DNA of 64,000 bases from contig WHTH01000019.1 in NCBI GenBank assembly GCA_009377865.1, positions 1 through 64,000 on the forward strand, read 5' to 3'. Numbering within the stretch: position 1 is the stretch's first letter; every line of letters starts with the position of its first letter. The notes beneath the pieces were generated by a model, which did not search any database, was not told where the DNA came from, and saw only the letters and a list, made by a program, of their open reading frames with translations. Origin of the DNA: Pseudonocardiaceae bacterium. Lineage in GTDB: Bacteria; Actinomycetota; Actinomycetes; Mycobacteriales; Pseudonocardiaceae. Below, one piece after another: positions 1-64,000 of the stretch. The translations under genes and the position numbers were made by a program.

Positions 1-217
1 CGCGGCGTGCCGCGTCGATGATCCGCTCGATCGACAGGTAGCTCTCCGCCGCAGCCGTGGGTCCGATGCGGACCGAGACGTCGGCCTCGCGCACGTGCCG
101 CGCACCGGCGTCGGCGTCGCTGTAGACGGCGACCGATCGGACGCCCAGTGACCGCAGCGTGCGGATCACCCGGACGGCGATCTCGCCGCGGTTGGCGATC
201 AGGACGGTGTCGAACAT
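1..217 (-). CDS. Biotin carboxylase/biotin-carrier subunit of an acyl-CoA carboxylase (N-terminus only)
   Basis: Partial gene cut by the window edge; 72 codons from an ATG at 217 are visible. The first residues ([20 protein letters not shown]) are the canonical start of ATP-grasp biotin carboxylases, with the IANRGEIA motif. It lies 16 bases downstream of the beta-subunit gene on the same strand, so the two are almost certainly one operon encoding an alpha/beta acyl-CoA carboxylase, probably 3-methylcrotonyl-CoA carboxylase by analogy with the mycobacterial accA1-accD1 pair. The carboxylase core and biotin domain lie outside the window, so completeness cannot be judged. Confidence 0.9.
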
Positions 218-233
218 CGGGTGGGAGCCGCCC

Positions 234-1847
234 TCACATCCGGAAGACGCCGTAGCGGACTGGGTCCAGCGGCGCGTTCGCGGCGGCGGACAGACCGAGC
301 CCGAGAACCGTGCGGGTGTCGGCGGGGTCGATCACGCCGTCGTCCCACAGCCGCGCGGTGGCGTAGTAGGGGTTGCCCTGCTCCTCGTACTGCTCGCGGA
401 TCGGCCGGGTGTACTCGGCTTCGTCGTCGGCGGACCATTCCTGGCCGCGCGCCTCGAGCTGGTCGCGGCGCACCGTGGCGAGCACCGACGCGGCCTGCTC
501 ACCGCCCATCACCGAGATGCGGGCGTTGGGCCACGTCCACAGCAAGCGGGGGGAGTAGGCACGACCGCACATCGAGTAGTTGCCGGCACCGAACGAGCCT
601 CCGATCACGACCGTGAACTTGGGCACCCGGGCGCAAGCCGTCGCTGTGACCATCTTCGCGCCGTGCTTGGCGATCCCGCCCGCTTCGTACTCGCGGCCCA
701 CCATGAACCCGGAGATGTTCTGCAGGTACACCAGCGGGATCGACCGCTGGTCGCACAGCTCGATGAAGTGCGCGCCCTTCATGGCCGACTCGGAGAACAG
801 GATCCCGTTGTTTGCGACGACGCCGACCGGGTGGCCGTGGATCCGCGCGAAGCCCGTGACCAGCGTCGTCCCGTACTCGCGTTTGAACTCGGCGAAACCG
901 CTGCCGTCGACGATCCGCGCGACGACCTCGCGGACGTCGTACTGCGTGCGGGAGTCGGTGGGAACCACGCCGTAGAGCTCGCCAGGGCCCACCACCGGCT
1001 CGACGGTGGGTGCGACGTCCCACGGCCGTGGCGCGCGGGGACCGAGCGTGGCGACGATGGAGCGGACGAGTTGCAGCGCATGCGCGTCGTCGTCGGCCAG
1101 GTGGTCGGTGACCCCGGAGGTGCCCGAGTGCAGCGCCCCGCCGCCGAGCACTTCGGCGCTGACCTCCTCGCCGGTGGCGGCCTTCACCAGCGGCGGGCCG
1201 CCCAGAAAGATCGTGCCCTGGTTGCGCACGATGACGGCCTCGTCGCTCATCGCAGGTACGTACGCCCCACCTGCCGTGCAGGAGCCGAGCACCGCGGCGA
1301 TCTGGCCGATGCCGCGGGCGGACATGGTGGCCTGGTTGTAGAAGATCCGACCGAAGTGCTCGCGATCGGGGAACACCTCGTCCTGCCGTGCCAGGTTCGC
1401 CCCGCCGGAGTCGACCAGGTATACGCACGGCAGCTGGTTGTGCAGCGCCACCTCCTGTGCCCGCAGGTGTTTCTTGACAGTCATCGGGTAGTAGGTGCCG
1501 CCCTTGACCGTGGCGTCGTTGGCGACGACGACGCACTCCCGCCCGGAGATCCGGCCGATGCCGGTGATGATCCCCGCACCGGGCGCTTCGCCGTCGTAGA
1601 GCTCGTGCGCTGCCAGCGGGGAGAGTTCGAGGAACGGCGACGCGGGATCGAGCAGCGAGTCGACCCGGTCGCGGGGCAGCAGCTTGCCACGCTCGATGTG
1701 CCGGGTCCGCGCCTTCTCGGGCCCACCGATCCGGGCCGCGGCGAGGTGCTTGTCGAGCTGCTCGACCAGCGCCGCGTGCCCGTCGACGTTGCGCCGGTAG
1801 GACTCGCTGCCCGGATCGCAGCTGCTGCCCAACGCTGGTGCGTCCAT
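234..1847 (-). CDS. accD1: Acyl-CoA carboxylase beta (carboxyltransferase) subunit, AccD1/methylcrotonyl-CoA type
   Basis: 537 residues from the ATG at 1847; an in-frame TTG at 1868 would add seven residues, and neither has a strong Shine-Dalgarno. The carboxyltransferase subunit transfers CO2 from carboxybiotin to an acyl-CoA. Family landmarks run from an N-terminal [11 protein letters not shown] block through the [15 protein letters not shown] loop and the [12 protein letters not shown] oxyanion-forming segment to the C-terminal GVFRM ending typical of MCC-like beta subunits. The sequence closely resembles what I know of mycobacterial AccD1, which acts in leucine catabolism. The biotin subunit follows directly, and a TetR gene is transcribed divergently from 1923, as in the mycobacterial locus. 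Substrate assignment is inference; carboxyltransferase function is secure. Confidence 0.93.
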
Positions 1848-1893
1848 CCCTGCCGATCTCTGCGTCAACGACCACCAACCCCGATACGCCGAT

Positions 1894-1909
1894 GTTAGCG
1901 CTCATTAAC
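1894..1909. promoter_or_regulatory. Inverted repeat GTTA-N8-TAAC between accD1 and tetR (putative TetR operator)
   Basis: The 75-base gap between the divergent carboxylase and TetR genes contains GTTAGCGCTCATTAAC, a dyad with GTTA/TAAC arms and one further matched G/C pair. Its position, centred between two divergent starts, is where a TetR autorepressor would bind. No footprinting or comparative data support it. Confidence 0.4.
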
Positions 1910-1922
1910 TAAGTCGTCTAGC

Positions 1923-2522
1923 ATGCCCGACATGGCGACACCGGTGCGGCCGCAGCGCTCGTCGTCACGGCCTGCGGAGATCCTCGACGCCGCTGCCGTG
2001 CTGTTCGCCGACCGCGGTTTCCACGGTGTCTCCATCGAGGACATCGGACGAGCGGTGGGCATCTCCGGGCCGGGGCTCTACCGGCATTTCCCCGGCAAGG
2101 AGTCGGTGCTGGCCCGGATGCTGCTCGGGGTCAGCGAGCGGCTGGTGACCGGTGGCCGCGAGCGGGTCGACGCCGCTGCCGCCCCCGATGCCGCGCTCGA
2201 TGCGCTGATCCGCGGCCACATCGAGTTCGCGCTGTCCGAGCCGGCGCTGATCACCGTGCACGACCGGGAACTGGGCAACGTGCCAGAGACCGACCGCCGC
2301 AAGGTCCGGCGGCTGCAGCGCAGCTACGTCGAGCAGTGGGTGGGAGTGCTCGCGCAGCTGTCCCCCGAGCTTCCGGCCGCGACACTGCGTTCGGCCACCC
2401 ACGCCACCTTCGGGCTGCTCAACTCCACCCCGCACAGCGCCCGCGCGGTCGATCGGGACGCGATGGGCCGGATGCTGCACGGCATGGCGCACGGCGCCTT
2501 GTCCAGCGTCGTCACGGGCTAG
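1923..2522 (+). CDS. TetR-family transcriptional regulator, divergent from the accD1 operon
   Basis: 199 residues from ATG 1923; a second ATG at 1932 is equally possible. The N-terminal helix-turn-helix domain spans about residues 18-62 (ILDAAAVLFADRGFHGVSIE then GPGLYRHFPGKESVL), a textbook TetR DNA-binding fold. The C-terminal ligand-binding domain is helical and not assigned to a specific ligand. It is divergent from the acyl-CoA carboxylase operon with only a short shared promoter region holding a dyad. The likely role is repression of branched-chain acyl-CoA catabolism genes, relieved by a CoA thioester; this is inferred from position and from the conserved TetR-accD1 arrangement in actinobacteria. 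Confidence 0.88.
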   Translation: MPDMATPVRPQRSSSRPAEILDAAAVLFADRGFHGVSIEDIGRAVGISGPGLYRHFPGKESVLARMLLGVSERLVTGGRERVDAAAAPDAALDALIRGHIEFALSEPALITVHDRELGNVPETDRRKVRRLQRSYVEQWVGVLAQLSPELPAATLRSATHATFGLLNSTPHSARAVDRDAMGRMLHGMAHGALSSVVTG

Positions 2523-2563
2523 CTGCCCGCGCACCCCGATCTCGCGCGACATCACTGCTCCGC

Positions 2564-2612
2564 CGCGAAGGGGACCTACGCCTCGTCCAATGAGGCAAAG
2601 GACTCCTTCGCG
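2564..2612. repeat. Intergenic inverted repeat, type B copy 1 (AAGG..CCTT palindrome)
   Basis: Hairpin with outer arms CGCGAAG (2564-2570) and CTTCGCG (2606-2612) and a TGAGGCAAAGG segment shared with the copy at 35436-35488. The arms are imperfect. It sits between the tetR stop and the fadE start and may act as a terminator, but there is no T-tract. It belongs to the dispersed repeat family described in the findings. Confidence 0.6.
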
Positions 2613-2747
2613 ACAGGGGGCGTGCCACGAAGGCCCCCTTGGCGGCTACCGGAAGAAAGCAAGCAATCACGCTTGCTTTTTTCGAAGCGGCCTGCAACCG
2701 TTCCCTCGCTGGCCGAGACCCGGGCCGAGCGCCCGCAGGAGTTGCGA

Positions 2748-3896
2748 GTGACCGATCCGTTCGAGACCGCAGAGCGGCAGGCGTTGCGCGGCACGGTGCG
2801 CGAGTTCGTCGAGGCCGACGCACTGCCGGGTCTCGAGGAGTGGGAGCGGTCCGGCGAACTGCCGCGTGAGCTGCACCGGCGCGCCGGGGAGCTCGGCCTG
2901 CTCGGGGTCGCCTTCCCGGAGGACGTCGGCGGCGGTGGCGGCGATCTCGCCGATGCGATCACCGTCGTCGAGGCGATCCACGAGGCCGGTGGCAGCGGCG
3001 GTCTGGTCGCCTCGTTGCTCACCTGCGGGATCGCGCTGCCCCATATCGTCGACGGCGGGGATGCGGCGCAGATCGACCGCTGGGTACGGCCCACGCTGGG
3101 CGGCGAGATGATCGGGTCGCTGGCGATCACCGAACCCGGCGGTGGGTCCGACGTCGCCTCGATCCGCACCACGGCCCGTCGTGACGGTGATTGCTACGTC
3201 GTCGACGGCGCGAAGACCTACATCACCTCCGGATGCCGCGCCGACTTCGTCACCACAGCAGTGCGCACCGGTGACGCCGGGGCGGGCGGGATCTCGCTGC
3301 TCGTGGTGGAGCGCAACACTCCCGGTTTCACGGTGTCCCGCAAGCTGGAGAAGATGGGCTGGCTGTGCTCGGACACCGCCGAGCTGACCTTCGACGGCTG
3401 TCGGGTACCCGTGTCCAACCTGGTCGGGGCAGCGGGCACCGGCTTCGCCCAGCTCGCCCGCCACTTCGTCAGCGAGCGACTGACGCTGGCCGTGCAGGCC
3501 TACGCCACCGCCCAGCGTGCGCTCGACCTCTCGCTGGAGTGGTGCCGGATGCGGGAGACGTTCGGCGAGCCGCTGATCCGCCGCCAACTCGTGCAGCACA
3601 CGCTGGTCGAGATGGCCCGCAAGATCGACGTCGCACGCCGGTACACCCGAAGCGTCGCGCTGAGCCACCTCGACGGGTACGACGCGATCGCGGAGGTCTG
3701 TTTCGCCAAGAACACCGCGGTCGAGGCGGGCCAGTGGGTGGTCGACCAGGCGGTGCAGCTGCACGGCGGTCTGGGTTACATGCGGGAGGCGGAGATCGAG
3801 CGACACTACCGCGACATGCGGATCCTGCCGATCGGCGGAGGCAGCTCGGAGATCCTGACCGGGCTGGCCGCCAAGCGTCTGGGGTATACCCGATGA
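2748..3896 (+). CDS. Acyl-CoA dehydrogenase (FadE type)
   Basis: 382 residues. The GTG start at 2748 is chosen because AGGAG at 2737-2741 lies six bases upstream; the frame stays open further upstream but without homology. The enzyme oxidises an acyl-CoA to a 2,3-enoyl-CoA using FAD and electron-transfer flavoprotein. The ACAD signature appears as AITEPGGGSDVASIRTTA, and the C-terminal domain contains QLHGGLGYMREAEIER. The position that carries the catalytic Glu in medium/short-chain enzymes reads GGGSSEI, with Gly instead of Glu. Glu243 in the motif SERLTLA aligns with the isovaleryl-CoA dehydrogenase type of base, suggesting a branched substrate. Its stop overlaps the accD start in ATGA, so the two are translationally coupled. 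Confidence 0.92.
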   Translation: MTDPFETAERQALRGTVREFVEADALPGLEEWERSGELPRELHRRAGELGLLGVAFPEDVGGGGGDLADAITVVEAIHEAGGSGGLVASLLTCGIALPHIVDGGDAAQIDRWVRPTLGGEMIGSLAITEPGGGSDVASIRTTARRDGDCYVVDGAKTYITSGCRADFVTTAVRTGDAGAGGISLLVVERNTPGFTVSRKLEKMGWLCSDTAELTFDGCRVPVSNLVGAAGTGFAQLARHFVSERLTLAVQAYATAQRALDLSLEWCRMRETFGEPLIRRQLVQHTLVEMARKIDVARRYTRSVALSHLDGYDAIAEVCFAKNTAVEAGQWVVDQAVQLHGGLGYMREAEIERHYRDMRILPIGGGSSEILTGLAAKRLGYTR

Positions 3897-5536
3897 CCGT
3901 GCTTGCGTCCACAGTGGATCTGGCGGGTCCCGAGTGCGTCGCCAACCGCGACGCCATGCTCGGCAAGCTCGCCGAGGTCGACGCCGAGCACGCCAAAGCG
4001 GTCGCGGGCGGTGGCGAGAAGTACGTGGCCCGGCACCACGATCGCGGCAAGCTGCTGCCGCGCGAGCGCATCGAGCTGCTGCTCGATCCCGACTCGCCCT
4101 TCCTGGAGCTCTCGCCACTGGCAGCGTGGGGCAGCGACTACGCGGTCGGTGCCAGCCTGGTCACCGGGATCGGAGTCATCGAGGGCGTCGAGTGCCTGAT
4201 CAGTGCGAGCGATCCGACGGTGCGCGGCGGGTCGAGTAACCCGTGGACGGCACGCAAGACCTATCGGGCGGCCGACATCGCCGCGCAGAACCGGCTACCG
4301 GTGATCAACCTGGTGGAGTCGGGTGGGGCGGACCTGCCGACCCAGAAGGAGATCTTCATCCCCGGCGGCCGGATCTTCCGCGACCTCACCCGGTCATCGG
4401 CCGCTCGGGTGCCCACCGTCGCGCTGGTGTTCGGCAACTCCACCGCCGGGGGGGCCTACCTGCCCGGGATGTCCGACTATGTGGTGATGGTCAAGGAGCG
4501 CGCCAAGGTGTTCCTCGGCGGTCCGCCGCTGGTGAAGATGGCCACCGGGGAGGAGTCCGACGACGAGTCGCTGGGCGGTGCCGAGATGCACTCCCGCACC
4601 TCCGGGCTGGCCGACTACCTCGCCCTCGATGAGCCGGACGCACTGCGGATCGGCCGTTCGATCATCCGGAGGCTCAACTGGCGCAAGCAGGGCCCGGCGC
4701 CCGTCGACTGCTATGACGAGCCCCGTTACGACGCCGAGGACCTGCTCGGCATCGTGCCGGCCGAGCCGCGGTACGACCCGGAGGAGCTGCTCGGGATCGT
4801 TCCGGAGGACCTGCGCAACCCGTTCGACCCGCGGGACGTGCTCGCCCGGGTGGTCGACGGCTCGGACTTCGACGAGTTCAAGCCGCGCTACGGCCCGAGT
4901 CTGGTCACCGGCTGGGCCACGCTGCACGGCTACCCGGTCGGCTTCTTGGCCAACGCGCAGGGCGTGCTGTTCAGCGAGGAGTCGCAGAAGGCCGCGCAGT
5001 TCATCCAGCTCGCCAACCAGGCCGACACCCCGCTGGTCTTCCTGCACAACACCACCGGCTACATGGTCGGCCGCGACTACGAGCAGGGCGGCATCATCAA
5101 GCACGGCGCGATGATGATCAACGCGGTGTCCAACAGCCGGGTACCGCACCTGTCGATCCTGATGGGGGCCTCCTACGGTGCCGGGCACTACGGCATGTGC
5201 GGCCGCGCCTATGACCCGAGGTTCCTGTTCGCCTGGCCGTCGGCGAAGTCGGCCGTGATGGGCCCGCAGCAGCTCGCCGGGGTGCTGTCGATCGTGGCCC
5301 GGCAGTCCGCCGCGGCCGCGGGCCGGGACTACGACGAGGCGGGCGATGCCGCGATGCGGGAGGCGGTGGAGAACCAGATCGAGGCCGAGTCGATGCCGAT
5401 GTTCCTGTCCGGGCGGCTCTACGACGACGGGATCATCGATCCGCGCGACACCCGCACCGTACTCGGCATGTGCCTTTCCGTCATCCACAATGGACCGATC
5501 TCGGGCGCCGGGGGCTTCGGCGTCTTCCGGATGTGA
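3893..5536 (+). CDS. Acyl-CoA carboxylase beta (carboxyltransferase) subunit, second copy
   Basis: 547 residues from an ATG overlapping the fadE stop. It is homologous along its length to the 234-1847 gene: RGKLLPRERIELLLDPDSPF, GNSTAGGAYLPGMSDYVVMV, ASYGAGHYGMCGRAYDPRF and a GVFRM C-terminus. It carboxylates an acyl-CoA with the biotin subunit encoded immediately downstream (5543). An in-frame tandem duplication of 15 residues, EPRYDAEDLLGIVPA then EPRYDPEELLGIVPE, occurs at residues 276-305, where homologues I know have one copy. The substrate is probably a branched acyl-CoA (methylcrotonyl- or geranyl-CoA-like), since an acyl-CoA dehydrogenase precedes it; this is not proven. Confidence 0.93.
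   Translation: MTVLASTVDLAGPECVANRDAMLGKLAEVDAEHAKAVAGGGEKYVARHHDRGKLLPRERIELLLDPDSPFLELSPLAAWGSDYAVGASLVTGIGVIEGVECLISASDPTVRGGSSNPWTARKTYRAADIAAQNRLPVINLVESGGADLPTQKEIFIPGGRIFRDLTRSSAARVPTVALVFGNSTAGGAYLPGMSDYVVMVKERAKVFLGGPPLVKMATGEESDDESLGGAEMHSRTSGLADYLALDEPDALRIGRSIIRRLNWRKQGPAPVDCYDEPRYDAEDLLGIVPAEPRYDPEELLGIVPEDLRNPFDPRDVLARVVDGSDFDEFKPRYGPSLVTGWATLHGYPVGFLANAQGVLFSEESQKAAQFIQLANQADTPLVFLHNTTGYMVGRDYEQGGIIKHGAMMINAVSNSRVPHLSILMGASYGAGHYGMCGRAYDPRFLFAWPSAKSAVMGPQQLAGVLSIVARQSAAAAGRDYDEAGDAAMREAVENQIEAESMPMFLSGRLYDDGIIDPRDTRTVLGMCLSVIHNGPISGAGGFGVFRM
4718..4807 (+). repeat. 45-bp tandem duplication inside the second accD
   Basis: Two adjacent in-frame 45-base units (4718-4762 and 4763-4807) encode 11 to 12 identical residues out of 15. 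The DNA copies differ mainly at third codon positions, so the duplication is not recent and has been kept under protein-level constraint. It lies in the linker before the second half of the carboxyltransferase. Confidence 0.85.
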
Positions 5537-5542
5537 CGGGAC

Positions 5543-7543
5543 ATGATCAGCAGGCTGCTCGTCGCCAACCGCGGCGAGATCGCGAGGCGGGTGTTCCGGA
5601 GTTGCCGCGACGCCGGGATCGGCACGGTCGCGGTGTTCTCCGACCACGACGCCGATGCACCACACGTCCACGACGCCGATGTGGCGGTGCGGCTGCCCGG
5701 CGTCACACCGGCGCAGACCTACCTGCGGTCCGACCTGCTGCTCGGGGCGGCTGCGGCATCGGGAGCCGACGCCGTCCACCCCGGTTACGGGTTCCTGTCC
5801 GAGCGCGCGGACTTCGCCCGCGCCGTCGAGGCAGCCGGGCTGACGTGGGTCGGGCCGCCGCCGACCGCGATCGAGCAGATGGGCTCCAAGATCGGGGCGA
5901 AGCGGCTGATGGCGCAGGCCGGAGTGCCGGTGCTGACCGAACTGGACCCGGCCGCGGTGACCGAGGCCGACCTGCCGGTGCTGGTCAAGGCCTCCGCAGG
6001 CGGCGGCGGACGTGGGATGAGGGTGGTGCGCTCGCTGCCCGAGCTGCCCGGTGAGGTGTCGGCCGCGAGCGCCGAGGCGCGGGCGGCGTTCGGCGACCCG
6101 ACGGTGTGCTGCGAGCCCTACCTCGAGCGCGGCCGTCATATCGAGGTGCAGCTGCTCGCCGATGCGCTCGGCACGGCCTGGACCGTGGGGGAACGGGAAT
6201 GTTCGATCCAGCGCCGGCATCAGAAGGTCGTCGAGGAGACCCCCTCGCCGTTGGTCGACGAGCTGCTGCGCGGCAAGCTTTTCGAGGCCGCCCGCGCCGC
6301 CGTCACGGCCATCGGCTACATCGGCGCCGGAACGGTGGAGTTCCTCGCCGACGAGGACGGCCGGTTCTTCTTCCTCGAGACCAACACCCGGCTGCAGGTC
6401 GAGCACCCGGTCACGGAGTGTGTGACCGGCCTGGATCTCGTGGCGCTGCAACTGCGGATCGCGCAGCGGGCTGCGCTGCCCGCCGAACCGCCGCAGCCGC
6501 GTGGACACGCCATCGAGGTGCGGCTCTACGCCGAGGATCCCGCCGCCGACTGGCGGCCACAGAGCGGGACGCTGCACCGGTTCGCGGTCCCCGGCGTCGA
6601 CGCCGAGTTCGCCGTGCCACCTGCCTACGGCCGCCGGCTCGAGGGTGACAGGGCGAGCCTCCGGCTCGACGGGGGGGTGGTGGACGGCTCGGTCGTGGGG
6701 GTGCACTACGACCCGATGCTGGCCAAGCTCATCGGCTGGGCACCCACCCGTGACGAGGCCGCCCGGCGGCTGGCGACCGCGCTGACAACCACCCACATCC
6801 ACGGCCTGGTCACCAACCGCGACCTGCTGGTGCGGGTGCTGCGCCATCCGGCGTTCCTCGCGGGCGAGACCGACACCGCGTTCTTCGACCGCCACGGGCT
6901 CGCCGCGCTCGCCGAACCGCTGGCGGGCAAGGACGCCGAGGACTTGTCGGCGCTGGCCGCCGCGCTGGCGGACGCCGCGGCCAACCGCGCCGCTGCCCGG
7001 ACCGGTGGCGGCCTGCCGAGCGGGTGGCGCAACGTGGCGTCGCGACCCCAGGTCAAGTACTACCGGGTGGGGGAGCGGGATCTCGAGGTGCGCTACCGGA
7101 TCTCCCGCGAAGGGCTGCGCGCCGAGGACCACCCCGACGTGGCGCTGGTCGATGCCATCCCGGAGCGGGTCGTGCTCGACGTGGCAGGGGTGCGGCGCAG
7201 CTTCGACGTCGCGGCCCATCCGGGCCTGGTCGGCGTCGACTCACCGCTCGGGCCCGTGACCCTGGCGCCGGTGCCGCGGTTCGCCGGCCCGGCGGCGCAC
7301 CTGCCGCCGGGCTCGCTGCTCGCGCCGATGCCGGGAACCGTGCTGCGGGTCGCCGTGGCGCCCGGCGAGACGGTGGCCGAGGGCCAGCCGCTGTTGTGGC
7401 TCGAGGCGATGAAGATGGAGCACCGGATCGCGGCACCGTCGGACGGGGTGGTCACCGAGCTGCCCGTGGCGCCAGGGCAGCAGGTCGAGGTGGGCGCGGT
7501 GCTGGCCGTGGTCGGCTGTGCCGGCGCGGCGGAGCCGGTGTGA
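5543..7543 (+). CDS. Acyl-CoA carboxylase alpha subunit: biotin carboxylase plus biotin carrier domain
   Basis: 666 residues starting six bases after the accD stop. Residues 1-445 form the biotin carboxylase: [11 protein letters not shown] at residue 7, an ATP-grasp glycine loop KASAGGGGRGMR, and the FLETNTRLQVEHPVTE active-site block. A middle linker follows, then a C-terminal biotinyl domain with LEAMKMEH, the biotinylated lysine being Lys624. It supplies carboxybiotin to the beta subunit encoded upstream. Its TGA overlaps the GTG start of the next tetR. Length and motifs fit the MCC/geranyl-CoA carboxylase alpha family, in which one chain holds both activities. Confidence 0.95.
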   Translation: MISRLLVANRGEIARRVFRSCRDAGIGTVAVFSDHDADAPHVHDADVAVRLPGVTPAQTYLRSDLLLGAAAASGADAVHPGYGFLSERADFARAVEAAGLTWVGPPPTAIEQMGSKIGAKRLMAQAGVPVLTELDPAAVTEADLPVLVKASAGGGGRGMRVVRSLPELPGEVSAASAEARAAFGDPTVCCEPYLERGRHIEVQLLADALGTAWTVGERECSIQRRHQKVVEETPSPLVDELLRGKLFEAARAAVTAIGYIGAGTVEFLADEDGRFFFLETNTRLQVEHPVTECVTGLDLVALQLRIAQRAALPAEPPQPRGHAIEVRLYAEDPAADWRPQSGTLHRFAVPGVDAEFAVPPAYGRRLEGDRASLRLDGGVVDGSVVGVHYDPMLAKLIGWAPTRDEAARRLATALTTTHIHGLVTNRDLLVRVLRHPAFLAGETDTAFFDRHGLAALAEPLAGKDAEDLSALAAALADAAANRAAARTGGGLPSGWRNVASRPQVKYYRVGERDLEVRYRISREGLRAEDHPDVALVDAIPERVVLDVAGVRRSFDVAAHPGLVGVDSPLGPVTLAPVPRFAGPAAHLPPGSLLAPMPGTVLRVAVAPGETVAEGQPLLWLEAMKMEHRIAAPSDGVVTELPVAPGQQVEVGAVLAVVGCAGAAEPV

Positions 7544-8142
7544 CCAGCGCCCCGCAGCAGGAGCGCAGCCGGGTGACCCGGCAGCGGCTGCTCGATGCCA
7601 CCGTGGACTGCCTCGCCGAGCTGGGCTGGACCGGCACCACGGTTGCCGTGGTCGCCGAGCGGGCCGGGATGTCGCGGGGTGCGGCGCAGCACCACTTCCG
7701 GACCCGGATGGACCTGCTGTCAGCGGTGGTCGACGAGATCATCGACGTGCGGCTTGCCGAGATGCGACGGATCGCCGAAACGACCGCCCGACCGGACACC
7801 GAAGCGGTGCTCGATCACCTCGCCGGGCTCTACTCCGGGCGGCTGTTCCGGGCGTTCCTCCACGTCTGGGTTGCTGCATCGGTCGATGAGCAGCTGCGCG
7901 CCCAGGTGGTGCCGCTGGAGGCCCGGCTCGGTCGTGAGGCGCACCGGTTGGCCGTCGAACTGCTCGGCGCCGACGAGAGCCTCCCCGGCGTGCGCGAGGC
8001 GGTGCAGGCCACCCTCGACCTGGCGCGCGGCCTCGGTCTGGCCGCCGTGCTCACCGACGACAGCGCCCGCCGCGCCGGTGTGCTGCACCGCTGGGCGCGC
8101 ACCCTGGATGCCACGCTGGGACAGCCCGCGTCGTCACAGTGA
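7540..8142 (+). CDS. TetR-family transcriptional regulator closing the fadE-accDA operon
   Basis: 200 residues. The GTG start at 7540 overlaps the accA stop (GTGTGA), implying co-transcription and coupling. The helix-turn-helix is clear at about residues 10-55 (RQRLLDATVDCLAELGWTGT, then MSRGAAQHHFRTRMDLLSAV). The C-terminal domain is helical and of unknown ligand. As the last gene of the operon it probably gives feedback control of fadE-accD-accA, sensing an acyl-CoA intermediate; this rests on position only. No clear operator dyad was found upstream of fadE. Confidence 0.87.
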   Translation: MTSAPQQERSRVTRQRLLDATVDCLAELGWTGTTVAVVAERAGMSRGAAQHHFRTRMDLLSAVVDEIIDVRLAEMRRIAETTARPDTEAVLDHLAGLYSGRLFRAFLHVWVAASVDEQLRAQVVPLEARLGREAHRLAVELLGADESLPGVREAVQATLDLARGLGLAAVLTDDSARRAGVLHRWARTLDATLGQPASSQ

Positions 8143-8209
8143 TGCGCGGTATACCCGCTTGCGCATACGCTGCCGACGAAGTGGATCGCCCCGCGGTAGC
8201 CTCCGGATC

Positions 8210-8641
8210 TCAGTCTGCCGGGTCGAAGCAGGTCAGGCCTGGGAACCGGGCGAACCCACGGTCTGCCGTCGCGATGCGGCATCCGTGTGCGAGTGCGAGC
8301 GCCGCCAGGTGCGTGTCAGGGACGAGGTTGCCTCGAGTGCCCCGATCCTGCCGCGTCAGCTGCCCCAGTTTCTCCCAGGCTGCGTTGCCCGACGGAAGCC
8401 ACCGCACTCGCTGCGCGCCCCGGAACCGGCCGAGGAATTCCAGGGTCGCTGACATCGGAGCCGGATCCGCGAAGATCCTCGGGTTGGTGACGATGCGGGC
8501 CATACCGGCGAGCACCACGTCATGCAATGCGAGTTCGTCAGCGCCGGCGATGACGCCGGCCAGCCACTTCGCGTACCGCTCATGGTGCTCGGCCTCGCGA
8601 CGGAAGGCATACACCAGGATGTTGACGTCGGGCAGGATCAC
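8210..8641 (-). CDS. vapC: VapC-type PIN-domain toxin (ribonuclease)
   Basis: 143 residues from a GTG at 8641 that overlaps the antitoxin stop in a GTGA arrangement. PIN-domain acidic residues are visible: Asp in LPDVNILVYAF near the N-terminus, and DTHLAALALAHG followed by TADRGFARFPGL near the C-terminus. The segment LHDVVLAGMARIVTNPRIF is characteristic of this VapC subgroup and carries Asp where others have Glu. VapC toxins cleave tRNA or rRNA until bound by VapB. Coupling to the upstream antitoxin gene supports a type II toxin-antitoxin module. RNA target unknown. Confidence 0.87.
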   Translation of the reverse strand: MILPDVNILVYAFRREAEHHERYAKWLAGVIAGADELALHDVVLAGMARIVTNPRIFADPAPMSATLEFLGRFRGAQRVRWLPSGNAAWEKLGQLTRQDRGTRGNLVPDTHLAALALAHGCRIATADRGFARFPGLTCFDPAD

Positions 8642-8886
8642 CGGGCTGGACCGTCGTCGAGGGCCGCCCACACCGCGTCGCGGTCAGCGAGGTCGATCAG
8701 CACATGTCCCGACGGCTCACCGTAGGCCGGCAGCGGATCTGGTTGGGCGTCTGCCTCGTGGCGCTGCTGGTCGAGCAGGACACGCAGACCCTCCTCGACC
8801 AGGCTGGTGAACGTGCGGCCGCTGGCGGCGGCGTGCACCTTCGCGTGCTCAACCAGCCCGTCGGGCAGGTTGATGGTCGTCCTCAT
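8638..8886 (-). CDS. vapB: VapB-type antitoxin (ribbon-helix-helix)
   Basis: 82 residues from ATG 8886; an in-frame ATG four codons upstream is possible, and no Shine-Dalgarno is seen for either, so the message may be leaderless or nearly so. The N-terminus MRTTINLPDGLVEHAKVHAA is a ribbon-helix-helix DNA-binding motif, and the acidic/aromatic C-terminal half would wrap the toxin. The stop overlaps the vapC start by four bases. Direct GCATAC repeats just upstream (8887-8900) could be its operator. Confidence 0.87.
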   Translation of the reverse strand: MRTTINLPDGLVEHAKVHAAASGRTFTSLVEEGLRVLLDQQRHEADAQPDPLPAYGEPSGHVLIDLADRDAVWAALDDGPAR

Positions 8887-8900
8887 GCATACGAGCATAC
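8887..8900. promoter_or_regulatory. Direct GCATAC repeat immediately upstream of vapB
   Basis: GCATAC occurs at 8887-8892 and again at 8895-8900, separated by two bases, abutting the antitoxin start. Ribbon-helix-helix antitoxins often bind short repeated sites overlapping their own promoter, so this may be the autoregulatory operator. It rests on position and repetition only. Confidence 0.35.
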
Positions 8901-9037
8901 CGACCGGGGCAGTGAGCTGCCATACGCGTCCCGCCGTCGAGCAGCGGTCCGGATGACAGCTTGGTTGCGCTGCGTTTGCCGCCTCCCCGCCTCGCTGACA
9001 TCGTTTGCTGCATGCGGTGGTGGCTCCGGGTCGAGGC

Positions 9038-10633
9038 GTGACCGGGTCGAACCTGAGTTCTGCGGACTGGCCGGCGGGCGAGCCCGCAGACGTTTCCGCA
9101 TCCTTCGAGGACGTGCCGGCGATCATCTGGGCCTTCGAGGGCCCCGAGCACCGGATCCTCGCCGCGAACCGCGCCGCCCGGTCCAGCGTCGGAAATCGTC
9201 CGAACGTGATCGGCCGGCCGGTTCGCGAGGCCGTGCCCGAGCTGGCGGGTCAGCAGATCTTCGAGCTGGTCGACTGGGTCTATGCCCACGACACAACGGT
9301 GTCGGGTATGGAGATGCGGGTCCTCGTCGACCGGGACGGGGACGGCCATGTCGAGGGGGCCTTCTTCAACTACAGCTTCGTGCCCACGCACCGTGGCGAT
9401 GGCACGACTCGTGGGTTGCTGATCCACGTCACCGAGACCAGCGAGCAGGTGGCACGGCGCCGTCATGCTGAGGAGCGTGCGACCGAGTCGGAGCAGCGTT
9501 ACCAGGCGGCGCAGGACGTGGTGCTCACGTTGCAGCGCAGCCTGCTACCCGACAGCCTGCCACTGCTGCCCGGGCTGCGGCTCGCCGCGCACTACCGGGT
9601 GGCAGGCGACGAGCTCGCCGCCGGTGGCGACTGGTTCGACGCAATTCCGTTTCCCGACGGCCGCGTGGCCCTGATGGTGGGCGATGTCGTCGGCCACGGT
9701 GCCGCCGCCTCGGCCGCGATGGGCCAGCTGCGCGCCGTCGCGCTGCAGGCGCTGCTGTCCGGGGCCGGTCCTGGCGATACGCTGGCCCGGCTCGACGCCT
9801 TCGCGGCGCGGGTGCCGGGCGCCCGCGCAGCCACCGCGATGCTGGCCGTGCTCGATCCGGCTACCGGTGGGGTGCTGTACGCGGGTCACGGGCACACGCC
9901 GCCGCTGCTGCTCGGAGCCGACGGCGCGACCCGCTTCCTGCCGGTCACGCCCGCAGGCCCGCTGGGTACCGGAACGCGCTCGCCGGCGTTGCGCGAAGAC
10001 GTGATCGCGCCCGGCGAGCTGCTGCTGCTGTACTCCGACGGCCTTGTCGAGAGACCCAGCCGCTCGCTGCAGCACGGTTTGGACGAACTCGCCACCGTCG
10101 CGTCGGCTGCGCTGCTGGGCCCGCTCCCCGCGGAGAGCACCGTTCCCGATGCCACCGTCGAGCGGGTCTGCGACCTGGTGGTCGAGCGGCTCGGCTGGGC
10201 GGCCGAGGCGTACCGCGACGACGTGACGCTGCTCGCGGCGCAACGGCCGTTCGCGGCGCCGCCGGAGTTTGACCTGGAGGTGCAGGCCGACGCCGCCGGG
10301 TTCCGGGACGCCGGCCGGGAACTGCTCGGGTGGATGCACGACCTGGAGGTGGGGGCCGACGACCGGGTGGCGCTCGCGCATGCCGTCGGCGAGGCCGTCA
10401 CGAACGTCGTCGAGCACGCCTACCCGGGCGGCGAGGCAGGCCCACTTGCCGGCACGGTGCGGCTGCACGGTTCGCTCGACGAGCAGGGAACCGCGCATGT
10501 CGTGATCGCCGACCGTGGCCGGTGGCGGCCACCTCCGCCGGATCCGGGCGGGCGGGGGCGGGCCCCTCCCGCTCACCGTCGATCTCACCGATGTCACCCA
10601 CCTGGCCAGTGCGGGCGTGCGCCTGCTGCATGA
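9038..10633 (+). CDS. PAS-SpoIIE (PP2C) phosphatase with an incomplete HATPase domain
   Basis: 531 residues from GTG 9038 (a TTG at 9005 is in frame). Domains in order: a PAS-like sensor at about 15-130; a short helical linker; a SpoIIE/RsbU-type PP2C phosphatase at about 175-370 with AGGDWFDAIPFPDGR, VGDVVGHG and YSDGLVERP; then an RsbW-like HATPase with the N-box HAVGEAVTNVVEHAYPGG and the G1 box ADRGRW. After about position 10545 the reading becomes Arg/Pro-rich nonsense, and the glycine-rich G2 box is missing. A STAS domain follows in another frame. Such three-domain proteins run partner-switching sigma-factor regulation. The C-terminal end as read here is probably not native. Confidence 0.75.
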   Translation: MTGSNLSSADWPAGEPADVSASFEDVPAIIWAFEGPEHRILAANRAARSSVGNRPNVIGRPVREAVPELAGQQIFELVDWVYAHDTTVSGMEMRVLVDRDGDGHVEGAFFNYSFVPTHRGDGTTRGLLIHVTETSEQVARRRHAEERATESEQRYQAAQDVVLTLQRSLLPDSLPLLPGLRLAAHYRVAGDELAAGGDWFDAIPFPDGRVALMVGDVVGHGAAASAAMGQLRAVALQALLSGAGPGDTLARLDAFAARVPGARAATAMLAVLDPATGGVLYAGHGHTPPLLLGADGATRFLPVTPAGPLGTGTRSPALREDVIAPGELLLLYSDGLVERPSRSLQHGLDELATVASAALLGPLPAESTVPDATVERVCDLVVERLGWAAEAYRDDVTLLAAQRPFAAPPEFDLEVQADAAGFRDAGRELLGWMHDLEVGADDRVALAHAVGEAVTNVVEHAYPGGEAGPLAGTVRLHGSLDEQGTAHVVIADRGRWRPPPPDPGGRGRAPPAHRRSHRCHPPGQCGRAPAA

Positions 10634-10754
10634 ACTGGGCAACGACGGTCAGACGTTGCGGCTGGTCGTGCCCGCCGACCGGCCGGCACACCAGGTACTC
10701 ACCCTGACCGGCCTCGACGACCTGCTCGATCCGGAGCAGCCCCTCACGGGTTAA
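10557..10754 (+). pseudogene. STAS-domain remnant, out of frame with the upstream SpoIIE-HATPase gene
   Basis: The frame ending at 10754 reads PLTVDLTDVTHLASAGVRLL followed by HELGNDGQTLRLVVP and TLTGLDDLL, the second half of an anti-sigma-factor-antagonist (STAS) domain including the region around the phosphorylatable Ser. It has no start or first half of its own. The simplest reading is that it was the C-terminal domain of the upstream phosphatase-kinase, separated by a deletion within the G/C-rich stretch at about 10545-10570 that also shifted the frame. Assembly error in that stretch is an alternative. Confidence 0.65.
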
Positions 10755-10797
10755 CGTCAGGCGGCGAGGGACAGCCGGATGACGGAGACGCGCTGCG

Positions 10798-11559
10798 ATG
10801 ACCGTGCTGGACAGGTTCCGACTCGACGACCGCGTGGCGATCGTGACCGGCGCGTCGTCCGGCATCGGCGTGGACTTCGCGAAGGCACTGGCCGAGGCCG
10901 GAGCCGACGTCACGCTGGCCGCCCGGCGCGAGGACCGGCTCGCCGGCACCCGCGAGGTGGTCGAGAATGCAGGCCGGCGGGCGTTGGGCGTGCAGACCGA
11001 CGTCAGCCGTCCGGAGGACTGCCAGGCTCTCGTCGATGCAGCGATGGCGGAGTTCGGCCGGGTCGACGTGCTGGTCAACAATGCCGGTATCGGCACGGCC
11101 CACCCCGCCACGCGGGAGACGCCCGAGCAGTTCCGCCAGGTCATCGACGTCAACCTCAACGGCTGTTACTGGATGGCCCAGGCGTGTGGGCGGGTGATGC
11201 AGCCAGGCAGTTCGATCATCAACGTCAGCAGCGTGCTCGGGCTGACCACTGCCGGGCTGCCGCAGGCGGCGTACGCGGCGAGCAAGGCCGGGCTGCTCGG
11301 CCTGACCCGCGACCTCGCCGCGCAGTGGACCGGCCGCAAGGGCATCCGGGTCAACGCGCTGGCACCGGGCTTCTTTCATTCCGAGATGACCGAGCAGTAC
11401 CCGGAGGGCTACCTCGACGAGCAGCTCGGCAGGGTGCTGGTCGGCCGGGTCGGTGACCCGGAGGAGCTCGCTGCCGCCGTCGTCTTCCTCGCCGGTGACG
11501 CCGCCGCCTATATCACCGGCACGACGCTGCCCGTAGAGGGCGGGATGCTCACCAGCTGA
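10798..11559 (+). CDS. Short-chain dehydrogenase/reductase (SDR)
   Basis: 253 residues, the usual classical-SDR length. The Rossmann cofactor motif TGASSGIG lies near residue 18, NNAG at about 91, the catalytic Ser in INVSSVLG at about 142 and the YxxxK pair in YAASK at about 159. A C-terminal ITGTTLPVEGGMLTS ends the fold. It is a NAD(P)(H)-dependent oxidoreductase of unassigned substrate; an Ala-Arg-Arg after the second strand suggests NADPH. It precedes a flavoprotein dehydrogenase by 20 bases, so the two may act in one catabolic pathway, possibly of steroid-like or cyclic substrates. Confidence 0.92.
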   Translation: MTVLDRFRLDDRVAIVTGASSGIGVDFAKALAEAGADVTLAARREDRLAGTREVVENAGRRALGVQTDVSRPEDCQALVDAAMAEFGRVDVLVNNAGIGTAHPATRETPEQFRQVIDVNLNGCYWMAQACGRVMQPGSSIINVSSVLGLTTAGLPQAAYAASKAGLLGLTRDLAAQWTGRKGIRVNALAPGFFHSEMTEQYPEGYLDEQLGRVLVGRVGDPEELAAAVVFLAGDAAAYITGTTLPVEGGMLTS

Positions 11560-11579
11560 GCAGGCTATCGTCGGCGCTC

Positions 11580-13235
11580 ATGACCACGAACGCGGACGTG
11601 ATCGTCGTGGGCGCGGGCCTCACAGGCCTGGTCGCCACCGCGGAACTCGCCGCCGCCGGCAGGCGGGTGATCCTCGTCGAGCAGGAGCCGGAGGCCTCGC
11701 TGGGCGGTCAGGCGTTCTGGTCGTTCGGGGGACTGTTCCTGGTCGATACCCCCGAGCAGCGGCGGCTACGGGTGCGTGACTCGGCCGAGCTTGCGTGGCG
11801 GGACTGGCTGGGCTCGGCGGGATTCGACCGGGACTGCGATCACTGGCCGCGGCAGTGGGCGCGGGCCTACGTGGACTTCGCGGCAGGACCCATGCGGTCC
11901 TGGTTGCACGGCCAGGGCGTGCGCGCCTTCCCGCTGGTGCAGTGGGCCGAGCGCGGTGGCTACCTCGCCACCGGGCACGGCAACTCGGTACCCCGGTTCC
12001 ACATCACCTGGGGCACCGGCCCCGGGATCGTCGAGCCGTTCGCGCGGCGGGTGCGTGACGCGGCCGAGCGGGGCCTGGTCTCGCTGCGCTTCCGGCACCG
12101 GGTGACCGGGCTGACGACCAGTGGCGGCACCGTGGACGGGGTGTCCGGCGACGTGCTGGCGGCCAGCCCGGTCGCGCGCGGCGTACCCAGCAACCGGGAG
12201 GTGACCGGCGAGTTCGAGCTGCGCGCGCAGGCCGTCGTCGTCACCTCCGGCGGGCTCGGCGCCGATCACGAGCTGGTGCGCCGCAACTGGCCACCGCGCT
12301 CCGGCTCCCCACCGGCGCAGCTGCTCTCCGGCGTGCCCGATCACGTCGACGGCCGGATGCTGCAGGTGGTCGACGACGCGGGTGGCCGCATCGTCAACGC
12401 GGACCGGATGTGGAACTACCCGGAGGGCATCGCCAACCACTCCCCGGTGTGGAGCCGCCACGGCATCAGGATCCTGTCGGGGCCCTCGCCGCTGTGGCTC
12501 GATGCCCACGGTTGCCGGTTGCCACCCCCGTTGTTCCCCGGCTTCGACTCGCTCGGCGCGCTCGAGCACATCACCGCCTCCGGGCAGCCGCACTCCTGGT
12601 TCCTGCTCAACCAGCGCATCCTCGGCCGGGAGTTCGCATTGTCGGGCTCGGAGTGCAACCCCGACCTCACCGGCCGCGACGTCCGCGCCGTGCTGCGCCG
12701 CGCGCTGCCGGGAGCGGTGGCGCCGGTGGAGGAGTTCGCCCGCCGCAGTCCTGAGTTCGTCTCCGCCCACAGCGTGCCGCAGCTGGTCGCGGGGATGAAC
12801 GAGCTGGTCGGGCAGCCGCTGGTCGATGCCGCGGAGCTGCAGCGCGTGATCGCAGCCCGCGACGGCCAGGTCGCCTCGGGGCTGGGCAAGGACGCCCAGG
12901 TCATCGCGACGGCGGCGGCACGCAACTTCCTCACCGACCGGCTGGTCCGGGTCGCCAAGCCACACCGGCTGCTCGACCCAGCGGCCGGGCCACTGATCGC
13001 GGTGCGGCTATCGATCCTGACCCGCAAGACGTTGGGCGGGCTGGAGACCGACCTGTCGGGGCGGGTGCTCCGGGCGTCCGGGGAGCCGCTCGACGGGGTC
13101 TACGCCGCGGGTGAGGTGTCCGGGTTCGGTGGCGGCGGGATGCACGGCTATCGCTCGCTGGAGGGCACCTTCCTCGGCGGGTGCCTGTTCTCCGGGCGGG
13201 TCGCAGGCCGCGCCGCAGCCGCCGCAGTGGGCTGA
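11580..13235 (+). CDS. FAD-binding dehydrogenase (3-ketosteroid-dehydrogenase/fumarate-reductase-like flavoprotein)
   Basis: 551 residues. An N-terminal dinucleotide-binding motif (VVGAGLTGLVATAELA) is followed by EQEPEASLGGQAFWSFGGLF, and the C-terminus has GGLETDLSGRVL, YAAGEVSGFGGGGMHGYRSL and an EGTFLGGCLFSGRVAG FAD-closing segment. This pattern matches a conserved actinobacterial family of predicted flavin dehydrogenases related to fumarate reductase and ketosteroid dehydrogenases. Substrate is not known. It lies 20 bases after the SDR gene in the same direction. Confidence 0.88.
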   Translation: MTTNADVIVVGAGLTGLVATAELAAAGRRVILVEQEPEASLGGQAFWSFGGLFLVDTPEQRRLRVRDSAELAWRDWLGSAGFDRDCDHWPRQWARAYVDFAAGPMRSWLHGQGVRAFPLVQWAERGGYLATGHGNSVPRFHITWGTGPGIVEPFARRVRDAAERGLVSLRFRHRVTGLTTSGGTVDGVSGDVLAASPVARGVPSNREVTGEFELRAQAVVVTSGGLGADHELVRRNWPPRSGSPPAQLLSGVPDHVDGRMLQVVDDAGGRIVNADRMWNYPEGIANHSPVWSRHGIRILSGPSPLWLDAHGCRLPPPLFPGFDSLGALEHITASGQPHSWFLLNQRILGREFALSGSECNPDLTGRDVRAVLRRALPGAVAPVEEFARRSPEFVSAHSVPQLVAGMNELVGQPLVDAAELQRVIAARDGQVASGLGKDAQVIATAAARNFLTDRLVRVAKPHRLLDPAAGPLIAVRLSILTRKTLGGLETDLSGRVLRASGEPLDGVYAAGEVSGFGGGGMHGYRSLEGTFLGGCLFSGRVAGRAAAAAVG

Positions 13236-13242
13236 CGTCTGA

Positions 13243-13297
13243 CGCCGTGAAGGGCACCGTCAGCGCGCCCGGCGCAGCAAAGGTGCCCTCCACGGCG
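13243..13297. repeat. Intergenic inverted repeat, type A copy 1
   Basis: Arms CGCCGTGAAGGGCACC (13243-13258) and GGTGCCCTCCACGGCG (13282-13297) form a nearly perfect stem with a GC-rich loop. It lies between the convergent flavoprotein gene and gltD, where a bidirectional terminator would be useful. Related copies are at 20211 and 35242. Confidence 0.75.
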
Positions 13298-13313
13298 ATT
13301 GATCGGGCGGGGG

Positions 13314-14765
13314 TTACGCGATCGGGCGGTCGGTAGGAGCGATCGGGTAGGGAAGCACGTCGCGGCCGGTGAGGTAGCGGTCGACGCCGGCGGCCGCGGC
13401 GCGGCCTTCCGAGATCGCCCATACGATCAACGACTGCCCTCGGCCCATGTCGCCGGTGGAGAACACCCCGTCCACATTGGTCATGTAGGAGGCGTCCCGC
13501 GCGACGTTGCTGCGCTCGTCGAGCTCCACCCCGAGTCCGTCGAGCAGCGGGCCCTTCTCCGGCCCGACGAAACCCATCGACAGCAGCACCAGTTCGCAGG
13601 GCAGCTCCTGCTCGGTGCCCTCGACGGGTTCGAACCGGCCCTGCTCGGAGCGCACCTGGACCACCTCGAGGGCGCGCAGCTTGCCGTCGGAGTCGCCGAG
13701 GAACCGTGTGGTGCTCACGGCGTACAGCCGCTCGCCACCTTCCTCGTGCGCCGCGGACACCCGGTAGACCATCGGGTAGGTGGGCCACGGCTGGTGGGCG
13801 GGACGGTGTTCGGGCGGGGTCGGCATGATCTCGAGCTGGGTCACCGACTTCGCGCCCTGCCGGTGGGCCGTGCCCAGGCAGTCGGCGCCGGTGTCACCGC
13901 CACCGATGATGACGACGTTATGGCCCTCCGCGTGGATCGGCGAGCGCTCCAGGTCACCCTCCTGCACCCGGTTGGACGGGGGCAGGTACTCCATCGCCTG
14001 GTGGACGCCCTCGAGCTCGCGGCCCGGGATCTGCAGGTCGCGCGACACGGTGGCACCGCCTGCCAGCACGACGGCGTCGTAGGCGTCACGTAGCTGCTCG
14101 GCGGTGACGTCGGTCCCGACATCGACGCCGGCGCGGAACTCCGTTCCCTCCGCACGCATCTGGTCGAGCCGGCGGTCCAGCCGGTGCTTCTCCATCTTGA
14201 ACGCGGGGATCCCGTAGCGCAGCAGGCCGCCGACGCGGTCGGCCCGCTCGTAGACCACGACGTCGTGCCCGACCCGCGTCAGCTGCTGCGCCGCGGCCAG
14301 CCCGGCCGGCCCCGATCCCACCACCGCGACCTTCTTGCCGGTCCTGGTCACCGGTGGCTGGGGAGTCACCCAGCCCTCCTCCCAGGCACGGTCGATGATC
14401 TGCAGCTCGACCTGCTTGATCGTCACGGCGTCGTCGTTGATCGCCAGCACGCACGCGGTCTCGCACGGTGCCGGGCACAGCGTCCCGGTGAACTCGGGGA
14501 AGTTGTTCGTGGCGTGCAGCCGCTCGATGGCGTCGTACCAATTCTGCCGCCAGACGAGGTCGTTCCACTCCGGGATGAGATTGCCCAGCGGGCAGCCCTG
14601 GTGGCAGAACGGGATGCCGCAGTCCATGCAGCGGCCGGCCTGGTTCTCCAGCCGGTCACGGCCGAAACCCTGGTAGACCTCCCGCCAGTCCTGGATCCGG
14701 ATGTCGACGGGACGCCTGCGCGGGTTCTCCCGTGGGGTGGTCATGAAGCCCCTCGGGTCAGCCAT
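13314..14765 (-). CDS. gltD: Glutamate synthase (NADPH) small subunit
   Basis: 483 residues. It delivers electrons from NADPH through FAD and Fe-S clusters to the large subunit, which makes glutamate from glutamine and 2-oxoglutarate. The N-terminal ferredoxin-like domain has cysteine clusters [17 protein letters not shown] and [11 protein letters not shown]. The FAD motif [15 protein letters not shown] and the NADPH motif [13 protein letters not shown] follow in order. The ATG at 14765 ([10 protein letters not shown], the usual GltD start) overlaps the gltB stop by eight bases, so it is co-translated with gltB. Confidence 0.97.
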
Positions 14766-17700
14766 GCGCGGCCTCCATGATCGCTTGGTTCACGTCGCGC
14801 CCGTCCCGCTCGGCCTCGGCCTGGGCGGTGAGCACCCGCTTGAAGTCCTTGGGCATGACCTTGCCGAACCGCTCGACGGCCACGTCCCAGTCGGCGAGCA
14901 GCTCGTGGGCCACCGTCGACCCGGTCTCGGCGTAGTGGCGCTGGACCGTCTCGTGCAGGAACGCCCGATCGTCGTCGTCGAGCGGGTCGAGGTCGACCAT
15001 CTCCTGGTTGACCCGCCGCTGCGATGTTGAACTTCGGGCAAGGTCGAGCACGTAGGCGATGCCGCCCGACATGCCAGCGGCGAAGTTGCGCCCGACGGTC
15101 CCGAGCACGACGGTCCGGCCGCCGGTCATGTACTCGCAGCCGTGGTCGCCGACGCCCTCGACGACGGCCAGCGCGCCCGAGTTGCGGACGCAGAACCGCT
15201 CGCCCACGATGCCGCGGATGAACATCTCACCGGACGTCGCGCCGTAGAGGAGCACGTTGCCGGCGATGATGTTGTGCTCCGCGGTGAAGTGCGCGTCCGG
15301 GTGCGGCCGAAGCGTGATACGCCCACCGGACAGGCCCTTGCCGACGTAGTCGTTGGCGTCGCCGACCAGCCGCAGCGTGATACCGCGCGGCACGAACGCG
15401 CCGAACGACTGGCCGGCCGACCCGGTCAGCGTGATGTCGATGGTGTCGTCCGGCAGCCCCTCAGCGCCCCAACCACGGGTGAGCTCGGAGCCGAGCATGG
15501 TGCCGACCGTACGGTTGACGTTGCGCACCGGAAGGTCGAGCCGGACCGGATTCGCCTGCCCTGAGTTGGCAGCGTTCAGCGCACCCTCGCTGAGCTGGAT
15601 CAGCGTGTTGTCCAGCGCCGCGTCCAGGCCGTGGTCCTGCTTTCTGACGCAGTGCCGCGGCGCGCCCGGCTCCGGCTCGGGCACGTGCAGGATCGGCGAC
15701 AGGTCCAGCCCGCCGGCCTTCCAGTGGTCGACCGCCGGTCGGGTGTCGAGCATCTCGGTGTGGCCGACCGCCTCGGCCAGCGTGCGGAAGCCCAGCGCGG
15801 CGAGGTACTCGCGGACCTGCTCGGCGATGAACTCGAAGAAGTTGACGACGTGGTCGGCCTGGCCGGCGAACTTCGCGCGCAGGTCGGGATTCTGCGTCGC
15901 GACACCCACCGGGCAGGTGTCGAGGTGGCAGACCCGCATCATGATGCAGCCCGACACCACCAGCGCAGCGGTGGCGAAGCCGAACTCCTCGGCGCCGAGC
16001 AGCGCCGCGATGATCACGTCACGGCCGGTCTTGAGCTGGCCGTCGGTCTGCACCACGATCCGGTCCCGCAGCCCGTTGGCGAGCAGCGTCTGCTGCGTCT
16101 CAGCCAGCCCAAGCTCCCAGGGTCCGCCAGCGTGCTTGATCGACGACAGCGGTGAGGCGCCGGTACCGCCGTCATGCCCGGAGATGAGTACCACGTCGGC
16201 GTGCGCCTTGCAGACGCCCGCGGCGACCGTGCCGACGCCGACCTCGGAGACCAGCTTGACGTGAACCCGTGCCCGCGGGTTGGCGTTCTTGAGGTCGTGG
16301 ATGAGCTGCTTGATGTCCTCGATCGAGTAGATGTCGTGGTGTGGCGGCGGTGAGATCAGCCCGACGCCCGGCGTGGAGTACCGCGTCTTGGCGATCCACG
16401 GGTACACCTTCGGTCCGGGCAGCTGACCACCCTCGCCGGGCTTGGCCCCCTGCGCCATCTTGATCTGCAGGTCGTCGGCGTTGACCAGGTACTCGCTGGT
16501 GACGCCGAACCGGCCGGCCGCCACCTGCTTGATCGCCGAACGGCGCCAGTCGCCGTTGGGGTCGACGGTGTAGCGGTCGGCGTCCTCGCCGCCCTCGCCG
16601 GTGTTGGACTTGCCACCGAGGCGGTTCATCGCGATGGCGAGGACCTCGTGCATCTCCTTGGAGATCGAGCCGTAGGAGATCCCGCCGGTGGCGAACCGCT
16701 TGACGATCTCGGCGACCGGCTCGACCTCCTCGATCGGCACCGGCTTGCGGGCGCCCTCCCGGAAGGAGAACAGCCCGCGCAGTGTCAGCAGCGCCTCGGA
16801 CTGCTCGTCGACCAGGTCGGTGTACTCCCGGAAGGTCTCGTAGCGGGCGGTGCGTGTCGAGTGCTGCAGCTTGAACACCGTCTGCGGGCTGAATACATGC
16901 GGGTCGCCCTCGCGGCGCCAGGCGTACTCGCCGCCGACGTCGAGCGCGCGGTGATGTGCGTGCACCCCGTCGGCCGGGAAGGCCTTGCGGTGACGCTTGG
17001 CGACCTCCTCGGCCAGCACGTCGAAGCCCACGCCGCCGAGCCGGGAGGTGGTGCCGGAGAAGCAGCTGTCGATGACCTCGGCGCCGACGCCGATCGCCTC
17101 GAAGATCTGCGCGCCGGTGTAGGACGCGACCGTCGAGACGCCCATCTTCGACATCGTCTTGCGCACGCCCTTGCCCAGCGCCTTGATCAGGTTGCGGGTG
17201 GCCGTCTTGGCGTCGACGCCGTCCATCACGCCCCGCTCGGCGAGGTCCTCGACGGTGGCCATCGCCATGTACGGGTTGACCGCGGCCGCGCCGTAGCCGA
17301 TCAGCAGCGCGACGTGGTGCACCTCGCGGGCATCGCCGGACTCGACGACCAGCCCGACCTGGGTCCGGGTTTTCTCCCGCACCAGGTGGTGGTGCACCGC
17401 GCCGGTGAGCAGCAGCGACGGGATCGGCGCGTGCCGCTGGTCGGCGCCGCGGTCGGACAGCACGATCAGCCGGGCGCCGTCCTCGATGGCCTCGGAGACC
17501 TCGGAACGGATCTCGTCGAGCCGACGGACCAGCGCCTCGCCCCCGCCGTCCACCTCGTAACGGCCGAGCACGGTGACGGCCTGGAAGTCGGGCACGTCGC
17601 CGTCGTCGTCGATGTGCACGATCTTGGCGAGCTCGTCGTTGTCGAGCACCGGAAACGGCAGCACGATCTGGTGGCACGACTCGGCGTCGGCGGCGAGCAG

Positions 17701-19317
17701 GTTGCCCTCGGATCCCAGCGCCGATCCCAGCGCGGTGACCAGTTCCTCGCGGATGGCGTCCAGCGGCGGGTTGGTGACCTGCGCGAACAGCTGGGTGAAG
17801 TAGTCGAACAGCTGCCTCGGGAGTCCGGACAACGGCGCCAGCGGCGCGTCGTTGCCCATTGAGCCGACCGGCTCGGCGCCCTTGGTCGCCATCGGAATCA
17901 GCAGCTGGCCCAGCTCTTCCTGGGTGTAGCCGAAGACTTGCTGACGGCCCACCAGCGAGTGGTGCGTCGGCACCTCCCGCTCGCGCTCGGGCAGCTCGTC
18001 GAGCTGGATCAGCCCTGCGTCGAGCCACTCCTGGTACGGACGCTCGGCGGCGAGTTCGCCCTTGATCTCCTCGTCGTCGACGATCCGACCCGCCTCGGTG
18101 TCCACCAGGAACATCCGGCCGGGCTCGAGGCGACCCTTGCGCACCACGGTCGACGGGTCGATGTCGAGCACGCCGACCTCGCTGGCCAGCACCACGAGGC
18201 CGTCCTCGGTGACCCAGTAGCGGGCGGGGCGCAGCCCGTTGCGGTCCAGCACCGCGCCGATCACTGCGCCGTCGGTGAACGACACCAGCGCGGGACCGTC
18301 CCAGGGCTCCATCAGCGTGTTGTGGAACTCGTAGAAGGCCCGGCGGGCCGGGTCCATCTCCTCGTGGTTCTCCCAGGCCTCCGGGATCATCATAAGCACC
18401 GAGTGCGGCAACGAGCGGCCGCCCATGTGCAGCAGCTCGAGTACTTCGTCGAACGTCGCGGAGTCGCTGGCCCCCGGGGTGACGATCGGGTAGATCCGTT
18501 CCAGGTCACCGGGGATGAGGTCGGTGGACATCCGGCTTTCGCGCGCGTCCATCCAGTTCTTGTTGCCGCGCAGCGTGTTGATCTCGCCGTTGTGTGCGAG
18601 GTAGCGGTAGGGGTGGGCCAGCGGCCAGGACGGGAAGGTGTTGGTGGAGAACCGGGAGTGCACCAGCGCCAGCCTGCTGGTGATCCGCTCGTCGTTCAGG
18701 TCCGGGTAGAACCGGGTGAGCTGCTCCTCGGTGAGCATGCCCTTGTAGACGAAGGTGCGCGCCGACAGGCTCGGGAAGTAGACATCGGTGTCGCGCTCGG
18801 CGCGTTTGCGCACGCAGAACGCGCGCCGCTCCAGGTCCAGCCCTCGGGCCTTCCCGTCGCCGGGTGCCAGGAACAGCTGTCCGAAGCCAGGCATGACCTC
18901 GCGGGCGCTCGGCCCGACGTGCTCGGTGGCGACCGGCATGTCGCGCCAGCCGAGCACCTGCATGCCCTCCTCGGCCGCGATCCGCTCGACGGCTGCGACC
19001 GAGTCGGACCGCGTCGGTTCGTCGACCGGAAGGAAGGCCGTGCCCGCCACGTAGCCGCCGGGCTCGGGCAGCTCGAAGTCCACGACGTCGCGGAAATAGC
19101 CGTCCGGGAGCTGGAACAGGATGCCGCAGCCGTCGCCGGTGTCGGGCTCGCTGCCGCGGGCGCCGCGGTGGTTGAGGTTGCGCAGCGCGGTCAGCGCCTG
19201 CTGCACGGTGGCATGATTGCGATCCCCGGCGAGGTCGGCCACGAAGGCCACACCGCAGGCGTCATGCTCGAACTGCCCGTCATACAGGCCGGCTGTCGGC
19301 CGCTGGGTAGCAGCCAC
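14758..19317 (-). CDS. gltB: Glutamate synthase (NADPH) large subunit
   Basis: 1519 residues, full family length. The GTG start at 19317 is supported by GGGAGG about six bases upstream. Cys21 (HDACGVAF) is the amidotransferase nucleophile exposed after removal of a 20-residue propeptide. Domains in order: class II glutamine amidotransferase to about 430, central domain, FMN-binding synthase domain (about 800-1200) with the 3Fe-4S cysteines in [18 protein letters not shown], and the C-terminal GXGXG beta-helix (for example [17 protein letters not shown]). It hydrolyses glutamine and channels ammonia to 2-oxoglutarate. It is the first gene of a gltB-gltD operon; the 240 bases upstream hold no gene and should contain its promoter. 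Confidence 0.98.
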
Positions 19318-19559
19318 CCGGGCCTCCCGTCGTCTCGGTTACACCTGCGCACGCATGCGTAGCCGCGCCGACGGCACGGTACTCGACGGGTTCGCCGGGA
19401 GGACATGTCTTGTTGCCCACAGTGGCGATCCGTCATTGCTGTTGCTGTGCCCGTCGTAGCTCGTACGGTGGAGGTCGAGCACGTGGACATCGGTGCGTGC
19501 GAACAACAGTTTAACGGGCGATGGCCGTCTGCCCGAAACGTCCGAGGTTACCGGTTCGC

Positions 19560-20114
19560 TCACACCGCCAGTATCGGCTGGTCTCCGTCGTATACCAGCA
19601 GGCCGTCATCGCGTCGGCGGGCGGTGTCGGTCGCGCGGTGCTCGGTGATGTTCCCGTCCGGCATGACGTGGCAGACCGGCACGTCGCGTGCGAGGACGAC
19701 GAAGTCGGCGATCAGCCGCCGGTGGCACCGCCACCAGACGCTCTCCGAGCACAGCACGGCCGTACGCTGCCTTGCGGACGCGTCGAGCAGCCCGTCGACC
19801 GCGGCCAGGAAGTCCGGGGTGCGCATGTGGGCGGCATAGCCGGCGAAGGAACGGTTGCGCAGCCCGGTGTCCGGCGAGTCCGTCGGGTCGCGGCGCCACC
19901 CGCCGAGCCGGCGCTCCCAGCGGTAGCCGATGCCGTGCTCGGGTAGCCATCGCGACATCTCGCCACGCGCCACGTCCGGGTTATGCCGGCTGCCGGGTGC
20001 CGTGCGCACGTCGACCACCGACTCGATTCCCGCGCCATGCAGCAGCGCGACGAGCTGCTCCCGATCGGCCGTGCTATGGCCGAGCGTGAACAGTGGCCGT
20101 TCCATGCGCTCCAT
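19560..20114 (-). CDS. DUF488 family protein
   Basis: 184 residues from ATG 20114 (an ATG at 20105 is also possible). The N-terminal LFTLGHSTADREQLVALL and the VVDVRTAPGSRHNPD block are diagnostic of DUF488, and a central LLCSESVWWRCHRRLIADF segment carries the conserved Cys, His and Arg residues. The family is widespread, with no agreed biochemical role. The gene stands alone, in the same direction as gltB but 240 bases away, so it is probably not part of that operon. Confidence 0.85.
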   Translation of the reverse strand: MERMERPLFTLGHSTADREQLVALLHGAGIESVVDVRTAPGSRHNPDVARGEMSRWLPEHGIGYRWERRLGGWRRDPTDSPDTGLRNRSFAGYAAHMRTPDFLAAVDGLLDASARQRTAVLCSESVWWRCHRRLIADFVVLARDVPVCHVMPDGNITEHRATDTARRRDDGLLVYDGDQPILAV

Positions 20115-20210
20115 GGTGCGCCCGCAACCCGGCTCACGCCCAGTTGCACGCCAGGGTCACGCCGGGCCCGGTGGCCGAGGCAATCTGGCGGCGATGGCCG
20201 GTTCCATCGT

Positions 20211-20262
20211 CGTCAAGGGCGCCTTGGCGGCGCCCGGCGCAGCGGAGGTGCCCTTCACGGCG
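20211..20262. repeat. Intergenic inverted repeat, type A copy 2
   Basis: Left arm CGTCAAGGGCGCC and right arm GGTGCCCTTCACGGCG enclose a GGCGCCCGGCGCAGC loop almost identical to the loop of the copy at 13243. The left arm has diverged. It lies in the 690-base interval between the DUF488 gene and the ADGG-peptide operon, 110 bases from a truncated acetyltransferase. Confidence 0.7.
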
Positions 20263-20374
20263 TGGTGGGTCGGCCGGCGCGCACCGGCGGTCCTCGGTGA
20301 CTTCGCCCACGTCCCGAAGCACGGGCGCACGGTTCCGCAACGCAACGACGACGACACCGCCGTGTCAGGCGGCA

Positions 20375-20593
20375 CAGGAGTTCCCGCCAGCTGTCGTCGG
20401 TCCACCCCAGGCTCGACCAGTGGTGCGGTGCCGCGATGCGGTCGTGCGTGGCGCGGATCAGCGGTAGTTTCGCGGCGCCCGCAGCTTCCAGCTCGACGGG
20501 GACGGGTGGTGGACGGGCCGGACGGAGTTGCTCGGGTGACGTCATCTCCAGTGATGTCACGGTCTGGTCGACGAGCACCCTGTGACTGTGCAA
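20375..20593 (-). pseudogene. Truncated GNAT-family acetyltransferase (N-terminal 73 codons)
   Basis: The minus frame from a TTG at 20593 reads RVLVDQTVTSLEMTSPEQL and then ATHDRIAAPHHWSSLGWTDD, the N-terminus of a common actinobacterial GNAT acetyltransferase family. After SWRELL at 20375 the sequence turns into Arg-rich nonsense, and the acetyl-CoA-binding core is absent. The gene is therefore broken by a deletion whose inner edge lies close to the intergenic repeat at 20211. Identification is by recalled family pattern. The rest of 20115-20806 holds nothing else I recognise. Confidence 0.6.
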
Positions 20594-20806
20594 CGGATGG
20601 GTACCGCGGCGCGACTCGATTTAGACCCGGGCCGATCGGGCATCCTCGGCTCGCAGCCGACGAGCAGGAGGGAGCACGAGGGAGCCAGCATGCCTGCTGG
20701 CCGCCGGGAGCTGGTGCCCGGAGGCATCCCGCCGTCGCGGCGTGCTCCGGCTGGTCCTAGCGTGTTCTCGCGCTGCACAACCCCAGCTGTCAGAAGGAGG
20801 AACACG

Positions 20807-21019
20807 ATGGCACTCGACGACGACATGACGACCACGGGCGGCCCGCACGGCCCGGCCGACGGCGGTGCCGATGGCGATGCGGACGGCGGTGCCGACGGCG
20901 GCGCGGACGGTGGTGCCGACGGCGGTGCCGACGGTGGCGCGGACGGCGCTGCGGACGGTGGTGCCGACGGCGGTGCCGATGGTGGCGCGGACGGCGGCGA
21001 GGACGGCGGCGCTCGCTGA
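20807..21019 (+). CDS. ADGG-repeat small peptide, candidate modified-peptide precursor
   Basis: 70 residues from ATG 20807 with an excellent Shine-Dalgarno (AAGGAGG, six bases upstream). A 16-residue leader-like N-terminus (MALDDDMTTTGGPHGP) is followed by 13 tandem tetrapeptides with consensus Ala-Asp-Gly-Gly (residues 17-68) and a terminal AR. Variants are ADGD, ADGA and EDGG. It has no signal peptide, Cys or aromatic residue. Its stop is one base from the start of a JmjC-type hydroxylase gene, implying coupled expression. The regular Asp residues would suit an Fe(II)/2-oxoglutarate hydroxylase as substrates, so a ribosomally made, post-translationally modified peptide is my inference. A structural or metal-binding peptide is the alternative. 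Confidence 0.72.
   Translation: MALDDDMTTTGGPHGPADGGADGDADGGADGGADGGADGGADGGADGAADGGADGGADGGADGGEDGGAR
20855..21010 (+). repeat. Coding minisatellite: 13 x 12-bp ADGG units
   Basis: Thirteen consecutive 12-base units (consensus GCNGAYGGNGGN) encode the tetrapeptide array. Synonymous codons vary between units (GCG/GCC, GAC/GAT, GGC/GGT), so protein sequence rather than DNA identity is conserved. Unit number is likely to vary between strains. Confidence 0.85.
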
Positions 21020-21020
21020 G

Positions 21021-22295
21021 GTGACGACGACCGAAGCCGACGCCGGGCGATTCACCCAGGACCGCCCGGCACCGGCACGGCCTGCGCTGTCGCGATGCGT
21101 CGCCGACCCGGACACCTTCGCCGAGCGCCACTGGGGCCGTCGGCCGCTGCTGTCGCGACGTCACGAGTTGGCCGGACGGTTCGACGACCTGCTCGACCTC
21201 GACGCGGTCGACGAGTTGCTGTCTCGCCGCGGGCTGCGCACACCGTTCCTGCGCATCGCCCGCAGCGGTGAGGTGGTCGACAGCCGGCAGTTCACCGGAC
21301 CCGGTGGGGCCGGTGCGGAGATCGCCGACCAGGTCCGCGACGACCAGGTTGCGGTGCTGTTCGACGACGGCGGGACGGTCGTGCTGCAGGGGCTGCACCG
21401 GATCTGGCCGCCGGTGATCGACTTCGTCACCCGGCTCAGCGAGGAGCTCGGCCATCCGGCGCAGGCCAACGCGTACGTGACGCCGTCGTCATCGCACGGC
21501 TTCGCAGCGCACTACGACGTGCACGACGTATTCGTGCTGCAGCTCACCGGACGCAAGCACTGGACGGTGCAGGAGCCGGTCCACCTGGACCCGCTGCGCG
21601 ACCAGCCGTCCAGCCACTACCAGGACCAGGTCGCGGCCGCCGCCGAGCACGATCCCCCGGTGATCGACACCGTGCTCGAACCGGGTGACTCGCTTTACCT
21701 GCCGCGCGGCTACCTGCACGCGGCCACTGCTCTCGGCGACGTGTCGGCACACCTGACGGTGGGAGTTCACACCGTCACCCGGCACGCACTCGTCGAGGCG
21801 CTCGCCGCGCTGGTCGCCGAGGAACCCGAGCTGCGCCGCTCGCTGCCGCCCGGCATCGACGTCGCCGATCCCGAGCAGCTCGCTCCGCAGCTGCAGACCG
21901 TGCTCGAGGTGCTCGGTGACGCGCTGCACCGGGTGCCCGCTGCCGACGTCGCCCGCAAGGTCCGCGAGCGGGTGTGGGCCGGCGGTCGGCCGGAACCACT
22001 GGCGCCGCTGGCACAGCTGGCCTTCCGCGACGAGGTGAGTGCCGGCGACGAGGTGCGGCGTCGCAACGGGCTGCGACACCGGTTGCACCCCGATGGCCAG
22101 CAGGTGGAGCTCGAGCTGGCGGACCGGACGGTGACGTTGCCGGGCGGCACCGCGGCGGCGCTGGAAGTACTCCTTGCCGGGCGCGCGGTCGCGATCGGGG
22201 AGCTGCCGGGTCTCGACGAGGCCGATCAGCTCGTGCTCGTCCGCCGGTTGCTGCGCGAAGGTGTGCTAGTGGCAGCCGCCCCGGGGCGCCGGTGA
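21021..22295 (+). CDS. JmjC-type (cupin) Fe(II)/2-oxoglutarate hydroxylase
   Basis: 424 residues from GTG 21021, one base after the stop of the ADGG peptide. The N-terminal region (FAERHWGRRPLLSRR) and the core match the NO66/MINA/YcfD-like JmjC hydroxylases. The metal triad is visible as His164-x-Asp166 in AAHYDVHDVFVLQL and His233 in LPRGYLHAAT. These enzymes hydroxylate protein side chains such as Arg, His or Asp with O2 and 2-oxoglutarate. A C-terminal winged-helix-like tail follows (about 340-424). The neighbouring Asp-rich repeat peptide is an obvious candidate substrate, though a ribosomal protein target cannot be excluded. Its stop overlaps the next start in GTGA. Confidence 0.85.
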   Translation: MTTTEADAGRFTQDRPAPARPALSRCVADPDTFAERHWGRRPLLSRRHELAGRFDDLLDLDAVDELLSRRGLRTPFLRIARSGEVVDSRQFTGPGGAGAEIADQVRDDQVAVLFDDGGTVVLQGLHRIWPPVIDFVTRLSEELGHPAQANAYVTPSSSHGFAAHYDVHDVFVLQLTGRKHWTVQEPVHLDPLRDQPSSHYQDQVAAAAEHDPPVIDTVLEPGDSLYLPRGYLHAATALGDVSAHLTVGVHTVTRHALVEALAALVAEEPELRRSLPPGIDVADPEQLAPQLQTVLEVLGDALHRVPAADVARKVRERVWAGGRPEPLAPLAQLAFRDEVSAGDEVRRRNGLRHRLHPDGQQVELELADRTVTLPGGTAAALEVLLAGRAVAIGELPGLDEADQLVLVRRLLREGVLVAAAPGRR

Positions 22296-23170
22296 GCGCA
22301 CCGAGCCAACGCTGCGCCGAGTTGGCCGACTCGGAGGACGAACCGCGCCACGGCACGGCGCCGCCCGCCATCCGGTGGGTGCTCGTCGAGCACTCCGGCC
22401 CATGGGGGCGGCGCGCGCTGAGCGGATCCGGGCTGGATCCCCAGGTCGCCGTTGCGCTGGGCAGCTGGGCCGACTCGTCCGCCGGCCGGGTCACCCTGAT
22501 CCGCAGGCCCGCCAGCTCGCATCACAGCGGGCACCGGCGCCGCTGGTATCTCGCGGACTCGCGGCCGGGGCACGAGACGCTGCGCGGCGGTTGCTTCGCT
22601 GACGAGCGCGAGCTGCTGGACGTGCTCGATGGCGCAGCGCCGGGCGAGCCGGTCGACGACCCGCTCTACCTGGTCTGCGCCCACGGCAGGCACGACGCCT
22701 GCTGCGCGGTGCGCGGGCGTCCGGTCGCGGCGGCGCTGGCAACCGAGTATCCAGGCCGCACCTGGGAGTGCAGCCACATCGGCGGGGACCGGTTCGCGGC
22801 CAACCTCGTGGTGCTGCCGCACGGCTTCTACTACGGCCACGTCCCGGCGTCGGAAGCGGTGGCACTGGCCAGGGCATACGACGACGGCTTCGTCGAGCCG
22901 CGCTGGTTGCGTGGCCGGTCGTCGATCCCGCCTGCGGTGCAGGCCGCGCAGCATCACGCCCGGCTCGCCACCGGCGAACGAGGCGTCGATGCGTTCGTCC
23001 CGCGCGGTGTCGAGTCCGCTGGGTCGCAGCAGTGGCAGGTGCGGCTGGGCGGGCCCGACGTGGTGGTTCAGCTCCGCGAGCGGGTGCGCGAGGTGGGCCG
23101 TCCGCTGACCTGCGCGGCGGTCGCACCCGGCCGCATCCGCAGCTTCGAGCTGGTGGAGCCGGTGATGTGA
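22292..23170 (+). CDS. Sucrase/ferredoxin-like (Apd1-type) thioredoxin-fold Fe-S protein
   Basis: 292 residues from GTG 22292, overlapping the JmjC stop by four bases. The C-terminal half has the PF06999-type pattern: YLVCAHGRHDACCAVRGRPV followed by WECSHIGGDRFAANLVVLPHG, with Cys and His residues that in the Apd1 relatives bind a [2Fe-2S] cluster. The N-terminal half is a related domain without the cysteine pattern. Members are thought to be redox proteins. As the third gene of a tightly coupled operon it could supply electrons or keep Fe(II) reduced for the hydroxylase; this is inference. Confidence 0.85.
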   Translation: MSAPSQRCAELADSEDEPRHGTAPPAIRWVLVEHSGPWGRRALSGSGLDPQVAVALGSWADSSAGRVTLIRRPASSHHSGHRRRWYLADSRPGHETLRGGCFADERELLDVLDGAAPGEPVDDPLYLVCAHGRHDACCAVRGRPVAAALATEYPGRTWECSHIGGDRFAANLVVLPHGFYYGHVPASEAVALARAYDDGFVEPRWLRGRSSIPPAVQAAQHHARLATGERGVDAFVPRGVESAGSQQWQVRLGGPDVVVQLRERVREVGRPLTCAAVAPGRIRSFELVEPVM

Positions 23171-23255
23171 GCGGTCGCACTCTACTGGAATGCCCCAGCG
23201 GCGATGTGGTCGCCATCCGGTAGCTTCGGCTGCTCCACGGAAGCGGGGAGCGAGC

Positions 23256-23756
23256 ATGGGTAAGCGAAAGCGCGCGTCGAGAACGGGAAACCGCGAGCTG
23301 GACAAGATGGTCGAGGCCATGGAAGGGCTGCTACTAGACGCCGTCGGGGAGACCCTCGATTCGGGCTTGCCCGCTCCGGCTCGCGATCGGATCGCCCGAG
23401 TGATCGAGATCGACGACGAAGTGGACTCCTTCGAGTCCGGTCCACCGCCAGGGCAGACATTCGCCCTCATCATCCTGACGAGCTGGCTGAGCACGCCGAT
23501 GGCAGGCCACCGCGCCGACGCCGATGAGGTGCTCGATTGGATCGGGGACAACCTGGGCGCGCGGTACCGGGCGCGGGCCAAGTACGTGATCGGCATGCTC
23601 GACCCGAACAGCGCCGCCGAGACGGTTCAACTGTACGGCGACGCCCTCGCTGACGATCTCCTGCCGACCCTGATCTGGATCGCCTCGGCGCTCGTGGCCC
23701 GGTACGGCGACGGCAACCCGGCCTCGCTGTCCCACCCCGTCCCGGCCGGGTCTTGA
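23256..23756 (+). CDS. Hypothetical protein, helical, no family recognised
   Basis: 166 residues from ATG 23256 with GGGGAG about seven bases upstream. It is basic at the N-terminus (MGKRKRASRTGNRELDKM) and otherwise acidic and helical, with no signal peptide, membrane span or catalytic motif that I recognise. It follows the ADGG/JmjC/ferredoxin genes by 85 bases in the same direction and could be a fourth member of that operon, but the gap makes this uncertain. Codon use is like its neighbours. Confidence 0.6.
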   Translation: MGKRKRASRTGNRELDKMVEAMEGLLLDAVGETLDSGLPAPARDRIARVIEIDDEVDSFESGPPPGQTFALIILTSWLSTPMAGHRADADEVLDWIGDNLGARYRARAKYVIGMLDPNSAAETVQLYGDALADDLLPTLIWIASALVARYGDGNPASLSHPVPAGS

Positions 23757-24037
23757 GCAGACAGCATTGCCGCCTGACGTTTCTCGCAGCAACGAGTGAC
23801 CTCGACCGTCGCTGGCGAACGATTATCGATTGCCCGGTCCGGCCGTAGCAGTTGCGCCGCGCCGCGATCCACGATTGCGGGCGGGGACGGCGGCGGGTGC
23901 GCATCGTGCACCACGACACGCTGGTACTCGAGCAGCGTCGACGGCGTCGACGGTGATCTCGTCGAACCGGCCGGAGTAGACCGCGGTGCGCGTAGGCCGC
24001 CGCGGTCGCAAGTCCAGCCGCGCCTCGATGGTCTTGA
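23757..24037. other. Non-coding stretch at the left edge of a decayed patch
   Basis: No intact gene. A minus-strand reading VYSGRFDEITVDAVDAA followed in another frame by LEYQRVVVHDAHPP suggests a frameshifted fragment of an unidentified gene, but I cannot assign a family. It leads directly into the SDR tail fragment. Confidence 0.4.
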
Positions 24038-24283
24038 TGCAAGGGCCTGGCCCGCGACCTCGGGCCTCGCGGCATCACCGCCACCGTGGTGCACCCCGGC
24101 TGCACCGACACCGACATGAACCCAGCCGACGGACCCGACGCCGAGGCCGAGCTCCCGTTCATCGCCCTCGGGCGCTACGGCACCGGCGCCGAGCTCGCCG
24201 CCACGGTCGCCCACCTGGTCGGCGAGGGCGGCCGCTACATCACCGGCACCTCGATCGCCGTCGACGGCGGCTATGCCGCTTGA
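24038..24283 (+). pseudogene. C-terminal fragment of a short-chain dehydrogenase
   Basis: From the codons after a TGA at 24035 the frame reads GLARDLGPRGITATVVHPG, then TDTDMNPADG and RYITGTSIAVDGGYAA, the last third of a classical SDR. The cofactor-binding and catalytic parts are absent upstream, so this is a truncated remnant and not a small gene, although a GTG at 24086 leaves an open frame of 65 codons. Confidence 0.75.
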
Positions 24284-24368
24284 CCACGCTGATGGACAGC
24301 GTCCCGCGCCGGCCAGCGGACCCGACGACACCAGCCCCCCGTCGCCCTTGGACTCACGGACAGGGCCG

Positions 24369-24690
24369 ATGACGATCGCCTGGACGTTGCTCGTGCTCGC
24401 GGGTCTTCTGGAGCTCGTGTGGGCCACCGCCCTGAAACACTCGGCCGGGTTCACCCGGCTCTGGCCCAGCATCGCCGGCATCAGCCTCTCGCTGGTCAAG
24501 TTTCGCCTTGCTCGGCCTCGCCCTGCGGAACCTACCCGTCGGCACCGCCTACGCGGTCTGGGTCGGCATCGGCGCCGCCGGCGTCACCATCGCCGGCATC
24601 GTGATCTACGGCGAACCGCTCTCCCTCCGGCTCACGTGCATCGCCGCCATCCTCGCAGGCGTCATCGGCCTGCGGATCATCGAAGCCTGA
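24369..24690 (+). pseudogene. Frameshifted small multidrug-resistance (SMR/SugE-type) transporter
   Basis: ATG 24369 begins MTIAWTLLVLAGLLELVWAT, the first span of an SMR pump with the conserved membrane Glu, and runs to SLSLVKF. From about 24500 the coding frame moves by one: LGLALRNLPVGTAYAVWVGI followed by two further spans, ending in LRIIEA at 24690. Removing one A at 24498-24499 (GTCAAGTTT) would restore SLSLV-SFALLGLAL. The joined protein would be about 106 residues, the normal four-span length. Either the gene is inactivated by one insertion or the base is a sequencing error. SugE-like members export guanidinium. Confidence 0.8.
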
Positions 24691-24867
24691 CCACGGCGGG
24701 CTCTCTAACGGCGCCGCTGTCGGGGCTTTCCCCGCCTCTGAGGTGGTCGATTATGTCTCCCGCTGCGCCGAGCACCTCCAGCGCCGTGCCTGGCGACACG
24801 GCCGGCCCGCGCCCGCCCGGCTGCGTGCGCTGCGGTCATCGGTCCGGCCGCGATGTCGGCGTGCTGG

Positions 24868-24898
24868 TTGGACCTTCCATCCGGGTGGAAGGTGCACT
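24868..24898 (+). promoter_or_regulatory. MerR-type promoter with 19-bp spacer and ACCTTCCA/TGGAAGGT dyad
   Basis: A -35-like TTGGAC (24868-24873) and a -10-like TGCACT (24893-24898) are separated by 19 bases, the long spacer typical of MerR-activated promoters. The spacer holds a perfect 8-bp dyad, ACCTTCCA at 24872-24879 and TGGAAGGT at 24886-24893, closely resembling CueR/ZntR operators. It lies 30-60 bases upstream of the merR start. Confidence 0.75.
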
Positions 24899-24953
24899 CT
24901 TACAGTAAGGGAGAAGACTCGAAAGACACATGCTGACCAGCGCGGGAGCTGCG

Positions 24954-25421
24954 ATGCGCATAGGAGAACTGGCCCAGCAAGTCGGGGTGAACCCCAAAAC
25001 CGTGCGCTACTACGAGGGCATCGGGCTGCTGCCTGCGGCCGAGCGAACCAGCGCCGGCTACCGGATCTACGGCGACGGCGACCTCGAGCGACTGGGATTC
25101 ATCAAGGCCGCGCAGCGCTTGGGCATGCGACTGGACGAGATCGCCGAGGTGCTCGCACTGCGCGAGGCCGACCAGCGCCCCTGTGACTACGTCCGTGGTG
25201 TGCTGCACGAGCACGTCGCCGACATCGACGAGCGCATCGCCGAGCTGCGGCACCTTCGCGGTCAACTGCTGGACCTGGACGTGCGCGCCGACCAGCTGGC
25301 CTCCGAGCCTGATGCGGGATCTACGACGTGTCCGTTGATCGACCACGTCCGTCGCCAGAACCAAAGCGTCGACTTGACGTTGCACCCGGCTGGAAGGCCT
25401 AGCGTGCGGACCTGGAGGTGA
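24954..25421 (+). CDS. MerR-family heavy-metal-responsive regulator
   Basis: 155 residues from ATG 24954 (an upstream ATG at 24930 would add eight). The winged-helix domain MRIGELAQQVGVNPKTVRYY followed by GIGLLPAAERTSAGYRIYG is classic MerR. A long dimerisation helix runs at about 80-120, and Cys residues in QRPCDYV and STTCPLID could bind metal in the CadR/ZntR manner. It lies directly downstream of a MerR-type promoter and so is probably autoregulated. The stop (TGA 25419-25421) abuts the next gene. The specific metal cannot be told. Confidence 0.9.
   Translation: MRIGELAQQVGVNPKTVRYYEGIGLLPAAERTSAGYRIYGDGDLERLGFIKAAQRLGMRLDEIAEVLALREADQRPCDYVRGVLHEHVADIDERIAELRHLRGQLLDLDVRADQLASEPDAGSTTCPLIDHVRRQNQSVDLTLHPAGRPSVRTWR
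25374..25404 (+). promoter_or_regulatory. Second MerR-like promoter inside the 3' end of merR
   Basis: TTGACG (25374-25379) and CTAGCG (25399-25404) are again 19 bases apart, with the right half-site TGGAAGG at 25391-25397 as in the upstream operator; the left arm is poorly conserved. It would drive the downstream thioredoxin-like gene independently of merR. This rests on sequence resemblance only. Confidence 0.45.
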
Positions 25422-25426
25422 TAACG

Positions 25427-25696
25427 ATGGCACAGCGCCACATCGAGGTATTCACGACCGGATGCACAGGCTGTGAGCCGACGGTGAATCTGGTGAACGA
25501 GATGGCCGGGCCCGGCTGCATGGTCATCGTGCGCGACCTACGCAGCGACGGTGATGCCGCCACCAAGGCGGTCGACTACGGGATCACCCGCATCCCCGCC
25601 GTGGTGGTGGATGGCCGCCTGGCCGAGTGCTGCCAAGGTGCACACGGACCAACTCGTGAAGGGTTGGCTGCAGCTGGTATCGGCTCCTGCCCCTGA
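25427..25696 (+). CDS. Thioredoxin/glutaredoxin-fold small protein linked to merR
   Basis: 89 residues. ATG 25427 is preferred for its GGAGG at 25414-25418; a GTG at 25418 is in frame. The protein begins with a beta strand, then a redox-like Cys pair in FTTGCTGCEPT, a thioredoxin-fold IPAVVVDGRLAECC segment with the cis-Pro and a second Cys-Cys, and ends PTREGLAAAGIGSCP. This matches small thioredoxin-like proteins often encoded beside metal-responsive MerR genes. It may bind or transfer a thiophilic metal, or reduce a partner. It is co-directional with merR and nearly abutting it. Confidence 0.8.
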   Translation: MAQRHIEVFTTGCTGCEPTVNLVNEMAGPGCMVIVRDLRSDGDAATKAVDYGITRIPAVVVDGRLAECCQGAHGPTREGLAAAGIGSCP

Positions 25697-25744
25697 CCAC
25701 ACACGGGTACCCGTGCCTTCGCCCGGGCATCCTGTATCCGTTCC

Positions 25745-25822
25745 GGAAGACCTGGAGTAGCCGCTGGTGCGCTCGACCAGGGTGCCGATCGCGGTGGCGT
25801 TGCGTTTGCCGATGATCAGTCG
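25745..25822 (-). mobile_element. Scrap of an IS30-family transposase
   Basis: On the minus strand the frame reads RLIIGKRNATAIGTLVERTS, resembling the DDE-domain block around 'IIG..N.SAIGTLVERTTR' of IS30 transposases. Only about 25 codons remain, with no terminal inverted repeats visible. Identification is from memory of the motif and is tentative. Confidence 0.5.
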
Positions 25823-25933
25823 GGTAGCCCCGGCGCATTGCTCAGGCCACGACATCGTCGGTGGCCGGGGCCCTGTGGGGGCTCTGGCTCGTTGAACCCC
25901 GTCGGCGGGTGCTCCGCTGGGCTGAGCACACCC

Positions 25934-26299
25934 TCAGCATGCTGAGCGAACTCGCAGCAGAGCCCGGAACCGGCGAGCCCCGAGTCGTAGCAGCAGTACC
26001 CGGCGACGGTATGCAACTTCCGCTATCGCCGAGCCGAGAGCCCGCCTCACGGTGTCGGTCATGGACGCCGACAGCATCCGCGTGTGCTCGGTGGCGAACG
26101 TAAACACGATGCGCCCGTACCCGCCTCGCGCCCGCGCTCGTGCACGCAGTACCGAGGTCGTGTGGGCAATGTCGGCGACGTCGACCGCCCCAACCCGGTC
26201 GATCTCCCGCGTGGGGTCGGGCAGGGTCACCTACTCGCCCAGCACGGCCGCGCCGAACGCGGCCAGCGACCCAGCGGCAAGCAGTTCCCGGCGTTTCAT
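25934..26299 (-). pseudogene. Remnant of an XRE/TPR-type actinobacterial regulator
   Basis: From ATG 26299 the minus frame reads MKRRELLAAGSLAAFGAAVL, then an in-frame TAG at 26231-26233, then VTLPDPTREIDRVGAVDVAD and SMTDTVRRALGSAIAEV. Beyond that the homology continues in another frame as HTVAGYCCYDSGLAGSG. These pieces match the middle of the large actinobacterial family of HTH regulators with C-terminal TPR-like repeats. The HTH is missing, and there are at least one nonsense change and one frameshift. The surrounding 25697-26301 holds no other gene. Confidence 0.55.
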
Positions 26300-26301
26300 A
26301 G

Positions 26302-26493
26302 GCGGAGGCGGACTTCGATCCGTTGCCGTTCGATGCTGCGGCGGCACGGGCGTACGACGCGATGATCGCGGCTGTTGCGCTCGCGCGCGACCTGCCGGTG
26401 CACACCAGCAAGCCGAGCGACTGCGCCGGCATCGAGGGACTGACCGTCGTCCCCGTCACCCTCCCGAAACAACCCGGAGACGTGAGCCACTGA
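26302..26493 (+). pseudogene. VapC (PIN toxin) relic with an internal deletion
   Basis: The plus frame reads ADFDPLPFDAAAARAYDAM and then IAAVALARDLPVHTSKPSDC, ending GLTVVPV before a TGA at 26491. The two halves are the middle and C-terminal PIN-domain blocks, but the roughly 20 residues that normally join them (including a catalytic Asp) are missing, as is the N-terminus. It is a decayed toxin gene without an antitoxin. Confidence 0.55.
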
Positions 26494-26612
26494 CAGCAGC
26501 ACGCCCACCAGCAGACCCGCGGTCCTCGCTGCGCCGATAGCCGCCGCGCAAAGACATCGCGCGGCGACCGTTGGCGAGGTGGCGACCACTCATACAGATG
26601 TGATCGTAGGCG

Positions 26613-27095
26613 TCAGCTGTCCTGGTTGCCTCGCAGGTACCGTGCGCCCGCAATCGCACCACCGGTGAGCGCGGTGGCGCCACCGAGCACGCTGAGCGGT
26701 AGCACGAGCCCGGGGCCGTCGTCCGCGGTCCCACCGGCTCCGGTCTCGACGCCACCGACGGGCGCCGCCCCGGCGTCGTCGGAGACACCCTTACCGGCGT
26801 CGTGCTTCTTGTCACCGACGGGCTTTGGCTTCTCGGGAACCGGCTGGGGCGCGGCCACCGGGTCTCCCGGGCACTCGCCGAGCAGCTCGAGCTCCAGCAA
26901 CGAGCAGAGCAGATCGTTCACCGGCTGCAGCAGATCGTCCTCTTCCTGCAGCTGCGTGTCGGTCAGCTCCGACACCTGGTCGGTGACGTCGTCCAGATCC
27001 ACATCTGGCGCTGCGAGCGCCGGTGCCGCCGCCCCGAGGAGCAGACCGCCACTGGCTACGGCGACGAGTAGAACGCGACGCAACGAGATCCTCAT
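26613..27095 (-). CDS. Secreted/cell-surface hypothetical protein with signal peptide and C-terminal membrane anchor
   Basis: 160 residues from ATG 27095, with GGAGG eight bases upstream. The first 28 residues (MRISLRRVLLVAVASGGLLL then GAAAPALAAP) form a signal peptide with an AxA cleavage site. The mature part is acidic with one Cys pair (LLCSLLELELLGEC), then a Pro/Lys/Gly-rich linker and a C-terminal hydrophobic segment (GLVLPLSVLGGATALTGGAI) before a short basic tail, suggesting a wall-spanning anchored protein. No known family is recognised; a chaplin-like or envelope-structural role is possible but unproven. Confidence 0.7.
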   Translation of the reverse strand: MRISLRRVLLVAVASGGLLLGAAAPALAAPDVDLDDVTDQVSELTDTQLQEEDDLLQPVNDLLCSLLELELLGECPGDPVAAPQPVPEKPKPVGDKKHDAGKGVSDDAGAAPVGGVETGAGGTADDGPGLVLPLSVLGGATALTGGAIAGARYLRGNQDS

Positions 27096-27608
27096 TCCTA
27101 GGTCCTCCCGCACCTGAACGCCACGACCTGCTGCGTGGCGAGAGCACGCGAAGAATAGCAACGTTCCGGCCGCCGGTACAGATGCGGAATCACACCGTGT
27201 CAGCGCCGCAGGGTGCATTCTCGACGACCGTGTGAGAGTGCAAAAGAGGAGTGATCAAAATTGTGCAGGAGCACTACTCGGCGCTCTGCTCCGCCTGCAA
27301 CATGATCTTTTTCCCGAGAGCGCTGGGACAAGGTCAGCGCCGGGTGGCCGTAGCGCACGTGATGCAGACCCTGGTCGCCGGAAGTGCGGCCATTCGCTGC
27401 TCCCCGATCCGCTGGCCGCAGCGCGGCACTTGATCGTTGGGCTTCGATACGCCTTTCGGCGGACTGCTGGTCAGGCAGGGACGAGCGGGCGGCGCGATCG
27501 GTCACGGCGCAGTCAACGATGCCTCCACACTGCGCATTCCGTGCGCCGACCGGCACCGTCGTTGCTGAACGTACCGTGGCAGGGAGTCCTTCCCCCAGTA
27601 CGCGGACC
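27096..27608. other. 513-base interval without a recognised gene
   Basis: Between the divergent secreted-protein and kinase genes. Base composition around 27230-27330 is lower in GC than the flanks. Short open frames occur but none has a ribosome site or recognisable motif. It presumably holds both promoters. Confidence 0.5.
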
Positions 27609-29057
27609 ATGGTGCCCCCTGAGATGAGTATGCGTCCTTCCGACGAAACCCGAATCGACCACGATGCGCCGGCGCCGGTATCCGACGCCCCGGTGGTCCT
27701 CGACGACCGCTACGAGCTGGGGCCGGCGGTGGGACACGGCGGGACGGCGACGGTATACCGCGCGCACGATCGCACCCTCGAGCGCACCGTGGCCGTCAAG
27801 CTGTTCGCGCCCGGTGCCGTGGGCCCCGACCAGCGCAGGCACGACTACGAGATCCGGACCCTCGCCCACCTGAACCACCCCGGCCTGGTCGCGCTCTACG
27901 ACGCCGGGTCGCACGAGGGCCGTGCCTACCTCGTCATGCAGCTGGTCGAGGGGCACACGCTGGCCGATGCCATCGACCCCGAGGACAGGCTGTCTGCGGA
28001 GACGACCACCGCACTCGGCGCGGTGCTCGCGGCCAGCCTCGGCTACGTGCACGGCCGGGGCGTGGTGCACCGCGATCTGAAGCCTGCCAACGTGCTGCTC
28101 GACACCGAGGGCCACCCGATGATCACGGACTTCGGAATCGCGCGCCTGGTCGATACGACGCGGGTGACCACCACCGGTTTCATGGTCGGGACGGCGGCCT
28201 ACCTGGCGCCCGAGCAGGTCCGTGGGCAGCACATCAGTTCGGCGACCGACGTCTACGCGCTCGGTCTGGTGCTGCTGGAGTGCATCACGGGCCGCCGGGA
28301 GTACCCCGGGGGCGCCCTCGAAGCCGCTGTGGCCAGGCTGCACCGGCCCCCGCTGATCCCCGACGAGCTGCCGGAGCCACTGGCGACGCTGCTGCGCCGG
28401 ATGACGGCCGATGACCCGGCGCAGCGCCCGTCAGCAGTCTCGATCGCCGGCGCGCTGGCCGACGGCGAGCACGGGACGGCGGTCGTGACAGCAGGCGCCG
28501 CCACGCCCACGGAAGCCATCGCGCCGCTGGCCGCCGGTCATGCAACCGATTCGGACGAGGGCCCGCTGCCGGCGCCCTGGCCCCGGTCAACGCCGCCGCC
28601 CGGGCCGCCGACCGCGGCCGCGGGGGCAGCGCAGGTGCGGCGGCGGCGTCGCCTCGCGGTCCTCACGGCTGGCGGGGCGTGCACTGCGGTGGCCGCCGTC
28701 GTGCTGGCGGTACTGGCGCTGGGCGGTCCGGACCAGGCACCGTCCGATCCCCCGGCGCAGCAGGCGCCGGCACCTGTCTCACCCGTCGAGCCAACCCTGA
28801 CCGAGCAGCGGGACGAGGTACCGACTGAACCCACGAACACCGTGGCGGAGGAGCCGCCACGATCACCCGAGGGCGGGCAGCCGCCGCCCGGCCCGCTCCC
28901 GGGCGTGGCGCCGCCGCCGCTCACATCCGAGCAGCCGCCGGAGACCACCACCGAACCGACGTCGCCTGAGGCCGAGCAGACCACCTCGAGCCCCACCGAG
29001 CCCGAGCCCGAGCGCGAGCCAGAGCCGGACGAACAAGACGACGGCCCCCTCTCATGA
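27609..29057 (+). CDS. Membrane Ser/Thr protein kinase (PknB-like, single span, Pro/Thr-rich extracellular tail)
   Basis: 482 residues from ATG 27609; ATGs at 27624 and 27630 are alternatives. The kinase domain covers about 34-290: glycine loop VGHGGTATVYRA, ATP-binding Lys64 (VAVKLF), catalytic HRDLKPANVLL (Asp156), DFG at Asp174 and GTAAYLAPEQ. A membrane span lies at about 349-371. The remaining 110 residues are Pro/Glu/Thr-rich with no PASTA domain, so the external sensor is a disordered stalk. It autophosphorylates and phosphorylates intracellular targets. No partner phosphatase is adjacent, though an orphan SpoIIE-type phosphatase lies 17 kb away. Confidence 0.93.
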   Translation: MVPPEMSMRPSDETRIDHDAPAPVSDAPVVLDDRYELGPAVGHGGTATVYRAHDRTLERTVAVKLFAPGAVGPDQRRHDYEIRTLAHLNHPGLVALYDAGSHEGRAYLVMQLVEGHTLADAIDPEDRLSAETTTALGAVLAASLGYVHGRGVVHRDLKPANVLLDTEGHPMITDFGIARLVDTTRVTTTGFMVGTAAYLAPEQVRGQHISSATDVYALGLVLLECITGRREYPGGALEAAVARLHRPPLIPDELPEPLATLLRRMTADDPAQRPSAVSIAGALADGEHGTAVVTAGAATPTEAIAPLAAGHATDSDEGPLPAPWPRSTPPPGPPTAAAGAAQVRRRRRLAVLTAGGACTAVAAVVLAVLALGGPDQAPSDPPAQQAPAPVSPVEPTLTEQRDEVPTEPTNTVAEEPPRSPEGGQPPPGPLPGVAPPPLTSEQPPETTTEPTSPEAEQTTSSPTEPEPEREPEPDEQDDGPLS

Positions 29058-29177
29058 GCCGCGTTTGCTCAGCCCGCCCTGGTGCCTTGGCCCGCGAGCC
29101 GGGCAGTGACCGGGGTGGCCGGGAAGGAGCGCTGGCTGCGCTTGAGCTCCGCGAACCGGGTAGGTAAAGGTGCTCGG

Positions 29178-30071
29178 ATGACCATCGCCAGAGCAAGCCA
29201 TGACGGTGTGAGCATCGCCTACGAGACCTTGGGCCAGCACAACCGCGAGCCGATGCTGCTCGTCATGGGGCTGGGGATGCAGATGCTTGCCTGGCCCGAG
29301 GAGTTCTGCACCGAGCTGGTCGGGCGCGGCTTCGCCGTCGTCCGGTACGACAACCGTGACGTCGGGCTGTCGACCCACTTCCGCCGGGCCGGCACGCCGA
29401 GTCTGCCGATGATCCTGGCTCGGCCCGGCGCGGTGGCGTCCTACCGGCTCGCGGACATGGCCGATGATGCCGTCGCGGTGCTCGACGCGCTGGACTGGCG
29501 CAGCGCGCACGTGGTCGGCATCTCGCTGGGCGGGATGATCGCGCAGACGATCGCGATCCGGCATCCGGGGCGGGTCCGCTCGCTGACGTCCATGATGTCG
29601 ACACCCTCGCCCCGGATCGGACGCGCCAGGATCCGGGCGATGTTCGCGCTGGTTCCCCGCCCGCTGCACAGCCGCGACCAGCTGGCGAACCGGATGGTGA
29701 AGGTGTTCCGGATCATCGGGTCAACGGGCTATCCGCTGGACGAGGAGTGGGTGCGCGAGATCGCCCGGCGGTCCTACGACCGCGGCCACGACGCGGGCGG
29801 AGTGCTGCGGCAGCTCGCCGCGATCACCGCCTCCGGTGATCGGCGCCCCGCGCTGGCCGGCGTCCGGGTCCCCACACTCGTGCTGCACGGTGAGGCTGAT
29901 CCGCTGATCCGTCTCGCAGGCGCGCGTGCCACCGCCGCTGCGGTGCCGGGCTCGCGGCTGGTGAGCTACCCCGGGATGGGACACGACCTGCCGAGCGAGT
30001 TGTGGCCCGCGATGATCGATGAGATCTGCCGGATCGCCGACACACATGACCGTGGTGTTACCGACAAGTAG
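29178..30071 (+). CDS. Alpha/beta hydrolase (esterase/aclacinomycin methylesterase-like)
   Basis: 297 residues from ATG 29178 with AAAGG upstream. The fold is complete: nucleophile elbow GISLGG with Ser116, Asp241 in HGEADPLI and His269 in GMGHDLP form the triad, and YDNRDVGLSTHF near residue 58 is typical of the RdmC/CfeA-like group. It is a cytoplasmic carboxylic-ester hydrolase of unknown substrate. It stands between the kinase and a patatin-like lipase, and the run esterase-patatin-acyltransferase suggests a lipid-metabolism cluster. Confidence 0.88.
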   Translation: MTIARASHDGVSIAYETLGQHNREPMLLVMGLGMQMLAWPEEFCTELVGRGFAVVRYDNRDVGLSTHFRRAGTPSLPMILARPGAVASYRLADMADDAVAVLDALDWRSAHVVGISLGGMIAQTIAIRHPGRVRSLTSMMSTPSPRIGRARIRAMFALVPRPLHSRDQLANRMVKVFRIIGSTGYPLDEEWVREIARRSYDRGHDAGGVLRQLAAITASGDRRPALAGVRVPTLVLHGEADPLIRLAGARATAAAVPGSRLVSYPGMGHDLPSELWPAMIDEICRIADTHDRGVTDK

Positions 30072-30151
30072 CCACGCTATGTCATCCTGGTTACGGCGTC
30101 CGGGGATGCAGACCGGCCCGTCCGTGGCGCCCCGACAGGTCGGAGGTTGCC

Positions 30152-31150
30152 ATGGGGGCGAGACGGCGATTGACGCTCGCGGCGTCGCGGCGCCCGCGCA
30201 TCGGCGTCGTGCTCGGCGCTGGTGGCGTGCTGGGTGCCGCGTGGACCGCGGGCGCACTGGTGGCGCTGCAGCACCGGCTGGACCGCCCGATCGGCGAGGC
30301 CGATCTCATCGTGGGAACCAGCGTCGGTAGCGTGCTGGCGACCGCGCTGCGCTGCGGTGTCGACGTCGACGAGATCGTGGCGCATCAGCGCGGCGCGGCG
30401 CATGTGCAACTGCCACAGCTGCACGAACTGGACCGCGACTCGGGTGGTCCGCTGCCCCCGCTGCCGAGGCTGCGCCTGGGATCGCTGCGGCTGCTGGCCA
30501 GCACCGCGTGGTCGCCACGCCGGATTCACCCGCTGGTGGCAGCGAGCGCCCTGCTACCTCAGGGCCGTGCCCAGCACCTTTCGTTGGCGCGGCTGGTGGA
30601 CGGCCTGCTCGCGCGGCAGGACTACGACTGGCCCGAGCGTGAGACGTGGGTCATGGCCGTGGATTACTGGTCCGGGCGGCGGACCGCATTCGGGCGCCCC
30701 GGCGCAGCCGCGGCGACGATGCCCGAGGCGGTGGTCGCGTCGTGCTCGATCCCCGGCTGGTATGCCCCGAAGCTCATCGGCGGGCGGTACTACATCGACG
30801 GCGGGGTGCGCTCCGTGACCTCGCTGGCGCTGCTGAGCAAGGTCGATCTCGACGAGGTTTACGTGCTGGCGCCGATGGCCAGCTATGCCCCCGGCAGCGC
30901 GGGCGGTGCGATCGCCTCCATCGAGCGGCGGATCCGGCGGCTGATAACCGTCGGGCTGACCAACGAGGCCCGCAAGGTCAAGGCTGCCACGGGTGCGAGG
31001 GTCAGCGTGCTCACCCCGGGCCCCGAGGACCTGGCCGCGCTCGGCGTCAACCCGATGGACCCGTCGCGCCGGCAGCAGGTGCTGGAGACGTCGTTGCGCA
31101 CTGCGCCGGACACGCTCGCGGCCGTGGAGAGCCGGCAGCGCGCCGCCTGA
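30152..31150 (+). CDS. Patatin-like phospholipase
   Basis: 332 residues; ATG 30152 has GGAGG five bases upstream. Patatin hallmarks are the oxyanion glycine loop LGAGGVLGAAW, the nucleophile Ser57 in GTSVGS and the dyad Asp216 in YYIDGGVRS. It hydrolyses acyl groups from phospho- or neutral lipids with a Ser-Asp dyad. No signal peptide or span, so probably cytoplasmic or membrane-peripheral. It precedes a wax-ester synthase-like gene by 39 bases in the same direction and is probably co-transcribed with it, linking lipid breakdown with storage-lipid synthesis. Confidence 0.9.
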   Translation: MGARRRLTLAASRRPRIGVVLGAGGVLGAAWTAGALVALQHRLDRPIGEADLIVGTSVGSVLATALRCGVDVDEIVAHQRGAAHVQLPQLHELDRDSGGPLPPLPRLRLGSLRLLASTAWSPRRIHPLVAASALLPQGRAQHLSLARLVDGLLARQDYDWPERETWVMAVDYWSGRRTAFGRPGAAAATMPEAVVASCSIPGWYAPKLIGGRYYIDGGVRSVTSLALLSKVDLDEVYVLAPMASYAPGSAGGAIASIERRIRRLITVGLTNEARKVKAATGARVSVLTPGPEDLAALGVNPMDPSRRQQVLETSLRTAPDTLAAVESRQRAA

Positions 31151-31189
31151 ACCGCTACCGCACTGACGCCGCGTGGGACGATTCACGAC

Positions 31190-32626
31190 ATGCTGCCGAT
31201 GCCGATCACGGACTCGATCTTCCTGCTGGCTGAGTCGCGGGAGCATCCGGTCCACGTGGGCGGGTTGCAGCTGTTCGACCTGCCCGAGGGCGCCGGTCCG
31301 GACTACCTCGGCGACATGTACCGAAAGTTGATCGCTCGCGACGAGGTCGACCACCGCTTCCGCAACCGCGCCCAGCGCGGGATCAGCAGCCTCGGCCAGT
31401 GGGCGTGGACGCCCGACGAGGAGTTCGACCTCGAGTACCACGTGCGGCTGTCGGCGCTGCCGCGGCCGAGCCGGGTCCGTGAGCTGCTGGCACTTGTCTC
31501 CCGGCTGCACGGCTCGCTGCTCGACCGGCACCGGCCGCTGTGGGAGTGCCACCTCATCGAAGGGGTCGAGGGCGGACGGTTCGCCGTCTACTCCAAGGTG
31601 CACCACTCGGTCTACGACGGGGTGTCGGCGCTGGCACGGTCGCGGAGGGCGCTGTCGGAGGACCCCGATGCACGTGACCAGCCCCCGATCTGGGCGCTGG
31701 ACTCAGATCGAGTCGAGCATCGCGTACCCGGCATCAACGCCCTGATCCGCCAGTCGGTCGGCGACCCTCTCCGCACCAGCGGCACCGTCACCCGCATGGT
31801 CGGTGACGCGCTGGGCATCGGGTCCGCCGCGCTCGGCGCGGTGCGCCAGGCCCTGTCCGAGCAGGCCCAGACGCTGCCGCTGCAGGCGCCTCGCACCATG
31901 TTCAACGTCCCGATCACCGGGGCACGCCGGTTCGCCGCACAGTCCTGGTCGCTGCAACGGATCAACGCGGTCCGCGCCGCGACGGGCGCGACCCTCAACG
32001 ACGTCGTGCTGGCGATGAGTTCCGGCGCGCTGCGGCGCTACCTGCTCGAGTTCGACGCGCTGCCGGACCGTCCACTGACCGCGGCGGTCCCGATCTCGCT
32101 GCGCGCGGCATCGGACGAGGGGGGCAACGCGATCGGGGCGATCCTGTGCGACCTGGCCACCGACGCGCAGGACCCTGCGGTGCGGCTCGACCGTATCCGC
32201 GCGTCAATGCGCCACGGCAAGCAGACCTTCGACGGCCTCACCCGGCTACAGATCACGGCGCTGACGGCGGCGATCGCGTCCCCGCTGCTGGCCCCGATGC
32301 TTCCCGGCGGGACGGCGCTGGCGCCGCCGGGGTTCAACCTGATCATCTCCAACATTCCCGGCCCGCCCCGGCCGCTGTACTGGGAAGGCGCGCGGCTGCG
32401 CGGGATCTACCCGGTGTCGGTGCCCCTCGACGGGCAGGCGCTCAACATCACCGTCACCACTTACGTCGACAACCTCGAGTTCGGGCTGACGGGGTGCCGG
32501 CGCAGCGTGCCGCACCTGCAGCGGATGCTGCTGCACTTGGAGGACTCGCTCGTGGAGCTGGAGCGCGCCGTCGGCGGCGGTGGGGGCAAGCGGCGAGGAC
32601 AGGTCAGAGCGCTTCGACGGCGGTGA
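31190..32626 (+). CDS. Wax ester synthase/diacylglycerol acyltransferase (WS/DGAT) family
   Basis: 478 residues, usual family length. The active-site motif HHxxxDG appears as HHSVYDG at 138-144, preceded by RPLWECHLIEGVEGGRFAVY. The C-terminal block FNLIISNIPGPPRPLYWEGA with its NIPGP motif is also typical. The enzyme esterifies fatty alcohol or diacylglycerol with acyl-CoA to make storage lipid; actinobacteria carry many paralogues and one more lies at 60483-61934. A start at ATG 31199 is equally plausible. The C-terminal tail is Gly/Arg-rich and its last 23 bases overlap the convergent helicase gene. Confidence 0.92.
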   Translation: MLPMPITDSIFLLAESREHPVHVGGLQLFDLPEGAGPDYLGDMYRKLIARDEVDHRFRNRAQRGISSLGQWAWTPDEEFDLEYHVRLSALPRPSRVRELLALVSRLHGSLLDRHRPLWECHLIEGVEGGRFAVYSKVHHSVYDGVSALARSRRALSEDPDARDQPPIWALDSDRVEHRVPGINALIRQSVGDPLRTSGTVTRMVGDALGIGSAALGAVRQALSEQAQTLPLQAPRTMFNVPITGARRFAAQSWSLQRINAVRAATGATLNDVVLAMSSGALRRYLLEFDALPDRPLTAAVPISLRAASDEGGNAIGAILCDLATDAQDPAVRLDRIRASMRHGKQTFDGLTRLQITALTAAIASPLLAPMLPGGTALAPPGFNLIISNIPGPPRPLYWEGARLRGIYPVSVPLDGQALNITVTTYVDNLEFGLTGCRRSVPHLQRMLLHLEDSLVELERAVGGGGGKRRGQVRALRRR

Positions 32627-35105
32627 CCCGGATGACTGCGGTGCCGTTCTCGTCGGATGCGGGCAGGTCGACCTCGGCGGTGATGCCCCAGTCGTGGTCG
32701 CCTGCCGGGTCGTCGAGGATCTGCCGGACGTTCCAGTGCCGCGGCTGCTCGTCGATCATGAGCAGCCCGGGGCCGCGGGCGTCGGCACCGGTGCCGATCT
32801 CATCGAAGCGCTCGAAGTAGGGCTCCAGGGCCTCTTCCCAGCGCATCGCATCCCAGCCACTGTCACCGTCGAGCTCGCCGAGCTCGTCGAACCGCTGCCG
32901 GGCGGCGAGTTCGACCCGGCGGAACAGCGCGTTGCGGACCAGCACCCGGAACGCCCTGGGATTGCTGGTCACCACCGGCGGCTTCTCGTCGGCCCCGGCC
33001 GGCGCGGGATCGTCGGTGGGGTTGCGCAGCTTCTCCCACTCGTCGAGCAGGCTCGAGTCGACCTGGCGGACCAGCTCGCCGAGCCACTCGACGAGGTCGT
33101 GCAGCTCGTCGGTCTTGGTCTCCTCGGGCACGGTCTGGCGCAGCGCCTTGTAGGCGTCGGCGAGGTAGCGCAGCACCTGCCCCTCGGAGCGGGCCAGGCC
33201 GTAGCAACCGACGTACTCCACGAAGGTCATCGCCCGCTCGTAGAGGTCTCGCACCACCGACTTCGGGGACAGCGCATGGTCGGCGACCCAGGGATGACCC
33301 CGCCGGTAGGTCTCGTAGGCGGCGTCGAGGAACTCGGCCAGCGGCATCGGGTACGTGATGTCGTCGAGCAGCTCCATGCGCTCCTCGTACTCGATGCCCT
33401 CGGCCTTCATCGCCGCCACGGCCTCACCGCGGGCCTTGAAGCGCTGCGCCGACAGCACCTGCCGCGGGTCGTCCAGGGTGGCCTCGATGATCGAGACGAC
33501 GTCGAGCGCGTAGCTCACCGACTCCGGGTCGAGCAGCTCGATCGCGGCGAGCGCGAACGGTGACAGCGGCTGGTTGAGCGCGAAGTCGAGCTGCAGGTCG
33601 ACGGTGACCCGCGCGGTCCGGCCCTGCCCGTCGGGGACCTCGAGGCGCTCGACCACACCGGCGGCCAGCAGCGCCCGGTAGACGGCGATGGCCCGGAGGA
33701 TGTGACGCAGCTGGGCGGGCCGCTCCTCGTGGTTGTCGGTGAGCAGCCGGCGCATCGCGAGGTAGGCGTCGCCGGGGCGGCTGATGACGTTGAGCAGCAT
33801 GGCATGGCTCACCGCGAAGCTCGACGTCAGCGGCTCCGGGTCGGCCTCGACCAGACGCTCGAACGTCTTGTCACTCCAGGACACGAACCCCTCGGGCGGC
33901 TTCTTGCGCACCACCTTGCGGCGCAGCTTGACGTCCTCGCCGGCCTTGGCCAAAGCCTTCTCGTTGTCCACCACGTGCTCCGGGGCCTGCACGACGACGC
34001 TGCCGGCGGTGTCGTACCCGGCGCGGCCGGCGCGACCGGCGATCTGGTGGAACTCCCGCACCTTGAGCTGACGGGTGCGCTGCCCGTCGTACTTCGACAG
34101 CCCGGTGAACAACACCGTCCGGATCGGCACGTTGATCCCCACGCCGAGCGTGTCCGTGCCGCAGATGATCTTCAGCAGTCCCGCCTGCGCGAGCCGCTCC
34201 ACCAGCCGCCGGTAGCGGGGCAGCATCCCGGCGTGGTGCACGCCGATGCCGTGGCGCACCAGCCGCGACAGTGTCCGGCCGAACCCGGCGGTGAACCGGA
34301 ACTTGCCGATCAGCTCGGCGATGGCGTCCTTCTCGTCGCGGCTACAGACGTTGATGCTGGTCAGCGCCTGGGCGCGGTCGGCAGCCGATGCCTGGGTGAA
34401 GTGCACGACGTACACGGGTGCCTGCTGCGTGGCCAGCAGCTCCTCGAGCGTCTCGTGCAACGGTGTGGTGACGTAGCGGTGGTGCAGCGGTACCGGACGC
34501 TGCGCGGAACGCACCACCGTGGTGGCGCGGCCGGTGCGGCGGGTCAGGTCCTCCTCGAAGCGGCTGACGTCGCCCAACGTGGCCGACATGAGAACGAACT
34601 GCGCGTGAGGCAGCTCCAGCAGCGGCACCTGCCAGGCCCAGCCACGCTCGGGATCGGCATAGAAGTGGAACTCATCGGAGATCACCTGACCGACATCGGC
34701 TCCGGCGCCCTCCCGTAACGCGATGTTGGCCAGCACTTCCGCGGTGGCACAGATGATCGGCGCGCCGGCGTTGCCGGTCGAGTCGCCGGTCATCATCCCC
34801 ACGTTCGCCGCGCCGAACGTGTCGCACAGCGCGAAGAACTTCTCCGACACCAGCGCCTTGATCGGTGCGGTGTAGAAGCTGCGCTGTTGTTGTGCGAGGG
34901 CCGTGAAGTGCGCGCCGGTCGCCACCAGGCTCTTGCCCGACCCGGTGGGCGTGCTGAGAATGACGTTGCACCCCGACACCACCTCGATCAGCGCCTCCTG
35001 CTGCGCGGGGTAGAGGTCCAGGCCCTGGTCGGAGGCCCAGTCGTTGAAGGCGTCGAAGAGGGCATCGGGGTCGCAGCTTCCCGGCAACCGATCGGTGAGC
35101 GTCAT
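32604..35105 (-). CDS. DEAD/DEAH-box (Ski2-like) helicase with DUF3516 domain
   Basis: 833 residues from ATG 35105. Helicase motifs are intact: Walker A STPTGSGKS (Lys58), a DEFH box at 144-147, LMSATLGD, and the second RecA domain with GTDTLGVGINVPIRTV and HQIAGRAGRAGYD. The last 400 residues form the DUF3516 region found in actinobacterial superfamily-2 helicases. It is probably an ATP-dependent RNA helicase. The start lacks a clear Shine-Dalgarno. The frame extends upstream through a 20-base tandem repeat, giving a low-complexity GRxGWARAGRGG peptide that I do not include. Confidence 0.9.
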   Translation of the reverse strand: MTLTDRLPGSCDPDALFDAFNDWASDQGLDLYPAQQEALIEVVSGCNVILSTPTGSGKSLVATGAHFTALAQQQRSFYTAPIKALVSEKFFALCDTFGAANVGMMTGDSTGNAGAPIICATAEVLANIALREGAGADVGQVISDEFHFYADPERGWAWQVPLLELPHAQFVLMSATLGDVSRFEEDLTRRTGRATTVVRSAQRPVPLHHRYVTTPLHETLEELLATQQAPVYVVHFTQASAADRAQALTSINVCSRDEKDAIAELIGKFRFTAGFGRTLSRLVRHGIGVHHAGMLPRYRRLVERLAQAGLLKIICGTDTLGVGINVPIRTVLFTGLSKYDGQRTRQLKVREFHQIAGRAGRAGYDTAGSVVVQAPEHVVDNEKALAKAGEDVKLRRKVVRKKPPEGFVSWSDKTFERLVEADPEPLTSSFAVSHAMLLNVISRPGDAYLAMRRLLTDNHEERPAQLRHILRAIAVYRALLAAGVVERLEVPDGQGRTARVTVDLQLDFALNQPLSPFALAAIELLDPESVSYALDVVSIIEATLDDPRQVLSAQRFKARGEAVAAMKAEGIEYEERMELLDDITYPMPLAEFLDAAYETYRRGHPWVADHALSPKSVVRDLYERAMTFVEYVGCYGLARSEGQVLRYLADAYKALRQTVPEETKTDELHDLVEWLGELVRQVDSSLLDEWEKLRNPTDDPAPAGADEKPPVVTSNPRAFRVLVRNALFRRVELAARQRFDELGELDGDSGWDAMRWEEALEPYFERFDEIGTGADARGPGLLMIDEQPRHWNVRQILDDPAGDHDWGITAEVDLPASDENGTAVIRVTAVEAL

Positions 35106-35160
35106 ATCGACACCGATCGTGCCCGCAGCCCCGCCGCGCGCCCACGCCGGGGGCCGGCCC

Positions 35161-35245
35161 GCGCCCACCCCGTCCGGCCCGCGCCCACCCCGTCCGGCCC
35201 GCGCCCACCCCGTCCGGCCCGCGCCCACCCCGTCCGGCCCGCGCC
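35161..35245. repeat. Tandem repeat, four perfect 20-bp units plus a partial fifth
   Basis: The unit GCGCCCACCCCGTCCGGCCC occurs at 35161-35180, 35181-35200, 35201-35220 and 35221-35240, followed by a partial copy. The units are identical, so the array is young or still expanding. It lies 55 bases upstream of the helicase start and directly abuts an intergenic inverted repeat. Confidence 0.95.
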
Positions 35246-35296
35246 GTGAAGGGCACCTACACGGCGTCGGACGCAGTGAAGGTGCCCTTTGCGGCG
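35242..35296. repeat. Intergenic inverted repeat, type A copy 3
   Basis: Arms CGCCGTGAAGGGCACC (35242-35257) and GGTGCCCTTTGCGGCG (35281-35296). The left arm is identical to the left arm at 13243. It sits between the tandem array and a second, type B palindrome. Confidence 0.75.
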
Positions 35297-35435
35297 ATTG
35301 GGCGGCGACGAGGCCGATGATGCGAGCAAGCGCCAGACCAGGGACGACTGCGCCGAGTTGATCCGCAACATGCTCACCGGCCTGCAGGCCAGATCACCCG
35401 AGTGATCCCCCGCTAGCCGTCGCACCGTCTCCGGT
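35297..35435. other. Short spacer between two palindromes; possible gene scrap
   Basis: The plus frame encodes ASKRQTRDDCAELIRNMLTG followed by LQARSPE and a stop near 35404. It reads like the C-terminal end of a helical protein, but there is no start, ribosome site or family that I can name. The interval 35106-35648 otherwise holds only repeats. Confidence 0.3.
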
Positions 35436-35488
35436 GTCGCGAAGGTGCCCTTTGCAGCACCGCATGAGGCAAAGGGCACCTTCGCGAC
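35436..35488. repeat. Intergenic inverted repeat, type B copy 2 (20-bp perfect stem)
   Basis: GTCGCGAAGGTGCCCTTTGC (35436-35455) and its exact reverse complement (35469-35488) enclose a 13-base loop containing ATGAG. This is the most intact member of the family in the window and shares TGAGGCAAAGG with the copy at 2564. No T-tract follows. Confidence 0.9.
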
Positions 35489-35648
35489 GTCGCTCTTGGT
35501 CGAGTTGCCCGTCCGCAGCGCGGCGGAGTCGTCAGCGAGTTCGAGCGCACTACTCCGAATGGCCGTTACCTAAGCTCGACCTGAAGAAGTAGCCTGCCGT
35601 AGCCGTGTTCCGGTCGGGGTACTTTGAAAGAGCGACGATTTGCAACCG

Positions 35649-36431
35649 ATGACTACACGGCGTCACAGAGTATCGGCAGCTGGCCCGTCTGTTCCGGCAT
35701 TGATCGCGTGGACCCGCGCTGACCGGGTCCTGTCCGGTGAACGTGCTGCGGATCAGGCCGCCACGCCGGCGTTCTCGGCGGCAGCGCTGACTGGGTCTGT
35801 CACGCCGCGGTCGGGTTCCGGCCGCCACGCTATGAACCGCAGCGCAACATTCGCCGTCGTTGGCGGTCTTGCCGCGCTGATTCACGCACCTCGCGCGCGC
35901 CATGCGGCGGCGGGGATGGTGCTGGTCTGCGGCTCCGTCCTCGCCGCCGGCGTGAGCGCCATGGACGGCACACTGGGGCCGCGTCCGGCTGTTCCCGACC
36001 CCGGGCCGGGGGGGCCGTCGGCGATGCCGGGTGCGCCGACACGCGCGGAGACGGCAGCGAGTAGCCCGGTGAGCACAGTCGCGGCCACCGCAGCGCCGGC
36101 CCGGCCCCGGCCGGCGGCGACTGCGGGGTCCCGTGCGCCGCAGCCTGCCCCACCCGCTGGTGCGGAGGCCGGCAGCGGTGGTCCGAGCGGGGCCGACGAT
36201 GCTGCCGCGGCAGCCTGGCCGTCGGGGTTCACCCCGGGTGCGTCCGAGCCGGAGGTGCGCACAACCAGCCCCGCGCCACCACCCGATGAGTCCGGTGAGG
36301 AGCAGTCGTCCCTCGTCAAGAACGTGACCGAGGCGGTCGAGAAGGTCACCGAGTCAGTCCAGAAGGTGACCGAGCCGGTCGAGAAGGTGAGCGAGCCGGC
36401 CGTGTCGATGCTCGACGCACCGCTGCCGTAA
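35649..36431 (+). CDS. Pro/Ala-rich hypothetical membrane or secreted protein with C-terminal VxKVTE repeats
   Basis: 260 residues from ATG 35649; an ATG at 35832 (199 residues) may be the real start because the hydrophobic segment HAAAGMVLVCGSVLAAGVSA lies just after it. The middle is disordered Pro/Ala/Gly-rich. The C-terminus has a short amphipathic repeat of the form VxKVTExV (TEAVEKVTESVQKVTEPVEK), about four units. No family is recognised. The composition suggests an envelope-associated or exported protein. The start choice is uncertain. Confidence 0.55.
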   Translation: MTTRRHRVSAAGPSVPALIAWTRADRVLSGERAADQAATPAFSAAALTGSVTPRSGSGRHAMNRSATFAVVGGLAALIHAPRARHAAAGMVLVCGSVLAAGVSAMDGTLGPRPAVPDPGPGGPSAMPGAPTRAETAASSPVSTVAATAAPARPRPAATAGSRAPQPAPPAGAEAGSGGPSGADDAAAAAWPSGFTPGASEPEVRTTSPAPPPDESGEEQSSLVKNVTEAVEKVTESVQKVTEPVEKVSEPAVSMLDAPLP

Positions 36432-36434
36432 GGC

Positions 36435-37088
36435 CTACAACGCGGGCTGACGGCAGATGTAGCTCATCGCGGGCGGCACGTTGTCCCATATGGAACGGGT
36501 CGGTACGACTTCGTGGAAGCTGCGCTGCAGCTCGTCGCGGAACCGGCGCGCGGTCGGCGTCCAGTACCCGGCGCTGTAGGCGGCTGCGGTGAACACGCCG
36601 TCGGGGTGCAGCGCCTCCCGGATCACCTCGACCAGCTCACGCTGCCGCGCCGGCGGCAGCAGCGTGAAGGGCAGCACCGAGACGATGGCGTCAGCGCGGT
36701 CGAGCCCGTGATCGGCGAGGATCTCCGGCAGCGTGAGGGCATCGGCGGTGACGATCTCCGCGCCGAGCCCTCGTGACCGCAGCTGCTCGGCCATCGCGGC
36801 GTCCTTCTCGATGGCGATCAGGGTGCTCCCCGGCCCTGCTCGCCGGGCGATCTCCACCGTGACGGCTCCCGTTCCGGCGCCGAGCTCTACGACTACCTGC
36901 CGACGTTGCCCGGCCGCCTCGCGCGGCACGACGGCCGCCAGCCGCCGCGCCAGTGCCCGGCCGCTGGGCAGCAGCGTCCCGACCTCGAGCGGGGATCGCA
37001 GGGCAGCCGCCAGGAAGGCTGCTCGCGAGCGGCCGGTGTCCGAGCCAGGGCGCTTCCTCGGTTCGCCAACCATGCGCACAGTAGACAC
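36435..37088 (-). CDS. Class I SAM-dependent methyltransferase (phospholipid N-methyltransferase/rRNA-dimethylase-like)
   Basis: 217 residues from GTG 37088; ATG 37073 would shorten it by five. The SAM-binding glycine motif VVELGAGTGAVTVEI (about 66-80) is followed by LIAIEKDAAMAEQL and the motif IV region DAIVSVLPFTLLPP. The pattern resembles the PmtA-like phospholipid methyltransferases and KsgA-type enzymes. The N-terminal basic stretch with FLAAALRSPLEVGTLLPSG fits the former. Convergent with the upstream Pro-rich protein (three bases apart) and divergent from the FAD/Fe-S oxidoreductase. Substrate uncertain. Confidence 0.8.
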   Translation of the reverse strand: MSTVRMVGEPRKRPGSDTGRSRAAFLAAALRSPLEVGTLLPSGRALARRLAAVVPREAAGQRRQVVVELGAGTGAVTVEIARRAGPGSTLIAIEKDAAMAEQLRSRGLGAEIVTADALTLPEILADHGLDRADAIVSVLPFTLLPPARQRELVEVIREALHPDGVFTAAAYSAGYWTPTARRFRDELQRSFHEVVPTRSIWDNVPPAMSYICRQPAL

Positions 37089-37212
37089 CCGCCGGGTAGC
37101 GCGATCATCACGACAACGATGGTGCCCGCAGCGAAGCCGGGCTGCAGCCTGTCGGAAGGTCCGTCGACAATGGGGGAGTGGACGATGCGCTGAAGCAGTT
37201 GCGGGAGTCGGT

Positions 37213-40137
37213 GTGACCGCCGCGGACCTCGCCGTACCGCTGCACGAGCGACTGGTACGCGAGCTCGACGGCGAGGTCGCGTTCGACCGCTACACCCGCC
37301 ACCTGTTCTCCCGCGACTCGAGCATCTACTCGATCACACCGCGCGGCGTGGTCTACCCCCGCCACGCAGGCGACATCGCCGCTGCGGTGTCGGTCGCCGC
37401 CGAGTACGGCGTACCGGTGCTGCCCCGGGGCGGCGGAACCAGCCTCGCCGGGCAGTGCGTGGGCGAGGGCATCGTGCTCGACCTGTCGCGCCACATGACC
37501 GCGATCCGCGACATCGACCCGGACGGTCGCACCGCCCGGGTGCAGCCCGGCGTGGTGGCCGACGAGCTCAACCAGGTGACAGCCGCGCACGGGCTGATGT
37601 TCGGCCCGGACACCTCCACGTCCAACCGCGCCACGATCGGCGGGATGATCGGCAACAACTCCGCGGGCAGCGGGTCGGTGCGCTACGGCATGACCATCGA
37701 CCACGTGCGCGCGCTCGACGTCGTGCTCTCCGACGCCAGCACCGCGCGGTTCGAACCGCTGGACGACTCAGCGCAAGCCCGGCGCGCACAGCGATCCACA
37801 CTGGAGGGTCGGATCCATCGCGAGCTGCCGGCGCTGGTGGACGGTCATCGCGACGCGATCGCCACCGGGTACCCGCAGTTCTGGCGCCGGGCCGGCGGGT
37901 ACCGGCTCGACCGGCTCGCCGAGCCAGGCGCACCGTTCGACCTCGCGCGGTTCGTGGTCGGCTCCGAGGGCACCCTCGTGATCGCCACCGAGGCGACGGT
38001 GGAGCTGGTGCCGAAACCGTCGCGCACCGTCATCGCGGTCGGACACTTCCACTCCACCACGGCGGCGATCGCGGCCACCGAGGACGCGCTGGCCTGCGAC
38101 CCGGCCGCGGTGGAGCTGCTGGACCGCACCATCCTCGACCTGTCGCGCAGCAGGATCGAGTACGCCCAGCTGGGTTCGATCCTCGAAGGCGATCCGGATG
38201 CGCTGCTGTTCGTCTCGTTCAGCGGCGACGACGAGGCGGCGCTGCTCGCCGGGCTCGACCGGCTCGCCGCGCTGTGGGCGCGTCACGGCCACGGCTACCA
38301 CACGCTGCGTGCCGAGACGCCCGAGCAGCAGGCCGCGCTGCTCAAGGTGCGCAAGGCCGGGCTCGGGCTGCTGATGGCCGCGAGCACCGGCAGCAACCGC
38401 CCGACGGCCTTCGTCGAGGACACCGCCGTCGATCCGGCACGGTTGCCCGAATACGCCGAGCGGTTCTCGAAGGTGCTCGACCGGCACGGCTTGCGAGCCG
38501 GCTTCTACGGACATGCCTCGGTGGGCTGCCTGCACGTCCGGCCGTTCCTCGACCTGTCCCGGCCCGAGGACGTCGAGCGGATGCGGGTGGTCGCCGAGGA
38601 GATCCGGGAGCTGGTCACCGAGTTCGGCGGCGCGAACTCCAGCGAGCACGGTGACGGCCTGGCCCGTAGCGAATTCAACCGGGCGGTCTACGGCGACGAG
38701 CTCTACGAGGCGATGCGGGGCGTCAAGCACACCTTCGACCCGGACAACCGGATGAACCCCGGCAAGATCGTCGACGCGCCGGCGATGACCGAACACCTGC
38801 GGGATGCCGCGCTGCCCGCGCCTGGTCTACTTCGGACGAAGCTCGACTTCTCGGTGGTCAGCGGTGGTTCGGACGGGATGCGTGGCGCGGCCGACCGGTG
38901 CATGAACATCGGGCTGTGCCGCAAGAGCGACGCCGGCGCGATGTGTCCGTCCTACATGGCCACGCGCCTCGAGGAGGACTCGACCCGTGGCCGTGCCAAC
39001 GCTCTGGTGCGAGCACTGTCCGAACCGGACCCGCGGGCCGCGCTCGGTGACGAGCGGCTGCACGAGGTGCTCGACCTGTGCCTGATGTGCAAGGCGTGCA
39101 AGAGCGAGTGCCCACTCGGGGTCGACATGGCCACGCTGAAGAGCGAGGCGCTGGCGCAGCATCACGAGGTGCACGGGACCCCGCTGCGCTCACGGGTCTT
39201 CGGGGCGATCCGGCTGCTCAACCGGCTGGGGTCGGTGACCGCGCCGCTGTCCAACGTCCCCGGCCGGGTGCCGGCACTGCGCCGGGCGCTCGCAGGCATG
39301 CTGGGTATCGCGCCGACACGCCCGTTGCCCGTCTTCGCCCGTCGCAACCTGATGCGCTGGTTCCGTCGCCGCCCGCACGCAGGGACGGTGCAACGCGGCA
39401 CGGTCACGTTCCTCGCCGACTCGTTCACCAGCTACACCGAGCCCGGCATCGGCGCTGCTGCCATCGAGCTGCTCGAAGCCGCCGGTCACCGGGTGCGGCT
39501 GGAAAGTCGTGGCTGCTGTGGTCGGGCGGCGTTGTCCAAGGGACTGCTCGACACCGCGAAGCGCCAGGCCCGCGTCCTCGTCGATGCGCTGGCCGGGAAG
39601 GCCGGCCCGATCGTGGGCTGCGAGCCGTCCTGCCTGCTGACGCTGCGCGACGAGCACCGCGCGCTGCTGGGCGACGACCCGCAGGTGGCCGACGTCGGGG
39701 AACGGGCCCGGCTGGTCGAGGAGGTGCTGGTCGAGGCCATCGATGACGGGGCGCTGCCGCTGCGCTCCGACACCTGGCCCGCGGGGCGACGGATCCTGTT
39801 CCACGGGCACTGCCACCAGAAGGCCGAGGTGGGCACTGCCGCGACGGTCGCGTTGCTGCGCCGCATCCCCGGCGTCGAGGTCGTCGAGCTCGATGCCGGC
39901 TGCTGCGGGATGGCCGGCTCGTTCGGTTTCGAGGCCGAGCACTACGACGTGTCGATGACCGTCGGTGAGGACCGGCTGTTCCCCGCGGTGCGCGCCGCCG
40001 GCGGCGACACCGTCGTCACGGCGACCGGCGTCTCGTGCCGCCAGCAGATCCAGCACGGCACCGCCCGCCACGCCCACCACCCCGTCGAGCTCGTCCGCGC
40101 CGTTGTTGCCCCGGCGCACCCGGGCCACCGTCCATGA
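37213..40137 (+). CDS. FAD-linked oxidase fused to Fe-S (CCG-domain) subunit; D-lactate/glycolate dehydrogenase-like
   Basis: 974 residues from GTG 37213 (GGGAG five bases upstream, overlapping a GTGTGA). Residues 1-540 form a GlcD-like FAD oxidase with the PCMH motif LPRGGGTSLAGQCVGEGIVL and IGGMIGNNSAGSGSVRYGMT. A ferredoxin-like domain follows (CMNIGLCRKSDAGAMCPSY and CLMCKACKSECPLGVDM, two 4Fe-4S sites). The C-terminal third holds two CCG motifs, SRGCCGRAALSKG and DAGCCGMAGSFGFE, as in GlcF/Dld-II. It should oxidise a 2-hydroxyacid and pass electrons to the quinone pool. It is followed by a strong hairpin. Confidence 0.93.
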   Translation: MTAADLAVPLHERLVRELDGEVAFDRYTRHLFSRDSSIYSITPRGVVYPRHAGDIAAAVSVAAEYGVPVLPRGGGTSLAGQCVGEGIVLDLSRHMTAIRDIDPDGRTARVQPGVVADELNQVTAAHGLMFGPDTSTSNRATIGGMIGNNSAGSGSVRYGMTIDHVRALDVVLSDASTARFEPLDDSAQARRAQRSTLEGRIHRELPALVDGHRDAIATGYPQFWRRAGGYRLDRLAEPGAPFDLARFVVGSEGTLVIATEATVELVPKPSRTVIAVGHFHSTTAAIAATEDALACDPAAVELLDRTILDLSRSRIEYAQLGSILEGDPDALLFVSFSGDDEAALLAGLDRLAALWARHGHGYHTLRAETPEQQAALLKVRKAGLGLLMAASTGSNRPTAFVEDTAVDPARLPEYAERFSKVLDRHGLRAGFYGHASVGCLHVRPFLDLSRPEDVERMRVVAEEIRELVTEFGGANSSEHGDGLARSEFNRAVYGDELYEAMRGVKHTFDPDNRMNPGKIVDAPAMTEHLRDAALPAPGLLRTKLDFSVVSGGSDGMRGAADRCMNIGLCRKSDAGAMCPSYMATRLEEDSTRGRANALVRALSEPDPRAALGDERLHEVLDLCLMCKACKSECPLGVDMATLKSEALAQHHEVHGTPLRSRVFGAIRLLNRLGSVTAPLSNVPGRVPALRRALAGMLGIAPTRPLPVFARRNLMRWFRRRPHAGTVQRGTVTFLADSFTSYTEPGIGAAAIELLEAAGHRVRLESRGCCGRAALSKGLLDTAKRQARVLVDALAGKAGPIVGCEPSCLLTLRDEHRALLGDDPQVADVGERARLVEEVLVEAIDDGALPLRSDTWPAGRRILFHGHCHQKAEVGTAATVALLRRIPGVEVVELDAGCCGMAGSFGFEAEHYDVSMTVGEDRLFPAVRAAGGDTVVTATGVSCRQQIQHGTARHAHHPVELVRAVVAPAHPGHRP

Positions 40138-40190
40138 ACTCGACACCGTGGGGGTTGCCGGGTGTGCGAAGCCCCACACTGTCGAGTTCA
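40135..40190. terminator. Strong hairpin after the FAD/Fe-S oxidoreductase
   Basis: TGAACTCGACA (40135-40145) pairs perfectly with TGTCGAGTTCA (40180-40190); after a two-base bulge GTGGGG pairs with CCCCAC. The left arm begins with the TGA stop codon of the preceding gene. There is no T-run, so this is a terminator or mRNA-stabilising structure by position only. Confidence 0.6.
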
Positions 40191-40257
40191 CGGCGCCAGC
40201 GCAGTGACGGGCGAGTCAGTTCGGTAGCGTGCGTTCACCCGTCAGATCGAGGTGGAC

Positions 40258-40710
40258 ATGGGTGCTTACCAGACCGTGATGGCCGGAACCGACGGCTCCG
40301 AGACATCGCTGCGGGCGGTCGATCGCGCCGCCGAGGTGGCTCGCGACAGCGGTGCGACCCTCGTGCTGGTCTGCGCCTACTTCCCGTACAGCAGCGCCGA
40401 GGTGCAGGAGATGCAGGACGACATGGGGGATGCCGCCTACCAGGTGGTGGGGTCCGCGCCCGCCGAGCAGACCTTGCACACCGCGCACGACCGAGCGGCC
40501 ACCCAGGGCGCGCGCGACATCAAGACGGTGGCTTTGGAGGGCAAGGCTGTCGAGATCCTGGTGCATGCCGTTGACGAGCACCGCGCCGACCTGCTCGTGG
40601 TCGGCGACCGCGGGCTGAACACGCTGACTGGACGCCTACTGGGTTCGGTGCCCTCCGGCGTCGCGCGGAACGCCCGCTGCGACGTGCTCATCGCCCGCAC
40701 CAAGGCGTGA
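40258..40710 (+). CDS. Universal stress protein (UspA family)
   Basis: 150 residues. ATG 40258 is chosen with GAGG five bases upstream (an in-frame GTG at 40252 overlaps that site). A single Usp domain has the ATP-binding pattern at its C-terminus, VVGDRGLNTLTGRLLGSVPS, with GxxG and GS, and an N-terminal MAGTDGSETSLRAV strand-helix. Such proteins bind ATP and are induced under stress or hypoxia. It is monocistronic, with a hairpin upstream. Confidence 0.92.
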   Translation: MGAYQTVMAGTDGSETSLRAVDRAAEVARDSGATLVLVCAYFPYSSAEVQEMQDDMGDAAYQVVGSAPAEQTLHTAHDRAATQGARDIKTVALEGKAVEILVHAVDEHRADLLVVGDRGLNTLTGRLLGSVPSGVARNARCDVLIARTKA

Positions 40711-40734
40711 GATCTGATCTGACGGCCACGCGTC

Positions 40735-40935
40735 TTACTGGGCGGACGGCTCGGCTTCCTCGGGTTCCTCCGGTACTGCCTCGACGGTGCGCTCGCGGAC
40801 CGGGCGGAGCTCGAACTCGCCGAACCGGCCGCGGCGCACCGCGACGGCGCTCATCGGCATCGGGCGGCTCTGCCGGTGGCGAGGCGCATGGGTCATTCCG
40901 GCACGCGAACCGGGAGGGATGACGGGCGTGCGCAT
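40735..40935 (-). CDS. Small hypothetical protein (66 aa)
   Basis: ATG 40935 has AGAAGGA four bases upstream, a good ribosome site. The product is basic at the N-terminus (MRTPVIPPGSRAGMTHAPRH) and acidic at the C-terminus (EAVPEEPEEAEPSAQ), with a short GRFGEFELRPVRERTVEAV strand-like centre. No family is recognised. The ribosome site and high third-position GC favour a real gene, but it is short, and the convergent stress-protein gene ends only 25 bases away. The 268 bases upstream (40936-41203) hold nothing else I can name. Confidence 0.5.
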   Translation of the reverse strand: MRTPVIPPGSRAGMTHAPRHRQSRPMPMSAVAVRRGRFGEFELRPVRERTVEAVPEEPEEAEPSAQ

Positions 40936-41203
40936 TGCGTCCTTCTTCTGCTGTCATATGCGGCGGCCGCGTCCCACCCGGTGTCGCGCGATGTCCGGCA
41001 GGGCGGGAGGGCCTGCGCGTGCGCGCCGTACCACCGGTGGGAGCGGATCTTGAAACGGTGAACCAGCAGCCGACATCGGGGCGCTTGTCCATCCACTACC
41101 CTACTCCTGCCCATGCGTATCCGGAACCATCGGTCGGTCACGTGGCAGTGGCGCGAGACACATCGGTTAGCTGACCTAGGGCGAGATCAGCGAGGAGGCG
41201 GTC

Positions 41204-41815
41204 GTGGACGTCGAGGCGCCCGAGAGCAAGTCCCGTGCCCCACGGGCCACGATGCTCACCTGGGCCGGTGTGGGTACCTCGCGGCTGGAAGCGGTCCGGG
41301 TCGTCGCGGGTGACAGGGGGATCCGGGCAACCGGTTCGATCGTCGCCGCCCCGACCGAGGATGCGCCTGCCTTCTCCGCCTCCTACACGCTGTCCACCGA
41401 TGAGGGCGGGGTGATCGGCCGGCTCACGGTGCGTATCACCACGGCGAGCGGTGAGCGGCACGTGGCACTGAGCCGGTCGGAGGAGGGCATCTGGCTCGTC
41501 GACCACGGTGCCGGGGCCGCACGGACCGATTTCGACGGGGCGGCCGACGTCGACCTGGCTTACAGCCCGCTGTTCAACGCGCTGCCCGTCCGGCGGCTCG
41601 GCCTGCACCGCACCCCGGCGGAGCACGAGCTGCCGATGGTGTTCGTGCACCTCCCGAGCCTCGCGGTGGAGCTGACCCGCCAGACCTACCGCACGGTGTC
41701 GGTGGGCGCGGAGCAGTCGGTGGTGGCCTTCGAATCGGAGCGGTTCGACGCCGAGCTCACCGTCGACTCCGAGGGCCTGGTCATCGCCTACCCGGGGTTG
41801 GCGCAGCGGCTGTGA
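41204..41815 (+). CDS. Putative glycolipid-binding family protein (COG3554-like)
   Basis: 203 residues; GTG 41204 has GAGGAGG five bases upstream. The sequence is a beta-rich domain with SRLEAVRVVAGDRGIRATGS, ASYTLSTDEGGVIGRLTV, SEEGIWLVDHGAGAARTDFDGAADVDLAYSP-type spacing and PLFNALPVRRLGL, which match the putative glycolipid-binding family known from Pseudomonas and actinobacteria. No signal peptide. Its role is unproven; it may bind a surfactant-like lipid in the cytoplasm. It is convergent with the amidase gene, ten bases apart. Confidence 0.75.
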   Translation: MDVEAPESKSRAPRATMLTWAGVGTSRLEAVRVVAGDRGIRATGSIVAAPTEDAPAFSASYTLSTDEGGVIGRLTVRITTASGERHVALSRSEEGIWLVDHGAGAARTDFDGAADVDLAYSPLFNALPVRRLGLHRTPAEHELPMVFVHLPSLAVELTRQTYRTVSVGAEQSVVAFESERFDAELTVDSEGLVIAYPGLAQRL

Positions 41816-41824
41816 CCGCCCGCG

Positions 41825-43054
41825 TCACCCGGAGCTGACACGGGCGGCGGCGGCGAGCACGGCCTGCTCGCCGCCCCGCAACCCGGCCAGCTGCACGCCG
41901 GCCGGTAGCCCTGTGACGCCTGGCGCGGGTATCGAGACGGCGGGGACCCCGAGCAGGCTGAACGGCAGGGTCAGCGACAGCAGCGCGGGACGGACCTGCA
42001 CCCGGGCGCCGTCCGGGGCCTCGACGTGCTCGGCACCGATCGGGGTGGCCCGTATCGGTGTGGTCGGGGTCAGCAGCAGGTCGACGCCGCCGAGCTGCTC
42101 GCGCAGCCGGGCGCTGACGCTGCGCCGGGTGCGCTGCGCGCCGACGTAGTCGGCGGCGGGCATCCGGGCCGTGGCGAGCAGCCGTGCACGGGTCGCCGGC
42201 TGGTAGTCATCGGGGCGCTGGGCCAGCCATTCGCGGTGGGTCGCGTAGGCCTCGGCGCCGACGATCACCGGGTAGGTTGCGCCCAGTTCGTCGATGCCCG
42301 GCATCGTCACCTCGCGCACGCTGGCCCCGGCGACGCTCAACGTCGCGGCCGCGTGCTCGACGCCGGCCGCGATCTCGGGGTCGTGCACCCGCCAGTACGG
42401 GTCGGTGGGGCGGCCGATCACCACGCCGGTCAGCGGCGCGGTGGGATCGAGCAGTTGCCCGGTCAGCGCGCCGAAGGCCGTCGCGACCACTGTCACGTCC
42501 GCGCCGAGCAGCCCGACGTGGTCGCAGGTCTCCGACAGCGGGAACACGCCTGCCGTGGGCAGTGCACCGAACGCCGGCTTGAGCCCGACGACGCCGCACA
42601 GCGCGGCGGGGGTGCGCACCGAGCAACCGGTGTCGGTGCCCAGCGCGAGCGGCACCATGCCTGCGGCGACCGCGGCGGCCGAGCCTGCCGACGAACCGCC
42701 GGTGATCCGGTCCGGGTCGTGCGGGTTGTGGCACGGCCCCTGCACCGCGACGTCGCCGGTGGGACCGTAGGCGAACTCGTGGGTGTGGGTCTTGGCGACG
42801 ATGACGGCGCCCGCGGCGCGCAGCCGTACCACCACCTCGGCGTCTGCCGTCGCGGGCGGGGCGTCGGCCAGCACTGCGCTGCCGCACCTCGTCGGCATTC
42901 CCGCGACGTCGATGAGGTCCTTGACTGCCACCGGCATCCGGTGCAGCGGCCCCGGACCGGGCTGCTGGGCGCGCACGCCGGGTGCATCGAGTGCCACCAC
43001 GGCGTTGTACGGGTCATCGGCCAGCGCGGCGAGCACGCTGTCGATGTCGGTCAC
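41825..43054 (-). CDS. Amidase-signature family hydrolase
   Basis: 409 residues from GTG 43054 with an AGGATGG-type ribosome site. The Ser-cisSer-Lys triad is visible: Lys45 in PVAVKDL, Ser121 in the GGSSAGS signature and Ser145 in DTGCSVRTPAA, 24 residues apart as in well-studied members. The family hydrolyses amides, including the GatA subunit, but no gatB/gatC lie nearby and the length is short for GatA, so a catabolic amidase is likely. Substrate unknown. Confidence 0.9.
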   Translation of the reverse strand: MTDIDSVLAALADDPYNAVVALDAPGVRAQQPGPGPLHRMPVAVKDLIDVAGMPTRCGSAVLADAPPATADAEVVVRLRAAGAVIVAKTHTHEFAYGPTGDVAVQGPCHNPHDPDRITGGSSAGSAAAVAAGMVPLALGTDTGCSVRTPAALCGVVGLKPAFGALPTAGVFPLSETCDHVGLLGADVTVVATAFGALTGQLLDPTAPLTGVVIGRPTDPYWRVHDPEIAAGVEHAAATLSVAGASVREVTMPGIDELGATYPVIVGAEAYATHREWLAQRPDDYQPATRARLLATARMPAADYVGAQRTRRSVSARLREQLGGVDLLLTPTTPIRATPIGAEHVEAPDGARVQVRPALLSLTLPFSLLGVPAVSIPAPGVTGLPAGVQLAGLRGGEQAVLAAAARVSSG

Positions 43055-43164
43055 CCGCCCATCCTGCCGGAGCCAGGTTTCCGCGCGCGTTCTGGCATGT
43101 AACCGAGTGCGAGACGGCTCAAACTGTCATGCGTGTGTACGGACACTGGGACAGCTAGAGAGCC

Positions 43165-43428
43165 GTGACGGCCGCTGGAGCGCCTGTGCGAGCCGACGCC
43201 GACACCGTCACCGGGGTGCACCGGGTCCGGGTCCGGTTGGTCGGCGATCCGGAACGTCCCGGACTGCGGCTGACACTGTCGCTGCGGGAAGGCACCGATC
43301 TGCGGCAGGTGTGGTCCGAGCTCGACTCCCTGGTCCTGGCCCGTGCCCGCGAAGCGCTCGGTGTCACGACGCTGCGGACGGCCGTGCGAATCGAACTCGA
43401 CGCCGTTGCCAGGCAGCGGGCACAGTGA
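43165..43428 (+). CDS. Small hypothetical protein, Asp23/AmaP-associated-like
   Basis: 87 residues from GTG 43165 (weak AGAG upstream). It is one alpha/beta domain with alternating strands: GVHRVRVRLVGDPERPGL, LRLTLSLREGTDLRQVWSEL, then TAVRIELDAV. The pattern resembles the soluble part of alkaline-shock membrane-anchor (AmaP) proteins of actinobacteria, but it has no membrane span and no Asp23 gene adjoins. Divergent from the amidase. Function unknown. Confidence 0.55.
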   Translation: MTAAGAPVRADADTVTGVHRVRVRLVGDPERPGLRLTLSLREGTDLRQVWSELDSLVLARAREALGVTTLRTAVRIELDAVARQRAQ

Positions 43429-43517
43429 GCGCTCGAGGCGTCGGCGCAGCTGCGCGGTAGCACCGGCGAGCTGCGCCTGCCTCGTGCAGTTGGCGCGGAC
43501 CACACCGCGCTACCGCT

Positions 43518-44489
43518 TCACAACACCACCTCACACCGCGTGCCGTGCAGCGCGGTGACGCGGCCACCGGCGCGGCCGATCTCGCGCAGCCGCTCGAACG
43601 CGGTTCCTGCCGTCAGGTCCACCTGCAGCGTTGCCCCGTCGCCGCCGTGGGCCGCGTCGAACGCCCGTCGCGCGAGATGCCCGGCCCGGGTCGTCGACTC
43701 CAGCGAACCGGTGGAGGCAAGCGAGGCGCGCGCCGCCCCGAGCCGCCCGAGCGCGTCGTCGAGCGCATCGATGAGGGCGGCGCGATTGCCCTCGCACATA
43801 GCCCGCACGAGCTCCGGGCGGGACCCGGCCACCCGCGTGCCGTCGATGAAGGAGCCCGCGCCCAAGGCCAGCGCCAGCGGCCCACCGCCGGCACCGACCG
43901 AGGCCAGCACACCGGCGAGCAGGTGCGGCAGGTGCGACACCCGCGCCACCGCGGCATCGTGCTCGGCGGCGGTGGCGGCCACGACCGATGCGCCGCAGTC
44001 CAGTGCAAGTTTGGCCACATCCGTCCACACCGAACGGTCGATCCCGTCGTCGGCGGCCAGCACCCAGGCCGCGTCGTCGAACAGCCCGGCGCAGCCGGCG
44101 GGCCACCCCGACGCCGACGACCCAGCCATGGGGTGACCCCCGACGTAACGGGCGCCGGGGGCACACCGCCGCACAGCGCCGGCCACCGGCTCCTTCACAC
44201 CCACCACGTCGGTGAGGCGGCAGGACGGGGCATGGCGGGCGAGGAGCGCGAGCACGTCGTCGACCACGGACAGCGGCACCGCGAGCAGCACCAGAGCGTC
44301 CTGCGCGGCCGCTCGTCGCAGTGCGTCATCCACAGTGGACTCGACGGCGAACCCGTCGGCCGTTGCGGCAGCATGGTCGTCGGGCGAGATCGTGGCGCCC
44401 CATACCGTCCACCCGGCACTGTCCGCGGCTCGCATCACCGAGCCACCGATCAGCCCGAGTCCGATCACGCACAGCCGGTCCCGGCGCAC
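43518..44489 (-). CDS. tyrA: Prephenate dehydrogenase
   Basis: 323 residues; GTG 44489 has GAGGAGG about six bases upstream. The N-terminal Rossmann motif VIGLGLIGGSVMRAA is followed by LLAVPLSV, a VVGVKEPVAGAV segment, the conserved GGHPMAGSSASGW block with the catalytic His and a helical dimer domain (RVSHLPHLLAGVLA). It converts prephenate to 4-hydroxyphenylpyruvate in tyrosine synthesis with NAD(P)+. No ACT domain is present, so tyrosine feedback may be weak. It lies 54 bases downstream of the M20 gene on the same strand. Confidence 0.93.
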   Translation of the reverse strand: MRRDRLCVIGLGLIGGSVMRAADSAGWTVWGATISPDDHAAATADGFAVESTVDDALRRAAAQDALVLLAVPLSVVDDVLALLARHAPSCRLTDVVGVKEPVAGAVRRCAPGARYVGGHPMAGSSASGWPAGCAGLFDDAAWVLAADDGIDRSVWTDVAKLALDCGASVVAATAAEHDAAVARVSHLPHLLAGVLASVGAGGGPLALALGAGSFIDGTRVAGSRPELVRAMCEGNRAALIDALDDALGRLGAARASLASTGSLESTTRAGHLARRAFDAAHGGDGATLQVDLTAGTAFERLREIGRAGGRVTALHGTRCEVVL

Positions 44490-44543
44490 CGATCCTCCTC
44501 GCCTGCGGTCGTTACCGCCGGTCTCGTTACCGCTCGTTTCTTG

Positions 44544-45797
44544 TCACCGTTGCGCCGCGTCGAGCGCGAAGGCGGCGTAGAGCGCGACCCCGTGCACCAG
44601 CGCGGACTCGTCGAACACCACCCGGTTGGAGTGGTTGGCCGGAGCATCCTCCGGGTCGATTCCCGGCGGGCAGGCGCCGAGGAAGGCCATCGCGCCCGGC
44701 ACCTTGGCCAGCACGTAGGAGAAGTCCTCGGAACCCATCATCGGGTGCGGCATCAACTCGGCGTGGCGCTGGCCGAGCACGCGCCCGGCCAGCTCGACGA
44801 CCTGCGGCGCGACCGTGGCGTCATTGATCGTCACGGGGTAGCCGTACTCGATGTCGACGACGGCAGCGCAGCCGTGCGCAGCCGCGACGTGCTCGCACAC
44901 CCGCGTCGCCTCCTCACGCACCTTGACGCGGGCGGATTCCGACAGCGCCCGTATCGTGCCCTCGAGTTCGGCGGTCTCGGGAATCACGTTCGACGTGGTG
45001 CCCGCGCTGATTCGCGATACGGTGACCACCACAGGGTCGAAGACGTCGAGGCTCCGGGTCACCATCGTCTGCAGCGCTCCCACCATCGCCGCGGCGGCGG
45101 GCACCGGGTCCAGCGCGTGGTGCGGCGCCGAGGCATGGCCGCCGCGGCCGGTCACCGTCACCCGCAGCACATCGGACGACGCCATGATCGGTCCGGGACG
45201 GCTCTGCACCTGACCGCAGTCCAGTGTGGATGTTATGTGCAGCCCCAGCGCCCGCTCCGGCGTGCCTGCGACGTCCAGCAACCCGTCCTCGAGCATGTGG
45301 TGGGCGCCGTGGTAGCCCTCCTCGCCGGGCTGGAACATCAGCAGCACCGACCCGGCGAGTTCGCCGCGCCGCTCGGCGAGCAGCCGCGCCGCCGACGCGA
45401 GCATCGCGACGTGGGTGTCGTGCCCGCATGCGTGCATCGCGCCGTCCACTTCGGATCCGAACGGCACGCCCGACTCCTCGGACAGCGGCAACGCGTCCAT
45501 GTCGGCCCGCAGCAGCACCGTCGGCCCAGGTCTGTCACCTTCGATCAGCCCGACCATCGAGCTGCTGGAGCTGCCGGTGTGCAGCGTCACCGGGATATCG
45601 GCGAGTGCCTGCGCCACCGCCTGCTGGGTGCGGGGCAACGTCAGCCCCAGCTCCGGGTGCCGGTGGATCGCCCGGCGTAGCGCCACGGTGCGCGGCTGCA
45701 GCGCACGGGCTGCGTCGAGCAGCTCCACCGAACCCGCCGAGCGGTCTTCGGAACGGCGGGCGGAACGGCGTCGATGGCGCGGGGCGGGCGTGGTCAT
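44544..45797 (-). CDS. M20-family amidohydrolase (N-acyl-amino-acid/hippurate hydrolase-like)
   Basis: 417 residues from ATG 45797. The metal-binding pattern of M20D peptidases is visible: RADMDALPLSE, then MHACGHDTHVAML with Cys124 and His126, the catalytic Glu pair in FQPGEEGYHG (159-160) and GRGGHASAPHHALDPV of the dimerisation lid. A C-terminal MMGSEDFSYVL provides the last ligand. It hydrolyses N-acyl amino acids or related amides in the cytoplasm. A basic 20-residue extension precedes the domain. Divergent from the TadA-partner gene. Confidence 0.92.
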   Translation of the reverse strand: MTTPAPRHRRRSARRSEDRSAGSVELLDAARALQPRTVALRRAIHRHPELGLTLPRTQQAVAQALADIPVTLHTGSSSSSMVGLIEGDRPGPTVLLRADMDALPLSEESGVPFGSEVDGAMHACGHDTHVAMLASAARLLAERRGELAGSVLLMFQPGEEGYHGAHHMLEDGLLDVAGTPERALGLHITSTLDCGQVQSRPGPIMASSDVLRVTVTGRGGHASAPHHALDPVPAAAAMVGALQTMVTRSLDVFDPVVVTVSRISAGTTSNVIPETAELEGTIRALSESARVKVREEATRVCEHVAAAHGCAAVVDIEYGYPVTINDATVAPQVVELAGRVLGQRHAELMPHPMMGSEDFSYVLAKVPGAMAFLGACPPGIDPEDAPANHSNRVVFDESALVHGVALYAAFALDAAQR

Positions 45798-45876
45798 CCC
45801 TCGATACTGACATTGTGACCCGCCGGTGCGGTCGCCGCGCTTCCGTACTGCACTGATCGGCGCATACCGTAGGCGC

Positions 45877-46362
45877 ATGGCGGTCAACGGGTTCGCCGTC
45901 GCCGTGGTCCGCGAGGACGGGCGGTGGCACTGCACCGCGCTCGAGGCTGCCGCGTTGGACGACCTCGACGCGGCCATCACCGAGCTGCGCGGGCAGCGCT
46001 CCACGGGTGCGGTCTTCGGCCTGCTCGACGTCGACGACGAGTTCTTCGTCATCGTCCGGCCGGTGCCCGGTGGAGTGTCGCTGCTGCTCTCCGACGCAGC
46101 GGCCGCGCTGGACTACGACGTCGCAGCCGACGTCTTGGACCTGCTGCGTGTCGAGGTCCCCGAAGATGATGCGCTCGACGCGGATGATGTGTGGCCGGAG
46201 GGAGATCTCGGCGTGCTCGCCGACCTCGGGCTGCGCGCCGAGGAGCTACAGGTGATCGTGGACGACGTCGACCTCTACCCCGACGAGCAGCTCGAGATGA
46301 TCGCGCAGCGGTGCGGCTTCGGCACCCAGCTGGCGGCGTTGCTGGACAAACAGCTCCGGTGA
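45877..46362 (+). CDS. tRNA adenosine deaminase-associated protein
   Basis: 161 residues from ATG 45877. It is an acidic alpha/beta protein with GFAVAVVREDGRWHCTALEA at the N-terminus, EFFVIVRPVPGGVSLLLSDA in the centre and PDEQLEMIAQRCGFG near the end, matching a conserved actinobacterial family always encoded beside tadA. Its biochemical role is unknown; genomic linkage suggests that it assists wobble adenosine deamination or its regulation. TadA follows after 28 bases. Confidence 0.88.
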   Translation: MAVNGFAVAVVREDGRWHCTALEAAALDDLDAAITELRGQRSTGAVFGLLDVDDEFFVIVRPVPGGVSLLLSDAAAALDYDVAADVLDLLRVEVPEDDALDADDVWPEGDLGVLADLGLRAEELQVIVDDVDLYPDEQLEMIAQRCGFGTQLAALLDKQLR

Positions 46363-46390
46363 GTGCGTCTCGCCCTGCCCCTTCGCGCTG

Positions 46391-46927
46391 ATGACGGCGC
46401 GCGACGCCGAGCTGGTTCGCCGGGCGATCGAGGTGGCCCGGGAGGCCGAGCGCAGCGGTGACGTGCCGGTCGGCGCGGTGCTCGTCGGCGCGGATGGCGT
46501 CGAGCTGGCCCATGCCGCCAACGCGCGGGAGGCCACCGGTGACCCCACCGCGCACGCCGAGCTGCTGGCGTTGCGGGCGGGTGCCGCGCGGTTGCGCGAC
46601 GAGGGTCGGGCCGACAGCTGGCGGCTGTCCGGTTGCACCCTCGCCGTCACGGTCGAACCCTGCACCATGTGCGCGGGTGCGGTGGTCGCCGCCCGCGTCG
46701 ATCGGCTGGTCTTCGGGACGTGGGAGCCGCGGACGGGTGCCGTCGGGTCGCTGTGGGACGTCGTGCGGGACCGCCGCCTCAACCACCGGCCGGAGGTGCT
46801 CGGCCCGGACACGCTCGATGCAGCGCTGGTCGCCGACTGCGCCGCGTTGCTCACCGGCTTCTTCGCGCCCCGCCGCGCGCCCCGTCCTCGCGGTGGCTTC
46901 ATAGGCGGGTCGGCGGGCCGCTCTTAG
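46391..46927 (+). CDS. tadA: tRNA-specific adenosine deaminase
   Basis: 178 residues from ATG 46391. The zinc-dependent deaminase motifs are TAHAELLAL (His55, catalytic Glu57) and VEPCTMCAGA (Cys91 and Cys94). It converts the wobble adenosine of tRNA-Arg(ACG) to inosine. The C-terminal RPRGGFIGGSAGRS tail is slightly extended. Its pairing with the associated-protein gene and the tRNA-Ser gene 60 bases downstream is a familiar actinobacterial arrangement. Confidence 0.95.
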   Translation: MTARDAELVRRAIEVAREAERSGDVPVGAVLVGADGVELAHAANAREATGDPTAHAELLALRAGAARLRDEGRADSWRLSGCTLAVTVEPCTMCAGAVVAARVDRLVFGTWEPRTGAVGSLWDVVRDRRLNHRPEVLGPDTLDAALVADCAALLTGFFAPRRAPRPRGGFIGGSAGRS

Positions 46928-46987
46928 CCCTCATTGGTTACCAGCCCCTACCTGGAGCAGCGCCGCGCGTCAGGTACCTTCGTCGGC

Positions 46988-47073
46988 GGTAGCGTGTCCG
47001 AGCGGCCTAAGGAGCGCGCCTCGAAAGCGCGTGAGGGTTCTGCCCTCCGTGGGTTCGAATCCCACCGCTACCG
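46988..47073 (+). tRNA. tRNA-Ser (anticodon CGA)
   Basis: An 86-base cloverleaf with acceptor GGTAGCG pairing with CGCTACC and discriminator G at 47073. The T-arm is GTGGGTTCGAATCCCAC, the anticodon loop CTCGAAA (anticodon CGA, codon UCG), and the long variable arm (GAGGGTTCTGCCCTC) is that of a class II tRNA-Ser. CCA is not encoded. Confidence 0.97.
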
Positions 47074-48102
47074 CCGACTAGCCGAGCAGGGGTCCGGGCG
47101 AAGGACAGGGCCTCGGCTCGACCGGCTCGCGCTGGCCGGGATCAGGGGTCGTGACCCTCCGAGACGTCGATCAGTGGCAACACAACGATGGCTCCATAGG
47201 GCCGTGGCTGGGTAGTGTATGAAACAATGTTGCTTTGGAGGAGACTCCACGCTACCACTTGATTCCTCTGGTTAATCAGCTGTGAGGGTGTGCTTGCTGG
47301 CTGAGGTCGAGGCGCCGCGCCGGCGAGCCGATCACGTCGTGACGGGTTGTCCGGCCGATCCGGTGTCCGTCGCGGTGACCGGTCACCGGGGCGAGGCGCT
47401 GGGTGCACGCCACAGCGGTCCCGCTATGGAAACGTCGCTGGTCACAGTGATCCGGCTCACATGGCGTACGTGCTGCGGCCGCCATACCATTTGCGGTGGA
47501 GCCGGGATGTGTTGCTCGTGACTGGCGCAATACGAGTTCGTTGTCGTGGAACCCCCGACTGGGTACGCGTCTCGATCACTCGCATTCAACAAACTGGATC
47601 AGCTCGATTCATTGACCGGCCCAGAATCGGTCCTGAATCGTGATACTCCAGCGTGGCTGCGTCTGACACTTGTTCGCGCGCCGGCGGTTTGCGGTTCACT
47701 ACTGGACCGCAGTGCGCTCCATACCGACGTGCTCGAGCCTCGTGCTGATGTGCCGTGGAACGCTCTGACCTGCGACGATGCGGAATGGGTAACCAGGGAT
47801 CTGCGTGGATAAAAGATCTTCCGAGGCCGTGCGGCGACGATCTAGACCCGGCACGGCAATATGGTGGGTCCCCGTCCTCCGGTTGGCTGCGGGCCAGTCG
47901 GTGTAACCCACACCTAGTAATCGTTGCCCTCACCCCCTTGCTTTCTCACAGCAGATCGAACACGCTGCGCTACTTACAGGAGCGGTTTACTGGGATGCGT
48001 GTCGAGAGACGAGGATGCGAGCGGCCATGGTTGTGGTAGGCAACTCGTGTCCTTGCCGGAACGTGCCGGCGATCACATGCTTCCCCTATACAGGAGAGAG
48101 GG
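47074..48102. other. 1.0-kb gene-poor tract downstream of tRNA-Ser
   Basis: No frame with a ribosome site plus recognisable motif on either strand. GC content is visibly lower than elsewhere, with short AT-rich runs such as TGTATGAAACAATGTTG near 47215. A tRNA 3' end followed by atypical DNA is where integrated elements sit, but I see no integrase and no second copy of the tRNA 3' end. It probably contains the promoter of the three-gene heptad operon and degraded sequence. Confidence 0.5.
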
Positions 48103-48807
48103 GTGGTCGAGTTGGCTGGCACGCAGGGTCGGGCCGGCGCATCGGGCGCTAGCCCCGGACGGGGCTTCGTCGTGGTCAGCGCGGTGATCCTCGTCGTCGT
48201 CGTCTTGGCGGTGGGCGTGGCGGCCGCGCTACTCGCGCGGACCATGGCAGCTGCCCAGAGCATCGACAAGAAGGCTGCGACCATCGCGGAGACCGGCCGC
48301 GGCATCAACACCGCGACCGACTCGGTCGTCCAGCTCAACCGGACCAACGAGACCGCCTCGTCGATCCTGACGAGCGCGATGCCGCTGGAGGACTCGCTCA
48401 CTACGATCGTCAACAGCGCGACGACCATCGACGACCTCGCGGTGTCGATCAACAACAGTGCCGGGACCATCAACGGCACGGCTGGCGACGTCAACGCCAC
48501 CGCCAAGACGATCAATGCGAGCGCGACGTCGATCAATGCCGATGCCAGCAGCATCAACGGCCATGCGACCGCGATCAACGAAACCGCGCAGGGCATCAAT
48601 GGCGCGGCGGCCGAGATCCTCGACGTGGCGATCCGTATCGACGACGACGCGACGGCCATCAACGAGAACCTCGCCAGCACCCTCGGCATCGTCGGTGCCG
48701 TCGAGCGAGACACCACGAACATCGTCGGTGAGGCGGTCGAGGCACGGCAGACGTCGTCCTGCATCGGACAGAAGCTGCTCGCCCCCGAGAACACAGACGA
48801 CTGCTAA
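48103..48807 (+). CDS. Heptad-repeat single-span membrane protein A
   Basis: 234 residues; GTG 48103 has AGGAG six bases upstream. A membrane span at about 21-45 (FVVVSAVILVVVVLAVGVAA) precedes an external domain that is almost entirely heptads of the form x-I-N-x-x-A-x, about ten to twelve consecutive units (for example TINASATSINADASSINGHA). Ile and Ala alternate with 4/3 spacing, predicting a long coiled coil. It ends with a Cys 15 residues from the end and a C-terminal Cys (CIGQKLLAPENTDDC). No signalling or enzymatic domain. It is first of three similar genes; I do not recognise the family. It resembles the periplasmic stalk of chemoreceptors, without their output domain. Confidence 0.75.
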   Translation: MVELAGTQGRAGASGASPGRGFVVVSAVILVVVVLAVGVAAALLARTMAAAQSIDKKAATIAETGRGINTATDSVVQLNRTNETASSILTSAMPLEDSLTTIVNSATTIDDLAVSINNSAGTINGTAGDVNATAKTINASATSINADASSINGHATAINETAQGINGAAAEILDVAIRIDDDATAINENLASTLGIVGAVERDTTNIVGEAVEARQTSSCIGQKLLAPENTDDC

Positions 48808-48819
48808 GGAGGATGGAAG

Positions 48820-49560
48820 ATGGCAACGCAACCAATGACCAGAGCCTCGTCCTCCCGTACCAGTAATCCACCCGGTGGAGGGCCTGGCTCCGGTGGGACG
48901 GTCGTCCGGTGGATGTGGACCTGGATCGTGCTCGGGATCCTCGTCGTGATCACCGTCATCGGGTTCCTGATCGGGATCGTGCGCTCGCTCGAGTCGATCG
49001 ATGCGGGTCTGTTCGAGGCCTCCAGTGCGGTGCAGGGGGCGGGCGGCGACGTCGTCACGCTGCCCGCGTCGATCAGCTCGATCAACAACAACCTGACCGA
49101 GATCGACACCGCGCTGAAGCCGATCCGCGGCCAGGCCGGCGACATCAGTTCCGGGCTGGCGTCGATCACGTCCTCGCTGCAGGACATCGATGCGTCGCTC
49201 AAGGACACCTCGGCGTCGCTGGTCGACACCTCCGGGTCGCTGGCCGACACCTCCGGGGTGCTGGTCAACGCGTCGGACTCGGTCAGCGTGATCGACGGCT
49301 CGCTGGCCGACACCTCGAATGTGCTGTCGACGGTGCTGGGCCAGGCCGGCGACATCGAGGCTGAGCTCGAGGCGGCGCAGAACGCGGGCAGTCAGGGCAC
49401 GAACGCGGTGCCCCCGAAGCTCGTCACGGCGAACGGCATCCTCGCACCCGCCCAGGCCGACACCAGCAACATCACCACGCAGCTCGTCGGTGTCAACAAG
49501 AACCTGACGGGCATCTGCGAGTCGCCCGCAGTCGATTTGCTACCACCCAACCGCTGCTAG
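48820..49560 (+). CDS. Heptad-repeat single-span membrane protein B
   Basis: 246 residues from ATG 48820; AGGAGG lies seven bases upstream and the gene begins 12 bases after the previous stop. The span at about 31-53 (WIVLGILVVITVIGFLIGIV) is preceded by a Gly/Pro-rich cytoplasmic tail. The outer part has seven-residue repeats with the consensus SLxDTSx (ASLKDTSASLVDTSGSLADT) flanked by helical segments. Like protein A it ends in a Cys pair, CESPAVDLLPPNRC, the last residue being Cys. It is clearly built like its neighbours but shares little sequence outside the heptads. Function unknown. Confidence 0.75.
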   Translation: MATQPMTRASSSRTSNPPGGGPGSGGTVVRWMWTWIVLGILVVITVIGFLIGIVRSLESIDAGLFEASSAVQGAGGDVVTLPASISSINNNLTEIDTALKPIRGQAGDISSGLASITSSLQDIDASLKDTSASLVDTSGSLADTSGVLVNASDSVSVIDGSLADTSNVLSTVLGQAGDIEAELEAAQNAGSQGTNAVPPKLVTANGILAPAQADTSNITTQLVGVNKNLTGICESPAVDLLPPNRC

Positions 49561-49570
49561 GGAGGCGAGT

Positions 49571-50458
49571 GTGCTCACACGCTTGAGAAGGCCGGGTGTG
49601 CTCCCTGCCGTCATGCTCGTGATCATCATTCTCTGGGCGTTGTTCGCGGTCTTGATGCTGACCAACACGTTGGTGAAGGCCGGGTCGATCGACGACCGGG
49701 TGGAGGTGATCAACGGTGAGGTCGCGCCGATCGACAAGGAGCTCGACAATGTCGTGCTCGCCGAGGAGGTCGCTGACACCTCCGGGCAGATCCGGGAGGC
49801 GGCAGCGCCGCTGTCCGGGCAGTTGACGCAGACCAACGACAGCGTCAAGGGGATCGACAGCAGCGCGAAGAAGATTCTGTCCACCGCCGGGAAGATCAAC
49901 GGGACAGCGAAGGAGATCAACGTTTCGGTCCAGGAGATCAACGGCAACGTCAACACGATCGGGTCGACGCTGGACTCGGTCGAGGGCAACGCGCAGTCGA
50001 TCAACGGCTCGGTCGACGGGATCACCGCCAGCTTCAGCGGCACGCTCGCCGAAGTCGTCACGATCGACGACAGATTGGTCGTGGCCAACGGGGGCGTCGA
50101 CACCCTGCTCGGGCAGATCCGCGGCGCCTCGGCGAACATCGCGAACGTGACCGACGTGCAGGTCCCGGCGATCATGACCAATGCATCCGGGATCGAAAAC
50201 AGCCCGCTGCTTTTGAACCCGATGAACCCGACTCTGCTGAACGAGTTGGCTGCGGCGTCGCTGCTGGCACAGGAGCGGAATGCTGCGGCGCGGCCGGCCG
50301 TGCCGGCTCCGGTGCCGGACCTCGCCGGATTGCCGGCGCCGGTTCGGCAGCCGGTGCCCGAGATCGGGGGCGGGATCCTGCCGCTCGGATCAGGGGAGTC
50401 GGAGTCGTCGTCCGGTAACGACAGCGGCTCCATCCTGGGCGGTCTGGTAGGCCCGTAA
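49571..50458 (+). CDS. Heptad-repeat single-span membrane protein C
   Basis: 295 residues from GTG 49571 (GGAGG five bases upstream). The span at about 10-32 (VLPAVMLVIIILWALFAVLM) is followed by heptads of the I-N type again (KINGTAKEINVSVQEINGNV). The C-terminal 90 residues are Pro/Ala/Gly-rich and lack the terminal Cys of A and B. Together the three genes form an operon of three size-matched membrane-anchored coiled-coil proteins, suggesting a heteromeric envelope structure. A strong terminator follows 20 bases after the stop. Confidence 0.75.
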   Translation: MLTRLRRPGVLPAVMLVIIILWALFAVLMLTNTLVKAGSIDDRVEVINGEVAPIDKELDNVVLAEEVADTSGQIREAAAPLSGQLTQTNDSVKGIDSSAKKILSTAGKINGTAKEINVSVQEINGNVNTIGSTLDSVEGNAQSINGSVDGITASFSGTLAEVVTIDDRLVVANGGVDTLLGQIRGASANIANVTDVQVPAIMTNASGIENSPLLLNPMNPTLLNELAAASLLAQERNAAARPAVPAPVPDLAGLPAPVRQPVPEIGGGILPLGSGESESSSGNDSGSILGGLVGP

Positions 50459-50480
50459 CGGGTAGGGCCGAGTGATCACC

Positions 50481-50520
50481 GCTCGGGGGCGCCGGAGACA
50501 CTCCGGCGCCCCCGAGCTTT
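50481..50520 (+). terminator. Rho-independent terminator after the heptad-protein operon
   Basis: A 17-bp perfect stem, GCTCGGGGGCGCCGGAG (50481-50497) pairing with CTCCGGCGCCCCCGAGC (50501-50517), with loop ACA and followed by TTTG. It ends the three-gene operon cleanly. Confidence 0.92.
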
Positions 50521-50806
50521 GTCGTGGTCGAGGCCGTCTGGCTGCCCCGATCCACCCCCCATGAGCAGGCTCGTGGCAGTTTCCGGGCACGGTATAACCA
50601 CGACAAGTGCGCTTATCGTGGGCGCGGGTGCGCTGACCTGGACTGATACCCCCACCAGTACGCCCACCTGCATAAATGTGTCGCAGGGTGTCGCACCGCG
50701 CTGCGCTGGAGTGTCACCGCAACGCGCCCCGCTCCCCACGTTCTTCCGACGGGGCCGGGGCGTCCGAACTGGAAGGACGTGAAGACGTCTACGACCAGCC
50801 GGGCGT
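50521..50806. other. Intergenic region with an imperfect 24-bp palindrome
   Basis: No gene. A 24-base palindrome with 20 matching positions lies at 50598-50621 (CCACGA...TCGTGG), and TGTCGCA is directly repeated near 50680-50695. Both flanking genes end here, so the palindrome has no obvious promoter to control. Confidence 0.45.
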
Positions 50807-51059
50807 TCAGGGGGCGGGTAGCTCGACCAGCGCGGCGCCCCACTCGGCCGACTGCGCCGTGGACAGTGTGATCTCGCAGCCCGGCAGGTCGGTGACGAAC
50901 ACGACCGCCAGGTCCGTCCGGTCCCTGACCCGCTCGACCAGGAGCCCGGTGGGAAGCTGGGCGCGGGCGGTGTGGATCGTCACTCCCGCGTCGTCGTCGC
51001 ACTCGACGTTCTTGAGCCATCGGAACCGGCCGAGCGTCTCGCTGTGCAGTGCGCTCACC
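50807..51059 (-). CDS. Small protein following the XRE regulator (83 aa)
   Basis: A GTG at 51059 begins VSALHSETLGRFRWLKNVEC, followed by VERVRDRTDLAVVFVTDLPG and SAEWGAALVELPAP. XRE regulators of this type are commonly followed by a small partner gene overlapping in GTGA, and the other frame of the regulator ends with TGA exactly at this GTG. In the sequence as given, however, this segment is in frame with the regulator and can be read as its C-terminus (50807-52072, 421 residues). No family assigned; loosely DUF397-like in size and position. Confidence 0.5.
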
Positions 51060-52072
51060 GCCCGGCTTCCCTCGGGTCGGGTAGCTCGAGCAGTTCGGCG
51101 AGGACGTCCTCGGCGCGGCCGTCGCGAGGGACCGCGCTGCGTTTCCACCCCGATCGCCAGGGACCACGCAGCCACGTTCGCTGGCCCGAAGTGCCACTGC
51201 AACGTGTTGCGCTCCCCGGTGTGGACCGCCAGCCCGGCAGCCTCACTGATCCGGGCGTCGGCCTCGTCGGGACGTCCCTTGCGCGCGGCAAGCTGCGCGG
51301 ACAGCAGGTGCATCACCCCGAATGCCTCCGCTGCCCCGGTGTCATCGCTGGCGGGGTCGGCCTCGGGCTCGATCGCGACCAGCGCGCCGCTGAGCACGTC
51401 AGCAGCGGCGCGGCGCGCTCCCAAGCTGCTGAACCCGCTGGCACCGATCAGTGTGGCGAACCCGGTCACGGCCGGGTCGCCGAGCAACCGGGCGGCCTCT
51501 TGCGCGCGCCGCGCGGCCTGCACGGCGAGTTCGGTCCGGCCGAGCTTGCGAGTGGTGCCGAAGGCGGCGACGCATCCCTCCACAAGCCCCCTCAGCGCGG
51601 CACGGCGGGTGTCGGTGTTCCCCGTTGCGGCGTGGGTGTGCAGCTCAGCCAGCACCACGCCCAAGTCCCGGCAAGCGAGCGCATACCGCGCTTCCTCGCA
51701 ATGCCTGTTGGCCTGTGCCGCCGCCCGGACGAGCTGGTCAACGAGGCGGACCGGGATATCCAGCGCGTCGTCAGGTGTGGTGTCGTAGAGCGCCACGACG
51801 AGCTCTGGCAGTTCCGCCAGCGCATCGGCGGTATCGCGGTCGGTCGGTAGGTAGGGCTGGCCGGTCAGGTCGGCCACAGCGCAGCCCAGCGCCCCGGCGA
51901 GGTCCTCCAGCAGTCCCCGGCGCTCGAACCGGCGATGCCCACGTTCGAGCAGCGACAGGTAGCCCTTCGAGATCCCAGCCAGCCCGGCGGCGACCTCCAC
52001 GCTCAGCCCCCGGCGGCGGCGGATGGTGCGCGCCCGCTGACCAATGGTGCAGCTCTCGTCGGTGGCCTCCAT
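51055..52072 (-). CDS. XRE-family helix-turn-helix regulator, probably frameshifted near its 3' end
   Basis: From ATG 52072, residues 9-65 form an XRE HTH (IGQRARTIRRRRGLSVEVAA then GISKGYLSLLERGHRRFERR), followed by TPR-like helices (LAVQAARRAQEAARLLGDPA, LLSAQLAARKGRPDEADARI) to about residue 300. Beyond LAIGVETQR the reading in the same frame is Arg/Pro-rich nonsense ([19 protein letters not shown]). The alternative frame is codon-like (DGRAEDVLAELLELPDPREA) and stops at 51055, overlapping the next start. An indel near 51140-51200 is the simplest explanation. The uninterrupted frame as given ends at 50807. DNA-binding regulator; target unknown. Confidence 0.7.
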
Positions 52073-52256
52073 GGGACGGGATGGTACCGACCTGCGATGG
52101 ATTGCGGCGTGGTGCGACCCCGCGCGGGCCGGGACGGTGCCCGCTCACGGGCGAAGGAGTCACACCCAGCAACACCCCGCCCCGGCAGGGGACCACGCGG
52201 CGCCGAGCGGCCCGCTCAGCGCCACGCTGCCGCCACGGAACGCGGCTCAGGTCGGC

Positions 52257-52922
52257 TCACAGCAGCCGGAAGCTGCTGGTGATCTGGTCGAACGTCGGAG
52301 CCGTTTGGGGGAACTGCTCCTTCGGCACCGACTGGAACACGATAGTGATCATCTTCTTGCCGTCGAACAGGAAGAAGTGGGTGTGTGCTCCCGTCTGCTT
52401 GGTGGCGGCGTCCTCGAATGAGTAGAAGTAGAAGTAGCCCGGCAAGCCTGCCAGCTCGATCTGCGCCGGTTCGGCAAGGAGCTCGACGGACTCGTTCGAG
52501 TTGACGATATCGTCGGCCAGTTTCTTGGCTTGCGGAAGCTGCTCCGGGCCGACCGCCGTCTCGAGTTCCACCACGCGCACCAAAAAGGAGTCCTGCTGGT
52601 TCTTCGCCGCAACCAGCTCGACCTGGGGGTCCTCGGATTGCAGCCGTGTCCACGACTTCGGATAGGACAGCGCGAAGCCGGCCTGCTCGCTACGGAACTC
52701 GACGACTTCGCCCGGCGGGCTGTTCGGCGAGGAGGGCTCGGCAGCGGCGGCCGGTGGTGGCGGCGAAGATGGCGGTGGCGCGGCGAACATCCGTTGCGCG
52801 AATCCCGCTGCGAGCGTTGCCAGGACGCCGGCTACCAGCACCGCGGCGATGACGAGGAGGACCCGCTTGTTGCGCAGGACGCTCAACTTACTCGCGGCAC
52901 CTCGCAATACCCCACCTGCCAT
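52257..52922 (-). CDS. Membrane-anchored PsbP-like protein
   Basis: 221 residues from ATG 52922. An N-terminal basic stretch and span (VLLVIAAVLVAGVLATLAAG, about 21-40) are followed by a Pro/Ala/Ser linker and an external domain beginning EFRSEQAGFALSYPKSWTRL and ending FDQITSSFRLL, the pattern of PsbP/DUF1795-like domains in actinobacterial lipoproteins. There is no lipobox Cys, so it is a type II anchored protein. Function unknown; ligand binding or envelope stress have been suggested for relatives. The 184 bases to the XRE gene hold no other gene. Confidence 0.72.
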   Translation of the reverse strand: MAGGVLRGAASKLSVLRNKRVLLVIAAVLVAGVLATLAAGFAQRMFAAPPPSSPPPPAAAAEPSSPNSPPGEVVEFRSEQAGFALSYPKSWTRLQSEDPQVELVAAKNQQDSFLVRVVELETAVGPEQLPQAKKLADDIVNSNESVELLAEPAQIELAGLPGYFYFYSFEDAATKQTGAHTHFFLFDGKKMITIVFQSVPKEQFPQTAPTFDQITSSFRLL

Positions 52923-53291
52923 GCGGACCTCTTCCCTCAGCCTGTGATCGAGTGTAAGTTCACTGTGAACAGTCCATCGCGTGCGGGACCCTGTCCACGG
53001 GCCGCACGCAGCCAGGGCATGGTACTAGTGCCGCAGACGTAAGGGGAGTCCCGGGTTGGTTGGGGATGGATGGAATGTTGGTCCGGCCAGCGGGTTTCAA
53101 GCCTATGCTCGTCATCCCTGAACGCGGTTCTCACCCTGATGGGGTACTACCTTCGCCTGCCGCCGTACGTGCACGATGTCCCCGGGATCTTGCAGCGGCA
53201 GTGGCGGCGGACCCCGGCGGCGTAACCGCGGTCCGGCGTACTCTGCGGCCTGTGGATACGGATCATTCGTGATCGAACGGAAGAGGCAGAC
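52923..53291. other. 369-base interval without a recognised gene
   Basis: Divergent promoter region between the PsbP-like and DUF4383 genes. No frame with homology; short open frames lack ribosome sites. Nothing repetitive seen. Confidence 0.5.
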
Positions 53292-53729
53292 ATGACAACC
53301 AGACCAGACATGGTGTACGGGATCAGCCCTGGTGGCGAGACGTCGATCTCGCAGGGGTTCGCGCTCATCGCGGGCATGGCTTGCGTTATCCTCGGAGTGC
53401 TCGGGTTCTTCTTCACGGGGTTCGACAACTTCACCGAGAACACCGACGAAAAGCTCCTCGGGATCTTCGCGATCAACCCGTTCCACAACGTGGTCCTCAT
53501 CGGCGTCGGGGCGATATGGTTGCTGGCAGCTTTCGTGCTCACCCGTCCCGCGACGGAGGGCGTCAACTTCGCGATCGGCGGCTTCCTCGTGCTCGCCGCC
53601 GTACTGGGCTACCTCGGATACCTGGACCTGCTCGGCATCGGTGGCCCGGACCCCGTCAGCTTCCTCCACCTGATCGTCGGGGTGCTGGCAGTCCTGTTCT
53701 CCGGTCTCACCGGGGGCGGGCAGCGATAG
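53292..53729 (+). CDS. DUF4383 integral membrane protein
   Basis: 145 residues from ATG 53292 with GAAGAGG upstream. Four hydrophobic segments are visible (FALIAGMACVILGVLGFFFT, NVVLIGVGAIWLLAAFVLT, FAIGGFLVLAAVLGYLGYL, FLHLIVGVLAVLFSGLTGG), and the motif INPFHNVVHL-type (INPFHNVVLIGVGA) is characteristic of DUF4383 proteins. Function unknown. It ends 24 bases before a tRNA gene on the opposite strand. Confidence 0.88.
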   Translation: MTTRPDMVYGISPGGETSISQGFALIAGMACVILGVLGFFFTGFDNFTENTDEKLLGIFAINPFHNVVLIGVGAIWLLAAFVLTRPATEGVNFAIGGFLVLAAVLGYLGYLDLLGIGGPDPVSFLHLIVGVLAVLFSGLTGGGQR

Positions 53730-53753
53730 CAGCAGTCGCCGGACCGTCGGCGG

Positions 53754-53840
53754 CGGAGGATGCGGGATTCGAACCCGCGAGGGCTGTTACACCCAACACG
53801 ATTTCCAATCGTGCGCCCTAGGCCACTAGGCGAATCCTCC
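53754..53840 (-). tRNA. tRNA-Ser (anticodon GGA)
   Basis: 87-base class II tRNA on the minus strand. The acceptor GGAGGAT pairs with ATCCTCC, with discriminator G at 53754. The anticodon stem-loop is CGATTGGAAATCG (anticodon GGA, codons UCC/UCU), with a long variable arm and a T-arm CGGGTTCGAATCCCG. CCA not encoded. Confidence 0.97.
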
Positions 53841-53967
53841 GCCGGACAGTCTACTGACCACCGTCGGCCGGTCCAGAGTGGGCCGGAGCGCCGGATGCGG
53901 TCAGCCAGGTCGGCCGGGCTCCCGGTGCCGGCCGTGAAGGCGGGTCGGGCAAGGCCTACACTTGGCT

Positions 53968-54057
53968 GCGGACCCCGCGCGGCGTCCATCCTGTGAACTC
54001 CCCCAGGGCCGGAAGGCAGCAAGGGTCAACGGGCTCTGGCGGGTGCGCGGGGTCCGC
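53968..54057 (+). ncRNA. ffs: Signal recognition particle RNA (4.5S type)
   Basis: About 90 bases forming one long hairpin: GCGGACCCCGCGC (53968-53980) pairs with GCGCGGGGTCCGC (54045-54057). The conserved apical region reads GGGCCGGAAGGCAGCAAGGG, the Ffh-binding tetraloop and symmetric loop of bacterial SRP RNA. Its place upstream of dnaX is the usual actinobacterial order. Confidence 0.95.
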
Positions 54058-54080
54058 TGCTGTCTCGTGGGAAGGATCGG

Positions 54081-54753
54081 ATGCGACCCGATGCCGGGGC
54101 ACGGGGACGGACGGCGACCACCCTCGCAGTGGTGACGTCGGTGACGGCGCTGACCCCGCGCATGCTCCGGGTGCGGCTCGGCGGCGGGGGGCTTGCCGAC
54201 CTTCGCGCGTTTCCCGGGCAGACCGTGCAGTTCCTCGTGCCGGATGACGGTGGCGCGGCCCGGCGCGACTATACGGTGCGCCACTACGACCCCGAGTCGG
54301 CGATGATGGACGTCGACTTCGCACTGCACGCCGACGGGCCTGCGACCCGCCGGGCGCGGCAGGCCGAGGCAGGCCAGTCCGTCGAGTTCGTCGGCCCGGC
54401 CGGCCGGCACTGGCCCGACCCCACCGCCGACTGGCACCTGTTCGCCGGGGACGAGACGGCGCTGCCCGCTGTCGCGGCGATGGCGGAGTCACTGTCGGCG
54501 GACTCCCCCGTCCGGATCTATCTCGAGGTCACCGACGCAGCCGAGGAGCAGCGACTGGCCGCGACGGTGCGCCGCGGACCTGCCCGCGGGACGGGGCAGG
54601 ATCTGGGTAGCAGGACACACTCCCACCGTGCGCAGCATTCGCGCCCGGCTGCTCGAGCGCCGTGCCACCGATCGGCGCGACCTCTACGTCCGCGGGTTCT
54701 GGGACCGGGCACCAGCGGGACGGCCGCGACGGCCTGTCAGTAGCGGCCGGTAG
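54081..54753 (+). pseudogene. Siderophore-interacting FAD protein (SIP family) with internal deletion/frameshift
   Basis: From ATG 54081 the protein has the FAD/NAD-domain features of SIP ferric-siderophore reductases: VTALTPRMLRVRLGGGGLAD, DYTVRHYDPESAMMDVDFAL and LFAGDETALPAVAAMAESL. After EEQRLAATVRR (about 54570) the frame is lost; the true continuation ADLPAGRGRIWVAGHTPTVR and RDLYVRGFWDR is in another frame, ending at 54753. Compared with full-length members, some 25-30 residues around the junction are also missing, so this is a deletion and not a single-base slip. As read in one frame it ends at 54743 with 220 residues, probably without function. Confidence 0.7.
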
Positions 54754-54763
54754 CCTCGCTGCC

Positions 54764-56662
54764 GTGGTTCTGGCCCTCTACCGCAAGTACCGCCCGGCGA
54801 GTCTGGCCGAGGTGGCCGGTCAAGAGCACGTCACCGAACCACTGCGTGCGGCGCTGGCAGCGCAGCGGATCAACCACGCCTACCTGTTCTCCGGGCCGCG
54901 CGGTTGCGGCAAGACGTCGTCGGCCCGGATCCTGGCCCGGTCGCTGAACTGCGACAAGGGCCCGACACCCGAGCCGTGCGGAGTGTGCCCGTCCTGCGTG
55001 GCGCTGGCCCCCGAGGGCCCCGGCTCTATCGACGTCGTCGAGCTCGACGCCGCCAGCCACGGCGGCGTCGACGATGCCCGCGAGCTGCGTGACCGCGCCT
55101 TCTACACTCCGGCCGAGTCGCGGTACCGGGTGTTCGTGATCGACGAGGCGCACATGGTCACCACGCAGGGCTTCAACGCCCTGCTCAAGATCGTGGAGGA
55201 GCCACCCGAGCACCTCGTCTTCATCTTCGCCACCACCGAGCCGGACAAGGTGCTCGCCACCATCCGCTCCCGCACCCACCACTACCCGTTCCGGCTGCTG
55301 CCCCCGAGCACGATGCGAGCCCTGCTCGAGCAGGTCTGCGCCGAGGAGGGCGTGGCGGTGGAGCCGGCGGTGTATCCGCTGGTGATCCGGGCCGGCGGCG
55401 GTTCGGCGCGCGACTCGCTGTCGGTGCTGGACCAGCTACTCGCCGGAGCGGGCGAGGGCGGGGTCAGTTACGCCCGCGCGGTTGCGCTGCTCGGCGTCAC
55501 GGACGCCGCGCTGCTCGACGACATGGTCTCCGCGCTCGCGGCAGGTGACGGCGCGGCCGCGTTCGGCACCATCGACCGGCTCGTCGAGGCAGGCCACGAT
55601 CCGCGCCGCTTCGCATCCGACCTGCTGCAGCGCTTCCGTGACCTGGTGCTGCTGCGAGTCGCTCCGGATGCCGCCCGACAAGGGCTGGTCGACGCGCCGG
55701 AGGACCAGCTGACGGCGATGAGCGACCAGTCCGAGCACGTGGGTGTCGCGACGCTGACCCGTTACTCCGAGATCGTCCACAGCGGGCTCGCCGAGATGCG
55801 CGGGGCGACGGCACCGCGGCTGCTGCTCGAGTTGCTGTGCGCCCGGATGCTACTGCCGGCGGCGAATCCGGCCGACGGCGGCGGCGCCGTGCTGCACCGG
55901 CTGGAACGTCTCGAGCGCCGGCTCGCGGTCGCACCCGAGCCGGGCACGGCGCAGCCACCCGCAGCGGAGCCCGAGCCGGCCGCGCCGCAGCGACCGCCGC
56001 AGCAACAGCCGGTGCGGCGTGCGGAACCCGAGGTCGGGTCCGGGTCGGGCGGTGACGAGCATCGCGCCGGGTCCGACGTTGCGACGCCGCCGGCCGAGCG
56101 CACCCCCGCAGACAGCCCGCCGGCCGGGGAGCTCGACGCCGCTGCCGTGCGCCGGGTGTGGCAGGAGTTGCTGGACACGGTCCGCGGCATGAGCCGCGCG
56201 ACCCAGGCCCTGATGACGAACGCCACCGCCCGTTCGGTGGAGGACGACGTGCTGCTGCTCATGCTTCCCACCGCCCCGCTCGCCAGGTTGCTGGCTGAGG
56301 ACAGGCACGTCGATATGATCAGATCGGCGCTGCACGACGTGCTCGGCGTGGACTGGCGGATCCGGTGCGAGCACGACGGCGGCGATTCGCGTGGCGGAAG
56401 TTCCCGCTCACCCCAGCCGCCGGACCCGCCGGACCGCCCCGGCGCGAACGGCCGGGACGCGCCGCCGGCCGAACCGGCCGAACCCGAGCCACCGGAGCCG
56501 GCGAGACCTTCGGGCGCGGCCGGCCCGGAGCAGGACGAGGAGTCGATGCTGGCCGAGGCGGCCCTCGGGGACCAGGCCCCAGCGGACCGTCGCGATCCGG
56601 AGGAGGCAGCGCTGGAACTGCTCGCAGACCAACTCGGCGCACGCCGTATCGAGGATCGCTGA
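54764..56662 (+). CDS. dnaX: DNA polymerase III gamma/tau subunit
   Basis: 632 residues from GTG 54764 (VVLALYRKYRPASLAEVAGQ, the usual start). AAA+ clamp-loader features: Walker A SGPRGCGKTS (Lys50), zinc-binding Cys63, Cys72, Cys75 and Cys78, the DEAH-like box at 127-130 and sensor 1 in FIFATTEP. The C-terminal third is Pro/Glu-rich with two conserved helical domains of the tau type. It loads the sliding clamp and joins polymerase cores at the replication fork. It lies 0.7 kb after the SRP RNA gene and upstream of ybaB-recR, interrupted here by the fatty-acid pair. Confidence 0.97.
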   Translation: MVLALYRKYRPASLAEVAGQEHVTEPLRAALAAQRINHAYLFSGPRGCGKTSSARILARSLNCDKGPTPEPCGVCPSCVALAPEGPGSIDVVELDAASHGGVDDARELRDRAFYTPAESRYRVFVIDEAHMVTTQGFNALLKIVEEPPEHLVFIFATTEPDKVLATIRSRTHHYPFRLLPPSTMRALLEQVCAEEGVAVEPAVYPLVIRAGGGSARDSLSVLDQLLAGAGEGGVSYARAVALLGVTDAALLDDMVSALAAGDGAAAFGTIDRLVEAGHDPRRFASDLLQRFRDLVLLRVAPDAARQGLVDAPEDQLTAMSDQSEHVGVATLTRYSEIVHSGLAEMRGATAPRLLLELLCARMLLPAANPADGGGAVLHRLERLERRLAVAPEPGTAQPPAAEPEPAAPQRPPQQQPVRRAEPEVGSGSGGDEHRAGSDVATPPAERTPADSPPAGELDAAAVRRVWQELLDTVRGMSRATQALMTNATARSVEDDVLLLMLPTAPLARLLAEDRHVDMIRSALHDVLGVDWRIRCEHDGGDSRGGSSRSPQPPDPPDRPGANGRDAPPAEPAEPEPPEPARPSGAAGPEQDEESMLAEAALGDQAPADRRDPEEAALELLADQLGARRIEDR

Positions 56663-56675
56663 GCCCAGGGCCCCA

Positions 56676-57965
56676 TCAGGTGTGCCACCAGGGGCGCAGT
56701 GGCACGTCGGAGCGTCCTTGGGCGTCGGGGCGGACCGCGAGCACCTGGTGCAGCTGGAGCTCGTTGCGCTCGAAGGCGAGCCGGGAAGCGGCCATGTAGA
56801 GCCCCCACACCCGGGCGGTGGCCTCCCCGACCTCGGCCACGCACTCGTCCCAGTTCGCGACGAGGTTGGCGCACCAGGCGGCCAGTGTCAGGGCGTAGTG
56901 CTCCCGCAGGTTCTCCTCGTGGCGCACCTCGAGCCCGGCGTTCTCGGCCTCGGTGATGATGCGCCCGGACGAGGCCAGCTCGCCGTCGGGGAAGACATAG
57001 CGGTCGATGAAGGAACTGGGACGGCCGCTGGCGTTGTTGCTCCGCCGGGTGATGCAGTGATTGAGCAGCCGGCCACCGGGGCGCAGCGTGTCGCGCAGCG
57101 CGGCGAAGTAGGCGGGGTAGCCGTGCACCCCGACGTGCTCGGTGAGGCCGATCGAGGCGATCGCGTCGTAGTCGTGGCCCGGTGCGTCGCGGTAGTCGAG
57201 GTGGCGCACCTCGGCCAGCCCGTCGAGCCCCTCCGCGTCGATCGCCGCCTGCGCCCAGCTCGCCTGCTGCGCCGACAGCGTCACACCGAGTGCGCGGACT
57301 CCGCGCCGGGCGGCATGGCGCACCATCTCGCCCCACCCGCAGCCGACGTCGAGCAGCCGCATCCCGGGCGCCAACCCGAGCTTGTCGAAGACGAGCTGGT
57401 GCTTGGCCTGCTGCGCGACTCCCAGGGTGTCGTCGGGCTTTTCGAACAGCGCGCAGGTGTAGGTCATCGAATCGCCCAGCACGCGACCGTAGAAGCTGTT
57501 GGACACGTCGTAGTGGCGGTGGATCGCCTCCTGGTCGCGGTGCCGGGAGTGGCCGATCCCCGCGGCGAGCCGCCGCCACCGCGGCCGGGCTTCCTGCGGC
57601 GGGGGTGGCGCCGGGCGCAACCACTGCCAGCCCAGTGACCGCAGCAGCGTCACGAGATCCGACGGCGCGGGCCGGTGGAACCGCAGGTGGTCCGCGAGCG
57701 ACCGCAGCGCCGGGTAGGGGTCGCCGGGGTGTGCCCCGGCGAGTGTCAGGTCGCCGAGCACGTAGGCCCGCGCCAGGCCGAGCTCGGGATCGTGCGGTGC
57801 GGTCGCGAGGAAGGTCGCGCCCCGCGGGGTGGCCAGGTGCAGCCCGAACTCGGCGTCGTCGGGGCCCGCGCGGCTGCCGTCGTAGGCGCTGAACCGGACC
57901 GGCATGCCGCCGTCGCACAGCGCCTCCACGATCTGTGCGAGGTTGTGCCGCCGGGTGTGGTTCAT
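56676..57965 (-). CDS. tmsB: Cyclopropane-fatty-acid-synthase-like methyltransferase, TmsB/UfaA1 type
   Basis: 429 residues. The SAM motif LLDVGCGWGEMVRHA, the substrate-binding HYDVSNSFYGRVLGDSMTYT and the C-terminal DRYVFPDGELASSG are those of CFA-synthase family enzymes. It is paired with the FAD oxidoreductase upstream by an ATGA overlap; this pair corresponds to the actinobacterial TmsB/TmsA system, in which TmsB methylates oleoyl chains of phospholipids to 10-methylene stearate and TmsA reduces it to 10-methylstearic (tuberculostearic) acid. The mycobacterial UfaA1 is a relative. Assignment rests on gene pairing and family pattern. Confidence 0.85.
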   Translation of the reverse strand: MNHTRRHNLAQIVEALCDGGMPVRFSAYDGSRAGPDDAEFGLHLATPRGATFLATAPHDPELGLARAYVLGDLTLAGAHPGDPYPALRSLADHLRFHRPAPSDLVTLLRSLGWQWLRPAPPPPQEARPRWRRLAAGIGHSRHRDQEAIHRHYDVSNSFYGRVLGDSMTYTCALFEKPDDTLGVAQQAKHQLVFDKLGLAPGMRLLDVGCGWGEMVRHAARRGVRALGVTLSAQQASWAQAAIDAEGLDGLAEVRHLDYRDAPGHDYDAIASIGLTEHVGVHGYPAYFAALRDTLRPGGRLLNHCITRRSNNASGRPSSFIDRYVFPDGELASSGRIITEAENAGLEVRHEENLREHYALTLAAWCANLVANWDECVAEVGEATARVWGLYMAASRLAFERNELQLHQVLAVRPDAQGRSDVPLRPWWHT

Positions 57966-59335
57966 CGCCGTCGCACCGCTTTCTCGTAGAGGTCCAGGAG
58001 CCGCCGGTCGGGGTCGTAGCGGTCCTTCAATGCGGCGTAAGCAGCACCGCCGTAGCGCGCGTCGAACTCGGATCGGCTGTAGTAGGAATCCGAGTAGAGC
58101 GACTTGTGCCCGCCGGTCCGGCTCACCGCCGACTCGATCTCACGGTTGACGGCACCGTCGGTGGCTCCGGGCGCGATCGGCACGCCCGCCCAGAAGCCCA
58201 CATTGACGTAGTCGCGGCCGGGCTCGAGCGGGTAGAGCGGCCACCGGTGCTCGCCGCGCAGCCGTACCGGGCACAGCCAGAGCGGCTCGATCGGGACGTG
58301 CGAGCCGAACCAGTCGAGGAACTCGGGGGTGCGCTCGAGCGGGATCTCGACGTCCTGCACCACGGTCTCCTGCGGGCCCGAGATCCGGTCGCTGATCCGC
58401 AGCCGCCGGTCGAGCCTGACGAGCTTGTGGTAGACGTCGCTGCGCCGCAGCCGGGCGGGCCACAGCCGCCGCAGCACCGGGTGCTGGGCGCCGAAGGCCC
58501 GCGAGCACCAGAACCAGTCGGTGTCCCAGCGCCACAGGTAGTCGTGTGTCGTCAGCAGATCGTGGCGGCGCTGCCGGATCGAGCGGTAGTAGATCTGCGA
58601 GCCGGTGTAGTCGCTGGTAGGCCCGCCGTCGCGGGTGCACGTGCCGAGCGTCAGGTAGGACTCGGTGGGCGAGAACACCACGCCGTCGAGGTAGTCGACG
58701 CGCTCGCCGTCGAACGACCGCTGCGCCATGATCTGCCCGACCGCTTCGCACAAGTCGCGCATGTCCTCGAATCGGACGTGGCGCAGCGCGACCTTCGGCA
58801 GTACCGGTTCGAGTTCGATGCGCAGCCGGGTCGCGTAGCCGAGCGTGCCGTAGGAGTTGGGGAAACCCCTGAACAGGTCGCTGTGGAGCCCGTCGCCGGG
58901 CCCGGTGGTGACGACCTCGCCGGTGCCGATCAGGACGTCGAGTTCGAGCACGGACTCGTGCGGCAAACCGTTGCGGAACGACGCCGACTCGATGCCCAGA
59001 CCGGCCACCGCGCCACCGAGCGTGATCGTCTTGAGCTGCGGGACGACGAGCGGCGTCAGCCCGTGCGGCAGGGTGGCGGCGACCAGGTCGGCGTAGCGGC
59101 ACATGCCCCCGACATCGGCGATGCGCCGGTCGGGGTCGACGTGCAGCACGCCGCCGAGGCCGGAGACGTCCAGTCCCGGCGCGTCGCTGTGCCCGCGCAC
59201 CCGGAACAGGTTCGAGGTCGGCTTGGCCAGCCGGACCGGCGCACCGGCGGGGATCGCGCGGTAGCTGTCCTGCAACCGGCGCACCGCGTCGTGGTGGCTG
59301 CGTTGCGGTCCCCACTGCATCGGTGATCCCCGCAT
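57962..59335 (-). CDS. tmsA: FAD-linked oxidoreductase, TmsA type (10-methylene fatty acid reductase)
   Basis: 457 residues from ATG 59335; ATG 59320 with GGGGA upstream is equally likely. The PCMH-type FAD domain shows [20 protein letters not shown] and [20 protein letters not shown]; the C-terminal region with [17 protein letters not shown] is typical of DHCR24-like reductases. It is first of the two-gene unit whose second gene encodes the methyltransferase, and the 4-base overlap implies co-translation. NADPH-dependent reduction of the 10-methylene group is inferred from characterised TmsA proteins. Confidence 0.85.
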
Positions 59336-59478
59336 GGTTGAACGCTACGACTGGCCGGTCAGCTTGCACACCCCCGTTTCGAGGTGAGAGGCCGGTACGG
59401 CCACTGCGGCGGCGTGCGGGGCCTGCCGCTACGCTGGAGATCGTCAGCATCCCCCGGCGACGAGGAGCCAGACCCATC

Positions 59479-59841
59479 ATGTCGCAGCCCGGTGGCCAAC
59501 AGCCCGACATGCAGCAGATCATGCAGCAGGCCCAGAAGATGCAGCAGCAGCTGATGACCGCGCAGGCCCAGCTGGCCGAGGCCGAGGTGACCGGCCAGGC
59601 GGGCAACGGGATGGTGTCGATCACGCTGACCGGCGGTGGTCAGGTGAAGGACGTGAAGATCGACCCCAAGGTGATCGACCCGGAGGACCCCGACACCCTG
59701 CAGGACCTGGTGTTCGGCGCCATCGACGACGCTCAGCAGGCCGTTTCCGAGCTGACCCAGGAGACGATGGGTCCGCTCGCCGGCGGAATGGGTGGCGCCG
59801 CCGGTGGCGCGGGTGGGGGCCTGAGCCTGCCCGGTATGTGA
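59479..59841 (+). CDS. ybaB: Nucleoid-associated protein, YbaB/EbfC family
   Basis: 120 residues from ATG 59479. A Gln-rich helical N-terminus ([20 protein letters not shown]) and the conserved [20 protein letters not shown] followed by [20 protein letters not shown] identify the family, which forms dimers that bind DNA. The C-terminal Gly/Ala/Met-rich tail is normal. It overlaps recR by four bases, the conserved ybaB-recR pair. Confidence 0.95.
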
Positions 59842-60443
59842 CGGCCGTGTTCGAGGGTGCGGTCCAGGACCTGATCGACGAGCTGGGACGGCTGCCCGGT
59901 GTCGGGCCCAAGAGCGCCCAGCGAATGGCGTTTCACCTGCTCGCCGCCGATCCCGCGGACGTGGCCAGATTGCAGGAAGCATTGCAGCGGGTGAAGGAGG
60001 ACGTGGTCTTCTGCCGGGTCTGCGGCACGGTCTCGGAGAAGGAGACCTGCCGGATCTGCGCCGATCCGCGCCGCGACCCGGCGGTGGTCTGCGTGGTCGA
60101 GGAACCCAAGGACGTGCTGGCCGTCGAGCGTACCCGGGAGTTCCGTGGCCGCTACCACGTGCTGGGCGGCGCGCTGGACCCGCTGTCGGGGGTCGGTCCC
60201 GACCAGCTGCGGATCCGCGAGCTGCTGACCCGGATCGGCAGCGACGAGATCACCGAGGTGATCATCGCGACCGATCCGAACACCGAGGGGGAGGCGACCG
60301 CGACCTATCTGGTGCGGATGCTGCGTGACTTTCCCGGGCTGTCGGTTACCCGGCTCGCCTCGGGCCTGCCGATGGGCGGTGACCTCGAGTTCGCCGACGA
60401 GCTGACCCTGGGCCGCGCGCTGTCCGGACGCCGCTCCGTCTGA
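59838..60443 (+). CDS. recR: Recombination protein RecR
   Basis: 201 residues from GTG 59838, overlapping the ybaB stop. The N-terminal helix-hairpin-helix ([18 protein letters not shown]), the zinc finger with Cys59, Cys62, Cys71 and Cys74 ([16 protein letters not shown]) and the Toprim domain ([30 protein letters not shown]) are all intact. It acts with RecO to load RecA on gapped DNA. Confidence 0.97.
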
Positions 60444-60482
60444 CCACTGCGGGCGCGGAGCCGTGCCAGGCGCGCATCGCGG

Positions 60483-61934
60483 TCACGGAGCCGGCACGTC
60501 GAGGGCGGCTGCGAGTTCGCGAAGCGCGGCCGCGCTGTAGAGGGCGATGCGCTGCAGGTGTGGCAGGGTGTCGGGGCAGCCGACGAACCCGATGTCGAAG
60601 CGTCCGCCCGCCGACAGCACCGTGATGCTCAGTGCTTGGCCGTCGGTCACCAGCGACATGGGGTAGCACAGTTCCAGCCGGGCGCCACCCAGGTACATCG
60701 CCTCGTCCGGAGCACGGATGTTCGAGAGGATCACGTTGAATGGTGGCCTTCCCCGGCCGCCGAGCCCGAGAACGAGCTGCGCCATGTACGGCGCGAGCAG
60801 CAGCGCACCGTAGTTGTCCCGTACGACCTTGGGCAACTCCCACAGCTTGTTCTTCGCGTGCTCGGCGGATGCACGCACGGCGTGCATCCGCGCCACCGGT
60901 CCGACGAGCTGGGTGTGCAGGTTGACCAGCATCATGCTGAAGGCGTTGCCCGCGCTCCCGTCGCCGCTGTCGCGGAGATCGACAGGTGTGCCTGCGGTGA
61001 GGTCGAGGTCGGGGAGAGTGCCGAGCTCGGCGAGGTAGCGGCGCAGCGCCGCCGAGCAGATGGTCAGGAACACGTCGTTGACCGTGGCTCCGGCGGCGTC
61101 GGCGACCTGCTTGACGAAGCCGACGTCCATGCTCTCCGTGGCGACCCGCCGGCGCTCGGTGACCCGGCGGTTGAGGATGGACCGCTGCGCGCCGAACGGT
61201 GTCGCCCCGTGCGGGCCCGGATGCCGGCGACGCTGGCGCTCCATTTCCAGGCCGGCGACCGTCGCCGCGACAGACCTGGCTGCCTTCAGCCCGAACGCGA
61301 CCCTACCCGGCAGCGCACCGGGCCCGCCGCCCTGCGAGCCGGTGGCACCGTCACGGGCTCGGCGCCGGCGCTGCGAGCGTGCCACCCACACCGGTGCGAG
61401 GTCGTGGGCCGGATCGGCGCTGAACATGCGCTGCATCCGGCGCATCAGTGCGACCCCGTCCAGTGTCGCGTGGTGCACCCTGAAATACACCGCGAACCTG
61501 CCGCCTGCGAGACCCTCGATGACGTGGCACTCCCACAGCGGGCGACTCATGTCCATCGGGCGGGAATGCAGCTGCGACACGACTACGCCCAACTCGCGCT
61601 CGCCCCCCGGTGGGGCGAGTATCGAGTGCCGCACGTGGTAGTCGAGGTCGATGGAGTCGGCAGGCAGTTCCTCCCACCTGGGCAGCAGGGACTTCAGCCG
61701 GCCCGGGCGCAACCGGAGATTGAACGGCCTGACGTAGTCGGTGGCCTGCCGCATCTGCTCGACCATGCCCGCCACCAAATCCGCCGATGCGTCGGTGGGG
61801 ACCGACAACACTGCCAGGCAGCCGACGTGCATCGGCGTCCGGGCCCTGTCCACCAGCAGCCACGACCGGTCGAGCAGGTTCAGCTTCTGACGCCTTCCTC
61901 CGACTGTGTTCCGAGCCGGCCGGGTCGTGGCCAT
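60483..61934 (-). CDS. Wax ester synthase/diacylglycerol acyltransferase (WS/DGAT) family, second copy
   Basis: 483 residues from ATG 61934 (ATG 61943 also in frame). The catalytic HHxxxDG motif is HHATLDG at 154-160, preceded by SRPLWECHVIEGLAGGRFAV. The C-terminal FNVILSNIRAPDEAMYLGGA replaces the common NIPGP with NIRAP. N-terminal LNLLDRSWLLVDRARTPMHV matches family members. Makes wax ester or triacylglycerol from acyl-CoA. It is monocistronic, convergent with recR. Confidence 0.9.
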   Translation of the reverse strand: MATTRPARNTVGGRRQKLNLLDRSWLLVDRARTPMHVGCLAVLSVPTDASADLVAGMVEQMRQATDYVRPFNLRLRPGRLKSLLPRWEELPADSIDLDYHVRHSILAPPGGERELGVVVSQLHSRPMDMSRPLWECHVIEGLAGGRFAVYFRVHHATLDGVALMRRMQRMFSADPAHDLAPVWVARSQRRRRARDGATGSQGGGPGALPGRVAFGLKAARSVAATVAGLEMERQRRRHPGPHGATPFGAQRSILNRRVTERRRVATESMDVGFVKQVADAAGATVNDVFLTICSAALRRYLAELGTLPDLDLTAGTPVDLRDSGDGSAGNAFSMMLVNLHTQLVGPVARMHAVRASAEHAKNKLWELPKVVRDNYGALLLAPYMAQLVLGLGGRGRPPFNVILSNIRAPDEAMYLGGARLELCYPMSLVTDGQALSITVLSAGGRFDIGFVGCPDTLPHLQRIALYSAAALRELAAALDVPAP

Positions 61935-62097
61935 GACCCGCATTGTCGCAGACCGGCCTGTGATCGGCAGCGATTCGCTCGCCTCCGCAGCCCCTCCGGT
62001 CTCTGGACCACAGGTCTGAGGTTCCCCCGGTTCTCCGGAGTCTGCTGCGGCGACCGCATCATGCGTGCCGAAGTTGACGCCGAGCACGGGCCAGTCG

Positions 62098-63347
62098 TCA
62101 CCGCGCGCGGGGCGCCTTCGCCTCGATCAGTTCCTGCCCGCCCATGTAGGGGCGCAACGCCTCCGGGATTCGCACGGAGCCATCAGACTGCAGGTGGTTC
62201 TCCAAGATCGCGAGGACCGCCCGGTCGGTGATGGCCGTGGCCGACAGCGTGTGTGGCAGGACTGTCCTGCCGCCCTCCCGGTAACGGATCCTGAACCGTC
62301 GCGCCTGGTAGTCGGTGAGGTTCGAGTTGGAATGGGTCTCGCGGTAGTCCCCGAAGCCGGGAACCAGGACTCGGTGTCGTATTTCTTGTACGCGGGGGCG
62401 CCGAGATCGCCGAGGCAAACCCGCACGACGCGGTACGGGAGTTCGAGGTCCCGCAGGATGTCCTCGGCGTTGCGCTGGCACTCGTCCAACTAGTGCTCGG
62501 AGTCCTCCGGCCGGCACAAGCACGCTCTGCTCCACCTTGTGGAACTGGTGTGCTCGGTAGGCGCCGCGGTGCGCCCTGCCCGCGGCGCCGGCCTCGGTGC
62601 GGAAGCACGGGGAGAACGCCGACACGCAGATCGGCAGGTCGTCGGCATCGAGAATCTGATCGCCGTAGTAGCCGATGAGCGTCTGCTCGGACGTGCCGAT
62701 CAACGCCAGGTCGGACCCCTCGACCTGGTAGACCTCCTCCGCGAAGAACGGCAGGTAGCCCGTCCCGAAGAGCACCTGCTCGCGGGCAAGGACCGGCGTC
62801 ATCATCATCGTGAACCCACGGGCATGGAGCACGTTCTGCGCGTGGGAGAACACCGCCCACGCGAGGCGGGTCCCGTCGCCGCGCCAGTAGTAGAAGCCCG
62901 AACCGGCTACCTCGGCCCCACGCGCGAGGTCCAGGACGCCCAGGTTGGCGCCGACGGTGTCGTGGTACCGCGCCTCGTCGGCCGCCACCGGCACACCCTC
63001 GCGACGTAACTCGACGTTGCCGGAGTCGTCGTCGCCCGCTGGGGTGTCATCCGGCAGCAGATTGGGCAGCCGCGCCCACAGGTCATCGCGAGTGTTCTGC
63101 AGGGTCCGGACGTCCTCGGTGACCGAGCGCAGCTCGTCCTTCAGCGCCCGTGCGGCATCCATGTCTACCTGCTCACGGTTCTTGCCCTGGCGCTTCTGCT
63201 GCGCTCGTAGCTCGTCGGATCGCGCGATCATCGGCGCAGCTCGGCATAGACCTCGACGAGGCGGTCCACCTCGACGTCGGCGCCGCGCAGCTTCGCTGTA
63301 CGCCGCAGGAGGTCGGGGTCGGTCCGGAGCAATGCGATGTCGATCAA
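62098..63347 (-). pseudogene. serS: Degraded paralogue of seryl-tRNA synthetase (divergent type)
   Basis: The N-terminus starts at a TTG (63347) as IDIALLRTDPDLLRRTAKLR, then stops at AELRR because of an apparent 8-base insertion near 63230. It resumes as SDELRAQQKRQGKNREQVDM and runs well through GSGFYYWRGDGTRLAWAVFS, FGTGYLPFFAEEVYQVEG and FRTEAGAAGRAHRG (class II motif 2). Near 62515 it frameshifts into a segment with an amber codon ([20 protein letters not shown]), then shifts back near 62365 to the motif-3 region [15 protein letters not shown] and a normal C-terminus. At least three frame changes make it non-functional. The motif 3 variant differs from housekeeping SerRS and resembles biosynthesis-linked SerRS paralogues such as VlmL. 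Confidence 0.85.
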
Positions 63348-63404
63348 GGCCGTGGCCTTCCGGGGGATGCTGGGCAGGGCCCGAGTGTATCGACGTGGAA
63401 GGGG

Positions 63405-63914
63405 CGTATTCCTGCGGGTTTGGGTCGAGGTCGAGGCGATGCACCCACCTGAGGGCGGTCTCGCGCGGCGTGCCCGGCGGGAGAGCGTCGGTCGCCGCGG
63501 TGAGAGCCGCGCGCACGTGTTCCGTTGTGGACAGGGTGACCACGATGGCCGTGACACCAGGATCCGCCAGCGCCCAGCGCAGCGCGTCACACCCGGCCTC
63601 CAGTCGCCGATCTCGTGTCAGAGACCGCGTCGCAGCGGCGACATCCCCAGGAACGTCAGCCCGGCGTGATGCAGGCGATGTAGGTAGAGCGCAGGTCACG
63701 GCTCGGCCAGGTTGTACTGGACGGCAAGGCCGCCGATGCCGTCTGCGGTCGCTGCTGCGCCGAGGTGGCGGCGGGGTGAGTGGCAGTACGCGACCGATTC
63801 GACGCACCCTGTTTGTCTCGCGAGCTCGCTCCCGGCGGCGAGGAAGTCCCGAACCGCGGCGTCGTCAGCAAGCGCTGTCGTGTCGCGGGTGCGCTTCAGG
63901 TCGGGCTCCCACAC
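63405..63914 (-). pseudogene. Degraded aldo/keto-reductase-like gene
   Basis: Pieces of an aldo/keto reductase are spread over several minus-strand frames: GIGGLAVQYNLAEP (then a stop), GLTFLGMSPLRRGL (then a stop), and ALRWALADPGVTAIVVTLST followed by TEHVRAALTAATDALPPG, matching the C-terminal half of the fold in order. The N-terminal half, if any, would lie to the right, where 63915-64000 shows no clear motif. It is just upstream of the broken synthetase on the same strand, and the two may have formed one operon. Confidence 0.5.
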
Positions 63915-64000
63915 CAGGGTGTGCCCTGTACGGCGGAGTGGTGGAAGCGGGTGTGCACGAAGCCGGGACGTGATGTGCGACCTGCCGCATCACGGGAGAG

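Follow-up and report, generated by a model that had tools for sequence, protein, structure and literature searches.

The window analysed here, a 64,000-nucleotide stretch of DNA (contig C1 of host genome G000, which comprises 4.0 Mb in 121 contigs and is 97.8% complete), carries a compact operon of three genes, A, B and C, whose products, judged by profile comparison, are long-stalked relatives of five kinds of short single-span proteins (s1-s5, ~65-130 aa) found, in Actinobacteriota, alongside high-affinity [NiFe]-hydrogenases (groups 1l and 1m-like) and form I [MoCu]-CO dehydrogenase (CODH). We consider it reasonably probable that A, B and C form a parallel hetero-oligomeric rod of ~27 nm which would belong to a membrane-bound platform serving the oxidation of atmospheric H2 and CO, a reading in which we infer stoichiometry, topology and function.

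As the original prediction had proposed, the three open reading frames follow one another on the + strand (48103-50458), with gaps of 12 (A-B) and 10 (B-C) bases, and each is preceded by a good, purine-rich ribosome site (AGGAGAGAGGG for A, AAGGAGGATGGAAG for B and GGGAGGCGAGT for C). The perfect terminator that it had also listed was sustained only in part: the 17-pair stem is present, but it is followed by a weak T-tail (TTTGTCGTGG), and with 1.6 sites expected in shuffles and 1 detected by the terminator scan, nothing but the stem length is unusual. No sigma-70-like promoter was found. C is longer than A and B because of its proline-rich tail. An XRE-type regulator is encoded at 50807-52072, between the operon and the PsbP-like gene, a position that it does not occupy in a locus of the same genus (L031); a regulator resembling it by eye follows a short s1-like frame on host contig C87 (L081:5512-7479).

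Table 1. The A-B-C operon and neighbouring features in the window.
Feature	Position	Strand	Description
Gene A	48103..48807	+	GTG start, 234 aa; span ~22-40; rod ~41-219 with x-I-N-x-x-A heptads; C220 and C234 at rod end
Gene B	48820..49560	+	ATG start, 246 aa; span ~36-54; rod to ~232 with SLxDTS heptads; C233 and C246 at rod end
Gene C	49571..50458	+	GTG start, 295 aa; span ~10-28; heptad rod to ~215; Pro-rich tail; cysteine-free in this genome
Terminator-like 17-pair stem	50481..50517	+	22 bases past C; weak T-tail
PsbP-like protein	52257..52886	-	N-terminal span; PF01789, 26.6 bits (cut-off 23.5)
DUF4383 membrane protein	53292..53729	+	PF14325, 48.2 bits (cut-off 27)

Each of the three proteins has a single N-terminal hydrophobic span, as predicted, and a strong heptad signal. 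The power at a period of 3.5 residues was 136 for A (residues 51-219), 132 for B (61-232) and 127 for C (39-215), compared to shuffle means of 8.7, 8.1 and 9.9, and none of 5,000 shuffles reached the observed value; identities at a lag of seven residues numbered 42, 35 and 30 for A, B and C against 15.4, 14.3 and 13.0 in shuffles. The motifs first read from the sequence, xINxxA in A and C and SLxDTS in B, stood for A and B, but C proved looser: the pattern xI[ND]xx with A, S or T as the next residue occurs 11 times in A (10 of them with A), nine of these matches sharing one register over residues 108-178, and S-L-x-D-T-S occurs four times in B, while C gave 7 matches with A or V. AlphaFold2 predicted A as one helix over residues 22-226 (pLDDT 92-97 over 111-210 and 51-66 over 21-70; pTM 0.34) and B as helical at low confidence (mean pLDDT 50.9). 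Periodicity and the helical model of A thus agree with the coiled coils foreseen, and disordered monomers, the alternative raised at the outset, fit poorly with the single long helix of A, the model of B being poor.

None of the three proteins matched a Pfam or NCBIfam model above its cut-off, and PHROGs matches were weak. A case for their being pieces of a known coiled-coil family, such as the MCE proteins or the chemoreceptors, could be made from sub-threshold hits (Mtu_fam_mce for B, E 0.04, at 13.1 bits the best MCE match; MCPsignal for C, 16.5 bits) and from a match of the B profile to chemoreceptor chains (E 1e-7 over ~60 positions). However, the family matches fall far under the curated cut-offs (140.5 and 34.6 bits, respectively), and the PDB matches are confined to the repeat and common to tropomyosin, adhesins and designed coiled coils. 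We therefore regard this explanation as highly improbable, and the predicted lack of an MCE or chemoreceptor signalling domain was upheld at these cut-offs. The MCE, chemoreceptor, laminin (Laminin_II, 24.1 bits, cut-off 33), ESAT-6 and phage families were all rejected, their matches being below curated cut-offs or generic to coiled coils. A prepilin-like reading suggested by a glycine ahead of the span was dropped, as no conserved glutamate was seen by eye after it, and a match on contig C26 of the host genome was a different coiled-coil protein.

The relatives that did emerge are the short proteins s1-s5. At two hydrogenase loci (L137 and L138) the five short genes sit exactly between the hydrogenase subunit genes, and by number, size and position, rather than by comparison with the published sequences, s1-s5 are probably the HylTM1-5 proteins of group 1l hydrogenase. 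They occur in CODH clusters too, that of the host included (L146). There, on contig C72, CoxG is followed in the CODH operon by a DUF1059 gene and five genes for short single-span proteins (L146:12335-15043); the only paper found on such short proteins reports them, in the sections consulted, for hydrogenase clusters (PMC9561532).

Because E-values of span-plus-helix proteins may be inflated, profile comparisons were run together with reversed decoys. The comparisons scored A-C at 99%, B-C at 96% and A-B at 86%, with decoys below 5% for these pairs, and A-s1 at 96% and B-s3 at 97%, with reversed-profile decoys at most at 23%. These values indicate that A and C are clear paralogues and B a more distant one; together with the matched rods described below, they agree with the size-matched but sequence-distinct paralogues first proposed. 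The relation to s1-s5 covers the span and the next 75 residues, over which the best partners were s1, s4 and s2 for A, s2 and s1 for C, and s3 and s5 for B, a tendency rather than a clean grouping (B also with s2 at 76% and s1 at 70%; C also with s5 at 69%). Moreover, an s2 profile built without A-B-C matched gene A in the window (G000:C1:48184-48420, E 2.7e-4), and the B profile matched the s3 region of host contig C104 (E 1e-9), the match crossing a stop ahead of the s3 start.

Rod length, counted from where the span ends up to the penultimate cysteine, was compared across 17 operons. A rods had 139-216 residues and B rods 147-252, and the two lengths varied together (Pearson r 0.96), also in independent contrasts based on a tree built from the conserved N-terminal regions (0.947; 16 contrasts, 0 of 2,000 tip shuffles). 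Over the 11 operons in which C carries the rod-end cysteines, contrasts gave 0.872 for A-C and 0.862 for B-C (10 each, 0 of 2,000). The largest outlier was L070, whose B rod exceeds the A rod by 36 residues and whose gene A has a further tail beyond the rod-end cysteines; the A-B correlation was still 0.97 without this locus and the near relatives. The 17 operons exclude L079, loci cut by contig ends (L031, L027, L028 and L025), and L024 and L062-L069, of a related Pseudonocardiales type, some of which lie on the same contigs as loci already used. In the window the rods of A and B measure 179 and 178 residues, ~27 nm if helical, and across lineages the A rod would span 21-32 nm. Equal rods from separate genes, without an obvious other reason, argue that the rods lie side by side, and these matched lengths make a parallel hetero-oligomer likely; the profile relations likewise favour the hetero-oligomer that the original prediction had offered as a possibility.

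Cysteines mark the far end of these rods. A and B have exactly two, at the rod end, in 17 of 17 operons each, whereas C has two in 10 operons, four in one, none in five and a single one within the span region in one. Spacing between the end cysteines varies from 7 to 33 residues, which would suit disulfide loops better than a metal site. The repeats had been assigned to an outer region, a placement that we also favour and consider probable. Mean counts of positive residues before and after the span were 2.75 and 0.92 for B, 2.38 and 2.00 for C and 2.25 and 3.58 for A, means that include rows with uncertain starts (L059, L060 and L079) and a C row lacking the span (L031) in alignments A4-A6; the corresponding values for s1-s5 were 0.0-0.3 and 2.4-3.2. 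By this measure B favours an outside rod, A is ambiguous, and s1-s5 would have their C-termini inside; for parallel rods, the flanks of B argue for a position outside the membrane.

The search for the same arrangement in other actinobacteria, suggested with the original prediction, showed that the operon is recurrent among Actinobacteriota. At E <= 1e-20, strong relatives turned up in 8 of the 150 family genomes, in 4 of 397 at the level of the order, in 2 of 394 for the class and in 9 of 396 for the phylum, the four samples overlapping and the host being counted in each. Weak matches (E 1e-3 to 7e-10), some of them s3-type short proteins, were excluded as A-B-C (4 of 12 genomes in the family, 5 of 9 in the order, 11 of 13 in the class and 15 of 24 in the phylum). 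Four of the family's 8 genomes have all three genes on one contig; the other four are broken by contig ends or have short paralogues alone. The relatives named belong to Pseudonocardiales, other actinobacterial metagenome genomes and Candidatus Siliceabacter maunaloa. Orthologues share 45-58% identity in A, 40-59% in B and 28-46% in C. A single-protein search with C against the contigs of named genomes returned no matches; with an alignment of A as query, 19 loci were obtained. The order A-B-C was constant in all 20 loci read, C running off the contig in L025. Genes in relatives were called by our own scripts (an early version, then one based on codon usage) and named mostly by eye; Pfam or NCBIfam was run on 18 chosen proteins besides A, B and C, and PDB searches on four enzymes. 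Seven loci of related Pseudonocardiaceae (L029, L030 and L032-L036) carry stand-alone short paralogues of A (164-193 codons) and C (136-141) outside the operon, some with near-perfect seven-residue repeats.

The surroundings of the operon connect it to trace-gas enzymes. Within the stretches fetched, 12 of the 20 loci adjoin a [NiFe]-hydrogenase, a form I CODH or s1-s5 genes: A-B-C lies inside [NiFe]-hydrogenase clusters in L126, L127, L128 and L129 and inside CODH clusters in L130, L131, L132, L133 and L059, and adjoins hyp and hydrogenase-protease genes in L079 and s1-s3 or s1-s5 genes in L070 and L080. Eight loci are unlinked, five of them from Pseudonocardiales (the window, L024, L025, L026 and L061), the other three being L060, L078 and L125; L025, L060 and L078 are close to contig ends. 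In the window, in L024-L026 (one related genus) and in L061 (a close relative), the operon sits, by eye, among recR/dnaX/leuA/purL-type genes, and outside these close Pseudonocardiales relatives of the host 12 of 15 loci are linked to the enzymes or the short proteins. The original suggestion of an undescribed envelope structure was therefore right only in part: A, B and C are not isolated, given this linkage and their relation to s1-s5. A PsbP-like gene lies near A-B-C in 11 of the 20 loci (the ten outside the window named by eye), and a DUF4383 gene in four (the window, L070, L129 and L133) and in the partial locus L031, by eye in all of these except the window.

Co-occurrence pointed in the same direction. 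In the phylum sample, 5 of the 9 genomes with a strong B match (G000, G960, G1047, G1095 and G1177) encode a large subunit of hydrogenase that shares 52% identity or more with the one on host contig C104, against 20 of 396 (Fisher P 2e-5; 2e-4 without the host), and in the order sample G171, G182 and G223 have a C104-like large subunit at 74%, 73% and 59% (partial). In G916 (locus L131), G923 and G985 the operon shares a contig with a CoxL bearing AYRCSFR, which we take to be the form I signature, and the best PDB matches of the L131 CoxL were solved CO dehydrogenases; in G1005 it adjoins CoxG and s1-s5, with a CoxL 93% identical to that of G916 on another contig. Of 23 genomes with A-B-C or close paralogues, 20 gave an s2-profile match at E <= 1e-20; in the family sample, s2 was found in all 8 genomes that have a strong relative and in 10 of the other 142, the 8 falling in 2 genera (genus-level P 0.03). 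The profile found no s2 in G528 or G182, and G223 gave only the A-B-C match; CoxL homologues in G528 are remote (32-38%) and its hydrogenase large subunit shares 38% identity. The hydrogenase clusters L137 and L138 contain s1-s5 with no A-B-C nearby. Next to further short single-span genes, L128:16035-17747 (G960) and L127:1850-3571 (G1047) hold a second gene resembling a hydrogenase large subunit, with both cysteine motifs in the L127 copy and neither in the L128 copy.

In the host, the operon is not linked to the enzymes, CODH and hydrogenases being encoded on other contigs. The form I CODH, with AYRCSFR present, lies with s1-s5 on C72, and C15 encodes a hydrogenase closely similar to Cupriavidus HofG (1066 bits), an enzyme assigned to group 1h in the literature. 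In that C15 cluster (L151), neither short single-span proteins nor A-B-C were found over the stretch fetched, which runs to the end of the contig; together with L137 and L138, this indicates that A-B-C is not generally required by these enzymes. A second hydrogenase, on C104, scored 472 bits to HofG, and its gene content resembles published group 1m, 1l and 1m being assigned here from gene content and published descriptions rather than by a hydrogenase classifier. Its cluster has adjacent small and large subunit genes, NifU-, BirA- and CooC-like genes and small single-span proteins (mostly by eye), four of the latter called as genes and a fifth being an s2-profile match; a DUF1059-like gene scored 20.7 bits, just below the cut-off of 21.1, and neither a HybD-type protease nor a tetratricopeptide protein was identified in the stretch read. 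RuBisCO is also present in the genome; atmospheric chemosynthesis has been proposed to rest on this combination of CODH, high-affinity hydrogenase and RuBisCO (PMC9561532).

Linkage, shared family and co-occurrence make a role of A-B-C in trace-gas oxidation likely. We propose that A, B and C would run parallel and in register from the membrane as a hetero-oligomeric coiled-coil rod, most simply with one copy of each, with the rods of A and B, and in 11 of 17 operons also that of C, ending in a cysteine pair. The spans of the three may pack with s1-s5 into a membrane platform, on which the cytoplasmic enzyme would dock and hand electrons to quinone, and the rod, probably outside, might set spacing or anchor the platform, either in the cell wall or on a partner, for instance the PsbP-like protein. 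A direct part of A-B-C in docking enzymes or moving quinone is offered only as a tentative proposal. Given G528, G182, the unlinked loci and the hydrogenase clusters without A-B-C, it would be an optional or separately encoded part.

It could instead be argued that A-B-C is a general cell-wall spacer or stalk merely travelling with trace-gas clusters, its function unrelated to H2/CO oxidation. The 8 unlinked loci of 20, the free short paralogues of A and C elsewhere in related genomes, and G528, which has A-B-C and no detectable s2, would suit such a role, yet the profile homology to s1-s5, the linkage in 12 of 20 loci across several families and the co-occurrence with s2 make it rather improbable. 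Another alternative is a HucM-like rod on the cytoplasmic side, holding the enzyme off the membrane and giving menaquinone a route. CODH of the form I type is cytoplasmic, and one pattern applied to the first 60 residues of the host small subunit found no twin-arginine motif, so that this enzyme presumably stays in the cytoplasm, out of direct reach of an external rod. The positive charge of s1-s5, almost only after the span, and that of A, ambiguous or leaning so, also agree with an inward C-terminus, and a coiled-coil stalk has a published precedent in HucM, as far as the consulted part of PMC10017518 describes it. Nevertheless, B carries its positive residues mainly before the span, the variably spaced end cysteine pairs would suit disulfides outside, the Ile/Ala cores would leave no obvious lumen, and no HucM-named chain appeared among the PDB profile matches of a library in which its presence was not confirmed; we hence consider a cytoplasmic rod unlikely and retain the external one.

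For the group 1h enzyme of Methylacidiphilum, the consulted part of PMC7174314 calls the membrane partner 'currently unknown' and states that membrane association 'seems essential' for high affinity. Our analysis names eight candidate genes for the membrane attachment of related soluble enzymes in Actinobacteriota, shared by two unrelated enzymes, hydrogenase and CODH, and offers a structural prediction, three chains of matched length. A broader and doubtful extension is that the eight related single-span proteins, five short ones and a three-chain heterotrimeric rod of equal-length chains crosslinked at the ends (21-32 nm), may constitute an interchangeable membrane apparatus shared by the atmospheric H2/CO enzymes of many Actinobacteriota; if so, this apparatus would supply the connection to membrane and quinone that is still missing for these soluble enzymes.

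We know of no bacterial example of such a three-chain rod. In coiled coils of the laminin or fibrinogen type, three different chains match in length and carry cysteines at their ends, and A-B-C would be alike if the heterotrimer is right, with no homology beyond the heptads. No account of A-B-C was found in the literature searched, which comprised texts without their supplements and offered no gene name to search by, and the consulted parts of PMC10305171 and PMC11018855 hold nothing on these proteins. Among described systems, the closest are HylTM1-5, five short transmembrane proteins encoded between the group 1l [NiFe]-hydrogenase subunits according to the part of PMC9561532 consulted. A, B and C share with them one N-terminal span followed by a helix, an N-terminal profile relation (to s1-s5) and gene neighbourhoods; they differ in length (182-387 aa over 17 operons), in their long heptad rods and end cysteines, and in forming their own three-gene operon, which does not lie between subunit genes and is also found in CODH clusters. 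Group 1m clusters, as presented in those same sections (PMC9561532), resemble the host C104 cluster in gene content but have two small single-span proteins instead of four plus one, and no A-B-C-like genes are described for them there. Finally, HucM, the stalk of the Huc (group 2a) hydrogenase of M. smegmatis, is, in the part of PMC10017518 consulted, a peripherally membrane-associated coiled coil made from one gene, a homotetramer of 188-residue chains that forms a hydrophobic tube. A-B-C, as proposed, would likewise connect a high-affinity hydrogenase with the membrane through a helical coiled coil, but it would be built from three distinct single-span chains.
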